A stretch of DNA of 64,000 nt from Nymphaea colorata. Taxonomy: Eukaryota; Streptophyta; Magnoliopsida; Nymphaeales; Nymphaeaceae. The notes below the pieces were generated by a model. The model saw nothing but the letters and a program-made list of their open reading frames with translations. It made no database searches and was not told where the DNA came from. The translations under genes were made by a program, and so were the position numbers. Below, piece by piece: positions 1 to 64,000 of this stretch (its first letter is position 1; each line of letters opens with the position of its first letter). Where the stretch lies: NCBI RefSeq assembly GCF_008831285.2, contig NC_045138.2:22601934-22665933 (forward strand), written 5' to 3'.

Positions 1-1011
1 TATATTTTTATTCATGCAGCAGTGTGCTTGACATGGTAAGATTTCTTAGCCTGTCTTGCATGTTTAGATTGGCATGCATAAACTGATTACCCTGTTATTT
101 TGTCATTTTATGATTACAGTAAGAATTTTTTTTCCCGCTTTTGAATTTGAATGAATTATGCTGTAGAACTCCTCAGCAGATGTTGTTGTTGAAACTTTTT
201 TGCTGTTGCTGGTTTATGTATTTTCTTTTTGCCTTGTAGAATCTTATTTTCTCATTTTCATGAGCTTGAATTACCTTGGTTCTTGTTGTTGATTGATAGA
301 GATCATATTTGTGTCAGTGGTATGGCATCTACCATGAGACACATGACTCATTTTTGTAACGTTTCACACACATTATCTCGTCTTTTTTAATTGGGCATTT
401 ATATGTATAGACATAACAAAACAAAGCAGGCTTTTCTGAGTTCTTATCTGTATAACTGGTACGTCTTACTTTGAATTCTAGCCGCGCTAAAAGCTTCGTA
501 AAAATTGTTGTTCCTGTGGAAATGTTAACGAGGGAAAGTTTTGAAATATATTCTAAACAAAATATAGCCCCGAGGGTATAGCCACTAGACAGCAAGGCGG
601 GTCTGTGTTATGATTCTCGTGGTTGCTGTCAGGGCCTAGTGTACTACTCCTTTGGACCGCAATAAGTCCCAAAGCAAGCTCTGTGAACCCCGAGGGTGAG
701 GGACACGGGGGGCTACAGCCTTTTCAGGCCGGTGGAAAAATAACCACACACCCTGAAAGAAAAAAGGTATTTGACCAAAAAACATCAGGGAATCTCTCTA
801 TAAAATGTGTGTAAGATGAATAATAATTGGAAAAAACACATGTAGATAGTGCTAATCATTTTCCAAAGTGCATTCTTTTGCCTTTATATTAGGTTGCAAC
901 CTGAAATATAATGCCATTTTGTCTTGTGTGGTCTTGTCTTTTGAGCAGTCATGCTTGTATTTATTAGGTTTAGTAACTGATACCGCTTTTATTTCCTCTT
1001 TCTTTTTTCAG
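1..1011 (+). other. Intron of BRR2 gene (3' part)
   Basis: This AT-rich stretch is interrupted by stops in all + frames and shows no BRR2-like peptide. It ends in a pyrimidine-rich tract and a CAG acceptor at 1009-1011, directly before in-frame BRR2 coding sequence, so I read it as the downstream part of an intron whose donor is outside the window. A more GC-rich block at about 560-760 looks foreign, but I do not recognise it. Confidence 0.7.
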
Positions 1012-4000
1012 ATCCATTCGGCTGCAACGATATTGGATAAGAATAACTTGGTTAAATATGATAGAAAGAGTGGGTATTTCCAGGTCACTGATCTTGGTCG
1101 GATTGCTAGCTATTATTATATTACCCATGAAACAATAGCTACATACAATGAGCATTTGAAGCCAACGATGGGGGAAATTGAGCTTTACCGTTTGTTCTCA
1201 TTGAGTGATGAATTCAAATATGTTACTGTGAGGCAAGATGAGAAAATGGAACTTGCTAAGCTCCTAGATCGTGTGCCCATTCCTGTCAAGGAAAGCTTAG
1301 AAGAGCCCAGTGCAAAAATAAATGTCCTGCTTCAGGTGTATATTTCACGGCTTAAGCTGGAAGGGCTTTCTCTATCGTCAGATATGGTGTACATCACACA
1401 GGTATCTCTCTCTCTCTATCTCATGTTGTAGTATCTTCCTGTTTCTCGCTATTCAGTATAGTAACTGTATCTTGTCCATATGTGCAGAGTGCAGGACGCC
1501 TTCTGCGTGCACTTTTTGAAATTGTTTTAAAGAGAGGATGGGCCTTGCTTACTGAAAAGGCTTTAAATTTGTGCAAGATGGTGACTAGGCGCATGTGGAG
1601 TGTCCAGTCCCCATTACGACAGTTCAGAGGAATCCCAAATGAATTGTTAATGAAGCTTGAGAAGAAGGACTTGGCTTGGGACAGGTACTATGACCTTTCA
1701 CCTCAGGAGATTGGAGAGCTTATAAGATTTCCTCAAATGGGGAAGAAACTTCACAAATATGTTCATCAATTTCCAAAGCTGAATCTTGCTGCCCATGTGC
1801 AACCAATAACACGAACTGTTCTCAAAGTGGAACTCACTATAACTCCCGATTTTCAGTGGGATGAGGCAGTTCATGGATACGTTGAGCCCTTCTGGGTTAT
1901 TGTTGAGGATAATGATGGAGAACACATCCTTCATCATGAGTATTTCATACTGAAGATGCAGTACATTGATGAGGATCATACTCTAAATTTTACTGTGCCA
2001 ATTTATGAGCCGTTGCCTCCACAATACTTTGTTCGTGTTGTCTCTGATAAGTGGCTAGGTTCTCAGTCTGTATTGCCGGTTTCTTTTAGGCACTTGATTT
2101 TGCCGGAGAAATATCCTCCTCCAACTGAACTGTTGGACTTGCAGCCTTTGCCTGTGACTGCACTGAGAAATCCTTCATATGAATCTTTATATCAGGAATT
2201 TAAGCATTTTAATCCTATTCAGACTCAGGTCTTCACAGTCCTATACAACAGTGATGACAATGTCTTGGTTGCTGCACCAACAGGCAGTGGTAAAACCATC
2301 TGTGCTGAGTTTGCTTTGTTGAGGAATCATCAGAAAAGTTCGGAGAATGTTATGCGGGCTGTGTATGTTGCTCCTATTGAAGCTCTTGCCAGGGAAAGAT
2401 ACAGGGACTGGGAAAAGAAGTTCGGTAAGGGTTTGGGAGTACGAGTGGTGGAATTGACTGGTGAGACGACTAGTGATCTTAAGCTTCTTGAGAAGGGGCA
2501 AATCATTATCAGTACTCCTGAAAAATGGGATGCTCTTTCACGGCGCTGGAAGCAAAGGAAGCATGTTCAACAGGTTAGCCTTTTCATCATTGATGAGCTT
2601 CATCTGATTGGTGGCCATGGAGGTCCAGTTTTGGAGGTCATTGTCTCTAGGATGAGGTATATTTCAAGTCAAGTGGAAAATAAGATACGAATAGTGGCTC
2701 TTTCAACTTCTCTTGCAAATGCTAAAGATCTTGGGGAGTGGATTGGTGCTTCTTCCCATGGCCTATTCAATTTTCCACCTGGTGTACGTCCTGTGCCTTT
2801 AGAAATTCACATTCAAGGTGTGGATATAGCAAATTTTGAAGCGAGGATGCAAGCAATGACAAAGCCAACATTTACTGCTGTTGTTCAGCATGCAAAGAAT
2901 GGGAAACCTGCTCTTGTGTTTGTCCCCACAAGAAAGCATGCCCGGCTTACTGCACTTGACTTGGTAACTTATGCAACTGCTGATGGTGGAGAAAGACCCT
3001 CTTTTCTTCTACATTCTAAAGAAGAATTGTCCCCATTTCTGTCCAGGATTGGAGAACCTACTCTTATTGATACTCTCCATTATGGTGTTGGCTATATACA
3101 TGAAGGATTATCTAGTCTTGAAGTTGAAGTTGTATCGCAGCTGTTTGCTGCTGGTTGGATTCAGGTCTGTGTTGCAAGCAGCTCAATGTGCTGGGGAATG
3201 TCTTTGTCTGCTCACTTAGTTGTGGTAATGGGTACACAATACTATGATGGCAGAGAAAATGCTCACACAGATTACCCAATAACAGATCTCTTACAGATGA
3301 TGGGCCGTGCAAGTAGGCCATTGCAAGACAATGCAGGGAAATGTGTAATCTTGTGTCATGCTCCTCGGAAAGAATATTACAAAAAGTTTGTTTTTGAGGC
3401 ATTCCCTGTGGAAAGTCATCTGCAGCACTTTCTTCATGACAATCTAAATGCAGAAGTTGTTGTCGGTACCATTGAGAGCAAACAAGATGCTGTGGACTAT
3501 CTTACCTGGACTTTCATGTATCGTAGACTTGCTCAAAATCCAAACTACTACAATCTACAGGGAGTCAGTCACAGGCATCTTTCAGATCATCTTTCTGAGC
3601 TTGTAGAGAATACTTTAAGTGATTTGGAAGCAAGCAAGTGTGTAGCCATAGAGGATGACATGTATCTGTCTCCTCTCAATTTGGGGATGATTGCATCCTA
3701 TTATTACATCAGCTACACAACTATAGAGCGTTTCAGCTCATCATTGACTCCAAAGACAAGGATGAAAGGTCTCCTTGAAATTTTATCTTCTGCTTCAGAG
3801 TATTCACAACTTCCAATCAGGCCAGGCGAGGAAGAGTTGATAAGAAAATTGATTAACCACCAAAAGTTGCCAGTGGAGAAACCAAAATATAATGATCCAC
3901 ATGTTAAAGCAAATGCATTGTTGCAGGCTCACTTCTCCAGGCATACTGTTATTGGAAATCTTGCTGCTGATAAACGCGAAGTGGTTCTTTCAGCAGGCCG

Positions 4001-4652
4001 GCTACTGCAGGCAATGGTTGATGTCATTTCAAGTAATGGATGGTTCAAGCTCGCAATTTCTGCAATGGAGCTGAGTCAAATGGTGACTCAGGGTATGTGG
4101 GCAGACGATCCTGTCCTTTTGCAGCTTCCACACTTCACCAAGGAGCTTGCACGTAAATGTGAAAATGAGAGAAAAATCGACTCTGTGTTTGCTCTTGTGG
4201 AAATGGAGGATGATGAGAGGCGTGAACTGCTGCAGATGTCGGACTCACAGTTGCTGGATATTGCTCGATTTTGCAACCGGTATCCTAATATTGATATAAA
4301 TCTCGAGGTGCTAGAGAGAGATGATATTAGGGTAGGAGAAAACATAACCCTGCAAGTCACCCTTGAAAGAGACCTTGAGGGACGGACAGAAGTTGGTCCA
4401 GTTGATGCACCTAGGTATCCCAAAGCCAAAGAAGAAGGGTGGTGGCTTGTGGTAGGCGATCTAAAGAGCAATCAACTGCTTGCCATCAAGAGGGTGTCAT
4501 TGCAGCGAAAGTCAAAGGTCAAGTTGGATTTTTCTGCACCATCGGAGGTAGGAAGGAGGGAGTACTGGTTATATTTCATGTGCGACTCCTACATGGGTTG
4601 TGATCAGGAATATGCGTTTGAAGTTGACGTCAAGGAAATGATGGAAGGATAG
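1012..4652 (+). CDS. BRR2: BRR2 spliceosomal DExH RNA helicase, C-terminal half (partial)
   Basis: BRR2 is the U5 snRNP helicase that unwinds U4/U6 snRNA in the nucleus to activate the spliceosome. Two exons are visible: 1012-1401 (130 codons) and 1488-4652 (1054 codons plus TAG), joined in phase 0 across an 86-bp GT-AG intron, giving 1184 residues of a protein that is usually about 2170. In order they hold the end of the first cassette's Sec63 region (from [17 protein letters not shown]), then the second helicase cassette. That cassette has Walker A APTGSGKT at 2274-2297, DELH at 2592-2603, [15 protein letters not shown] in place of a canonical SAT motif III, and motif VI around MMGRASRP. 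The second Sec63 domain follows. The loop between helicase cassettes ([15 protein letters not shown]) is BRR2-specific and argues against the related ASCC3/MER3 helicases. The second cassette of BRR2 is known to be a regulatory, poorly active ATPase. The 5' exons lie upstream of the window. Confidence 0.96.
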
Positions 4653-5200
4653 GTATGGGAAACGTGAGCAGTCTTATTGAAGGGCTGGAAACTGTGATGA
4701 AAAAAGGTTTGATTTTTCACTTCCTTTTCCACTTGTAGCTTCAACAGCTTGCCACTTCTGTTCCACGTCTATTCTAGCAGAGCTCTAGGGTCTTGATTCA
4801 ATAAGTTTGATTGTTTTTGCCCTTATGTAGTGTGGTGTATTTCTTAGTGCCTTCCGTTATGGTTGCCATTAGTTTGTTAGATTTCTTTTAGAAGGGATTT
4901 GGTTTTAGGTTCCCGTTGATTAATGAGTTACACTAAGATGCTTATTTTATTCATTCTTCCTTCTTGCAGCTTTCGGTAAAGCTTGGAAGCAACTGAAGTT
5001 TGGTGAGACCACGACCATCTCTTCCAACTGGAGACTTCGGAGAAGAATCATGTGGCAAGCTCCTGTCTTATGTAAGGTTTTTCCCTATTATAGGTCCACT
5101 CGCTCTTCATGCATCTATCAGAATCTTTGGACCTAGATGTTTTTCTGTATTGTCTTGTACATTGTACATCTAAGCCTGCCCCGTGTAGGCGTCCGCCTAC
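4653..5200 (+). other. Probable BRR2 3' UTR, possibly with an intron
   Basis: This follows the BRR2 stop. A GT at 4707 and a pyrimidine-rich CTTCTTGCAG ending at 4969 could bound a 3'-UTR intron of about 260 bp. The polyadenylation position is not determined. Transcript evidence is needed; this is inferred from splice signals only. Confidence 0.35.
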
Positions 5201-6785
5201 ATATTATTGGGTGTATTAAAACTACGGGCTTGGGAGCTGGAAAACTTGCACTCTTGAGTATTTAGCTTTTCCTCTTTTTTTTTTTGAAAAAGGAACTTAA
5301 GTACATGTTTAGCATTACATCGAGATACATTTTTATGGTTAGTAAACAGAACTGTTGGCTCTAGAATAATAACATTCTTCCGTAGATGGTATGGTGGACG
5401 GAGGTTATAGTTTTGCTTAGGTCATGCATTGGTGAAATTCATGCATAAGCAAAGTAGGAGACATGGTTGTCCAATCTGATTCTCATGCAAGCTGGAATGT
5501 TAGGAGTTATACTCCTACTAAACCGTGGCATATAACACCAAACTCTCCAGGTATTGCAATGTTGGACCTTCTATAAACCGAGTTTCTGCATTCAACTGCC
5601 TAAGCCATGTGAAGGAGCGTGTGAATGGGAATTCAGGCGAGAGGAAGAGAAATAAGAGGCGGCTCGCGTTGAGCGTCGAAGATGGAAACTATGATGACAG
5701 AACATGAAGAGAACGGCTCGTGTTCAGTGTAAAAAAAATTTTGTCGTAATTTTATGATTTGCTACGGGTTTGACCGTATTGCTCCTTCCGGGGGCATTCG
5801 TATCGTGAGACGAAGGATTTTGCCGTCGCAGTTCTCATCGAGGGGTTTACCAAGGTTTTGTGCTATTCTCATTTCTACAAAGAGATACCAATGCCATCAA
5901 GAGATGCTCTGCCCCTCTCTGGAGTTCCATGAATTCTTTTTTTCAGCTTCCTTTTTGTCCATTTTATTCTTATACCGTGATGGTCGAAGTTCGGTCTGTT
6001 GTATTGGGGTGGCGAGAACTGCATCCCGCAAGTCTCCAACGTCATTAATTCGTTAACCAAAGAAAGATGTATCTGCAACTTTTAGAAACTTTATTCTGTT
6101 TCATGTAGTTTCATGGCAAATTTTGAATTTGTTTGAAAAAATATATGCGAAACATGGTCGATGCGGACGATACGGGCCGATAGGCCATAAGAACGATGAA
6201 AATTCCAATATGAGAGGAAGAGGAAAATCCAATGGTCCGTGATACCTTCGGTGGAAACAGAGGTTCTGCTTCTTTCCCTGGCGTCGCCCTCCATAGCCTC
6301 ACGAAGAGTTGGAGATCCATTGGCGGCCACCACTTCCCTAGCTGCAGCCTCCAAATCATGGCAGCAACGCTGCCAGCGTAGTTGGCAATGGCATAAGGGG
6401 TGATGCTGTCCAAAACTAGAGTGTCTCATGCTGTAGTTTTTGGAGACTCTCATTTCGTTCTAAGTCTAGATGGTCAAATCTTGAAACGAAGAAACCAAAC
6501 TCTTAGAGCCTCAAAATATTTAAGAAAAATATTCAACAAGGAGACGCAAGATTAACGTTGAATACAAGGAAAGCTTGAAGGGATACGCCAGATAACATTT
6601 TTCACCCAACAAAGACCGTTTTCCTTCAAGCGGGACCACCTGTTTTTTGCTTTTCGACCTGTACAGAAGACTCAAAACTCGTGACCATTCAGCTTTCCCT
6701 CCCTATTCCCCCCTTGCTTGAAGGTGAAAAAAGGAAAGAGGACCGTCGTGAACCCTAATCGGAGAAGCGAACTTCAATCCATCAA
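5201..6785. other. Intergenic, nothing recognised
   Basis: Short open frames occur on both strands (for example about 100-120 codons on the - strand within 6091-6453), but they overlap one another and carry no motif I recognise. The last part contains the convergent 3' flank of the CP12 gene. Confidence 0.5.
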
Positions 6786-7175
6786 TCAATCTTCGTAGAT
6801 CCTGCACTCGTCCGTCTCCGGGTTCTCCTTGCAGTAGGACTCGAGCGGGTCCTCCTTCTCCATCTTCGTGCGCAAGTCGGCCTTCGCCTGGCTTACCTCC
6901 TCCACCTCGTCCCACGCCACCTTGCACTCGTCCGACTCCGCGTTGCCCTCACACACCTCCGTCGCCTCCATTACCTTCTTCTCGATCATGTCCGTCAGGC
7001 GCTGCTCCCTCATCTGCGTCCCCTTGTACTTCGTCACCGCCTTCGCAACCAAGGCGCCCCTCCGGGGAAAGGCGCAGGGCCGCGGACTATTCACAGCGGC
7101 GAGGGGCTTTCCGGCAACGAACTGACGCCGGAGCAGCACCGGACTGCTCGCCACAGTGAAGATTACGGACGCCAT
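6786..7175 (-). CDS. CP12: CP12 Calvin-cycle regulatory protein, CP12-3 type
   Basis: CP12 is a small intrinsically disordered chloroplast-stroma protein. In its oxidised form it links GAPDH and phosphoribulokinase into an inactive complex in the dark. The gene is one intronless frame of 129 codons, close to the usual length of about 130. The N-terminal 45 residues or so are rich in Ser/Arg/Val/Ala and poor in acidic residues, as expected for a plastid transit peptide. The mature part has the hallmark AWDEVEEVSQ core. It also has both redox cysteine pairs, each spaced C-x8-C (CEGNAESDEC, then CKENPETDEC), and the GAPDH-binding tail ending RIYED. The segment TKYKGTQMREQRLTDMIEKK and the RIYED ending match the CP12-3 subgroup rather than CP12-1/2, which end in DN. 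The ATG at 7175 is chosen because it precedes the transit peptide and has a good context (AAATGGCG). The nearest neighbours are unrelated. Confidence 0.94.
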   Translation of the reverse strand: MASVIFTVASSPVLLRRQFVAGKPLAAVNSPRPCAFPRRGALVAKAVTKYKGTQMREQRLTDMIEKKVMEATEVCEGNAESDECKVAWDEVEEVSQAKADLRTKMEKEDPLESYCKENPETDECRIYED

Positions 7176-8939
7176 TTCCGAGAAGAGAAAACGTAGAAGG
7201 ATGGAGGATCGATCGAACCCTAGATCGTATAGATAACCACGGCGATCGGGCAGACAGCGGAGATGGTTTATTAATTTAACGGCGCCGCTTTTAACAACGC
7301 CTGGACGTTAATACTCTCTAGAAGTTCCCTTTTCTACGAATTTGCCACCGTTCTTAAAGTTGAGCTGGAATGAACGCTTTAAAAGATGAACCACTGGCGA
7401 ATGGCATCACCGATATTTTAGCAATACATGAGCCTCCTTTAAGTTTAACTCGGTAAGAGCAAAATTGGTGGGCAGTCGCTATTTGGAGAGCCTCTCCCTC
7501 CACGTATGACGTATGTCCAACACGTCACTCTTTTTACGACCCGAAGTCCTCTTGGACTCCGAATCAAAATCAGATCAACCCGTTTTGGCAGATCCAGACT
7601 CTGGTTCTCTTCTAACCCTAACCCAACTAAACAAAAACACTCCTTAATTGCAAAAATAAGTGATAAAACTGATTCTTAAAGAAAAAATTATAAAATCTGA
7701 TCTAATTTAAGGTGCCTAATTGCGCACTAACCTAGATCCCACAAAGGGTGTTGGTCGATTAAGATAACAGGACGGTGGTCATGGAAGTCGAAATTTGTTA
7801 AGGAGTGTGTAACAACTCACCTGTCGAATCAACTAGCCCCGAAAATGGATGGCGTTAAAGCGCCCGATCTAAACTCAGCCGTCGGGCCAATTGCCATGCC
7901 TCGATGAGTAGGAGGGCGTGGCGGTCGTTGCGAAACCCGGGCCGCAAGGTTGGGCGAAACGGCGGTCGGTGCAAATCTTGGTGATAGTAGCAAATATTCA
8001 AATGAGAACTTTGAAGGCCGAAGAGGTAAAAACTTCCATGTAAAAGACACTTACACATGGATTAGTCGATCATATCTATCCAAAGTATGACCGTGAACAT
8101 GGAATTTGAACCTCCTACAAAAATATGAACGGCCTACAATTGGTTCTCCAAGTTCAATTCCTCCAATCGGACATTGTTTTAAGTCCGGATCCAAATAAAA
8201 ACGATTTTCCTCATGGCACAGACACAGATGGAACTTTTCCGTGCACCCCCAGTTTGCCGAGGAGCCCATGTTAACGAAGCACATAGTTGAAGCCTGTGCC
8301 TTATCGCTCCAGGCGCCGAACCCTCGCTGCCGCCACGTATGGCTTCCAACCCAAACTTGCCACGCCATCGGCGCATGGACAATCGGCACGTCCCTCGCCT
8401 GGTTTGCTCATCAAATCACAAAATCGGTTTGTGAACAATCATTCATCCATTCATCTCAGTGAACAAGATTTATTTTACATTTAAAACTTAAATGCACATA
8501 TAATGTATAAAACTAAATTGTTTGAAAATTTTAAGAAAATTCTTAAAATATTTTAAGCAACAGTAAAATGCTGATATATATGACACTTATGAATCATGCA
8601 TGTAATAAAACGAATGACACTGTTTCGGAGCGGCTATAGAGAATGAAGGCTGCTTTCCTAGGGTTTTTTTTCTTCAAGATTACAGTAGTTGGTGCTTATG
8701 GTTGGCATTTTTTGCTTATAATTCAAAGTTTGAAAAGAAAATCATTTGAGGTGGGAGCCTAAGTTGGCGATTATGGCAAGCATCAACGAATTTATTTGAG
8801 AGTTTTATCAGAATTTGAATGAAAAAGTGAAAATCAGAGAAAGAGAAACATGTGTTGCAGACCGAGCGAATGATATGGCAGACCATGCTAGACATTGCCC
8901 AATACAAAGTAGAACATTATCCGCAAACTAGCGATGGTT

Positions 8940-9245
8940 AAAACTGTTGCGCTTACCATACTTGCTGTCGCTACAAGTTTGTAGCGACGGCCGTGATAAA
9001 ACGGATCCAGCCGTTGCAAGTTTTTGGTTCTGTTTCTCGAAGTCGATCCTTGTCGACTACAGCCATTGTCAATACGAAGCGGCAATCGTGCCTCTAGTGG
9101 CGGATATTGCCGTTGCAAGTGATGGATTTTGCTAAAATGTGCCTGATCTAGTGGCGAATACTGCCATTGCAAACTTCAACTTGTAACTAAAGATGTGACC
9201 GTCTTATAACTTGCATCTTTAGCGACAAGCAAAACCATCACCAAA
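8940..9245. repeat. Possible DNA-transposon terminal/subterminal remnant
   Basis: Short GC-containing motifs recur here on both strands: GCCGTTGCAAG (twice), TGCCATTGCAAA, TAGCGAC and GTGGCGGATA/GTGGCGAATA. Such TAGCGACGG-like subterminal repeats are common in plant CACTA and related DNA transposons, but I see no transposase and no clear terminal inverted repeats. A perfect hairpin lies inside. Confidence 0.3.
8967..8988. repeat. Perfect 10-bp-arm inverted repeat
   Basis: Arms GTCGCTACAA and TTGTAGCGAC are exact reverse complements separated by 2 bp (GT). It sits in the putative transposon remnant and has no T-tract after it, so it is not a terminator. Confidence 0.8.
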
Positions 9246-10054
9246 GTTCAACTTACCCATCTTTTTTACTACACCGTCAAAATTCATAAAAATATCAAAG
9301 GATAAACGGGAATAATGAACAAACAACTACATCAAGAATATATTCTTCTGCTTCCAAAGAAGTTGCCAAATTGGTAGGGGAAGCCCCCTTGCATTTATTC
9401 GCAATTATTTACAAAATCACACAAAATGAAGTTCTTGTCACTCAAACAAGAAACTGACTGCCTACTATGCCCCAATCCGCACACCCTTTCCAGAATGCTC
9501 AACATTAATGTTGTAAACGTAAGTACACAGGATTTAGGCTCCCTAGATGGACATTGGTTGTGTATAATAAGAATACAAAGTAAATATATGGCCATAAGAT
9601 CAGTACGCAAACATACAAGTACAGACGCATTAGGAGATTTATGAAATTTAGTGAAGAATGAAATCAACGTCATCGACACAGTGTGGGCAGCACATCGAGG
9701 TATCAAAAGCAGACCCTATACCTTAAGAGGTCATTTGGCATAATAGACTTTTGTAAGTGTCCTTTGAACCTGCTCAAAAATTGGAGCATGTTTATAGAAC
9801 AATAGTTTTTCTAGTGTTTCATGAATCTACTTCAATTTTTGAGTAGGTTTATGGGATGCTCATGAAGCATTTCTATCGTCAAACAACCTTTAAGGAGATG
9901 AGGGGTTGATTAGGAGTTTCGGTCTTTATTTGCGCGGGTGAATCCCCCACACTTACTTGTGGAAAACTGTGTAAAACAAAAACAATAGGACATGGAAAAT
10001 TTGGTTTGATAGGAAAAGCGAAATGAAAGCAACGGAACAATGACGACCCATGCA

Positions 10055-10056
<2 letters not shown>

Positions 10057-10099
<43 letters not shown>
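10057..10099. repeat. (TA)n microsatellite
   Basis: About 21 uninterrupted TA dinucleotides. Confidence 0.97.
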
Positions 10100-10101
<2 letters not shown>

Positions 10102-11544
10102 TGGAAATTCTGAAGAGTTAACCCTCCTAAGCGGTATGCTTTTGCTAAGCACTCAAAGCTAAGGAGATGATAGTACAACTTCAATTTCACTCTTTTAGTA
10201 TTTTCTTTACAGCTGTGAGATGTCACACAAATATTTGAAAAAGTGCAATGATAATGATTCAATATATCAAATCTCCAATTCTGTGATTGAAATAACTTAT
10301 CAAAAATACTCGTACAGTCAATAACTGGAAATACCTTATGTAATACAAAAGTATCAAACCTTAGAAAAAACTCTATATGGTAATTCATCAACCTACAGCT
10401 AAACCAACTTGATCAATGCCCAATAAAAGGCAATAAGGAAATTGACCATTTAGTTATGTGCATTATCTTTTTGAGGTATGAGCTAAGTCACAAGGATACA
10501 GATACATATGGGGATGCTGATGCGGACATGACAATTTTAAAATTGTGGACACAAAAGATACAACAAGATATATGTACGTATATACATGTATGCACACAAA
10601 ATTCTTTAAAATAGTATGTAAAATTCAGCAAGAAATATGAAAAACATCACAAAATTCCACAAAAACCTGAAAAATCAAGACTATTACGTCCAGTTGTATT
10701 CAACACGGGCACTACAGCCTTTCAACCATTTTTGCGTTACTTAGGCTATGAGTTTTCAATTGAAAGTTCAGGATTTAAGATGCATTACAAAAGAGGAAGT
10801 TTAATCTTCCTTGAAAGAGAATCTATTAGAAATACTAAAATGGCACAACTAACGTTCAGTTGCTTATATGCAATGTTTTAAATGCTGAACATACTCTGAA
10901 ATGCATTCGTGCCTTGTAAAGTATTGTCCACACCATAAGCTGACTTCTCATTCGGATATATTTCTATCGCCGGTGGTACAACACTTTGCTAGTGACGAGA
11001 ATCTTTCACTCCCTCCCTTGCGACATCAAGAGAAGAAAGTTGAAAAAGAAAAAGAAGAAGAAGACGCAAGCATTTTGCATGGTCTATGTAGAATCAAAGA
11101 ATACAAGAAAGTTCACCCCCCCTCATAAAACATGGGGATTAGCTCAAACCAACAAAACTTAAAATTCCATGGAAGCCTTTACAAAAAATTCCGAGAAGCT
11201 TAGGAGCAAACACTGCAAGGACCAAACTGACAATTTTGAAAATTTTCATGTACAAAATTTAAAATTTTGAAAACATGAGGCTGCCCTTATGGCGTCCGCC
11301 CCCTGATTTCCACCATTGTCCTAGGAAACCATTCATCAAATGCAAATGGATGATTGAAAGAAAAACACAAAAAAAAAAGTAAAAATTTTTGTTAAATGAC
11401 TAAAATGCTCATCACCTTGTTCTTTTTGTTTTTCGACTATGATTACATAGATCTAAGAGTCACTATTCAATTTTCCCACTCCATATTTTAGAGTTACTCA
11501 CAACCACTACAACTAACACTTAAAAAGATAGCATTAGGGGCAGA

Positions 11545-11640
11545 GCCCGTAGGGACTTTGGCCCCATTTCAATTTCTTTTTAAACATTTACATGTAAATT
11601 TTAGAAATTGTCTTATATAAAAATTTGAAAAAATAATTAT
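11545..11640. repeat. Dispersed AT-rich repeat, related inversely to about 35880-35975
   Basis: The segment running from GGCCCCATTTCAATTT through TTACATGTAAATTTT resembles the reverse complement of 35880-35975 over roughly 80 bp. Both lie in intergenic DNA. The family is not recognised; a decayed transposon end is likely. Confidence 0.4.
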
Positions 11641-12046
11641 TTTAACTCATGTCAAACTTTAAAAACTTTAATTCAGTCTTTTTCATGAAAAATTTCTAAC
11701 TTCACCCCTAATAGCATCATAAAAATAAATATTTAAGTATGTCTTAGGAATCATTCATCAACGATGATGTTAATTTTTATTTCAGCTTCGTTCTTCATTT
11801 TTTTTTGTTAATTTGAGAAGCCAAAGACAAGAAAATTGGGAAATCCTTCCAGCCTCTTATGTTAACCTCTCGTTTCTAATTACACTTGCAAGATGCATGA
11901 GATTTGAGCTGCCAAACTGGATATGAAGTTAAATCAGATCCGACTAATATTCGGATCCACAGGCGCGCTCATACCAAAGGAAATTGGATTGGGTCGTATT
12001 TATTTGGATCCGAACCCCTAGAGGACTCAACTAACACGGCTCTCTG

Positions 12047-12064
12047 GAGTTTTCTAGAACCCTC
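12047..12064 (+). promoter_or_regulatory. Heat-shock element upstream of mtHSC70
   Basis: Four alternating blocks lie in exact 5-bp register: GAG-nn-TTC-nn-GAA-nn-CTC. The central TTCTAGAA is a perfect HSF half-site pair and the outer blocks each have one mismatch. It lies about 220 bp upstream of the start codon of an HSP70 gene, where a heat-shock-factor site is expected. Confidence 0.65.
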
Positions 12065-12117
12065 TTCATGTGGGCGCCGAGTTAAAAATGAGGTGGAGGG
12101 AGGCGGGGTCAGCACGC

Positions 12118-12125
12118 TAGGGTTT
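12118..12125 (+). promoter_or_regulatory. Telo-box-like motif (TAGGGTTT)
   Basis: This is the reverse complement of AAACCCTA, which is common in promoters and 5' UTRs of plant housekeeping and growth genes. It lies about 157 bp before the mtHSC70 ATG. It is short, so it could occur by chance. Confidence 0.35.
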
Positions 12126-12248
12126 CCCCTCGCGCAAGCTTCTGGCTCTCTCTTTTAACGGCCGAAGGGTTTTAGGTAGTTTTAGCTTCTTCTCCCCTGC
12201 TTCTTCTTCTTTCACTGTAGTCCAAAGGTCTGCAACTCTTTCCCTAAC

Positions 12249-12262
12249 GAGAGAGAGAGAGA
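12249..12262 (+). repeat. GA microsatellite in mtHSC70 5' leader
   Basis: Short GA repeat about 20 bp upstream of the start codon, in the probable 5' UTR. Confidence 0.8.
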
Positions 12263-12281
12263 GGGAGACAGAGACAACACC

Positions 12282-12942
12282 ATGGCGATTGGTTCGATCC
12301 TTATGTCTCGCCTCGCTCGTTCCTCCAGGGTCGCGGCAACTGGCTTTTCTCAGGTTCGACTCTCTTCATTTCCTTCTTTTGTGCCGTGTCTTCTATCTTC
12401 CGTTGTACTCTCTCTCTCCCCATGTCTCTCTCCATGTATGTGAAAAGGCTTATAGTTATTCGTTTTCACAATGACTGAGGCTTGTTTTGAGTTTCTTTAG
12501 CTTGTTCAGTCAGTAGCTTTTTTCATCTATGCTGAAAGGGGTCAGGTGGTTCCGTTTGGTAGTGCCCCTCTGTTGCTTGGTGTGCGTTTTCTTTTGACAA
12601 ACTGAGAGATGCTCGTAAACTGGACGAGTTAAGACTTGAAATTTCTTTTTTGATGGAGGTTTTATGACTTCCAGTATAGTCCTGTTGATGGCTTCTAATT
12701 GTGTAACAAAAGCCATCCGTCTTTGTGACGTTGTAACTTTAGATGCTGAATCATTCGAGTTGTTCTATTTGCTAGTTCGTCTTTGTTATTTGGTCTACGG
12801 GTTTTCTGTTTTCCAAATTGGGAGATGATTGATTCATGGAAATGATACGTGCTGCTGCTGGTGCATAAGCTGGATGAACTAGACATAAGAAGTTCTCCTT
12901 TTAATGGACGGTTTATTTCTGTCTATAGAACCTTCTTATTGA

Positions 12943-12977
<35 letters not shown>

Positions 12978-15900
12978 GTGGTTCACCGGTACAAAAGATG
13001 GGTCAGTTGTTTGGAGTCACCAATTCGTCTTCCCAATTTGTATATCCATTGATTCAAAAGATGATCAGAAGTGTAGTGATTCAAAATTGCTTGATGAAAA
13101 TTCTCATCCGTTCCCAAAATGTTTCATAAGGATTGGTATGAACTGCACATGAAATTGGGGGCATCTGTTGTTTTTTTGCTGTTGTTGTGGGACTGTTTTA
13201 GGATACTACATCTTTTTCATAGCAGCAGAAACACGACTGCCCTCACTCTCTCTCTCTCTCCATTTCTTTCTCTCCCCATATCTATGTATATATGTATGTG
13301 TATCACACGTTCTCACTTTTGCGCTTACAACAGGCTTCTGGTTATCTCAAAGCAGCACATGGTACAACATTTTTAGGTCAGAGATGGGCTTCTGCCGCAA
13401 GAGCTTTCAGGTGCGCAGTGGCTATTTGGTGATGCATCTCTACAAGTATATCTTTTGGTTGGTCATTAACTTTCATCTTTTGTCCTCTCTGCAGCTCCAA
13501 AGCTGCTGGCGCAGATGTGATTGGAATTGATCTTGGTACAACTAATTCTTGTGTTTCAGTTATGGAGGGAAAGGTGGGTTTTTGCATATTCTTTCAGTAG
13601 AAACTGTTTCCATCTTCTTTGCAATGTTAATTTGTGGTTCTGTTTCTTATTCAGAACGCCAAAGTAATTGAAAACGCTGAGGGTGCAAGAACAACTCCAT
13701 CTGTTGTTGCATTTACTCAAAAGGGGGAGCTCTTGGTTGGAACTCCTGCAAAACGGCAAGCAGTTACAAACCCTACTAACACTGTATTTGGTACTAAGCG
13801 TCTGATTGGAAGGAGGTTTGACGACCCACAAACTCAGAAGGAGATGAAGATGGTTCCCTACAAAATTGTCAAGGCTCCTAATGGAGATGCATGGGTGGAA
13901 GTGAATGGACAGCAATATTCTCCAAGCCAGATAGGTGCATTTGTTCTTACAAAAATGAAGGAAACTGCTGAAGCTTATCTTGGAAAGTCAGTCTCAAAGG
14001 CTGTAATTACGGTTCCAGCTTATTTCAATGATGCTCAAAGACAGGCCACAAAAGATGCTGGGAGAATTGCAGGACTTGATGTGCTTAGGATCATAAATGA
14101 ACCTACGGCTGCTGCTCTTTCATATGGACTGAACAACAAGGAAGGATTGATAGCGGTCTTTGATCTTGGTGGTGGAACCTTTGATGTGTCTATCCTTGAG
14201 ATCTCAAATGGAGTTTTTGAGGTTAGTTCTCTATCTTTTCTTTCCGCTGTGTTATCTGGTCAAGTGTGTTATCTCTGTCCACCTGGCAAAGGCTGAGGGA
14301 GTGGACTTGAAACGTTCAAGTTGCAGGTCAGTACTTCAATACTTGAGGGTGCCGATGCTGGCTATCTGATAGCCTTTGGTCAGGGTGGACATGTCCCAAG
14401 TTACTTCATATGCTCTTCCTTTCATGCATCAATGGCTTATCAAACGGCAGGTTCCAACATTTAAGATTGACTGATTGTGTTGGGCTTACTCCAAATGAAA
14501 AATCCTTTAGTAGAATATTCACAACTTTCTATTTCATAGTCCATATATTTGGTCTTTCTTGTCCCGATTAAGGTAGCTGTTGGGAATCTTTTATTTTACA
14601 CTGTCAAGCAACTCTACCATCGTTATATAGGACTGTCATTCTTTGTTAAAAGCAAAGGTTGGTGCCTTTGTGAGACCTAGTAACAGGAACTTCAATTTGA
14701 GGTGGCTTGACTCTGCGTTTGCAGTTATGCCTGTTACGACAGCTCTGTGATTGTCAAATTCACTAATTTGTGCTTGTTTGACCAAATATCTTCAAGTTTC
14801 CAGAAAATCTCTGTTTCACAAGCGAAATGCCTGGACCCTGTGATAGTTCATACGCCCTTTAGTGTTTGGCAGTCATTGTATAATGGCATTCTTAGGACCA
14901 TGAATGAACACCATGATGTGTGGTGTTATTACCAATGGTCCAATGCAATTCTTTGACGTGACTTGAACTTTAGACGCACATTTACGAAAACGTCGATCAC
15001 TTCTTCCAAATATTTGCTGGTGCTTGTGATTCCATAAAGTTTATAGTCATGTGATAGAATAAACGGGAATCATGAACAATCGAAGGAGTACATGATGTGA
15101 AGGTGCATTAGAGTTACTTCCTTTTTAATTCTGGAAGGTGTTCGGTAAAAAAGTGTATTTTGAACGACTGATTTTGTTGTCCTTTTCTTTTTCCAGGTCA
15201 AGGCCACAAATGGTGATACATTCTTGGGTGGTGAGGACTTTGACAATGCTCTGTTGGAGTATCTGGTCAGTGAGTTCAAGAAGGCTGAGTCCATTGACCT
15301 GTCCAAGGATAGGTTAGCTTTACAGAGGCTGAGAGAAGCAGCTGAAAAGGCCAAGGTGGAGCTTTCTTCCACAGCCCAGACTGAAATAAACCTCCCGTTC
15401 ATTACTGCCGATGCTTCTGGTGCTAAGCATCTCAACGTTACTCTAACGCGATCAAAGTTTGAGACGTTGGTGAACCATTTGATAGAAAGAACCAGAAACC
15501 CGTGCAAGAATTGCTTGAAGGACGCAGGGATATCCACTAAAGACGTAGATGAGGTTCTCCTTGTCGGAGGCATGACTAGAGTCCCAAAGGTCCAAGAAGT
15601 TGTCATAGAGATCTTTGGGAAGACGCCAAGCAAAAGTGTCAATCCTGACGAGGCTGTGGCCATGGGAGCAGCTATACAAGGTGGTATTCTTCGTGGTGAT
15701 GTGAAGGAACTCCTGCTGCTTGATGTTACGCCATTGTCACTTGGCATAGAAACTCTTGGTGGCATCTTCACTAGGCTGATCAACAGAAACACCACAATCC
15801 CCACAAAGAAGAGCCAGGTGTTCTCCACTGCTGCTGACAATCAGACCCAAGTTGGTGTACGGGTTCTGCAAGGTGAGCGTGAGATGGCGTCAGACAACAA

Positions 15901-16438
15901 ACTGTTGGGTGAATTTGAGCTCACTGGAATTCCTCCAGCACCTCGTGGAATGCCACAGATAGAGGTGACGTTTGACATCGATGCAAACGGCATTGTCACA
16001 GTTTCAGCCAAGGATAAGGCCACTGGTAAGGAGCAGGCTATCACTATCAGGTCATCCGGAGGTCTCTCAGAGGATGAAATTGAGAAGATGGTGAAAGAAG
16101 CAGAGGCACATGCACAGAAGGACCAGGAGAGGAAGAGGTTGATCGATATCAGGAATACCGCCGATACAACCATTTATAGTATTGAGAAAAGCTTGAATGA
16201 GTACAAGGAAAAGATTCCTTCTGAGCTTGTCTCGGAGATCCAGGGCGCTGTTTCAGACCTTAGGAAGGCAATGGGAGGCGAAGATGCAGACGAGATAAAG
16301 GCTAAACTTGATGCTGCGAACAAGGCGGTTTCGAAGATTGGGCAGCACATGAATCAAGGTGGGGGCGGTGGTTCTGCTACCGGATCTCAGGGAGGAAACC
16401 AAACTCCAGAGGCTGAATACACGGAGGCCAAGATGTAG
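12282..16438 (+). CDS. mtHSC70: Mitochondrial HSP70 (DnaK-type chaperone)
   Basis: ATP-driven chaperone of the mitochondrial matrix that pulls in and folds imported proteins. Five exons join cleanly: 12282-12353, 13334-13410, 13495-13573, 13655-14221 and 15197-16438, all with GT-AG introns, giving 678 residues; plant family members are about 680. Residues 1-49 or so are rich in Arg/Ser/Ala, as in a mitochondrial presequence. The three HSP70 signatures are intact: IDLGTTNS (61-68), [16 protein letters not shown] (245-260) and [15 protein letters not shown] (385-399). The substrate-binding domain follows, then a Gly/Ser/Gln-rich tail ending [10 protein letters not shown]. The tail lacks the EEVD of cytosolic and the HDEL of ER forms, which supports mitochondria. 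The start is the first ATG, in context ACCATGGCG, and is the only one giving a presequence. Intron 1 (980 bp) splits the presequence. A heat-shock element lies upstream. Nothing suggests inactivation. Confidence 0.97.
12944..12977 (+). repeat. CT microsatellite in mtHSC70 intron 1
   Basis: CT dinucleotide run with one TTT interruption, inside the first intron. Confidence 0.9.
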
Positions 16439-17150
16439 GCATCATCTTTGTTAGAAGAGTGGGATAGTTGCGTGCGTCCGGGTGAGTGTTGGAGGATTGG
16501 GTTTTGGCTGGCCAATTTTGCCACTGTTGCTGTTGTAGAAGATCGTTACAGATGATGATTCGTTACCATTTCAGTTCCATTACAGATAAAAGTTTCTGGT
16601 CTTTGCTGGTTACTCTCTCTCTCTCTCTCTCTCCACTGTGTTCTGTGGACCGCCTCTATAGAACAACGGCGTTGGACTTCATTGTGCGCTGTGTTGGAGT
16701 ATTGTTTGGCCGGCACCGTTCTGGTTGTCGGCATGATACGATTGGATTATCTGTTAAATGGTTCTTTTCTTCCCCTTAAATTAACAATTATGTCGTCTGT
16801 AACAATGGCATGACAGGTAGCACTTCTGTGTATGCCAAGTGGGATTCGCGTTGGTTGATGTGGTAGAATTATGGGGTCGGGAGTCCGGCCCGCACTGTTC
16901 CTGAAGAAGGTTTAGATTTTTGTAATCTTGTTGAGCATGCACTGTTCCTGAAGTAGAAATTAGCCTTTCAAGGCACGTTAAATTTAACCTTCATTTGCAT
17001 TTTTTTTTTCATAAAACTAGCCTCGCCTGGATTTTTGCATGTCCGATATCTTAGATATTGATATTTGAACACAAATTTGTACAATCTACAAATGGAAGTG
17101 CACAAACCGAGGTGCTTAAATTGCGGGTGTAAGTGCATACATTAGTGTTA
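16439..17150 (+). other. mtHSC70 3' UTR and flank
   Basis: Contains a CT microsatellite at 16612-16633, probably in the 3' UTR. There is no further gene before the segmental duplication begins at about 17151. Confidence 0.5.
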
Positions 17151-19399
17151 TTCGTCTCAAATGATTAGAAAAATATATTGAAACTTCAGAAAGTATATTC
17201 TTGCATGTGCCAGTCTTTATTGCCGAAGTTATTATAGAATTTGATTTGGATTGTTTAAAAAAATAAATATATCTGTTTAAGAAGTCGGATTCGGATTTTA
17301 AAAATGCCATCCAATCTAATTTGAATTTGATTAGATTCGGATATTTAGACAAATGCCATCGTTGAGATGTGAATGTAAAAATCAGTTTGGATTTTGAAAT
17401 TAGATTTCAAGTTTAGATTTAGATGTGACTTTTCTTTGAATCTGAATCTATGTGAAAGTCTAAAAGAAAAGTGGATACCGCATCATCCCTATCTACATAT
17501 AAGGAGAGAGTGGGAGGTAGTAAATTCAAATAACAAGAATGAAAATATCACCAGATGAGCTTGTAGAAGCACGACTGCAAGAATTCAAAGCTGCTGGTGA
17601 AGTAATATGAGAGTTTCCCATGACACTAGAAGTTGTGTTTGCACACCCAAGTTTAATGTCGAGGATCTGGTATTCAATAATCCAAGGAAATGGCTTGAAT
17701 TTTTCGCAAAAACATAAGAATAGGGTCTGTACACCCAGTGAAGAGGAAGACTACTTCTCTATTCCTTAACCAAATAGTCAGTCCCTCAAACGAAGACATA
17801 CAAAGCTTTGAAAAAGCCAACGTAACGCAATATAAAATAAAAGAAATCTCGAGCAAACAATAAAGGGACCACATTAAGATGCTTGATGAAGGGGAGGACA
17901 AATGATGATGCATGAAATGCATCATATTTTAGCTTAATTATGCATACGTTCAGCCACAATTTAAAGGTAATATCCCATGAATATGATGCCTTTGTAAGAA
18001 CTTATGGCTCGAATTTGGTGCAAAACAAGGTTAAAAACGGGGAAAATATTGAGTTTTCAGTGTTTTGGAGTGGATTTGCTGTAGAAACAAGATCCAGATC
18101 CAAATATAGAAGCTCAGTTGGACCAGACCAGAGATCCGAACCCCAAATCTAAATGCAAATTCCTGATCCAAGGAAGAGATTAAGTTAAAATATTTCAAAA
18201 ACTATTTTATGCCCAATGGGTTTGACAGTGGCATATCTATGCCCAATGCCATAAAAGGGGGTTCTTCCTTGGCTTTGCTTGCTTCGCCGCGCCACTGAAC
18301 CCCATAAATCTTGTAGCGAATGCCACCAAAAGTGGGTAGTATCTTGTTTTAGAGCATTTTAAAATATATAGAATCAATTTGAAAAATATTTGCTAAAACC
18401 TTCAACTTTTATTGAAATTTTGGATATGAGCAAATGAACAAAAAGGATATGACGCATCTTTAGCTTTTGAATCTTAGCTTAGAGTTTTGTTTAGTTTTAG
18501 GAATTCTTGATTCTCTTTGATTCTTTATAATTGGTTCAATGTAACTCTCTCATTCTTTTGGTGTGTTATGTGTTTTTGTTTTTTCACTTTAAGCAAATTT
18601 TCTTTACATAATTCTAGTTAGGATGAATTACATTTTCATTATTATTATTTTTTTACACATCAAACACCTAGTTGACGTGGATGAAGATTTTCATCATAAG
18701 ATGGGTTTCTGAAAAGTCTTTCTCAACTAAAGTAGTTTTTTTTATAGCTATGTTTATCATAGAATAGCGTTAAGAAATTTTTCCTAGAGCAGAAAATTTC
18801 GACTCTTTTTTTTTTTAATTTAACCAACTTTGACTAAAGTTTAGGAACTGTAGGACTTGGATAAATTCTGGAGAATCCAACCTGGGATTAGATTAAGATA
18901 AAATGGGTTTTGTAAATGGTGGTTATTAACGTTCCTAATATGGGGTAATTAAAACAATAAATTTATTTTTTTTACTTAAATTAATTAGATAAGTTGAAAT
19001 AGGGGATTGGGACCCCACTCAGTCGTCAAAGTTATTGATGGACAGTCCTCAACAGCACTCATTATTAATTAGAATATTTAACTTTTGACGTTTAAGAAGC
19101 CTTTGAAAAGATAACTACCTGAGAAATCAAAATGTTGCAGAGTAAATTGTAGCAGATTAGTCTCAGACATAGGGAACACTGAACATCGACAGAATGAGTG
19201 ACAAGAAACGTTCGGGTCGTCAAAAAAATTTTGATTTCAGTTTTAGGTCTTTTAAGGGGCAGCGATACGGAAATAACGAAAATAGCTAGTAGGTACCAAT
19301 GTAAAAACAAACATTTTTTGTGTGTCTGTGTGGGCAACTGCCCACACATAGCCTACACCTGATACCACCATATCTACCAACGGACACACAACAAACTCA

Positions 19400-20170
19400 G
19401 GCAACCTGAATGAGAGTTTGATCAATTCCCAATGCTGATCTTTGGCTTGGAACAATTCCTGTCATGTTCCAACATTTCGTTTCCTGAAACTGTATAGGAT
19501 TTTTACTTGACAGTGCCTGAAAATTCTCAAGGCAACCATGCCAAATCCGACAAGGCCATCTCTCCACTGGTCTCCTGTCAGCCCCAAGCATCAAAGCATT
19601 CCTGCACCTCCAAATCCCCCACACCACACCATGGAAGCAGACCTCTCAGCGTCTCTTTAACCACCCTCGCTTAAACCACAACTAAACCATCTCTTAAGTT
19701 CTTCCTTTGAAACTTTACAGCAATAAGCTTCCAAATCTTACATGCCAGCAAGCAATTAAAGAACAGCATATACATCAACGATTTGCCATCTTCCGGCCTC
19801 TCTTCTTCTGGCGATCTGGAGTTGGGAGTCTCCCTTCACATGCTAAGAACGCGAACCACACCTCCTTCAAGGATGGACATCTCCCCACCATACCCAAGAT
19901 CTTCATTCATCTTCCCCTATATCCTTGGATTTGATTCATTGGCAGTCCTCCCATTCAACAATAGCATATCTTTATCACATCCCAACTCGGGCCTCACTCT
20001 ACCAACTACATGGAGCATCTGGGAATTAGGACTGAGTCAAGGACCTGTTTCATGGTAAGGTTACAGTTTCCGTCCAGCTGAATGAATTTACCCACACTCA
20101 TAAGGTTAGAGAGAACCCAGCTAGACCAATTTTCCAACCAGAAATTAACCTCCGGTGGGCACCTAGGCCG
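19400..20170 (-). mobile_element. Non-LTR retrotransposon (LINE) 3' fragment, decayed
   Basis: Read on the - strand, the pieces come in the order found at the end of plant LINE ORF2. First is VNFWLENWSSWVLSN (about 20150-20100). Next is a zf-RVT-like stretch GRLPTPDRQKKRPEDGK, followed by KSLMYMLFFNCLLACKIWKL (about 19840-19715). Last is MVWGIWRCRNALMLGADRR (about 19627-19560). Frames change and stops interrupt, so it is dead. No RT catalytic part is visible in this copy. Confidence 0.6.
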
Positions 20171-20254
20171 TGGCCCTACCCCAGATAATTGAAAAAAAAA
20201 ATTCAGTGCTAGTAGGTCTATATAGATATTTGACCAAGAGATGAGGTGTTTTTC

Positions 20255-20455
20255 TTTACATTGGCTTCCATCCTTCGTGCATGCTGCACCCAAGAGAGAG
20301 GCAAGCCTCTCTCTTGTGCCAATAACCTGTAGGGTTCAGGGAGCTTACATTGAGAACTATTATGGTTTAGAGGATGCACACACTAAGTCGCGACAGCCAC
20401 CACAAGATCTGAACCTCTTGAGGTGAACAGTCTTGCTGCCCAATACGCTACAACC
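20255..20455 (-). mobile_element. tRNA-derived SINE-like element
   Basis: On the - strand a box A-like TAGCGTATTGGG (20450-20439) is followed about 23 bp later by a box B-like GGTTCAGATCTT (20415-20404). A tRNA-unrelated body follows, containing GAACCCTACAGG and GAGAGAGGCTTGCCTCTC. A related copy occurs at 29190-29335, and a partial, diverged one at about 20476-20575. Confidence 0.5.
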
Positions 20456-20475
20456 CATCAAGTACTACTTTTTTT

Positions 20476-20575
20476 TCACTGCACCGAAGAGAGGCAACTA
20501 CCTCTCCCTTGTGTCGAATTAACAGAGCTTACGTTGGGACCTGTCATTTGAACCTCACAAGCAACCGGCATAAGA
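20476..20575 (-). mobile_element. Partial second SINE-like copy
   Basis: Shares with the element at 29190-29335 the - strand run GAGGTTCAAATGAC, then CCCAACGTAAGCT, then GAGAGGTAGTTGCCTCTCTTC. The box A end is missing. Confidence 0.45.
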
Positions 20576-21252
20576 GGAGGACATTTCTTTCTAGTCGGCA
20601 GCCTTTTGTCCATCCTCGGGAAGGAGAAAACTTCACCACTCTTCCTCATTGATACCTGCAAACAAAGGTCAACCTAAATACACGCGAGGTAGGCGGCCTA
20701 ACTAGCCCTTGGTTCAACTGCAAAGACAATAGACTCTCTTGAATCTGAGCAATCGAACTACTTGTTGCCAACAGGTTTGTATGTTATCAATTAGAGGCCT
20801 CTAGGATTCCTGGACTACAGTTCAACGACATGATTAAAATGCTATGTTTTTAGGAAGACTTGTAGCCAAAATATGGCAAGCATAGATATCGCAGGTGAAA
20901 ACAAAATTCCTTTCAATATTTTTTGTCAATCAGTTGAATGGAGAAAATTATGCGCTATGATCTTCTCAGTTATCTCTTCCTCATAATCAACCATGAACCT
21001 TTTTTTGTTTTTTTTAGAGTTGAAAGTACTATAGGTTAAGAAAAAGTATAAAAAAAATGCCATTCTAATGGTAACCCAACTCAGATCCTTGTTGGTAATG
21101 CACATCGTAATCTGCAGAAGATTGAACTTGCTTAACATTTTTAAACGATGAAACTGCAAATATTGCGTCACAAAATAAACAAAAAATGAAGAAAGACAAA
21201 TGAAACAAACACCACAAGTTTGGATTGAATGCCAAAAACTATTTGGTGATCA

Positions 21253-24200
21253 CTAAAACTCAACATCCTCGCCTTCAAGGAAGTTGTGGCCGGAAGGTCC
21301 GCCGGGAGGGAGGAGAGCAATGCGCACCAAATTGGCGGCGCCTTCCGCCGGAGAGAGATCGCCATTGCCAAGGTTCATGTCAGTCCTCACGTAGCCAGGG
21401 TGCACGCTGTTGACACAAGCTTTGTCATGCAATTGCAGGGCCAAGAGCCTCGTGTATGCATTCAACGAAAGCTTGGAGATGGAGTAAGTGGGAAACTCAA
21501 TGGGCCACCTGTCCATGCCCTTCTCAGACTTCACATCTTCAAGAAACATGTCCAACACCTCATCGATTTTTTCCTCTGTTAAGTTCGCCGTATCACACAG
21601 TTGCTTCCTTAACTCTTCATCCCTCAGAAGCTGCGACACCAACATTGTTGATCTATTCACAAACCTCATTCCCATAAATCTTGTGATATTTTAGAATATG
21701 TAACTTTTATTTAAGAAAGCTTCAATGGAATTGTGGACATATCTATCCATATAAAAAAGGGAAAAGGAAAAAAAAAAACATCACAAATGTTGAGGAATAT
21801 CTTAAAGTTTGGTTGTTTAAATAGGTATTTGAGCGAGCAAGTTGAAAGCACAGAGATGTATAATGACCAAAATGCATTTGAACAAGTTTTTTAAAAAGAG
21901 ATTTTAAAAAAATAAAAGGTGGTTACTAAAAAAATTTAAAGTTTAACATGTATATTTTTTACAAAAAAAAATTTAAAATACCCGAACGCCCTTTCCTTTT
22001 TCCTTGGGTATATGTTTGTTGTGTAATGCCCATGTGTATGCACCTCGATCTCATGTTGGAGTCCCAACTCTTGGACTTGAAACAATCCCCTTCACTAAAG
22101 CCTTAAAAGCCTGGTTATATGTGTTATATTTTGGGTATACAAAATTTTCGTGTGGCAGTATGATTAATGATGATAAAGTAGAAATAAAAAAAAGATAAAC
22201 AAACTAAAAATAACATTATTTAAACTACAAAAATATCCCCTCTACTCTCAGAGGCAGGCATATATGGGTTGCGTGCACCTCACGGTAGATGCAACTCACT
22301 CCTTCCCTCGAACCCCTCTTTCCAGAGTTTTGAAAAAACAGGAAATTGAAAAAAGTTTGGAAATTATATATTAATGACCCAAAAAGTCCTAGTTGTGCCA
22401 CTGGTGGACAGAAGTATTTAGTATGAAAAAGGTAACATGAAAAAACCATTAAACGAGTTCAAATATGACAGCGTCCAACTAACTTAGATTTTACTTTGCA
22501 ACCATTAGCAGAAATATCCAAGAAGAATTGGAGTCTTACAGACAGTAGTCCATATCTGGATGAGACGTTGACAATCCTTGGCTTGTGAGAAGAGGGGCGC
22601 AGGAGAGGGAGCAAAGCCTTGGTCAATCTCCCTGTTCCATGGAAGTTGGTCTCCAGACAGCTTCTAGCCAACTCGTATTTGTTCGAGACCCCATTTGCAC
22701 TTGTAAGAAGTGCCTGTACATAATCTTTTTCACAATGTTAGAGATAGGAATAATTAATGGCTTAATTTTTAGTTCCTTAGGGCAGTGGACCTTCTTTTAC
22801 AGCACAAAAAATTAATGCTAGAGATTTGAAACACAAACTAACTCTCTACTGCCCCTACTTTAACCATGCACCAATCCCCTTGAAGATGGGGCCATGTGGG
22901 TAGGTGGGTAGGTAGGTGGTTATAAATAGTCTTCAGTTTCCTTTTTTTCACTAGTCAAATTTTAGTGGCCAAATGTGTATTGTCTTCTCATTTTTTAAAA
23001 ATTATTTTAATTACTTTTTTTATATTTTACATTATTTTAATTGCTTTTTCATTTGTTTAAAACAAAAAAATATTATGAGAGTAGTAGTGGGTGCCAAATT
23101 ATGCAGCACCAATGCCAATGATGCTGAGTGGTTAACATCCACTATGGGCTGTGTATGTGTGAAAGCTTGGGCTTCTGGCTGGCTTGGCCTGACACCCCAA
23201 AACTCGGGCCTAGGTTTAGCCCAACCATGCAAACCCAAGCCTGGTCAGGGCCCAATCCGATTAAATTAAAAATATTTTTTAATATAAAATAATATGCAAA
23301 CGTAATTAATCATAATAAAAATAATAAAATAAATATTAAAAAAATATCAGGCTGGGTACCCACAGGAGGATCGGCCCAGTGCCCAAGCTTATATCTGTGT
23401 GTGCACGCGTGTTTCTTTATTTTGACGTAAAAATAACTTGAATTTCACACGAAGAAAGAAGACCCGAGGGCTAAAGCTATCTAAAATTTTGATGGCCTAA
23501 AAGAAATATTTTATGCAACGAAATTAACAACAATTTGCTGTCACACGTATAATACGAGCATTCAAAGCTGTATTAAATCTACCTCTTGACTCTCAATTCG
23601 TTTAGCTCATTCCTCAGTGCACAATCCACTTGCAATATATCGCACATTTTTTTTAAAATGAAACACAATCTTGAAAAATAAAATTTTAAAATCGTCTATT
23701 TCGATATCTAGAAATGTATTTTAAGAAATGAAAAATCTCCTCCTAACATTTCTGATTATTGAAAGGTTTATTCAACGATAATATCTCAAAAAGCAGCCTA
23801 GAAGTTAATGGTATCTATTCATTTGGATCTCACACATGCAATTAGGTTTTTCCAAAACAATTTTCGAAAGTTGATATAAGAAAAGGAATTATCGCATAGA
23901 ATGTTGCTCAAAGCATTTCATATTGTTTAAATGGCCTGAAAGCTATTGACGTTGAAGGTGTTTCTCAAAATTTGACGTCTATGGTTTCAATTGGCATCGA
24001 ACAAAAAAATGTAATTACACACCTTCGAAGGATGCGCCATGCGATTATGATCACTAAATATACTTAACTTTTTCCTTGATTTAGAGAGATTGCAGTAGCG
24101 AAACTAGAAAATTTTTTATTGCAGTAGCGAAACTAGAAAATTTTTTATTGCAGTAGCGGAACTAGAAAATTTTTTATTGATTGACACTAACCGTGACTTA

Positions 24201-24868
24201 GGTTTGGTATGGGCACCGCATGCGATTAGACCTACTTGAACCTAGGTCTAACTTAATCAACAATTCCAATGCTCACCGGAATCAAATATAAAATGAAATT
24301 GAAGAATATATGAAACCATGATATTCATGCACGACAGGTCCGTCCAATTGGCAAGAGAGAGAGAGAGAGATTACCAGGATAGTGCTTTGGTCGACATTGT
24401 TCCTTTTTTTGAAGTCCCAATCTATCACTGAATTGTCAATAGCAGCATTATTTACCTACAGTCAAATCATACACATCCATCACCTGGTAACCAATTGAAT
24501 CAAACTGTTACAAATTTTACTTAGTTGTTTACCAGTTAGAAGAAGTTTACCAGAATATCCGCGAATCCAACAGTCAGCTTCAACCAATCGACGAAATCCA
24601 ACACACTTTGTTGTTGAGTAATATCCAGAGTGTGGAAGATGACATTCTTCCTCCCCGTTTCTGCTGCTTCTTGTAAGAACTGTTGAGCAGCGTTTGAGAG
24701 TTGCTCCTGCGGCTTCCGAGCAGTCATAATGACCGTCAGCCCCTTGTCTGCGAGCTGCCTGCAGACCTCCAGCCCGATCCCTCTGTTTGCTCCCGTCACC
24801 ACCGCCACCGTCTCCTCACTCCACCACTCTGCTCCCTCTCCTGCCTGCAACCAAGAACCAAACACCAT
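21253..24868 (-). CDS. Short-chain dehydrogenase/reductase (carbonyl reductase / neomenthol-dehydrogenase-like), copy 1
   Basis: Probable cytosolic NADPH-dependent carbonyl reductase of the classical SDR superfamily; the substrate cannot be told from sequence. Four exons on the - strand: 24868-24551, 24455-24375, 22713-22540 and 21630-21253. All junctions are GT-AG and phase 0, giving 316 residues, normal for this plant group (about 300-316). Cofactor motif TGANRGIG lies near residue 30, preceded by the subgroup signature WWSEETVAVV. VNNAA bridges exons 1 and 2, the catalytic serine is in VNVSSR (exon 3), and YSISK is in exon 4, followed by VNSVHPGYVRTDM. All catalytic residues are present. 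The start is uncertain: TTGGTTGCAG just inside exon 1 could be an acceptor, so translation may begin in an upstream exon instead of at 24868. A TATA run lies about 260 bp upstream. The paralogue in the next repeat is broken. Confidence 0.87.
24091..24179. repeat. Three tandem 29-bp repeats in SDR copy 1 intron 2
   Basis: Unit GCAGTAGCGAAACTAG plus AAAATTTTTTATT repeats three times at 29-bp spacing with one substitution. It is absent from the matching place in copy 2, so it arose after the duplication or was lost there. Confidence 0.9.
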
Positions 24869-25127
24869 ACATCTGTGATTTCATCATAGCACAGAACAGA
24901 GGCTGGTTTGGCCTAATTACTCTCGCGTTCTGAATTGCTGAACGCTTTGATCAAGTTTCAGAAAAGCAAAGAAAAAATGGAAACCACACCAAAGATAGCC
25001 CTTGCTGCATCCATTAATTTCTCAACATCCTAAACAAATCAACTAAAATTCTTCATTGCTCTCACCATTCTTGTTCCCCCTTGTCTACCTTTATCAGAAA
25101 GCAGCGGCAACCTCAAAGATGAAGGAT

Positions 25128-25138
25128 TATATATATAT
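25128..25138 (-). promoter_or_regulatory. TATA-like run, SDR copy 1 promoter
   Basis: An 11-bp TA run about 260 bp upstream of the assumed ATG on the - strand, at the edge of the nearly identical promoter and exon 1 block shared with copy 2. Confidence 0.4.
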
Positions 25139-25139
25139 T

Positions 25140-25935
25140 AAGGTTCACAATTGATGAAAGTTAATTCAAAGAAACGTGCAGCTGTTTGCGTCGGCTTTTT
25201 GGCATAGGCTGCCATGAAAATCAACCAATAGGCTGGCTGCTGAACCGTGAGAGCCCTCAAAGCTGACTTGGGCTCCGTATTCGATTTGACCGCTTGTAAC
25301 GTGATCTGGTCTCCTTCACCTTTCTTAGGAAAGGACATGTTCTCAAAGTCCTATGTAATCTTTTCAATGGTTTTCAACTAGAGTTCGGTAACAATTCAAT
25401 GTTCAAAGAATCGTGCACATACAAGTGCCTCTTCAATTTGTCTTACTTCAATTTTTCAGTTTTTATTTTTTCTTTAATGTATATGTCAATTATAGCTATA
25501 GTGGAATCACAAGTAGTGTGTGATTTATTTTCGTCAGTTATCTATACAGTCATTTGGGTGGGTTAAAAGTTTGTGAAAAAGGTTTTCTGTGTGCTCAAAA
25601 CTTTATTGTTGTTTCTTGTTCAGATTTTTTGTGTCTTGTATTAGGGTTCACTATTGATGAAAGTTATTGCAATTAATGCAAAGAAGCGTGCAGCTGTTTT
25701 TGGTATTAATGGGTGAAGCATCCAACCTTTTGATTTCGTGAAGCTAAAGAGGCGCATGACAAGTGCCTCTTTACCTTGTCCTACTTTAATTTCTCAGTTT
25801 TTTTTAATGCTTATGTCAATTATAGGCATAGTAAAATGATTTATTTTTGTCAATTTTTTTTTTATGTGTCATGTATATATATAGCCTTTAGGGTGGGTTA
25901 AAAGTTTGTGAAAAAGGTTTTTGTGTGCTCAAAAT
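25140..25935. repeat. Local duplicated tail at the right end of copy 1
   Basis: The stretch beginning GGTTCACAATTGATGAAAG at about 25142 recurs, diverged, at about 25646 (GGTTCACTATTGATGAAAG). Both continue through a T-rich tract to GGGTGGGTTAAAAGTTTGTG. Copy 2 has one such tail (33955-34290). No gene is seen. Confidence 0.75.
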
Positions 25936-28259
25936 TTCGTCTCAAATGATTAGAAAAATATATTGAAACTTCAGAAAATATATCCTTGCATGTGTCAATC
26001 TGGATTGCCTAAGTTAGTATAGAATTTGATTTGGATTGTTTAAAAAAATCAATATATCTGTTTAAGAAGTCGGATTTGGATTTAAAAAATGCCATCCAAT
26101 AGAATTTGAATTTGATTAGATTCGGATATTTAGACAAATGTCATCGTTGAGATATGAACGTAAAAATCAGTTTGGATTTTGAAATTTGATTTCAAGCATA
26201 GATTTAGATACGACTTTTCTTTGAACCAAAGAAAAGTGGATACCGCATCATCCCTATCTACATATAAGGAGAGGGTGGGAGGTAGTAAATTCAAATAACA
26301 AGAATGAAAATATCACCAGATGAGCTTGTAGAAGCACGACTGCAAGAATTCGAAGCTGCTGGTGAAGTAATATGAGAGTTTCCCGTGACACTAGAAGTTG
26401 TCTTTGCACACCCAAGTTTAATGTCGAGGATCTGGTATTCAATAATCCAAGGAAATGGCTTGAATTTTTCGCAAAAAACATAAGAATAGGGTCTGTACAC
26501 CCAGTGAAGAGGAAGACTACTTCTCTATTCCTTAACCAAATAGTCAGTCCCTCAAACGAAGACATACAAAGCTTTGAAAAAGCCAACGTAACGTAATATA
26601 AAATAAAAGAAATCTCGAGCAAACAATAAAGAGACCACATTAAGATGCTTGATGAAGGGGAGGACAAATGATGATGCATGAAATGCATCATATTTTAGCT
26701 TAATTATGCATACCTTCATCCACAATTTAATAAAGGTAATATCCCATGAATATGATGCTTTTGTAAGAACTTATGGCTCGAATTTGGTGCAAAACAAGGT
26801 TAAAACGGGGAAAATATTGAGTTTTCAGTGTTTTGGAGTGGATTTGCTGTAGAAACAAGATCCAGATCCAAATATAGAAGCTCAGTTGGACCAGACCAGA
26901 GATCCGAACCCCAAATCTAAATGCAAATTCCTGATCCAAGGAAGAGATTAAGTTAAAATATTTCAAAAACTATTTTATGCCCAATGGGTTTGACAGTGGC
27001 ATATCTATGCCCAATGCCATAAAAGGGGGTTCTTCCTTGGCTTTGGTTGCTTCGCCGCGCCACTGAACCCCATAAATCTTGTAGCGAATGCCACCAAAAG
27101 TGGGTAGTATCTTGTTTTAGAGCATTTTAAAATATATAGAATCAATTTGAAAAATATTTGCTAAAACCTTCAACTTTTATTGAAATTTTGGATATGAGCA
27201 AATGAACAAAAAGGAGGGGACATCTCCCATTTTGACGCATCTTTAGCTTTTGAATCTTAGCTTAGAGTTTTGTTTACTTTTAGCAATTCTTGATTCTCTT
27301 TGATTCTTCATAATAGGTTCAGATATAGTTCTCTCTTTTTTTTTTGTGTGTGTTATGGTAAAATTTATTTTCGTTTTTTCACTTTCAGCAAATTTTCTTT
27401 TGCATCATTCTAGTTAGGATGAATTTTATTATTTGTTTACACTTCAAACACCTAGTTGACGTGGATGAAGATTTTCCTAAGAGCCGACGCCACCATAAGG
27501 TGGGTTTCTCAACAGCCTTTCTTTAACTAAAGTAGTTTTTTTATAGCTATGTTTATCATAGAATAGCGTTACGAAATTTTTCCTAGAGTAGATAATTTAG
27601 ACTAATTTATTTTTTTTATTTAACGAACTTTGACTAACCTCTAGGAACTGTAGGGGTTGGATAAATCCTGGAGAATCCAACCTGGGATTAGATTAAGATA
27701 AAATAAAGTTTTGTTAATGGTGGTTATTAACGTTACTAATATAGGGTAATTAAAACAATTTTTACTTAAATTATTTAGATAAGATCAACTATGGGATTGG
27801 GACCCACTCAATCGTCAAAATTATTGATTTACAGTCCTCCATTGCACTCATTATTAATTAGAACATTTAACTTTTGACGTTTAGGAAGCCTTTGAAAAGA
27901 TAAATATAATTGTGGCACTACTTGAGGAATCAAAATGTTACAGAGTGAATTGCAGCAGGTTAGTCTCAGGCATAGAGCAATGACACAATGACTGACAAGA
28001 ACCTCCGGCTTGGAGCCACCTAGGGTTGAACCGTGGAGCCAGAAATTTTGATTTAGGGACAGTAGTATTTACGTTTTAGATATTTTTTAAGGGGCAGTAA
28101 TATGAAAATAGGGAAAATAGCTATTAGATACCAATGTAAAAAAAACCATTTTCTGTGTATCTGTGTGGGCAACTGTCCACACATAGCCTACACCTGATAC
28201 CACCATATCTACCAACCGGCACACAACAAACTTAGGCAACCTGAATGAGAGTTTGATCA

Positions 28260-29120
28260 ATTCCCACGCAACTAAATCATCTCTTAAGTTCAGCTACCAT
28301 GTTAGTCCCTTCCTTGTCAGTACTTCCTTTGAAACTCTACAGCAATAAGCTTCTAAATCTTACATGCCAGCAAGCAATTAAAGAACAGCATATACATCAA
28401 CGGTTTGCCATCTTCCGGCCTCTCTTCTTCTGGCGATCAAGAGTTGGGAGTCTCCCTTCACATGCTAAGAAGGTGAACCACACCTCCTTCAAGGATGAAC
28501 ATCTCCCCACCATACCCAAGATCTTCATTCATCTTCCCCTATATCCTTGGATTTGATTCATTGGCAGTCCTCCCATTCAACAATAGCATATCTTTATCAC
28601 ATCCCAACTCGGGCCTCACTCTACCTACTACAAGGAGCGTCTGAGAATTAGGACTGAGTCAAGGACCGGTTTCATGGTAAGGTTACAGTTTCCGTCCCGC
28701 TGAATGAATTTACCAACACTGATAAGGTTAGGGAGAACCCAGCCAGACCAACTAATTCAAAAAGAAAAAAATTAATTGAAAATCTTTAGTTGCTTAATGT
28801 ATTTTTTAGATTCGGTCTTAGTTTGGCTCTACTCGAATAAGTAAGTTAGACCGTTTGACCCACCCTGAAAAAAATTCTCGTTCCGCCCTTGCCTTCACCT
28901 AACTTCCAACTTCCAAGACACCTTGTCTTTGAGATGCCTCCAACATTTAACGCATCCTTTGAAGAACCTAGAATGCTTCACACTAGCCTTGATTCTCCAA
29001 AGCCCTTTTGAGGCATTACATATTTTCTTGTAATAGAGGGCAGCCTAAAAGGAACCTTGGGAACAAATTTTATGAGCTAGCCCAGCAACTCTAGCTTTCA
29101 TCCACTGTTCCTTGCCCTGA
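28260..29120 (-). mobile_element. LINE 3' fragment in copy 2, decayed
   Basis: Collinear with the copy 1 remnant: the GRLPTPDRQKKRPEDGK-type stretch lies near 28330-28450. It also keeps an upstream portion near 28890-29115 with LINE-like readings such as KDKVSWKLEVR. It lacks the roughly 240 bp that encode the WGIWRCRNAL part in copy 1. Confidence 0.5.
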
Positions 29121-29189
29121 CTTCGGGGCTAGTAGGTCTATAGATATTTGACCAAGAGATGAGGTGATTTTTTTTACTTTGGCTTCCAT

Positions 29190-29335
29190 CATGCTTCACC
29201 GAAGAGAGGCAACTACCTCTCCCCTGTGCCCATCACCGTAGGGTTCACAAAGCTTACGTTGGGACTTATGATTTGAACCTCACACCTTTCTGAGGTGAAC
29301 AGTCTTGCCGCGCAGTATGCTATAACCTTTCCAAG
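29190..29335 (-). mobile_element. tRNA-derived SINE-like element
   Basis: Best of the three copies. On the - strand, box A TAGCATACTGCG (29322-29311) is followed about 31 bp later by box B GGTTCAAATC (29279-29270). The body then runs through AAGTCCCAACGTAAGC to GGGGAGAGGTAGTTGCCTCT. No tRNA cloverleaf can be folded around the boxes by eye, so it is not a tRNA gene. Confidence 0.55.
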
Positions 29336-30104
29336 TGCATGACAACCAGAACCCTTTTTGGGGAAACAAACAAAAAAAGACCACACTGTAGATTATATGC
29401 AGGAGTAAGCACAATCAACCGGCATAAGAGGAGGACATTTCTTTCTAGTCGGAAGTCTTTTGTCCAACCTCGGAAGGAGAAAACTGCACCACTCTTCCTC
29501 ATTGTTACCTGCAAACAAAGGTCAACCTAAATACACGCGAGGTAGGCGGCCTAGCTAGCCCTTGGTTCAACTGCAAAGACAATAGACTCTCTTGAATCTG
29601 AGCAATCGAACTACTTGTTGCCAACAGGTTTGTTTGTTATCAATTAGAGGCCTCTAGGATTCCTGGACTACAGTTCAACGACACGATTAAAATGCTATGT
29701 TTTTAGGAAGACTTGTAGCCAAAATATGGCAAGCATAGATATCGCAGGTGAAAACAAAATTCCTTTCAATATTTTTTGTCAATCAAGTTGAATGGAGAAA
29801 ATTATGCGCTATGATCTTCTCAGTTATCTCTTCCTCATAATCAACCATGAACCTTTTTTTTTTTTTTTAGAGTTGAAAGTACTATAGGTTAAGAAAAAGT
29901 ATAAAAAAATGCCATTCTAATGGTAACCCAACTCAGATTCTTCTTGGTAATGCCCATCTTAATCTGCAAAAGATTGAACTTGCTTAACATTTTTAAACGA
30001 TGAAACTGCAAATATTGCGTCACAAAATAAACCAAAAATGAAGAAAGACAAATGAAACAAACACCACAAGTTTGGATTGAATGCCAAAAACTATTTGGTG
30101 ATCA

Positions 30105-33100
30105 CTAAAACTCAACATCCTCGCCTTCAAGGAAGTTGTGGCCGGAAGGTCCGCCGGGAGGGAGGAGAGCAACTCGCACCAAATTGGCGGCGCCTTCCGC
30201 CGGAGAGAGATCGCCATTGCCAAGGTTCATGTCAGTCCTCACGTAGCCAGGGTGCACGCTGTTGACGCAAGCTTTGTCATGCAATTGAAGGGCCAAAAGC
30301 CTCGTGTATGCATTCAACGAAATCTTGGAGATGGAGTAAGTGGGATACTTAATGGGCCACCTGTCCATGCCCTTCTCAGACTTCACATCTTCAAGAAACA
30401 TGTCCAACCCCTCGTCGATTTTTTCCTCTGTTAAGCTCGCCGTTTCACACAGTTGTTTCCTTAACTCTTCATCCCTTAGAAGCTGCGGCACCAACATTGT
30501 TGATCTATTCACAAACCTGATTCCCAGAAATCTTGGTGATATTTTAGAATATGTAACTTTTATTTGGGAAAGCTTCGATAGAATTGTCGACATATCTATC
30601 TATATAAAAGGGAAAAGGAAAAAAAAAGAAACATAAAAAATGTTGATGAATATCTTAAACTTTGGTTTAAATAGATATTTGAGCGAAACAAGTTGCCTGC
30701 AGAGAGGTGTATAGTGACCAAAAGAATACATTTGAACAAGTTTTTTAAAAAGATGTTTTAAAAAATAAAAAGTGGTCACTAAAAAAAAAATTAAAGTTTA
30801 AAATGTACATTTTTTTACAAAAAAAATTTAAAGTACCCAAAGCCCTTTGCTTTTTTCCTTGGTATATATTTGTTGTGTAGATGCCCACGTGCATGCACCT
30901 CATCTAGTATTGGAGTCCCAACTCTTCTGCTTGGAACAACCCCTTCATTCACTCAAACTTGGTTATATGTGTCATACTGGTATACAAAACATAAAAATTA
31001 AAAAATTAAAAAAAATAAACAAACTAAAAATATTTTTTTTTCACTCTATCTTAGTGTTTGCCCACCCAACGTCTATTATCCATAACTCCAACTGTTTATT
31101 TGAAAAAAGAATAGATGCTACATAGTTGGTTCTCATCCTTTAAAGACTATGAGTGCGAGCATCCATCGACAAAAAGATCACCCTAAAATGATCATCTCAT
31201 GGCTATTGAGAATGAATCAAATCAGATGGTTTTATTTCTCAATCTTTCTGACTTGCTTCTATGGGTAGAAAAGATTGAGAAAGGTCTAATTTACAGGCGA
31301 GTAAAAATTACAAAAATATCCCCTCTACTATATGGGTTGGGGGCATCTAATCCCTCGACCCTCCTCTTTCCAGCCGAGTTTTGAAGAAACAGAAAATTGC
31401 AAAAAGTTCGGACATTATATATGAAAGTCCTAGTTCTGCCACTGGTGGACAGAAGTCCTCAGCATGAAAAAGGGAACATGAAAAAACCAATAAACGAGTT
31501 CAAATATGACAGCGTCCAACTAACTTAGATTTACTTTGAACCATAAGCAGGAATATTCAAGAAGAATTGGAGTCTTACAGACAGTAGTCCATATCTGGAT
31601 GAGACGTTTGACAATCCTTGGCTTGTGAGAAGAGGGGCGCAGGAGAGGGAGCAAAGCCTTGGTCAATCTCTTGGTTCCATAGAAGTTGGTCTCTAGACAT
31701 CCCCTCGCCGACTCGTATTTGTCTGAGACCCCATTTGCCCATGTAAGAAGTGCCTGTGCATAATCATTTTCACAAGGTTATAGAGAGAAATAATTAAAAT
31801 TGGCTTAGTTTTTATGTCATTAGGGGGTGCAGGATCTGCTCGGAGACTCGGAGTGCCGACCCTAGTCCTCTTTTTCATCAAGATTGGACACTAAAACTAG
31901 CTACTTACTATGCACCAACCCGCTTGAAGATGGGGCCCCATGGGTGAGTAGGCGGTTATGAATATATGAATAGTCTGCAGCTTTCCTTCCAAAGACGAGT
32001 GGATTTTAGTGGCCAAATGGGCTGTCACGGGCTGACTTCTTCAGTCGACTGCATAGATTCTAAACACCCCATAGGTGAGTGGGTGGGTAGGCGGCCATGA
32101 ATATGAATAGTCTGCAGCTTCCCTTAGTAGCCCAATCCGCTTGCAATGTATCGCACAATTTTTTAAAAATAAAAACACAATCTCGAAAAATAAATCTTTA
32201 AAATCGTCTATTTCCATATCTAGCAATGTATTTTTAAGAAATGAAAAATCACCTCCTAACATTTCTGATTATTGAAAGGTTTTTTCACGATAATATCTTA
32301 AAAAGCGGCCTACAAGTTAAAGGTATCTATTCATTTGGATCTCACACATGCAATTAGGTTTTTCCAAAACAATTTTGAAAAGTTGATATAAGAAAAGGAA
32401 TTCATCGCATTGAATCGTAGCTCAAAGCATTACATATTGTTTAAATGGCCTGAAAGCCCGAAAGCTATTGACGTTGAAGGTGTTTCTCAAAATTTGACGT
32501 CTATGGTTTCAGTTCGAATCGAACAAAAAAATGTAATTACTGACCTCGGAAGGATGCGTCACTAAATATACTTAAACTTTTCCTTGATAGAGAGAGAGAG
32601 AGGGGGGGGGGGGAGGGAGAGGAAGGGGAACAACCACATTCCACCGCCTTCTTTTGGTTGAGGGGCACTATCCGATCTCTTGTTTAAGAGAATTAGTGAT
32701 TGCAGGGCCTCACTTAGGTTTGGTGTAGACGTTACATGCAGCTGCTAAACCTTGGTCCAGTTTAATCAACAATGCAAGATTTAAGGGGCTGGTGTGGGTT
32801 CACACAGTAGCTCCGCTGTTGCACCGTTTTGAAAGTTTAAGGACTTCACCCTCAATCCTTTCCATACTAACTCAACAGTAATCATAAGGATAATGTCCAC
32901 CAGAATCAAATATAAAATGAGATTGAAGAATATATGGAACCATGATATTCATGCACGGACAGGTCTTACCAATTGGTAAGAGAGAGAGAGAGAGACTACC
33001 AGCATGGTGCTTTGGTCGACATTGTTCCATTCCTTTAGGTTCCAATCTATCACTGAATTGTCAACAGCAGCGTGATTTACCTACAGTCAAATCATACACA

Positions 33101-33662
33101 TCCATCACCTGGTAACCATTGAATCAAACAGTTATAAACTTTGCTTTAGTTAGTTGTTTCCCAACAAAAGAATCACCCCAGGTGAGCAGGGCAGGGCAGG
33201 GCGTTACTATCATGAGTTTTTGGGTCTTAAGCTGTGTTGGGACTTTCATGAGTGTTGCAATCCCATCTTCAAGGGATTAGATGAATAGCGCTACCCACAA
33301 AAATAGAACCTGCTGGCTTCTCGGACCAGTTAGAAGAAGTTTACCAGAATATCCGCGAATCCAACAGTCAGCTTCAACCAATCGACGAAATCCAACACAC
33401 TTTGCTGCTGAGTAATATCCAGAGTGTGGAAGATGACATTCTTCCTCCCCGTTTCTGCTGCTTCTTGTAAGAACTGTTGAGCAGCGCTTGAGAGTTGCTC
33501 CTGCGGCTTCCGAGCAGTCATAATGACCGTCAGCCCCTTGTCTGCGAGCTGCCTGCAGACCTCCAGCCCGATCCCTCTGTTTGCTCCCGTCACCACCGCC
33601 ACCGTCTCCTCACTCCACCACTCTGCTCCCTCTCCTGCCTGCAACCAAGAACCAAACACCAT
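30105..33662 (-). pseudogene. SDR paralogue, copy 2, frameshifted
   Basis: Same four-exon layout as copy 1: 33662-33345, 33080-33000, 31753-31579 and 30482-30105. All splice signals are kept (one donor is GTAGTC). Exon 1 differs from copy 1 by about three bases and promoter to exon 1 is nearly identical. Exon 3 is 175 bp instead of 174: an extra T within 31607-31609 shifts the frame inside the catalytic-serine motif, so VNVSSR is lost. The shifted frame meets TGA within five codons of exon 4, removing YxxxK and the C-terminal half. Exon 4 itself would still be open in its original frame (125 codons), so the break looks recent. In exon 2 the NNA motif is NHA. A sequencing or assembly error at a T run is the main alternative. 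Confidence 0.8.
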
Positions 33663-33921
33663 ACATCTGTGATTTCATCATAGCACAGAACAGAGGCTGG
33701 TTTGGCCTAATTACTCTCGCGTTCTGAATTGCTGAACGCTTTGATCAAGTTTCAGAAAAGCAAAGAAAAAATGGAAACCACACCAAAGATAGCCCTTGCT
33801 GCATCCATTAATTTCTCAACATCCTAAACAAATCAACTAAAATTCTTCATTGCTCTCACCATTCTTGTTCCCCCTTGTCTACCTTTATCAGAAAGCAGCG
33901 GCAACCTCAAAGGTGAAGGAT

Positions 33922-33932
33922 TATATATATAT
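33922..33932 (-). promoter_or_regulatory. TATA-like run, SDR copy 2 promoter
   Basis: Same 11-bp TA run and position as in copy 1. It marks the last base pairs of near-identity before the two copies diverge. Confidence 0.35.
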
Positions 33933-34305
33933 GGGAACTAAGATGCTAGGGTACGCAATTGGTGAAAGTTAAATGCAAAACAACTTGCGCCTGTTTTTGG
34001 AATGAATGTAGAAGGTGAAGCATCCACCTTTCTGGTTCGGTTACAACTCCATGTTCAAGAATCGGGAGCATGACAAGTGCCTCTTCAACTCGTCCTACTT
34101 CAATTTTCAGTTTTTTTGTTTTTTTTTTTAATGCATATGTCAATTATAGCTACAGTGGAATCACCTTTAGTTATGTGATTTAATTTTTTTTTTTTTGGTG
34201 TCATGTATATATATATAGTCCTTTGGGTGGGTTAAAATTTTGTGAAACAGGTTAGTATATGCTCAAAATTTTACTGTTGTGTGCTTTCAGATTTCTACTG
34301 TCATG

Positions 34306-34900
34306 CCTTGTGACTAAGTATAAAAGAAGTGGTGAATTAGTGTGTTATCCGACTCTTGTGTTAATATGTCCTGTCATTTACAGGAGCAGAAGAAGAGGAT
34401 GTGCAGGCAGACCATTCCTTAAACAAATTGATTTGTAACAAGTAGAAATTAAAAAATAAGAAAAAGCAGTTTGACATTAAAAAAACATGAAAGAAACAAA
34501 TAAAATGCAAAAAAACTCATTTTATTAGTGTTTTATTTGTTTTGGTGTATTTTTTTTCAAAAAACGGCATTTTTTTAAAAGTTTTAAATGGCTAGCTTAT
34601 TTATCTCATTTTTTAGTGTTTTTTTTGTAAAAAAAACAGTTTTTTTCCGATGGATTAAGGTTCTGCGCATTTAGAATAGAACTACAAATATTGCAATTCA
34701 GTTGGCCATTCATGAGAACCTCTCTAGTGCAAACACAAACAAAGGTTCAGATTCATTTTACAAATGACCATCTTAACTTGGAGGAGGAACCAACTAAAGT
34801 CTGCCTACTTAAAGGCAGGTGCTGTCACATATCATCAAAAAAGTCCAAAGGATGAGACATAGGTGGGCTGCTGTCAAGAACGTAAAGGACAAACGATGCC
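34306..34900. other. Intergenic AT-rich spacer
   Basis: Poly-A/poly-T rich, with alternating T and A tracts at 34450-34650. Nothing gene-like is seen. Confidence 0.5.
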
Positions 34901-34904
34901 AGAA

Positions 34905-35075
34905 CACGTTTATCACCAGAGCTCGTCGTCCTTGCTTTCATGGAAGTTTGGCCGGAAGGGCCACAAGATCAGTAAAACCTTCATAGTTTACTGGAGGTCG
35001 ATCTGGAGGAAGAGGAACACGTATCATTTGTTCGGTGGGAATGGGGAACTGGTTTCTCTTCCGTTGAAGAAAGTT
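34905..35075 (-). pseudogene. Possible third SDR copy, 3' end remnant
   Basis: On the - strand, the bases around GGCCCTTCCGGCCAAACTTC match the last SDR exon (GGACCTTCCGGCCACAACTT) for about 48 bp at roughly 80% identity with one deleted base. Upstream, a reading MIRVPLPPDRPP resembles LVRIALLPPGGPS. Frames are broken. The position, just beyond copy 2 and in the same orientation, fits a tandem SDR cluster. The match is short, so confidence is moderate to low. Confidence 0.4.
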
Positions 35076-37761
35076 GTGAATCAACGTCACCTTTGGCGGC
35101 GACGGAATCTGTCCATCTTCCCCGCATTTTTTCTCCCATCAACACGCTGTTTCACTCTTTTCTGGAATGCGTCAATTCATCAGTTGATGTTGTAAGAATA
35201 CGACGCCAACGTTTGGCTTTGTTTTCTCTCTTCCTAGAGACCATCTACAAATACGCTATCTCAAGTATCTCCTTCTTTTCTCATTTTAGAAATTCAGAAA
35301 ATGCAGAATTTAAAATTTAATTTTGAAATAAAAAATGCTAAAGTCTGCAAGGCACAGTATCATACCGGCCGATTCGATGGCAAGTGATATTGACAAGATG
35401 AGTTGTAATGTCCAAATTGATCTTTTGATCAAAGTGGGATGGAAAGGTTAGTCTCAAACACCTTTTCCTTCTTATATCTGGTTACATGTGTTATATTGGT
35501 GACAAAATTATGGTACGTTAATATTGGTTAATGACAAAAATACCTTTAATTTATAATAAAAATAATAATTAAAATAAAAATTAAAAAGTTTAAAAAAACA
35601 TTATTTTTTAAAAAATTATCACAATGTTCCTAGGGCCTACATGGATTGCATGAGCCAACTCACTTCCCTTATTCCTTCCTCATTTTGGGGGTCTTCTAAA
35701 CTTGGGCCGTGCCGGTTTTCATTTTGTCCACATCTAAAAACATCTCAATCTAATCTTCTTTGTTTCTTGGAGGAAGCCAAAGAACTTTTCTATGTGTTTG
35801 TCTTTGCCATACGATGTAGGGGGCAAACCGAGGACAAAGCCAAAAATTTTTCATGAGCCAAGTCAAATTAAAGTTCCTAAATTTTGATTAAGGTCAAAAT
35901 ATCACTTTTCAGAAATTTTATATGAAACTTTTTAAAATTTACATGTAATTTTTTATTTAAAAAATTGAGGTGGAGCCAAGACTCATGCAAGCCCTACCTA
36001 AGTGGATGTTATTTTCCCCAAAAAATCCATTTAAGTTTACTTCCATGGCTTCTATTAGTTTTAATTTGTTTTCTTTTCTTTTCTTTAACTTTTTCTTGCC
36101 TGCGCTCCCAACTAACCAATTGAGAACCCAGAAGACCGCTGCTGAGCAGAATCGCTTTGCAAGTTCTAATTTAGGAAAACTAAAGAAGTGAAAATATGCA
36201 TAGATCTACAGGCAGTTGTCAGTGACAACTTTCGAAGGTGAAATATTTCACCAATAAAAGCCAAACCTAAATTATGCAAGGACAACACATCAGTAAAAGG
36301 GATGAACACTCGGCGTGAGAACCCGCTTTCAATAACGCTTAGTTTTCATTGTTGTATTGCATAAGTAATCATTTCTTTCAATGTCCTAAAAGGCGATAAA
36401 GCAAGGCGGGGGACGTTAATTGAAGCCTAAGCTTTACAGATAAATTTGTGAATTATATAATATTTATAAAAATAATAACAAAACTGAACAAAATGACTAC
36501 AGTACTAAGCAAATCAATAAAGAACAATGCACAACATATGCAAACCACAATAATTTGTAAATCCAATTAAGTACAATGCCATAACATATAATACAAAGAG
36601 TGCTTGCATAATTGGCACATAGCATGATTTGTCCTAAACAGTTAAATATTATAGAAAGTTAAATGTCATAGAAAAAAGAAAGAATAGAAATATAGGAAAC
36701 AAATCCATACTACTTCGGTCTCAAAGAAAGTATAAATATAAAGATAAAAGGGATCTTGGGTGCATGACTTGTTGTCTTGCTCATGTTTAGTAATTTAATG
36801 ATGCTTTTAGTGAGCATTGTAGTTAATTACCTTTTCAAGTCACTATTATGTTCAGTATAATTCTCTAAACATAGGGTAATAAAAAAAAGTACTATATAAT
36901 AATAATAATAATAAGTAATTCTTAACTGTTTTTATCAGTAGACATGTTTCTTAAAATGCATATATAACTTGTCAAAGGAAAGACGTTTTCTAAAAGTGTG
37001 GATTAATTTTATAAATGGGTCAATAATAAGCAACTCATGCAAAGTAAGGAATATGCCCTGTAATTGGATGGTCACCGACTCAGCCAAACGATCAGATCAA
37101 CGTATGCACCTAAGTAAAGCACAGCAAATCTGATTTAGGGTAAGATAGCAATGGATCGGACCACCCAGCCCCGCTGAAACAATGGAGATTCCAAGTGCCA
37201 CTGTCGACAAAAGACGCCCTTCACCACTTGTAAATTGTAATAGTGCTCCAGTCTTTTGGTGCTGAACACCACTGCCAACATTTGGCAACATTGGAACGAG
37301 GACCACCATCCATGGAGAACACGTCCAACTCCAAACGATGACAATATAAAACAAAGGTGAACACCGGAATATTATATTATGAGTGCAAGGACATGACCAG
37401 GAGTGGAATGCGTGAAGAAAATAGGTTCGAGAGGGTGGCAAGTCATGGCCAGAGAGCTAAGTCAAGAGGGCTGCCAGTCATGAGAGGAGAGAGAGCGAGC
37501 TGCAAGATAGTGGCCATGGCCAGCGCTAGTCCTGGACAGAGAGAAAGGTAGCCACTTATCTTTGGCAGTCGTGGAGAGAAAGAGACTCAAAGAGGAACGT
37601 ATCAGCCATGGAGAGACTTAGAGACTTACAGGTGTAATAGATTTTTGACGTTGGCGAATTGCGACAGCTCCACTAGCCGCAGCTCCAAGCCTCCGCCCTC
37701 TAGCATCCGTAGGTGCAGTGACGGTTGAATTTCATAGGTGATTTGAGACTGATAATAAGGG
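35076..37761. other. Intergenic, nothing recognised
   Basis: AT-rich DNA with a dispersed repeat at about 35880-35975 (inverse of about 11.6 kb) and an AAT trinucleotide run near 36897-36915. Short frames at 37097-37551 on both strands show no family resemblance. Confidence 0.5.
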
Positions 37762-37766
37762 ATTTA
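37762..37766. repeat. Target-site duplication, left
   Basis: ATTTA immediately before the 5' LTR. It matches ATTTA at 43837-43841 exactly. Confidence 0.9.
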
Positions 37767-38232
37767 TGTAAGATCATTTGGGGGGCCGGCATATGTCTAT
37801 GAGTAATTTCAGACATTATGGCTGTCTTAATGTAAATATCTGCTTAAGTGATTGCATTTCGGAATATTGCGTCATTTTAGATGGTATGGGGTAATTTTGA
37901 AATGTATAGATATCAGTACGAAATTACGGACTCTTTGATGGGTGGAATCCGTAATTGTCCTTATTATAAAATGGTAGTGGTCCCTAGGGTCGTGCAAGGG
38001 TTGCCTGAAACATTGGTTTCTATGGTTTTCCTCTTCCCCATTTGAGAGAGACTTCAAGCCGCCGCACGTACCCTGGAAGACCCTGCTGTGATCTTCCCCA
38101 TCAGATGGATTCAGATACGCTTCCGCTTCAATTTAAGGTTTCGTTTATTTCAATGATTTAGCATGAGCATGATTCTGTTTTAGGGTATATACGTTTGGTT
38201 TTGTATATGCGTTATGGGGAGAAATCCCAACA
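37767..38232 (+). repeat. 5' LTR of copia element
   Basis: 466 bp from TGTAAGATCATTTGG to AATCCCAACA, with TG...CA ends. A TATAAA box at 37965-37970 is the likely transcription signal. Confidence 0.95.
37965..37970 (+). promoter_or_regulatory. TATA box in 5' LTR
   Basis: TATAAA in context TTATTATAAAATGG. It is conserved at 43561-43566 in the 3' LTR. Confidence 0.6.
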
Positions 38233-38234
38233 AT

Positions 38235-38246
38235 TGGTATCAGAGC
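38235..38246 (+). other. Primer-binding site, initiator tRNA-Met
   Basis: TGGTATCAGAGC, two bases after the 5' LTR. It is the standard plant copia PBS, complementary to the 3' end of initiator methionine tRNA. Confidence 0.92.
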
Positions 38247-38349
38247 CTTTGTTCTTTATTAAATCGTTGATTTTTGGTGATTTTTTGTGTTCTTGCCGTT
38301 CAGATGTTCCCCATTTGGTTCTTCGGCTGCAAGCTTTTCAAAAATTTTA

Positions 38350-39110
38350 GGTTGAGGGCGTGCGACGGAAGCCGTCGGGCTTCCGTTGCAGCCATCAGGA
38401 GGATCGGAGAAGGGGACGAAAGGATCGGCCGGCGTCAGTCGCCGTTGGGCGATGGCGGGCCTCCTGCCGTTGGGGCGTGTCCCTGCCTGCGGCCACCCAC
38501 GCCGTTGGGTGGCCTGTCGGTGCTCTCCGCGTATCCGTTGCAGCCATATGAAGCCGACGCATAAGGAAACCAACGCATAAGGAAAGGGGACGCCGGGTTC
38601 CACCGTTTTGGCGGCCGACGGACGGCCGTTAGGCGACGGCCGGTTTCTGTCGTCCTGGCGGGACTCGCCGGCGGTGGCTCCCTTGCGTCGGGCGTTGCAG
38701 CCATTGAAGAAGAACGGGAAAGGGGCAGTGGGATGGCGACGGCAGGGAGAGGTGATGGCCGGCAAAGGGCGACTGCCGGTGACTCAGCTGTCGCCGGACG
38801 GGCCCGTGCGACCCACCGCCATCCACCCATAGTCACCGGCGACCCACCGGTGGCCTCCTCGCCGCTTCAGCAACCGCCCAAATCTTAAAAAGGGGCAGAA
38901 TATAGAAGAAGGGGAAACCGACCATAATCGACCGGTTTCCGGCGGGCGTCGGCCCGCCATCGTGGCAGCCGACGTCCGACGACATTGGCGGCACCTGCCG
39001 GTGGAGCTTCACCGCCCGCCAGCTGTTCGGCAGGCAAGCGGTGGAGGCGACGCCCGCGACCGCTCGCGCGGTCAAGCAGGAGGGTCGGCCCGGGTCGGGT
39101 CTTGACAGAC
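38350..39110 (+). other. GC-rich leader segment of the copia element
   Basis: About 760 bp of strikingly GC-rich sequence in an otherwise AT-rich element, with repeated CCGTTG/GGCGAC/GCAGCCAT motifs. Open frames of 100-190 codons occur on the - strand and shorter ones on the +, as expected from GC-rich DNA with few stops. No gag or host protein is recognised. It lies where the gag leader should be. Confidence 0.7.
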
Positions 39111-39236
39111 CCGATCCGGATCCATCATCTTTAGAAAAAAAAAAAAAAACATTTTGCCGCCTCGCGCCCGAGCCCCTGCGTTTGATTTTTGAACCGGGTC
39201 GGGTCCTCCCGTATCCATGCAGTTTAACTTTTGAGA

Positions 39237-39595
39237 AACGGTTCATCCTTGTCAAACCAGTTCTGAAAAGAGTCGAACCGGTTTGTTCAGTTTCAGACCG
39301 ATTCAGTTTGTTTTTAGACCGGTTCGGACCTTTCAGATCCGATTCGGACCGTTTTGGGACCGGTTCATTCAGTTTTGGAATCGATTCTAGCATTTAGAAC
39401 CGATTAAGTTGATTTTCGAACCGATTCGGGCATTTTCAGACCGGTTCACTTGATATTTAGACCGATTCAGGGCTTTTCAGACCGGTTCATTGAGCTCTGA
39501 AACCGTTTTTAGCCAATTTTAACCGGTTCAATGGGTTTTAGAACCAATACGGTCCATTTTTTACCGGTACGTCCAATTTTTAGACTGGTTCAGCC
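39237..39595 (+). repeat. About 18 degenerate tandem repeats of 20-21 bp in copia leader
   Basis: A core GACCGGTTC/GAACCGATTC recurs with starts near 39275, 39296, 39317, 39336, 39358, 39379, 39397, 39418, 39439, 39460, 39480, 39500, 39520, 39541, 39562 and 39583, spacing 19-22 bp. Weaker copies lie at 39237 and 39255. Linkers are T-rich (ATTTTCA, TTTTTA). The AACCGGTT core is palindromic. Confidence 0.9.
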
Positions 39596-40309
39596 CTATG
39601 TAGGGGCATGTGGGTGTTCTAATTATGGTTTAAGAATGGTACGGGCCATTTTAAGGCCGATTCAGTAGTTCTTGACCCTCTTAAGCACGATTATGATACC
39701 GGTTTATAAATTTTGAACACTTTTGGGCCCCTTTTATTGGATCATTTTGGTTTTGGAATCAATATAGGGCAAATTTGTATGTAAATTTTAATTCATGTTT
39801 TGCATGTTATTAAAATTATGTATGTGCTTTAGATGAATGTTTGGATTATGAATTTGATCTTTGGCCATGTCTGTTGTTTGAAATGAGTAAGTTTGTATTT
39901 TATGTCGCCAAAGTGACTTCTGTTGTACGAATTTGCTTGTTTTAAACATTAGATGATAGTATACTTGATCCATGCAGACAATGATCAGCCCAAAGGAGGA
40001 TTGTTGTTTGGTCAGGTTTAAGTGTACAGGGCAATGAATATGTGATAATTTTTCAGGTTTCCATGTGAATAGCAAGTCAATCCTAAGATAGGTTCGTTGT
40101 TTGATAGGGTTAATTATCTATATTCATTGTTGACCAAGAATGCCACTTGCAGTTAATATTTCAATCTAAAGATTGGATATTAGCGTTGCATCGGTACCTT
40201 GTGATGGGTTTTGGGCCGTTGTGTTTAAATTCATTTATATTTGTTATTTCATCTTTGTACATGTATTGATTGTGAGCATGCTTTGGTTTGTTCTTTGTAC
40301 AGTGAGTTC

Positions 40310-42965
40310 TGCTTCCATGATATTTGCAAATTTGAGTACTATTACTGAGATGAATGATTCGATTCTTATAAGTAAGAAAAGAAAGACTGTTATAGAAGTT
40401 GCCGTTGACCAATCATCCGTTAAGAAACAGAAGAAGCATAAGGAAGACCTTTTAGGTTGCTTCTTTTGTAAGGGTAAAGGTCATATAAAGAATGATTGTA
40501 CTAAGTTTCACGCATGGCGTGAAAAGAAGGGTACATTTCTCACTTTGGTTTGTTTTGAGGTTAATTTAACTTCAGTACCCAAAAATACTTAGTGGGTAGA
40601 TTCAGGTGCTACTACTCACATAAGTGGTCTCTATGCAAGGCTGCCTAAATTGTCAAACGCCAATTGATGCTGAAAGATTTATCTATGTGGGCGATAGCAA
40701 GAAGGCGAAGGTTGAAACTATAGCAGATTTTCGGTTATTGTTAAAGACTGGTTGTTATTTGAATTTGACAGAAACTTATGTGGTACCGTCTTTTAGACAG
40801 AATTTGGTTTATATTTTCTCACTGGACAAATTTGGTTATTATTGTTCATTTGGAGGAAATAAATTTAAGTAGTTTGTGCATTCAAATTTGAATTTCACTG
40901 GTTCTTTGTCTTCTAGCGATAACATTTATTTGCTTGATATGGTTGTTTCATATAATGAAACCTTGCATGTTACGTCTAGTGGTACTAAAAAAAAATTAGC
41001 CAAAGAGAATTCTGCTATGTTATGGCATTAGCGCTTAGGACATATCTCTGAAAAGAGAATATAAAGGCTTATGTCGAAAGGAATTCTTGAGTCCCTTGAT
41101 TTTGCAAACTTTAATGTTTGCACTGATTGTATAAAGGGAAAATGAACAAACATTAAGGGGTTATAAGTTTTATAATCCATTCAGTAGGTCTTTCTTTGAA
41201 AAGGAAAAAGCTCATTTCTTTAAGGATATTGAGTTTGGGGGAGGTGATTAGGTTAAACACATTGCCTTTGAAGAGGGACCTGAGTCCACTCTATTCAGAA
41301 GAAGGCAATGATGTAGATCTTCCTACTGGAAAACAAACTCAACAACCTCAAGAAAATCAAACAGAGGTACCACTGAGAAGATCCACTAGAGAGAGGAGAA
41401 ATACAATTTCAAATGATTTTGTCTATCTCCAAGAACATGATGTTGATATGGTCTTAATGGAGGATGATCTTGTCAACCTCCAGTAAGCAATAAAGAGTTC
41501 TAAATCTCTTAAGTGGATAGATGCCATGAATGAGGAAATAAAGTCCATGATGGACAATGACGTATGAGATGTTGTTCCCTTGCCTGAAGGTGTGAAACCC
41601 ATTGGTTGTAAATGGATATTTAAAACCAAGAGTGATTCATTAGGAAACATCGAAAGGTATAAGGTACGTCTTGTTGCAAAGGACTTTACTCAAAAGGAAG
41701 GCATTGATTATACAGAGACTTTCTCTCCAGTTTCATCGAAAGACTCCTTCAGGACCATAATGGCACTTGTGGCTCATTTTGACTTAGAGCTGCATCAGAT
41801 GGATGTTAAGACAGCGTTTGTAAATGGAGACATTGATGAAACGATATATATGGTGCAACCAAAAAACTTTGCTTCAGGAAATGCAAAGAAAATGGTTTGC
41901 AAACTTAAGAAATCCATCTATGGGCTAAAGCAAGATTCCTGTCAATGGTATTACAAACTTCATCAAGTTATAGTTTCTTTTGGTTTCGAAACTAATATGA
42001 TTGATGAATGTGTATACCAAAAGTTCAGTGGGGGCAAATTTATCTTTTTGGTTTTATATGTCATTAATATATTGCTAGCAAGTAATAATGTAGGCATATT
42101 GCATGAAACTAAGATTTTTTGTCAAATGTAGGCATATTGCATGAAACTAAGATTTTTTGTCAACAAAGTTTGACATGAAGGATCTTGGCTGTGCATCTTT
42201 TGTATTGGAAATCCAAATATTTCGAGATCGTTCTTGGGGTATTTTTGGATTATCACAAAAGGCCTACATTGATAAGGTGCTTCAGCGATATGACATGAAG
42301 GATTGTAAACCAAGAGATACTCCAGTTGCTAAAAGAGATAAGTTTAGTCTCAAACAGTGCCCTAAAAGTGAAATCGAATCTAAGGAAATGGAAAGGATTC
42401 CCTATTTGTCTATTGTGGGAAGCCTTATGTATGCTCAGGTTTGTACTCATTTGGATATTGCATTTATCATTGGAATGTTAGGCAGATACTTAAGTGATCC
42501 TGGTATGGATCATTGGGAAGCAGCCAAAATGGTATTGAGGTACTTACAAAGAACAAAAGGTTTTATGCTCACATACAGGAAGTCAAACCAGTGAGAGATC
42601 ATTGGGTATTCAGATTCTGACTTTGCTGGGTGCCAAGATAATGACATTCAATTAGGTTTTGTGATTGCAGAATTTTGTCACGAGGCTGCGCATTATGTAT
42701 GGTATAAAAAGACCACTAAGGGTGTTGTGTGACAATAATTCAGCAGTCATGTACTCTTATAACAGCCACAGTATATCAAAGTCGAAGTACATCGACATTA
42801 AGTTTTTTGGGCTGTTAAAGAGGGGATACAGAATGGTCAGGTGTCTTTAGAGCATATTGGGACAAACTCTATGATTGCGGATCCGCTTACCAAGGGTTTA
42901 ACACATAAGGTCTTTCACGAACATGTTGTTCATATGGGGGTGTTATCCTTGGATGATGTGCTGGT
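40310..42965 (+). pseudogene. Copia gag-pol remnant
   Basis: Pieces in order: a zinc knuckle CFFCKGKGHIKNDC (CX2CX4HX4C, 40458-40499), the nucleic-acid-binding end of gag; the protease site DSGA (40599-40610), preceded by an in-frame TAG at 40590-40592; pre-integrase RLGHISEKRI (about 41030-41060) with stops; then a jump straight to the post-integrase hinge GYKFYNPFSRSFFEK, so the integrase catalytic core is deleted. RT follows from about 41500 (KWIFKTKSDSLGNIERYK, DVKTAFVNGDI), but its catalytic YVDD is YVIN (42057-42068). A 38-bp duplication then shifts the frame. RNase H follows, from the RT-RNase H connection MKDLGCASFVLEIQ through SDSDFAGCQ to DPLTKGLTHKVFHEH, with an internal deletion and stops. 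Most of gag upstream of the knuckle is absent. Confidence 0.93.
42088..42163 (+). repeat. 38-bp tandem duplication inside RT
   Basis: ATGTAGGCATATTGCATG and the 20 bases after it occur twice in direct succession. At 38 bp, not a multiple of three, it shifts the reading frame just after the RT active site. Confidence 0.95.
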
Positions 42966-43350
42966 TTAGTAGGAGTTTGTATTTTGTTTGCTCTAATGTA
43001 TGGACACATATTCAGTTTTCTGCAGAATAAAGTTTAAAGTTCTTTGGTTCCATTCTGTGTTTAGGTTTTTATCTTCATAAGGTTTTAAAGTTGGACCAGT
43101 TGAGAATAGACATGTTGTAATCACATTGCATGTAATTCTCATGCTATACATCCATATCAGATTTATGTCATTGGTTATGTTAACATTTGTGATCATTGAA
43201 GGTTTAGCTAATTTTGATATCGCGAAAGCCGCTTTGGTTATATGTTGATATGATCATGGACGAGATTGGTGAAATGACATTTAATAAGATAGCAGTTATG
43301 AGCTCTTAAGGCTTTGTGTAATGTCTGAATGTATTAAGACATATTTGGCC

Positions 43351-43362
43351 CAAGTGGGAGAT
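43351..43362 (+). other. Polypurine tract
   Basis: CAAGTGGGAGAT directly before the 3' LTR, the usual plus-strand primer position. Confidence 0.8.
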
Positions 43363-43836
43363 TGTAAGATCATTTGGTGGGCTGGCATATGTCTATGAAG
43401 AATTTCAGACACTATGGCTGTCTTAATGTAAATATCCGCTTAAGTGATTGCATTTCGGGATATTACGTCATTTTAGATGGTATGGGGTAATTTTGAAATG
43501 TATAGATACCGGTACGGAATTACGGACTCTTTGATGGGTAGAATCCGTAATTGTCCTTATTATAAAATGGTAGTGGTCCCTGGGGTCGTGCAAGGGTTGC
43601 CTGAAACATTGGTTTCTATGGTTTTCCTCTTCCCCATCTGAGAGAGACCTCAAGCGCGCCGCACGTACCCTGGAAGACTCTGCTGCGATCTTCCTGTGCA
43701 CCAGATCAGATGGATTCAGGTATGCTTCTGCTTCAGTTTAAGGTTTCGTTTATTTCAATGATTTAGCATGAGCATGATCCTGTTTTAGGTATATACGTTT
43801 GGTTTTGTATATGCGTTATGGGGAGAAATCCCAATA
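43363..43836 (+). repeat. 3' LTR of copia element
   Basis: 474 bp, direct repeat of the 5' LTR, starting TGTAAGATCATTTGG. It ends CCCAATA, so the terminal CA has mutated to TA. It carries one extra base and an extra 6 bp or so relative to the 5' LTR, and lacks one G. Confidence 0.95.
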
Positions 43837-43841
43837 ATTTA
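43837..43841. repeat. Target-site duplication, right
   Basis: ATTTA, identical to 37762-37766. Confidence 0.9.
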
Positions 43842-45499
43842 GGGATACAAAACTGGTTGAATGAGCGCTACGAGTGAAGCCCCTTAACCATTTTTATTTA
43901 ATTTTAAACTTTTTTAATTAAAGAAACTAATAAGCCAAAATTTGTTCTTGAGGCCTACACCTCAAGCATGGAATGTGCCACAAATGGATGGAAGCATACG
44001 CCTCTACGAAATTGAGGCACACTCTTCAGGGATGTGTGCGCCTCACTGCCTTACCTCAAGGCGTTTTTTGTAGAAAACGCTTTCAGTAGTGTATTTTTAG
44101 TGTGAAGCGTATGCTTCTTTATTTTTGTTGTCGATTTCTTCAATGACGTTTTAGTGACATTATTTCTTCTGACATTTCTCTTCATATAATTAATGCAAAC
44201 TTAAGCTTTTACTAACATTTATTGTGCGTAAGTAAATGGCATGTCATTGTGGTGACTAGTATATGATGAATATGAAGAGATGAGACAATGACATTAATGG
44301 TATTTCTGGATGCTAAGAAGATGGGAGATTTAGATGAAATAAGACCAATTTTGAGCTCTTGTTTATGGGGAAAAATTACTTTGGAAGTGGTCCAAAACAA
44401 CAATCCATCTTAGGTTGGGTTTAGAGGCAAAACGTAGGGTTTGCAACTACAAATGAATGAATTGGGGTACCGAACATTAGTCTACTATGTAATAGTGAAG
44501 GAGAGCAGAATTTCTCTATATCTTATTGATTATGCAGAAACTTACACATAAATTGGGTAACATCTTATTTAGTAAAAGATCAAAAATCAACAACTGCAAA
44601 CAAGATTCTATTCAAAGTAAAAATCTGGTGACTGACTTTTCTTCAGAAGACAATGTACACCCTATTATGAAAAGTTTAGTGTTGTATTAAAGAATGTTAG
44701 GGACTTTTCAGGACTTATGAATGATGAGGTTGTCTAAATAATGGATTGTCCTAATTTTTACCTTTTTATGAGGTTAACTAAAACTGTTAGAAAGCGTGTT
44801 AGGATCCATCAAACTAGAGTTTGAACCCGATCTCTAAATGTATCAAGTTATTACTGTGGTATTAAAAGTACAATTCAACTCTTGAACATAGGTTTCTATA
44901 CATTCAGATACATGTGCTTTAGGGGGTGAACTATAATACCATTTTATTGGAAGTTCATTCTCATATTAAAGATTGTGAGACATCTCAAGGATTCATAAAG
45001 AGAGTTGTTTAAGTGTTAGATTCTCATGATTCCTAGTCATTTCAAGGTTAGAACTAAAGTTGCTAAGAAGGGCATTGAGATCTGTCAAATAAGGGCCTAA
45101 GTCAGGTGTGGGAGTGGGTTGAATTTGTTACATGCACAGATTTTGGTTTTCATGTACTAAGTTGTACATGATAAGCTACTAAGTTGTACATGATAAGCAC
45201 CATAGAAATTTGATGTAAGGCTAGAATGCAAATTAAAACTTGATAGAGGGTATTAGAGATGATTGTGCTTAAGATTCAAGTCTAAAGTTATGATCCATAT
45301 TCTTATCATCCAAGTTTATTACATTACTATATAATATTCAATATTGTCCCTTAACTTTTATAATTATGGTTACTTCTTTAAAATTGAAGAGTATTTTTTG
45401 TTTAAACGGACTTACCACATACTCCATTTTTTGAATAAAAGGTGAAATCAGTAAAGACTTTAAATCTTCTTCTTGTTGTTGTTGTTTTTCTTCACATCT

Positions 45500-45500
<1 letters not shown>

Positions 45501-45542
<42 letters not shown>
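45501..45542. repeat. (GT)12(GA)9 compound microsatellite
   Basis: GT dinucleotides at 45501-45524 pass directly into GA dinucleotides. Confidence 0.95.
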
Positions 45543-46446
45543 ACAAACTTGTAGAAAGAAGAGAAACCAACTATGGTGATACAGCTCCTACAAGTACATA
45601 CCACTAGCAGCTTTATTTTTCTCAAAATAAAAGAGAAAGGAGTTAGGAAGCATGAATATCTAACAAGCCCTTATTTGGCAGTTCTTATAAAATGTGAGGC
45701 TCTTAAGATCAAAGCCAAAACAAGTGAGCCCTCACAGAAGTTATGAGCAAAAGTAGGGCCATAGTGAAAAAATTTTAAGTCAATTTTTCAAATTTTTACA
45801 ATAAAATCCATATCCTTCTATATTTCAGTTAAAAACCTAGAGATTTTTGCTCTTCAATACGTTTATTCTTTCAAGAAAAATGCAAAGTTAACAATTGATT
45901 TGTCTTTTATTTTATAGATTATGAGATATATCTATACATTAGAAAAATATCGTCACCCATAGAAGTCTAACCTTACCTTTACCGTAAATGATAGGGCGAA
46001 CCTCGCTTCCTTTTGGAAGGTAAGGGTCCAAGATAAAAAGGGTCGGCCCTCGGCAGATGACGACTCAGATTTTTTCTTATTTTCTATAATGATTTTTTGA
46101 AAAATGATATATATATTCAAAGAGGAGATTGTTGGAGAATTTAATGGAAAAAGTTGGGCAGTTGATGTTGGCCCATTTGTTGGCCATTAATTAATTTTTT
46201 CCGGCGAGCCCATTGGTATTGTTTTTTTTTCAACCAAATGAAATTAAAGGGGGCGTTTGAACGACATTCCAGTATAGTTTTTTATGTGTTTGGATGATAG
46301 TAAAATTGGATTTGAAAAGGAGAAAACCTGACCTTTCAAGGTATTCAGGAACGAAAAAGAAAAAGTTTAAACAGGTTTTCAAAGCTCATTTAAAAACTAT
46401 GTAGTTGTTTTAAGGAACGTAACATCATTGAGTGGCAATATGGCTT

Positions 46447-46530
46447 ATATTGAAGAGATTCTAGGTCTAAATCCCATGATCATTTATGATATTGAAGAGA
46501 TTCTAGGTCTAAATCCCATGATCATTTATG
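46447..46530. repeat. 42-bp exact tandem duplication
   Basis: Two identical successive units beginning ATATTGAAGAGATTC. Perfect identity implies a recent event. Confidence 0.95.
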
Positions 46531-46957
46531 CTATGGTGCATTATCCTGATGTATTATTCTTTGTATTATTCTTCTGTACAATACAATAAGTCCACGAGCA
46601 GAGTCCGAAACTTGAACTCCTAATTAAAATTAGAAATGTTTTTAATATAAAATAAAAAATTTAAAATAAAATATATTTTTAATAATAAAATATACGATAT
46701 AATATACCGTCGGGTACCCGAACTCTATGCCTATTTTGGCTGGTTTAACAGTAATTTTGAAACCTTTGTGGCGAAGCAGCTGCAGCCCATCCAGTTTTTT
46801 AAAATGTCACCACTAGTCCTACCCAGAGTCCAAAGCGCGTATGTCTAATCCAAGTGGCGGACTTCCTTGACGGCCAAGGAAATTAAACCTTCCGCCCCTG
46901 AACGCTTCTGCCCTGTTTCTTTTTCAGAGCTCGAGGGAGAGGTAGGCTCTGGCGACG

Positions 46958-49001
46958 ATGGACGAAGGGGATGATGCCGATTTGCTTGCTCTGCTTCAGT
47001 CGCTGGTTGATCCTCCCGATTGCCCTCCCATGTCTTCCGTCCCCTCTGTCGGGTTTCTGGTCGATCCTCCAGATTGCCCCTCCATGTTTTCCGTCCCCTC
47101 TTTCGGGTTCCAGCAAGAATGTACCCTGACAGAAGCATGTTGGGCCGAAACTGTGGGCAGTAATTCAGTAATCGGGACCGGAACCCCACCGGAAAGGGCG
47201 GTATTGAGCTACTATTTGTCGGATGAGACCGGTGGAGAGGTTTGGATGGGTTTTAACCCTAGCTACAACGGCGAATCGTCCAACGGAAGGATTCCCGTAG
47301 ATTCATCGCCGATCGACGGCGATGAACGGCTTCCCTCAAGGTTCGCTGATCCTCAACTTGGTGCGGTAGATGGCTTCGTCGCGGGGGAGGTCGACGAAAA
47401 GAAGGAGAATCGGGAAGCCGCTGAGGATCTCGTTGTGGGATCGCTGCGCCTTCCTCCCGATGATCCGCCAAGTTCTTCACCGTGGCCCGACCTCGAAGTT
47501 GTTGATCTGTTCGTGGATCCACCGGAGAAAGGAACTAAATGCGTCTTACCTGCGAAGGACGAAGGCGATTCGGATTATTTGATTAAGAAACGCAAAAGGT
47601 ATATAGATGTTTTTAATCGTATTTGGCAGAGTCGTTTAGAACTGTATGTTTGATCTTGTTAACATGGATTCGTTATTATGTTTGCTTTTGAGAATTTATG
47701 GGGATCTTTGAAGTGAATTTACGAATGACCCGATCCTGTACACTTTGCATGTTGCAGAGCACACAGAAATATTTAGAAGCAACAAAGCGACAATAGGGTT
47801 CATGGAGGAATTTTTGGGAAAAAAAAATTACGTCAAATCATGTAAAAATAAAGTTCTTAAAGCTAAACATGGTATAGTGTTGCTTTGGAGGATTTTTGGG
47901 GGAAAAAAATTATGTCAAATCATGTAAAAAATGAAAGTTCTTAAAGCTAAACATAGTATAGTGTAGCTTTCCTCTCCCATTATCCTGTTTCTTCACATCT
48001 TGTGAATCAAATTTTGAAAACTCTCTCCTTTCTGCGTTGCGTGGCTATTTTCTTTCAACAAATGGGGTATTTCTGCAATTCTTATTTCAGGTACAGACCA
48101 GTCATGTTCCTGCTGCTATCAGAGGAATTATGAGAAGTGTTTCTTTCATTTGATTTCCGTATCTCTCATAATACCTTGATGCCAATTTCTACGGTAATGA
48201 TTTACAGAGGAAGGGATGATAAAACAATGTTTTATACAGCCCAAATTTTTTATTGTACCCACCGTCTGAATTGCATCGTGATAAGCTACTCTGTAACTGT
48301 CTTGAAAGGAGAAACAATTTTTCCATCCGCTGCAAAAGTACGAGGTCGCGGTTCTCTATTCGGGGATTGTATTTGTTTTCTTTCAGGCAGATGAGGAACA
48401 GAGACTCGGCGTTGCGGTCAAGGGAGAGGAAGAAGACGTACGTCAAGGATCTGGAAATGAAGAGCCGGTTCCTCGAGTTCGAGTGCCGGAGGCTCCAGCA
48501 GGCGCTTGCGCTTTGCTGCGCGGAGAACCATGCCCTCCGTGTTCGCGCCTTCAGCTTGGAAGCCTCCACGGCCAGACAGGAGTCTGCTGTACTCCGTACG
48601 GGTAAATATGCCAAATGATTCTTCCGCAGTTCGTCACATAGAGCATTCCCTTGACCATGGTTTTTGTCTTCTTCTTTATGGCCCTCTCAGAATCCCTGCC
48701 GTTGGATTCCCTGCTCTGGCTCGTGGCGCTCGTCTGGAGGGTGTTTCTTCCCCTGAACGCCCGATCCTCCGAGGAGGGAGGCGTCGGCGTGGAAGAAGGG
48801 AAAAGGAGAACATCGGCTCCCGTTGCCCCGACAAAACGGGTGATAAATGAACGACTGTTCGGATCTAGGTTGGTGCTTCTCAGGCGCCGTTGCAGAGCCG
48901 CGAGGAAGAAGATGAAAGGGTTCAGAGACTTCGCCGTCCGGCAGTGTATCCTTGGGCTTGGCTTTTTCTTAGCAGCTTTTGTTTCCTTCTGTTTCTTTTG
49001 A
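46958..49001 (+). CDS. bZIP60: bZIP60-type transcription factor of the unfolded protein response
   Basis: ER-membrane bZIP factor activated by IRE1-mediated mRNA splicing under ER stress. Three exons: 46958-47598, 48387-48601 and 48691-49001. The junctions split R214 (AG|G) and E286 (G|AA), giving 388 residues before IRE1 splicing. Residues 1-213 are acidic and Pro/Ser-rich with one 18-residue tandem repeat (16-33, 34-51). The basic region KKRKRQMRNRDSALRSRERK has the invariant N-x7-R (N218, R226). Zipper positions run L236, L243, L250, C257, L264. Then RQESAV, a bZIP60 hallmark, leads into a hydrophobic anchor LPLDSLLWLVALVW (about 288-301). A very hydrophobic tail (CILGLGFF onward, 371-388) ends the protein. 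The first ATG is used. Removing the 23-nt IRE1 segment would give a 330-residue soluble form with an Arg-rich tail. Rice bZIP50-type genes are the same orthologous group. Confidence 0.93.
47003..47110 (+). repeat. In-frame 54-bp duplication in bZIP60 exon 1
   Basis: Two successive 54-bp units (47003-47056, 47057-47110) encode LVDPPDCPPMSSVPSVGF and LVDPPDCPSMFSVPSFGF. The frame is preserved. Confidence 0.93.
47804..47970 (+). repeat. 83-bp tandem duplication in bZIP60 intron 1
   Basis: Units 47804-47886 and 47887-47970, each running from GGAGGA(A)TTTTTGGG through GTCAAATCATGTAAAAA to GTATAGTGT, with few differences. Confidence 0.9.
48581..48702 (+). promoter_or_regulatory. Predicted IRE1 splice sites (twin CxGxxG) flanking a 23-nt unconventional intron
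   Basis: IRE1 cuts after the third base of CxG|xxG in two hairpin loops. Site 1 is CTG|CTG (cut 48586/48587) and site 2 is CTG|CCG (cut 48698/48699). In the mature mRNA the segment between them is 48587-48601 plus 48691-48698, 15 + 8 = 23 nt, the length known for Arabidopsis bZIP60. Removal shifts the frame after S280. The new 50-residue tail contains GGRRRRGRREKE (about 306-317), a clear basic nuclear signal, and ends at the TGA at 48848-48850. The membrane anchor is lost. The hairpins were not folded computationally. Confidence 0.85.
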
Positions 49002-50584
49002 TGTTGATGGAAGTTTATTTTGAGAATAAAACAAAAGGGTAGATAATCAATTGCTCCTTATCGTTAAGGATATCGTAGTTGTAAAGTTTTGCACCCATAT
49101 GTTGCCCTTTGTCGTGTAATATAATCCCCATTTACTTACGGTGATCGGGAAGGTTTAAAAAAAAAAAAAACTTCGTTTCGTTTCTGCTGCACAATTAGCA
49201 CTTGGTAGTTGGATAGACGCCTTTGATGAAATAGATGACACCTTTGATGGAAATACATGAAACGGATGGAAGTGGGACTTGACATGGCGAAGGTTAACCC
49301 TTTGTTTACACCAATGGTCATACCAGTTTGGTTTACCAGTTCACCCATGCTGTTGCTTAGCAAGATGAAATACAAAGAAAGCAAAGTTTTAGTTCCTTTG
49401 AACCTACGTTCGATCTCTCTCTCCATCTATCTTTTCAAAGAAAGAGGTTCTCTTCATCATTTACAGGGAGATTCCAATTCAGTTGATTGGATTTACATGT
49501 TTTGCATATATACTGGATTTGCAATTTGTGTACATACGATTGAGAAAAATTGTTTTCAAATTTGGTAGCTGATTGTTCATGCTTCACTTTGTGCTTTATT
49601 TTTACGGTTGTAACTTGTTTGGATTCCCATTTTGGTACACACCTTTATCAGCTGGTCTGTGCTTTCACTTTACTAATGTTTTTCAATTTTTGCCACAAAA
49701 AAATGTGTTGGTTCTTTGCCCTTAACCTCATTTAGCTGATCACTTGTTTGCGTGCCTTCCATGTCTTGAACAAATCTGGTTTCATTGATTCTTCCAAACA
49801 CCCTCTCTTAAGTTCAATGGTCTTATAATTACGTTAAACTTGCAACATACCTATTTCATTCAACAGATCTTCAAGTTGATCTCGGTGGAGTTGTACTTGA
49901 TGATCAACTCTTAGCAAGTTTATCTCTTAAAAAATGAAAATCAGCAGGTTTGGTTTTGTTGTCAAAAACTGAGTTGGGGCTCAAGCAAGCAGCTCGTTTA
50001 TTGTTACACCAAAGGTAGGCACATGAGTTAAGTCAAACATGAGCGTTTTCATCAAATGTTCCATCCAAGTTATCTGAGCAACAACATTGGCCAAGTCTTT
50101 GTATTCTACTTTCTGTTGGATGTAGATAAACAATGTGTGTTTTTTGGCTCAAGGGTATGATATTTGAAAGAAGAAGATTGCGTATCTTCTTGTGAGCTCC
50201 CCCCCACGCCCCGCTTCTAAATTTTCTGCGATCTGTATTTTTCTAAGCATAAATGTTAATACTGGACTCTTTTAAATGACAAATTCATAGTTTATTTTGC
50301 CCTTGAGATTTATACATATATTCACAAACCCTACGGACTATAAGGTAGGGTTTAGATGCAATGTAAAAAAATGTAGGGTGAAACAAAGAAAACATAGGAA
50401 GTTTCCTTGGTAATTTTAATGGGAATTTTTTTCGAATGATGAAAAGTGCACCTTGTTTCGATTCATTTTCTTTTTCAACCTAAAAGAAAAACTTTCATCT
50501 TGTTTAGATTTGAGGGTGAGATTATGAAGTTCTCCACGTTTAATGAAACTTTTGAATTATCTCACGATTCGGAATTTCCATTTC
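49002..50584. other. bZIP60 3' flank and intergenic DNA
   Basis: No recognised gene. The 3' UTR end is not determined. A 14-A run lies at about 49158. Confidence 0.5.
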
Positions 50585-51640
50585 CAAAATTCAATCTTCC
50601 GTGCTCCACCTCAGGTTGGTGAATGCAAAATGCATGTGCTGAGTTTGTCAATCATACGTTGAAAGTTTGTCCTATCTAAAAGCCTTTGTGCAATGATCAG
50701 CAATTTGACCGTTGCTTCATGTCGAATTTGCGTGGATCAGATATTGGAATATTGTATTCATGAACTAACAGTCAATATGAATATGTTTGGTTTGTTTGTG
50801 AATAAATAAAAAAATGTTTTAATGTATAATGCGGCTCGACTGTGATAGTATGAGTGGCTGGAGATTAGTATTGAACACCTAGATACTTTGGTAACAAAAT
50901 TTAATTACTGAGCTTTGTATTTTCCATGAGGTATTCAAATTCCACTTAGGATTTTGAGACTGTCACTTTTTTTTGTGTTATTGTATTGGATTTAAGCCAA
51001 GGAAAACACAATATGTTAACGACATATTTTGGGACATGCTGCCCGATTAGAGTCGCAAAATGCAGTTAGGCGAATATTTGATTTGCCTCAAAATAAGATG
51101 ACTTGACCAAGGTTTACTTTGAGATAGAACTACTCGAAGGTAGCATGAAGAAGCAGATATGGTTGTTGAGGTTGTTGCATGAATTTGAGAAGATTGCTGC
51201 AAACCGAATATCCAATTTTGCTTTGTTGGGATAGAATAATATATTCTTACAAGTCATCTGCACGGGAAATGGTTCAATAGAACTTCTCCATCGCTAAAGC
51301 TCATGCCATTGCTCCAATGGAAAATCCACAGTTTTCGATTCAAACAATCCCCATTCATGTAAATTCCTTCAGTTGAATGAGCTACCTTAAGACGGACGCA
51401 AAAAGGTTTTAATGGTCCAAAGTCTTTCATTTGAAAATCACGAGAAAGGTAGACTTTAAATTTTTCAATGATGTCCTTCTGAATGTCATCTATATATACC
51501 AAGGCAACAGCAATAGATCACCGGGGGGGAAAAGCGAATAGTAAATAATCACCTTTCCATTTGACAAATCCAAAATTTTGAAGATTGAAGGTTGATCTTT
51601 CGTTGCCAATCACTTGGCTTCGGATCATTGTTGGGTTCAA
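50585..51640 (-). mobile_element. Second copia element, decayed pol fragment
   Basis: On the - strand, RT appears as FGFVKWKGDYLLFAF, one TGA, then SIAVALVYIDDI (near 51600-51480). It continues KFKVYLSRDFQMKDFGPLKPF to GIYMN (to about 51340). Further on, 50791-50590 reads TKHIHIDC, then SNGQIADHCTKAF with stops, the end of copia RNase H. The piece between is scrambled. No LTRs are found. The active-site text is YIDDI, unlike the YVIN of the 37.8-kb element, so it is an independent copy. Confidence 0.65.
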
Positions 51641-52264
51641 TCCCCTCCATTTGGAGGATCCATATGGAATGCGACCAAAAGAAAAAAAGAAATAAGGAGA
51701 AGTATCACGGGTCACCTGCACTTGAATTAGTAGCTTTTGAAAAGGATCTATTGCCAAAATTTGTGGACTAAAATTGAATTATAAAAGAATCGTTTAAAAC
51801 TTTAAAGAACAGGGAGGCCCAACCGTTTTGTGCGTGCTTGGCTTGGGGGCGCTTCTTCTTGCTTTATACTGTTCTTCTTTGAGGGATGAACAGACTTGTT
51901 CTCCTATCACATTGAAGCCGTTGGAGAGATTAAAAGAGATAGAAAGTGAGATTAAGAGAAGAAAAAATTTTCTTATTTAGGGCTTTTCTTTGTTTTTTGT
52001 AAAGATTGAGATAAAAGAAAGGAGGCATTTGTTGTGGGAAGGTGGTCATTGCTTAGGTTCTATTTTAGTGATTGTTGGGCTTTTGGATGTGTTGACATTG
52101 TGTATGTCTCCTTTGTAACCATTCTTACACTGCACTGTGAATTATGGTTGGGTACCCGATTCGTGATGGGATGGACTTGGGCTTGATACCTGGCCAGCCA
52201 GATAAAAAAAAAAAATTGTCGGTTTGGGGCTCCACTCAGCCTGATATATATGTTCAAAAACTCT
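51641..52264. other. Intergenic, nothing recognised
   Basis: AT-rich, with a short GGGTACCCG-containing segment near 52150 that recalls 23.35 kb and 46.71 kb. Confidence 0.4.
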
Positions 52265-52700
52265 TTCTCTCTCTATGAACTTGACCTGCATCTTTGTTAG
52301 TCCTTAGGCTCATGAGTCATGCATACCCTCCTATATATATATATATACATGCATATATAGTGATAGGTCATTAATTGAAAATGTTTGCACCACACGAGCT
52401 TTTCAGCTTCAAGGCAAACACCTGAATTGCCGACCAAGATGGGGCTGACACCGGAGAGACAAAGATGACACAAGCCAGAAAACCTTGTGGTGCACCATAT
52501 GCAATCAAGAGTTTTCCACCCGCAGTTCTTTCAGCCACTATGTTTCTGTCCGCACTGGATTGATGTTGTCACTGTGCGCTTCAGCTCATCAATCTCCGGC
52601 GATGACCTCCCATCCATAAGCCCCTTATAGGAAGCGATTTCCTAAAGTGAGGCTGTTGTTTTGACCTGCATTTGCCCTTAAGCTTTTCCTGGCGCAATTC
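52265..52700 (+). repeat. Unknown repeat, copy A, with zinc-finger-like reading
   Basis: Diverged direct repeat of about 53600-53960. Shared landmarks are a TATATA-rich start, CACCTGAATTGC, GATGGGGC, TTGTGGTGCACCATATG, AGTTTTCCAC, GTGCGCTTCA and TTGACCTGCAT. One + frame reads LWCTICNQEFSTRSSFSHY, resembling half of a C2H2 or BED finger. Confidence 0.6.
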
Positions 52701-53599
52701 TATCCACCAAGAAGTTCATCAGATTCAGCGACCAAAAACTTCGATTCTTGACACCAGCAGGACCTACTAGTGGGGTGGCCATGCTCCTACTCAGCCACCG
52801 AATGCCAAAGCTCGTATTCCTGATGTAAACAACCTTCTAACCACCCAAGAATCCACAAGGCTGAGGGCCTGCTATACCTTGAGGTTGAGTGTTCAATCTC
52901 TGACTCTGCCGTCAATTGTTGAAATGCCAGATGCGAAGATCTTGATCTAAACATGTTACTAAGGCAGGCAACCGCTCAAAAACCCACAAGGCCAACGGAG
53001 AACTACCAGCCTTACAGGTGGGGGGTCATGATCTTGATCAGTGATCTTGCTGCCTTTTTTTCTTTCTTTCGCAAATTTGATCCTATGATTGTAATACAAT
53101 TTACATTGTTAAAGGTTTTGTAATATGATGACCAACCAGCTAAAGCATTGATGTTTTTATGTATGGTCCAAATCCATTATTTTTTCTTTTTTTAATCTTA
53201 TCCAAGGAAGAAACCATTTTGTTTTACAAATATGCGTTAAGCTTAAGTAGCTCGTTGATTTTGTGATCGAGGCTTGCAACTTTATAACAACTGCTGCAAC
53301 ACAGCCAACACCTATAAATGATATATTTAACCATTGTCAAATGTAGTTACTTCTGATAGCTCATGGCCCATTCACTATAGATGAATATTCAAGATAATAA
53401 GTAAATAAAATATAAGAAATATTGGAACTAAGATTCCTTTCTTTTTCTGTCATTTCATAAAAAATAATAATATGATTCAAACTGAATCTTGACAGTATTG
53501 AGACTTTCCAGATCATGTGGTTGGGTTGATCAGTCTTTGGCCATGACCTCCTAATAACATGGGCTCGTAGGAAGTCATTTCAGACACCGCACAAAGAGA
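52701..53599. other. Intergenic, nothing recognised
   Basis: Mixed composition between the two copies of the unknown repeat. Only short frames are present. Confidence 0.4.
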
Positions 53600-53960
53600 A
53601 AGCGATGGGCTACGGACTTCACCTACGTCTTGCTCAGCCCTTACTCTCATCGAGCATGTCCATATATATATATTCCAACTTTACAGCGAACACTTGAATT
53701 GCTGACCGAGATGGGGCAGATGTCGACGCTGACAAAGACGGCACAATCCAGAAATGCTTGTGGTGCACTATGTGTGGTCAAAAGTTTTCCACTCGCAATG
53801 CTATCAGCTGTCACGATTCTATCCATAGTGCGCTTCACCTCACCGATCTCCGACAATGGACTGCATCGACGAGCCCCTTGTAGAAAGTGATTTCCTGGAG
53901 TACTGCACAAAGCTAAAGTGGAAGCCTGAGGGCTTGACCTGCATCTCGGTCAGCCCTCAA
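53600..53960 (+). repeat. Unknown repeat, copy B, with zinc-finger-like reading
   Basis: Matches copy A by the same ordered landmarks. The same frame reads LWCTMCGQKFSTRNAISCH, keeping both cysteines, FSTR and a histidine. It sits directly before the large tandem array. Confidence 0.6.
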
Positions 53961-54109
53961 AGGCCAGTCATACTAAATGGCACGAATAGTAAGTCCTGTC
54001 CAACACACTTTTGTTTTGGCAATCCGACTACTAGTGCTATTTTCCCATTTGTTTGATAACTTTAAGAATAAAACATGAAGTCTTTCAGTCTTCTCTTTGT
54101 TTTATATCC

Positions 54110-57100
54110 GATTTGTTCTGTCTGGCATTTGTTTTATGTATTGTATTTTCTATCTCATCTTTGTGTCTTGTGATGTCTATTATGTTCGTTATGTCTATTC
54201 TTTCATATGTTTGTTTTCAGTTATAATTGTTCTATTTTTTCCATTCAGCGTTTGTGCCATTAACTCATATTTAATTTCAATAGTTCATGTTCCAAATAAT
54301 ATCTTTTTCAATTATTGACTACACTTGTAAAACTTCTCTAACCCCTATCTATAAAACCTCACTGATTCCTATCCCATCGGACCCACTCTGATTGTCACTA
54401 CACCCCCCTAACCAGGTGGATGTGGCATCGGTTGTGTATGTTAAACAAGCACTACTCTAGGTAGCAGGCTAGACCCACATAAAGTACATAGGCCAAGTCA
54501 ACTAAGACATCCAAATTCTTCTATGTCGCTTTTTTACATCAATATGTAGTTATATAAGTTTTGTGTACTCAACAAACATTGGCTGATATTAACTTGTATT
54601 TTATTTCAGTAGTTCAAGTTTCATATAATATATATCCCAATTACAAATTGCACTTGTAAAACCTCTCTAACCCTTGTCTGTAAAACCTCCCTGACCCTTG
54701 TCTGTGAAACCTCCTTGACCCATATCCCACTGGACTCACTATGATTCTTAGTACAACACCCTAACCAGGTGGATGCAACATCAATTATGGATGCTAAACA
54801 AGCACAGCTCTAGGTGGCAGGCTTGACCCACTTAGAGAACGTAGGCCAAGTCAATAAGGACACCCAAATTCCTCTCTGTTGCTATTCTTCGACAGTATAC
54901 CCTTTGTATATTTCGGCAAACATTTGCAAATATTAATTCAAAGAGTTGTTGGATTTTGAAAATATCACAAACTAACATATGAGGATTCATGTAAGACATA
55001 AAAAGAATAAAATTTGCCAAAGTATTGTAGATACATTTGTGCTCATTATGTATAGCATAAATGCAAAGCAAAAACATGAATAACATGATGAACATTATCT
55101 CTAATCAACGTGAATCACTTAAGTAGGGTCCATCAAAGTAAATTCAATGAATCTTCAAAATCCTCGTGTTGTTGAAAAAATCATCGTCATAAACCTACCT
55201 TACCTCTTACAATATTAATCCTTGTCATTGGTTAGACTCTCTTTCACATTAAAAAAGCTTCAACCAACAAAAATTCATATTTTCATGCAACACAGTCGTT
55301 AGTAGAGAGTACTTATTTTTTGTAGAAACAGTGTTATCCTCACGTGTAAGTTGACTGTGTTTTTATTTAGTCGGACTGGGTAAACACATATAAATATTAG
55401 CATGGGTGCTATGCTGAGAAGGCATTGCACCAACCCCAACTCACAAGTTGTGCAAAAGAATTGAGAGACTTTTTGTGTTGTCTTTTCTGTCCTAGGTTAT
55501 GTTTTGTGATGTCTATTATGTTCATTACGTCTCTTCTTTTTTACATTTGTTTTTTTGTGTTGTTGTTGTTCTATTTGTTTCATCCAGTGTTTGTGACATT
55601 ACCTCACATTTAATTTCAGTAGTTCATGTTTAAGATAATGTCTATTCCAATGACAAACTATACTAGTAAAACTTCCCTTACCGTTATTTGTAAAACCTCC
55701 CTGACCCCTATCCTATCGAACCCACTTTGATCCTTAGTATAGCACCCTAACCAGGTGGATGCGGCATCAGTTATAGATGCTAAAGAAACACTGCTCTAGC
55801 TAGCAGGCCTAACCCATGTAAAGTACATAGACTAAGTCAATTAGGACATCCAAATTCCACTTGATTTTTTTTCTTCTACAGTATATAGTCATAACTCTTT
55901 TGTATATTTCGACAAACATTTGTAGATATTAATTCAAAGAGTTGTTAGATTTTGAACAGATCACAAACTAACATATGAGGATTCATGAAAGACAACAAAA
56001 AAGGAGAAAATTTGCCAAAGTATTGTAGATACACTTGTGCTCATTATAAATAGCTCAAACACAAAGAAGAAACATGAACAACATAATGAACATTATCTCT
56101 ACTCAACATGAATCAGTTAAGCATGGTACATCAAAGTAAATTCGATGAATCTTCAAAACCATCCTGCTGCTGAAAGAATCATCGTTAAGACCTGCCTCTC
56201 TTCTTACAATATTAATCCATGTCATTGACTAGGCTACTCTTTCACATTAAAAGAGCTCCAAGCAATAGAAATCTAGATTTTCATGCAACACAGTCGTCTA
56301 TAGCAATTACTTATTTTATGCAGAAACAATATCATTCTCACGTAGAACTTGACTGTGTTTTTGTTTATGCAGCTCGAGGAAAAACGTACTAAGATAAACA
56401 CAAGTGCTCTGCTGAGAAGACATTGTACCAACCCCAACTCACAAGTTGCGGAAAAGAATGAAGAAATTTTCTATACTATCTTTTTTGTCCCACATTTGTG
56501 TCGGTTTGTTCTTTCTAACATTTGTTTCTGTTGTGATTGTTCTATTTGTTCTATCTACTATTTGTGTCATTAATTTGCATCTAATTCCAATACTTCATGT
56601 TTTAGATAATATTTTTTCCAATTACAAACTACATTTATAAAACCTTCCTGACCCTTATTTGTAAAACCTCCTTGACCCCTATCCCATGGACCCTCTCTAA
56701 TTCTTAGTATAACCCTCTAACCAAATGGATGCAGCATAAGTTCTGGATGCTAAACAAGCACTACTACAGGTAACAGGCTTGACCCATATAAGTACGTAGG
56801 TCAAGTCAACTAAACATCCAAATTCCTCTCAGGTGTTTTTATTCTACAGTATATAGTCTTATTACCTTTGTATATTTTAGCAAACATTTGCAGACATTAA
56901 GTCAAAAAGTTGTTGGATTTTGATAATATCACAAACAAACATACTAGGATTCATGAGCGGCGATAAAAAGAAGGAAACTTGTCAAAGTATTTGTAGATAC
57001 ATTTGTTTTTATTATGTATAACATAAATGCAAAGAGAAACTCCAAAATCTCATAATGAAAACTATCTTAAATCAACATGAATTACTTAAGCAGGGTTCAT

Positions 57101-60100
57101 GAAAGTAAATGTAGTGGATCTTCAAAATCCTCATGCTACCTTGCCTTTTACAGTATTATCCTAGGAATCATTCTAGCCTCTCTTTCATATTAAGGAAGGT
57201 CCAACCAAAAGGAATCCAAATTTTGCAACATAGTCTTTTGTAGTAAGTACTAATTTTGCATAAACAATGTTATCCTCACATAGAACTCCACTGTGTTTTT
57301 GTTTACTTGGCTCAGGCAAACACATACTGAGCCTAGTATGGATGCTCTACTAAGAAGACATTGCACCAACCCCAACTCACAGGTTGCACAAAAAGAAGGA
57401 GAGATTTTCTACAATATCTTTTATGTCATATGTTTGTGTCTTGTGATGTCTATTATATTTGTTGTCATTTTTTGATGACATCTGTTTCTATTTTCATTGT
57501 TCTATTTCTTCCAGCTAGTGTTTGTGTCATTAATTCATATTTAATTTCAATAGTTCATGCATTAGATAATATTTTTCAATTACACACTACACTTCCCACC
57601 AGACCCACTCTGATTCCCGGTACATCTCTCTTACCAAGGGATCCGGCATCAGTTATGGATGCTAAACAAGCATTGCTCCAAGTAGTAGGCCCGACCCACA
57701 TAAAACGTATCGGCCAAGTCAATTAGGACATGAAAATTTCTCTCAGTTGCTTTTCTTCTATAGTATACACTGATATATGTTTTATATTTTGGTAAACATT
57801 TGCATATATTAATTCAAAGAGGAGTTAGATTTTGAAAATATCATAAAATAACATTAGAGGATTCATAAAAAGCAACAAAAGAAGGAAACTTGCCAAAGTG
57901 TTATAGATACACTTGTGTTCATTATGTATAACATTAACGCAAGAATGAAATGCATAATAACATAATGAACTCTATCTCGAATCAACTTGAATCATCTAAC
58001 CAAGGTCCATCAAAGTAAATTCAGTGAATTTTTTAAATCCTCATGTTGTTGAAAGAATCAACATCATTGACCTGCCTCACAACTTATAGTAGTAATCCAT
58101 GTAATTAGTCAGGTCTCTCTTTCATACTAAAGAGTCTCCAACCAACAAGAATCTTGATTTTCATGAAACACAATCTTATGAAGTGAGTATTTATTTTGCA
58201 GAAACAATGCTAAAGCCCATTGTGTCGTTGTTTACTTGACTCGGGAAAACATGTATTGAACTTAGTAGGGATGCTCTTCTAAGAAGACATTGCACGAACC
58301 CCAACACACAGGTTGCACCAAAGAATGGAGAATTTTTTTTTGTATCATATTTTTTTGCCCTATGTTTGTGTCTTGTGAATTGTGATGTCTATTTTGTTCA
58401 TCATGTTTGTTCTTTCTGACATTTTTTAAATTCTGATAGTTTTATTTGTTCCATATAGTGTTTGTGCTAGTATACAGGCTGCACTTGTAAAATCTCCCTA
58501 ACCCCTATCCGACCGAACCCACTTTGATTCTTACTACAGCCCCCTAACCAAGTGGATGCGGCATCAGTTATGAATGCCAAACAAGGACTTCTCAAGGTAG
58601 CTTGCCCAACCCACATAAAGTACGTAGACCAAGTTAATTAGGACATCCAAATCCACCTTTATTGCTTCTCTTCTACAATATTTAGTTATTTACATTGTGT
58701 ATGTTTCGACAATCATTTGTAGATATTAATTCAATGAGTTTTTGGATTTTGATAATATCACAAACTAACATATGAGGATTCATGAAATGCAACAAAAGGA
58801 ATAAAACATGCCTTAAGTATTGTAGATACACTTGTGTTCATTATGTATAACATAAACTCAAAGAATAAAACTAGAATAATGTAATGAACTCTATCTCAAA
58901 TAAACATCCATCACTTAACCATGGTCCATCAAGTAAATTGAGTGAATATTCAAAATCATTGTGTTGTTGAGAAAATCATCATCATAGACCTGCCTCGCGT
59001 CTTATAGTATTAATCCATGACATTGATCAGGCTTCTTTTCATATTAAAGAGGCTCCAACCAATAGAAATCCAGATTTTCATGCAACATAATCTTTTGTAA
59101 CAAGTACTTATTTTACAAAAATGATGCTATCCTCGTGTAGAAGTCCAAGGTGTTTTTGTTTGTTGGACTCAAAGAAACATGTATTGAGCATAGAATGGTG
59201 TTCTGCTGAAAAGACATTTAACAAACCCCAACTCATATATTGTGCCAAAGAATATAGAAAATTTTTTTAGTGTATTTTTTGTCCCATGTTTGTGTCTTGT
59301 GATGTCTATTTTGTTCGTTATGTCTATTCTTTCTGACATTTGTTTTCTGTTCTAATTGTTCTATTTGTTTCATCTTGCATTTGTTCCATTAACTCGTATT
59401 TAATTTCAATAGTTCAAGTCTTAGATAATATTTTTACCAATTACAAATTACACTTGTAAAACCTCCCTGACCCCTATCCCACTAGACCCACTCTAATTCT
59501 TAGTAGAGCCCCCTAACCAAGTGGATGTGGCATAAGTTATGGATGCTAAATAAGCACTGCTACTAGCGGGCCTAACCCACATAAAGTACATAGGCCAAGT
59601 AAATTAGGACATCCAAATTCCTTTCTATTTCTTTTCTTCTATAGTATATAGTTATACTTGTTTTGTATATTTTGAAAAACATTTGCAGATATTAATTCAA
59701 ACAGTTGTTGGTTTTGAAAATATCATAAACTAACATATGAGGATTCATGACATGCAACAAAAAGAATAAAACTTGCCTAAGTATTGTAGATACACTTGTG
59801 TTCATTATGTATATAACATAAATGCAAAAAAGAAAGAAAACAAGAATAACATAATAAACTCTATCTCATATGAACATGAATCACTTAAGTAGGGTCCATC
59901 AAAGTAAATTCGATGAACTCTTTAAAATTCTCGTGTTGCTGAAAGAATCATCAATATAGACCTGACTCACCTCTACAGTACTAATCCATGACACCGATCA
60001 CGCTTAAAAGAGGCTCCAACCAACAGAAATCATGATTTCTATGTAACAAAGTCTTATGTACAGCAAGTATTTATTTTGTAGAAACAATGCTATCCTCACG

Positions 60101-63100
60101 TAGAATTCCATTGTTTTCTTATTTACTTGGCTTAGGGAAACACATACTAAGCTTAGTACGGGTGCATCATTGATAAGACATTGCACCAACCCTAGCTCAC
60201 AGGTTGAGCAAAACAATGGGGAGATTTTCTATATTGTCTTTTTTGCCCCATGTTGTGTCTTGTGATGTCTTTTCTGTTTGTTCTTTTTGACATTTGTTAC
60301 CCATTCAGACGGTTTTATTTTTTACATCCAATGTCGTTGTCATTAACTCCTATTTAATTTCAATAGTTCATTTTTCAAATAATATCTTTTCCAATTATAG
60401 ACTACACTTGTAAAACTTTCCTGACCCTTATCTGTAAAACCTTCCTATCCCCTATCCCATCAGATCCACTCTGATTCTTAGTACAGCCTCCTAATCAGGT
60501 GGATGCGACATTAGTTATTGATGCTAAACAATTACTGCTCCAGGTAGCAGGCCCGACCAACATAAAGTACACAGGCCAAGTCACTTAGCACATCTAAATT
60601 CCTCTTTGTTGATTTTCTTCTAGAGTATATTCTTATATTTGTTTTATGTATTTTGGCAAACATTGGCCGATATTAATTCAAAAACTTGTTGGATATTGAA
60701 AATATCACAAACTAACATATGAGGATCCATGAAATGCAACAAAAAGAAGAAAACTTGCCAAAGTATTGTAGATACATTTGTCTTCATTATGTATTACCTA
60801 AACACAAAGAAGAAAACATTAATAACATAATGAACACTATCTCAAATCAACATGAATCACATATGCAAGGTCAATTAAATTAAATTACTGAATCTTTAAA
60901 ATCCTCATGCCACTAAAAGAATCATAGATATACCTACCTTGCCTCTCACAATATTAATCTATGTCATCGGTCAGACCTCTCTTTCATATTAAAAAAGCTC
61001 CAAGCAACAATAATCTAGATTTTTAAGCAACATAGTCATCTATAACAAGTACTTATATTGCAAAAACAATGCATTCCTCACGTAGAAGTCTACTATGTTT
61101 TTTTTTACTTGACCCAAGGAAACATGTACTGAGTTTGGCAGGGGTACCCTACTTAGAACACATTGCACCAACCCCAACTAATAGGCTGCATAAAAGAGTT
61201 GAGAGATTTTCTTTACTGTCTTTTCTATATCATGTTTGTGTCTTGTTATGTCTATTATGTTCGATATGCCTCTTCATTTTGACATTTGTTTTTTGTTTTG
61301 ACCGTTCTATTTGTTTCATCTAGTATTTGTGTCATTAGCTCGTATTTAATTTTAATAGTTGATGTTTCAGATAATAGCTTTTCCAATTAAAGATTGCACT
61401 TGTAAAACCTCACTAACCCCTATTTCTAAAACCTTCTTGACTCCTATCCCATAAGACCCACTCTGATTCTTAGTACAACCCATAACCAGGTGGGTGCGGC
61501 ATCAATTATGGATGCTAAATAAGCACTACTCGAGCTAGTAGCCTGACCCACATAAATTACGTAGGCCAAGTCAATTAGGACATCCAAATTCCTCTCAGTT
61601 GCTTTTCTTTTATAGTATATAGTCATATCTATTTTGTATATTTTGGCAAACACTTGTAAATATTAATTCAAAGAGTTGTTGGATTTTGAAAATATGACAA
61701 ACTAACATATGAGGATTCTTGAAAGGCAACAAAAGGAAGGAAACATGCCAAAGTATTGTACATACACTTTTGTTCATTATGCATAACATAAACGCAAAGA
61801 AGAAAACCATAATAGCATAATGAACTCTATCTCAAATCAACATTTATCACTTAAGCATGGTCCATCAAAGTAAATTCGGTGAATCTTCAAAATCCTCGTG
61901 CTACTAAAAAAATCATCAACATAGATATGTCTCATCTTGTACAATATTAATCCATGTCATTGGTTAGACCTCTATTTCATATTAAAGAAGTTTCAACCAA
62001 CATAAATCCAGATTTTGATGGAACATAGTCTTCTGTAGTGAGTACTTATTTTGCAAAAACAATGCTATGTTCATGTAGAAGTGCACTATTTTTTTATTTA
62101 CGTGGCTCAGAGAAACACATATTGTGCTTAGTAGTAATTTGCTAAGAAGACATTGCACCAACCCCAACTCACAGGTTGTGCAAAAGGATGGAGAGATTTT
62201 CTTTACTATCCTTTTTGTCTCATGTTTGTCTTCTGAAGTGTATTTGGTTCTTTATGTCTGTTATTTTTTAAACATGTTTTCTATTCTTATTGTTCTATTT
62301 GTTCCAAACATTATTTGTATCATTAACTCGTATTTAATTTCAATAGTTCCTATTTCAGATAATATCTCTTGCAATTATAGATTGCACTTGTAAAACCTTC
62401 TTGACCCCTATCCCACCAGACCCTTCTAATTCCTAGTATAGCCCCATAACTGGTGGATGTGGCATCAGTTATGGATGATAAACAAGCATTGCTCCAGATA
62501 GTAGGCCCTACCCACATAAAGTACGTAGAAAACGTCAATTTGGACATCCAAATTCCTCTCTATTGCTTTTCTTCTATGATATATAGTTTATATCTATTTT
62601 GTGTTTTTCATCAGACGTTTGTAGATATTAATTCAAAGAGTTATTGGACTTTGAAAATATCACAAACTAACATATGAATATTCATGAAAGGAAGCAAAAA
62701 GAATGAAACTTACCAAAGTATTGTAGATACACTTATCCTCATTATGCATAACGTAAATGCAAAGAACAAAATATGAATAACATAATGAACACTATCTCAA
62801 ATAAACATGAATCACTTAAGCAAGGACCATCAAAGTAAATTTGGTGAATCTTCAAAATCCTCGTGTTGCTGAAAGAATCATCATCATTGACTTGTTTGCT
62901 TGTTACAGCATTAATCCATGTCATCAGTTAGGCCCTCTTAATATTAAAACAGCTACAACCAACAGGAATGCAGATTTTCATGCAACAAAGTCGTTTGTAG
63001 CGAGTGTTTGTTTTGTGGAAACAATGCAATCCTCATGTAGAAGTCATCTGTATTTTTGTTTACACAGCTCAATGAAACACATTATAAATATTAGTAGGGG

Positions 63101-63840
63101 TGCTCTGCTGAGAGGACATTGCACTGACTCCAACTCCCAAGTTGTGCCAAAGAATGGAGAGATTTTCTATAATGTCGTTTTTGTCTCATGTTTGTCTCAT
63201 GTGTTGTTTATTCTGTTCATTATGTATGTTCTTTTTGGCATTTGTTTTCTCTTCTTACTATTCTATTTGTTTCATCCAGTGTTTGTGTCATTAACTCGTA
63301 GTTAATTTCAATAGTTCATGTTTCAGATAGTGCCTTTAACAATTACAAACTGCACTTGTAAAGCTCCCTAACCCCTATCCCATCAAACCCACTATGATTC
63401 CTGGTACAGCCCCCTCACCAAGTTGATGCGACATCAGTTAATAAACAAGCACTGCTCCATGTAGCAAGCCCGACCCACATAAAGTATGTAGGCCAATTCA
63501 ATTAGGACATGCAAATTCCTCACTATTGTTTTTCCTCTACAGTTTTGTATATTTCGGCAAACATTCGTAGATATTAATTCAAAGAGTTGTTGGATTTTGA
63601 AAATATGACAAACTAACACTTTACATTCATGAAGGGCAACAAAAAGAAGGAAACTAGCCAAAGTATTGTAGACACACTTGTGTTCATTATGTATAACATA
63701 AATGTAAATAACAAAACTATAATAACATAATGAACCCTTTCTCAAATCAATATGAGTCACTTAAGTAGGGTCCAAAGTAAATTCGGTGAATCTTCAGAAT
63801 CCTCATGTTGCTGAAAGAATCATTGTCATAGACCTACCTC
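54110..63840. repeat. Tandem array of about 0.97-kb units
   Basis: The motif GGATGCGGCATCAGTTATGG, with variations, recurs at 54418, 54771, 55757, 56727, 57639, 58554, 59523, 60501, 61492, 62454 and 63423. After a first short unit (353 bp, about 630 bp deleted internally at about 54598) the spacing is 912-991 bp. Each unit also carries, in order, GACCCACATAAAGTACGTAG, a segment with ATTAATTCAAAGAGTTGTT, AACATATGAGGATTCATG, AAGTATTGTAGATACACTTG, AGACATTGCACCAACCCCAA and a T-rich tract around TTGTGTCTTGTGATGTC. The array starts mid-unit and stops sharply at about 63840. Units are clearly diverged by substitutions and small indels. I recognise no transposon or gene family, and only frames under about 155 codons are open. 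Confidence 0.95.
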
Positions 63841-64000
63841 GCTTGAGAATGAAGAGATTAGGAACATCAGTGTAGCTGGCATGTCATTCTTGTTGTTAAA
63901 ATTAGAAAACATTGAAAGCTATTGAAACTCGCTATTTAATTTGGAAGACGTGTTAACCTACTGAATTTCTTAAAAAAACACAAAAAGGTATATGTTGGAC
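63841..64000. other. Unique sequence after the array
   Basis: Similarity to the unit ends at TAGACCTACCTCGC. Nothing is recognised in the last 160 bp. Confidence 0.5.

Follow-up and report, generated by a model that had tools for sequence, protein, structure and literature searches.

A spliceosomal intron splits the predicted IRE1-excised segment of a bZIP60-type gene of Nymphaea colorata

Splicing by IRE1 is usually presented as a process that does not involve the spliceosome. In metazoan XBP1 and yeast HAC1, IRE1 cuts conserved bases in paired loops and releases segments of 26 and 252 nt, respectively, giving a frameshift or a new C-terminus, and the cited passages mention no spliceosomal intron within either segment (PMC4398384, PMC4891664). 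The Cryptococcus gene HXL1, as described in excerpt, has a 55-nt conventional intron as well as a 56-nt IRE1 intron, but the two are separated by the bZIP domain, one on its upstream and the other on its downstream side, and are not nested (PMC3154848). Among plants, Arabidopsis bZIP60 (AT1G42990) shows the order bZIP domain, twin hairpin and membrane segment, and loss of its 23-nt IRE1 intron shifts the frame to a basic tail; these 23 nt are unsplit and, in the wording of the Fig 4A legend, lie ‘within the second exon’ (PMC4398384). Additionally, the Arabidopsis double hairpin was PCR-amplified from genomic DNA as an artefact control beside RT-PCR, with the peaks of the unspliced form marked, which suggests that no intron lies between the primers (PMC4393087). 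Maize bZIP60 also carries an IRE1-excised segment before the membrane segment, with a frameshift to a nuclear signal, but according to the cited passage this segment is 20 nt and the monocot linker three bases shorter (PMC3369818). For rice bZIP50/74, the excerpt cited likewise describes a frameshift through unconventional splicing (PMC3591102).

Here we analyse a bZIP60-type gene in the window (the whole 64,000-nt stretch of Nymphaea colorata DNA under analysis), whose 23-nt IRE1 segment is itself interrupted by an 89-nt intron. The system is a known one, with a gene layout absent from Arabidopsis: the intron of one machine is nested in that of the other, and the ends that IRE1 would join span both. 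This layout raises the question of whether either splicing machine depends on the other. Among the literature matches listed (titles, starts of abstracts and passages of main texts, mostly from open-access papers), we found no description of a spliceosomal intron inside an IRE1 intron, an absence that counts as weak evidence. The initial annotation had left open whether the nested layout is general among bZIP60 orthologues. It does not extend to Arabidopsis, and the same literature scope yielded nothing on the genomic intron positions of bZIP60 in monocots or other non-Arabidopsis plants.

The bZIP60-type gene and its twin hairpin

Judged from its sequence, the gene is a plant bZIP60 homologue, with a bZIP domain, a predicted transmembrane segment and twin IRE1 hairpins; orthology to plant bZIP60 is suggested by the order of the domains, by the element and by its match to 46 nt of Arabidopsis. 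The sequence anatomy and the reading frames were computed directly. The gene lies on the + strand and has three exons, separated by introns of 788 and 89 nt, with the following features:

46958..47598, + strand: coding part of exon 1, 641 nt, with the ATG at 46958, placed by the open frame and the exon join
47599..48386, + strand: intron 1, 788 nt, GTATAT...TTTCAG, phase 2, splitting the basic region between KKRKR and QMRNRDSA
48387..48601, + strand: exon 2, 215 nt, with the basic region, the leucine zipper and the entire 5' IRE1 hairpin (Pfam bZIP_1/bZIP_2 on the joined protein)
48691..49001, + strand: coding part of exon 3 for bZIP60u, with the stop at 48999-49001
48693..48749, + strand: predicted transmembrane segment SLPLDSLLWLVALVWRVFL of bZIP60u, aa 287-305, Kyte-Doolittle 19-aa mean 1.62
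48699..48850, + strand: alternative frame of bZIP60s after IRE1 splicing, with basic RRRRGRR at 48779-48799 and the stop at 48848-48850

The protein encoded by the mRNA unspliced by IRE1, bZIP60u, has 388 aa. Its bZIP DNA-binding domain (aa 209-255) reaches 29.2 bits for PF00170 (cut-off 27.6) and 26.2 bits for PF07716 (cut-off 22.3), and the solved structures that it matches are bZIP proteins, e.g. CREB and TGA factors (best E 0.00019). The predicted transmembrane segment of bZIP60u directly follows the IRE1 site. Excision of the 23 nt shifts the frame and yields the 330-aa bZIP60s, which has no hydrophobic segment and carries a basic RRRRGRR tail, a nuclear-type signal by sequence. Neither bZIP60s nor the protein encoded by the intron-retained RNA contains a transmembrane segment, the best stretch reaching a hydropathy of 0.85 on the simple scale that was used here in place of a trained predictor. 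A second hydrophobic stretch, QCILGLGFFLAAFVSFCFF, lies at the C-terminus of bZIP60u (48942-48998) and is stronger than the first (mean hydropathy 2.13), so that bZIP60u may span the membrane twice or be anchored by its C-terminus.

The mature mRNA is predicted to form two hairpins around the IRE1 segment:

48579..48595, + strand: 5' IRE1 hairpin GGAGU-CUGCUGU-ACUCC, 7-nt loop, entirely in exon 2, predicted cut 48586^48587
48691..48710, + strand: 3' IRE1 hairpin AAUCC-CUGCCGUU-GGAUU, 8-nt loop, predicted cut 48698^48699

Specifically, the 3' stem of the mature RNA is extended by the GG at the end of exon 2 (48600-48601) to GGAAUCC-CUGCCGUU-GGAUUCC, while the minimum-energy fold places one extra pair inside the 7-nt loop of the 5' hairpin. 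The predicted cuts fall after the G of the first CNG in each loop and are 23 nt apart in the mature mRNA. The twin hairpins with CNG/CNG loops that are expected 20-23 nt apart in bZIP60/bZIP50 mRNA are thus present as a predicted structure. A CNGCNG twin-hairpin pattern, defined after the element had been seen and so not blind, was found a single time in the mature mRNA model, exactly at the two cut points, and on neither strand of the unspliced window; of 1000 dinucleotide-shuffled versions of the mRNA, 1 contains it. The 64-nt core also folds better than shuffled sequences (z -3.38, 2/200 as good), as it does with more flank (z -2.17, 5/200). The Arabidopsis 46-mer alone, with its 5' flank missing, forms the 3' hairpin only, and 37/200 of its shuffles fold as well (z -0.94). 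A scan for known RNA families over the locus, run on unspliced DNA, where the intron interrupts the element, returned two sub-threshold microRNA matches only.

An intron inside the IRE1 segment

In the genome, the IRE1 segment and the intron that interrupts it are arranged as follows:

48587..48601, + strand: first 15 nt of the IRE1 segment, at the end of exon 2
48602..48690, + strand: nested GT-AG intron 2, 89 nt, phase 1, in the linker between the hairpins; retention leads to a stop at 48616-48618
48691..48698, + strand: last 8 nt of the IRE1 segment, at the start of exon 3

Across the locus, the order reads GAGTCTG/CTGTACTCCGTACGG, then the intron GTAAATATGCC...TTATGGCCCTCTCAG, then AATCCCTG/CCGTTGGATTCC, where the slashes mark the predicted IRE1 cuts. 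The split of the 23 nt into 15 and 8 nt by an 89-nt GT-AG intron, as the initial annotation had proposed, is borne out by the alignment with Arabidopsis, by the unique spacing, by the twin-hairpin pattern of the mature mRNA and by the intron signals. When intron 2 is removed, the sequence spanning the junction aligns without gaps to the Arabidopsis element, with 38/46 nt identical; the Arabidopsis 46 nt were rebuilt from two published primers, taken from an excerpt of the source (PMC3373542). Four of the 8 mismatches lie in the linker, and two are stem bases that still pair (A-U vs G-U); the remaining two are the N of a CNG and 48595, in the outermost pair of the 5' stem, where the other base falls beyond the 46 nt. 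A scan of donors at 48560-48689 and acceptors at 48600-48719 gave 7 GT/AG pairs at least 60 nt apart around the junction. Three of these keep the frame to the C-terminus, and the 23-nt spacing is obtained with 48602/48690 only.

The spliceosomal signals of intron 2 are ordinary: pyrimidines make up a fraction of 0.725 of its final 40 nt, a branch-point-like TTGAC stands 36 nt before its 3' end, and its removal restores the coding frame. Its donor, GTAAAT, compares with GTATAT for intron 1 and with GTATGT and GTATAA at the introns inferred for two IRE1 genes in this genome. Since both borders of the IRE1 segment repeat CTG, the sequence fixes the IRE1 cut only to within a few nt, and the Arabidopsis 23 nt are printed in a shifted register in a passage of PMC9302528. 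A recent insertion or introner copy was considered as the origin of intron 2 and rejected, in that the 89-nt intron matches itself only in the genome (E up to 10, in a search that skips simple repeats and common words). With up to 1 mismatch allowed, a 12-base near-palindrome within the intron matches the window 3 times (0.88 expected), a count reached in 7/100 shuffles, and its exact match is the intron itself.

The two splicing reactions and the intron-retained RNA

At a probability of roughly three in four, we read the locus as a bZIP60-type gene of the unfolded-protein response with the usual IRE1 element, which carries an 89-nt spliceosomal intron in the hairpin linker and follows the usual two-step path. 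Each of the two reactions presumably occurs in this plant. The nuclear spliceosome would remove introns 1 and 2, and the mature mRNA would then fold into the twin hairpin and encode the membrane-anchored 388-aa bZIP60u. Upon ER stress, IRE1 would cut both loops, the 23 nt would be released and a ligase would rejoin the ends, whereby the frameshift would swap the membrane segment for the basic C-terminus of the 330-aa bZIP60s. We infer that the intron is near-neutral: it is most likely tolerated owing to its place in the linker, where the element has the most freedom to vary, and Arabidopsis works without such an intron, which is therefore not required by the mechanism. Against this reading, an intron that is conserved or regulated could look no different in a single genome. 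Even a neutral intron would show that the hairpin linker tolerates a large change.

We followed five pairs per hairpin with flanks of 30, 60 and 100 nt. In the mature RNA, the predicted pair probabilities are 0.91-0.95 for the 5' hairpin and 0.95-0.97 for the 3' hairpin, and with intron 2 retained they are 0.01-0.02 and 0.51-0.52, respectively. Forcing both hairpins in the retained RNA costs 2.2 kcal/mol at every flank length, which we take to be within the error of such fold predictions. In this RNA, the 5' hairpin can form 5 stem pairs, while the 3' hairpin keeps 6/7 pairs, one of them via the intron base G48690. Retention is thus predicted to weaken the IRE1 substrate, not to abolish it. 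According to the initial annotation, there can be no IRE1 substrate before nuclear splicing; this stands for the twin hairpin with its 23-nt spacing, which exists only in the spliced mRNA, but not for the loops and near-whole stems, which survive retention.

If the retained RNA were cut at the same two loops, 112 nt would be removed, and the product, as computed directly, equals the bZIP60s mRNA exactly. Because this excision would leave an identical mRNA, bZIP60s is not strictly dependent on the spliceosome at intron 2, and the further claim that the layout forces an order on the two reactions does not strictly hold. For bZIP60u, the spliceosome at intron 2 is strictly required. The spliceosome acts in the nucleus and IRE1 later, in the cytosol at the ER; the order of spliceosome and then IRE1 is set by compartment, not by sequence logic. 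A long distance between the loops is no bar in fungi, as indicated by the IRE1-type introns given in the cited excerpts as 252 nt in yeast HAC1 (PMC4398384, PMC3154848) and 626 bp in Candida parapsilosis (PMC6222058). With intron 2 retained and no IRE1 cut, the frame stops within the intron and gives a 290-aa bZIP protein that ends ...ESAVLRTGKYAK and has no membrane anchor. This protein resembles the Arabidopsis construct bZIP60-delta-C (aa 1-216), which according to the cited passage is nuclear and activates the BiP and CNX promoters, more weakly than bZIP60s (PMC12781897). By this resemblance, failed splicing of intron 2 could release activity without IRE1 instead of silencing the gene.

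These results bear on several other readings. If removal of intron 2 were an obligate licence for IRE1 cleavage, spliceosome capacity would gate ER-stress competence, and the fall of the predicted hairpins from above 0.9 in the mature RNA to 0.01-0.02 (5') and about 0.52 (3') at all three flanks is consistent with this. We regard such a strict order as rather unlikely, given that both loops persist with 5 and 6 stem pairs possible, that forcing both hairpins costs so little, that IRE1 introns of 252 and 626 nt exist, and that cutting the retained RNA at both loops leads to the same product. The exact identity of the two products would equally suit a fail-safe, in which nuclear RNA that gets out with intron 2 in place can still be cleaved by IRE1 and loses 112 nt (23+89) to give bZIP60s, so that the response would survive failed splicing, e.g. 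under heat. That the hairpins are nearly separable units flanking the intron, and that long IRE1 introns are known in fungi, also agrees with a fail-safe; however, the predicted retained fold hides the 5' loop and intron-retained RNA is usually exported poorly, and we consider it quite improbable. An exon-junction complex sits 20-24 nt upstream of a junction, and the 48601/48691 junction would put it at 48578-48582, where it would cover the 5' arm of the first hairpin (48579-48595). The nested intron might therefore be a licensing device, with the complex shielding bZIP60 mRNA from IRE1 until the first ribosome clears it and brings the mRNA to the ER, and with failed splicing giving either soluble bZIP60 without IRE1 or the same bZIP60s via the 112-nt excision. 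This we hold to be very doubtful; if true, one gene would have three routes to nuclear bZIP60, chosen by the spliceosome, translation and IRE1.

Most retained introns are noise, and a longer 3' untranslated region may invite decay. Both points speak against retention of intron 2 as a regulated third output, in which the 290-aa bZIP protein, having neither the membrane segment nor the IRE1-made tail, would be soluble without IRE1. Such an output would fit the position of the stop just before the membrane segment and a gene model that has no junction after this stop, and would hence leave no downstream exon-junction complex. It would also fit the nuclear, promoter-activating behaviour of bZIP60-delta-C as excerpted (PMC12781897), and on balance it seems distinctly unlikely to us. 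Highly improbable are different borders, i.e. use of the donor at 48596 or an exonic stretch. The 48596/48690 pair is also in frame to the C-terminus and would give a 95-nt intron and a bZIP60u of 386 aa, two residues shorter, but it would bring the IRE1 cuts to 17 nt apart instead of 23 and lose the GG that closes the 3' stem, and its donor is GTACGG, as against GTAAAT and GTATAT. Were the stretch exonic, an in-frame stop would precede the membrane segment.

The main interest of the layout is not a need for IRE1 to wait for the spliceosome: whichever of the two reactions take place, the product is defined, and in principle IRE1 could by itself take over the task of both. The gene offers a natural test of the loop distance permissible for plant IRE1, of a response via intron retention without IRE1, and of the shielding of IRE1 sites by a junction complex. 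The intron-free Arabidopsis gene makes a comparison of the two arrangements possible.

Genome context and other features of the window

The genome searched comprises 407.8 Mb in 783 contigs. IRE1-type RNase domains, in line with the two-step path, were found in 8 stretches on contigs C2, C3 and C9, all above the Pfam cut-off and two with stop codons read through. The loci L007-L010 on these contigs, including a C9 group at 12.14-12.21 Mb, carry such domains and are possible tandem copies or pseudogenes. The RNA-ligase profile PF09511 matched nowhere, not even in the controls, and so says nothing on the ligase. A bZIP60 query returned 5 genome stretches, two of which belong to the present locus and three to more distant bZIP sequences (42-47% identity), leaving one bZIP60-like locus. 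An intronless processed copy was rejected, as none was among these 5 stretches of the assembled genome, where missing sequence could hide one. An intron shared with a bZIP17/28-like paralogue was likewise rejected: in L011, which we take to be bZIP17/28-like, the bZIP region lies in one long open frame. Relatives were confirmed neither among 18 pattern stretches in viral contigs nor among 175 in prokaryote contigs.

Within the window, an ERSE-like match with 1 mismatch at 46578 was considered as an ER-stress promoter element and rejected, since with the consensus that we assume for ERSE the window holds 4 matches (2.18 expected) and 16/100 shuffles reach 4, which is chance level. On the - strand, an open frame at 51254-51502 (MVYIDDI...) resembles a piece of a copia-type reverse transcriptase, MVYIDDI presumably being a motif of that enzyme. 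Three tandem repeats accompany the gene. In the part encoding the N-terminus, a 54-nt duplication (47003-47109, 2.0 copies, 88% matches) gives the in-frame repeat LVDPPDCP..SVPS.GF. Intron 1 contains an 84-nt duplication (47803-47970, 2.0 copies, 90% matches), and some 0.4 kb before the start codon there is a 42-nt repeat (46447-46534, 2.1 copies, 97% matches).
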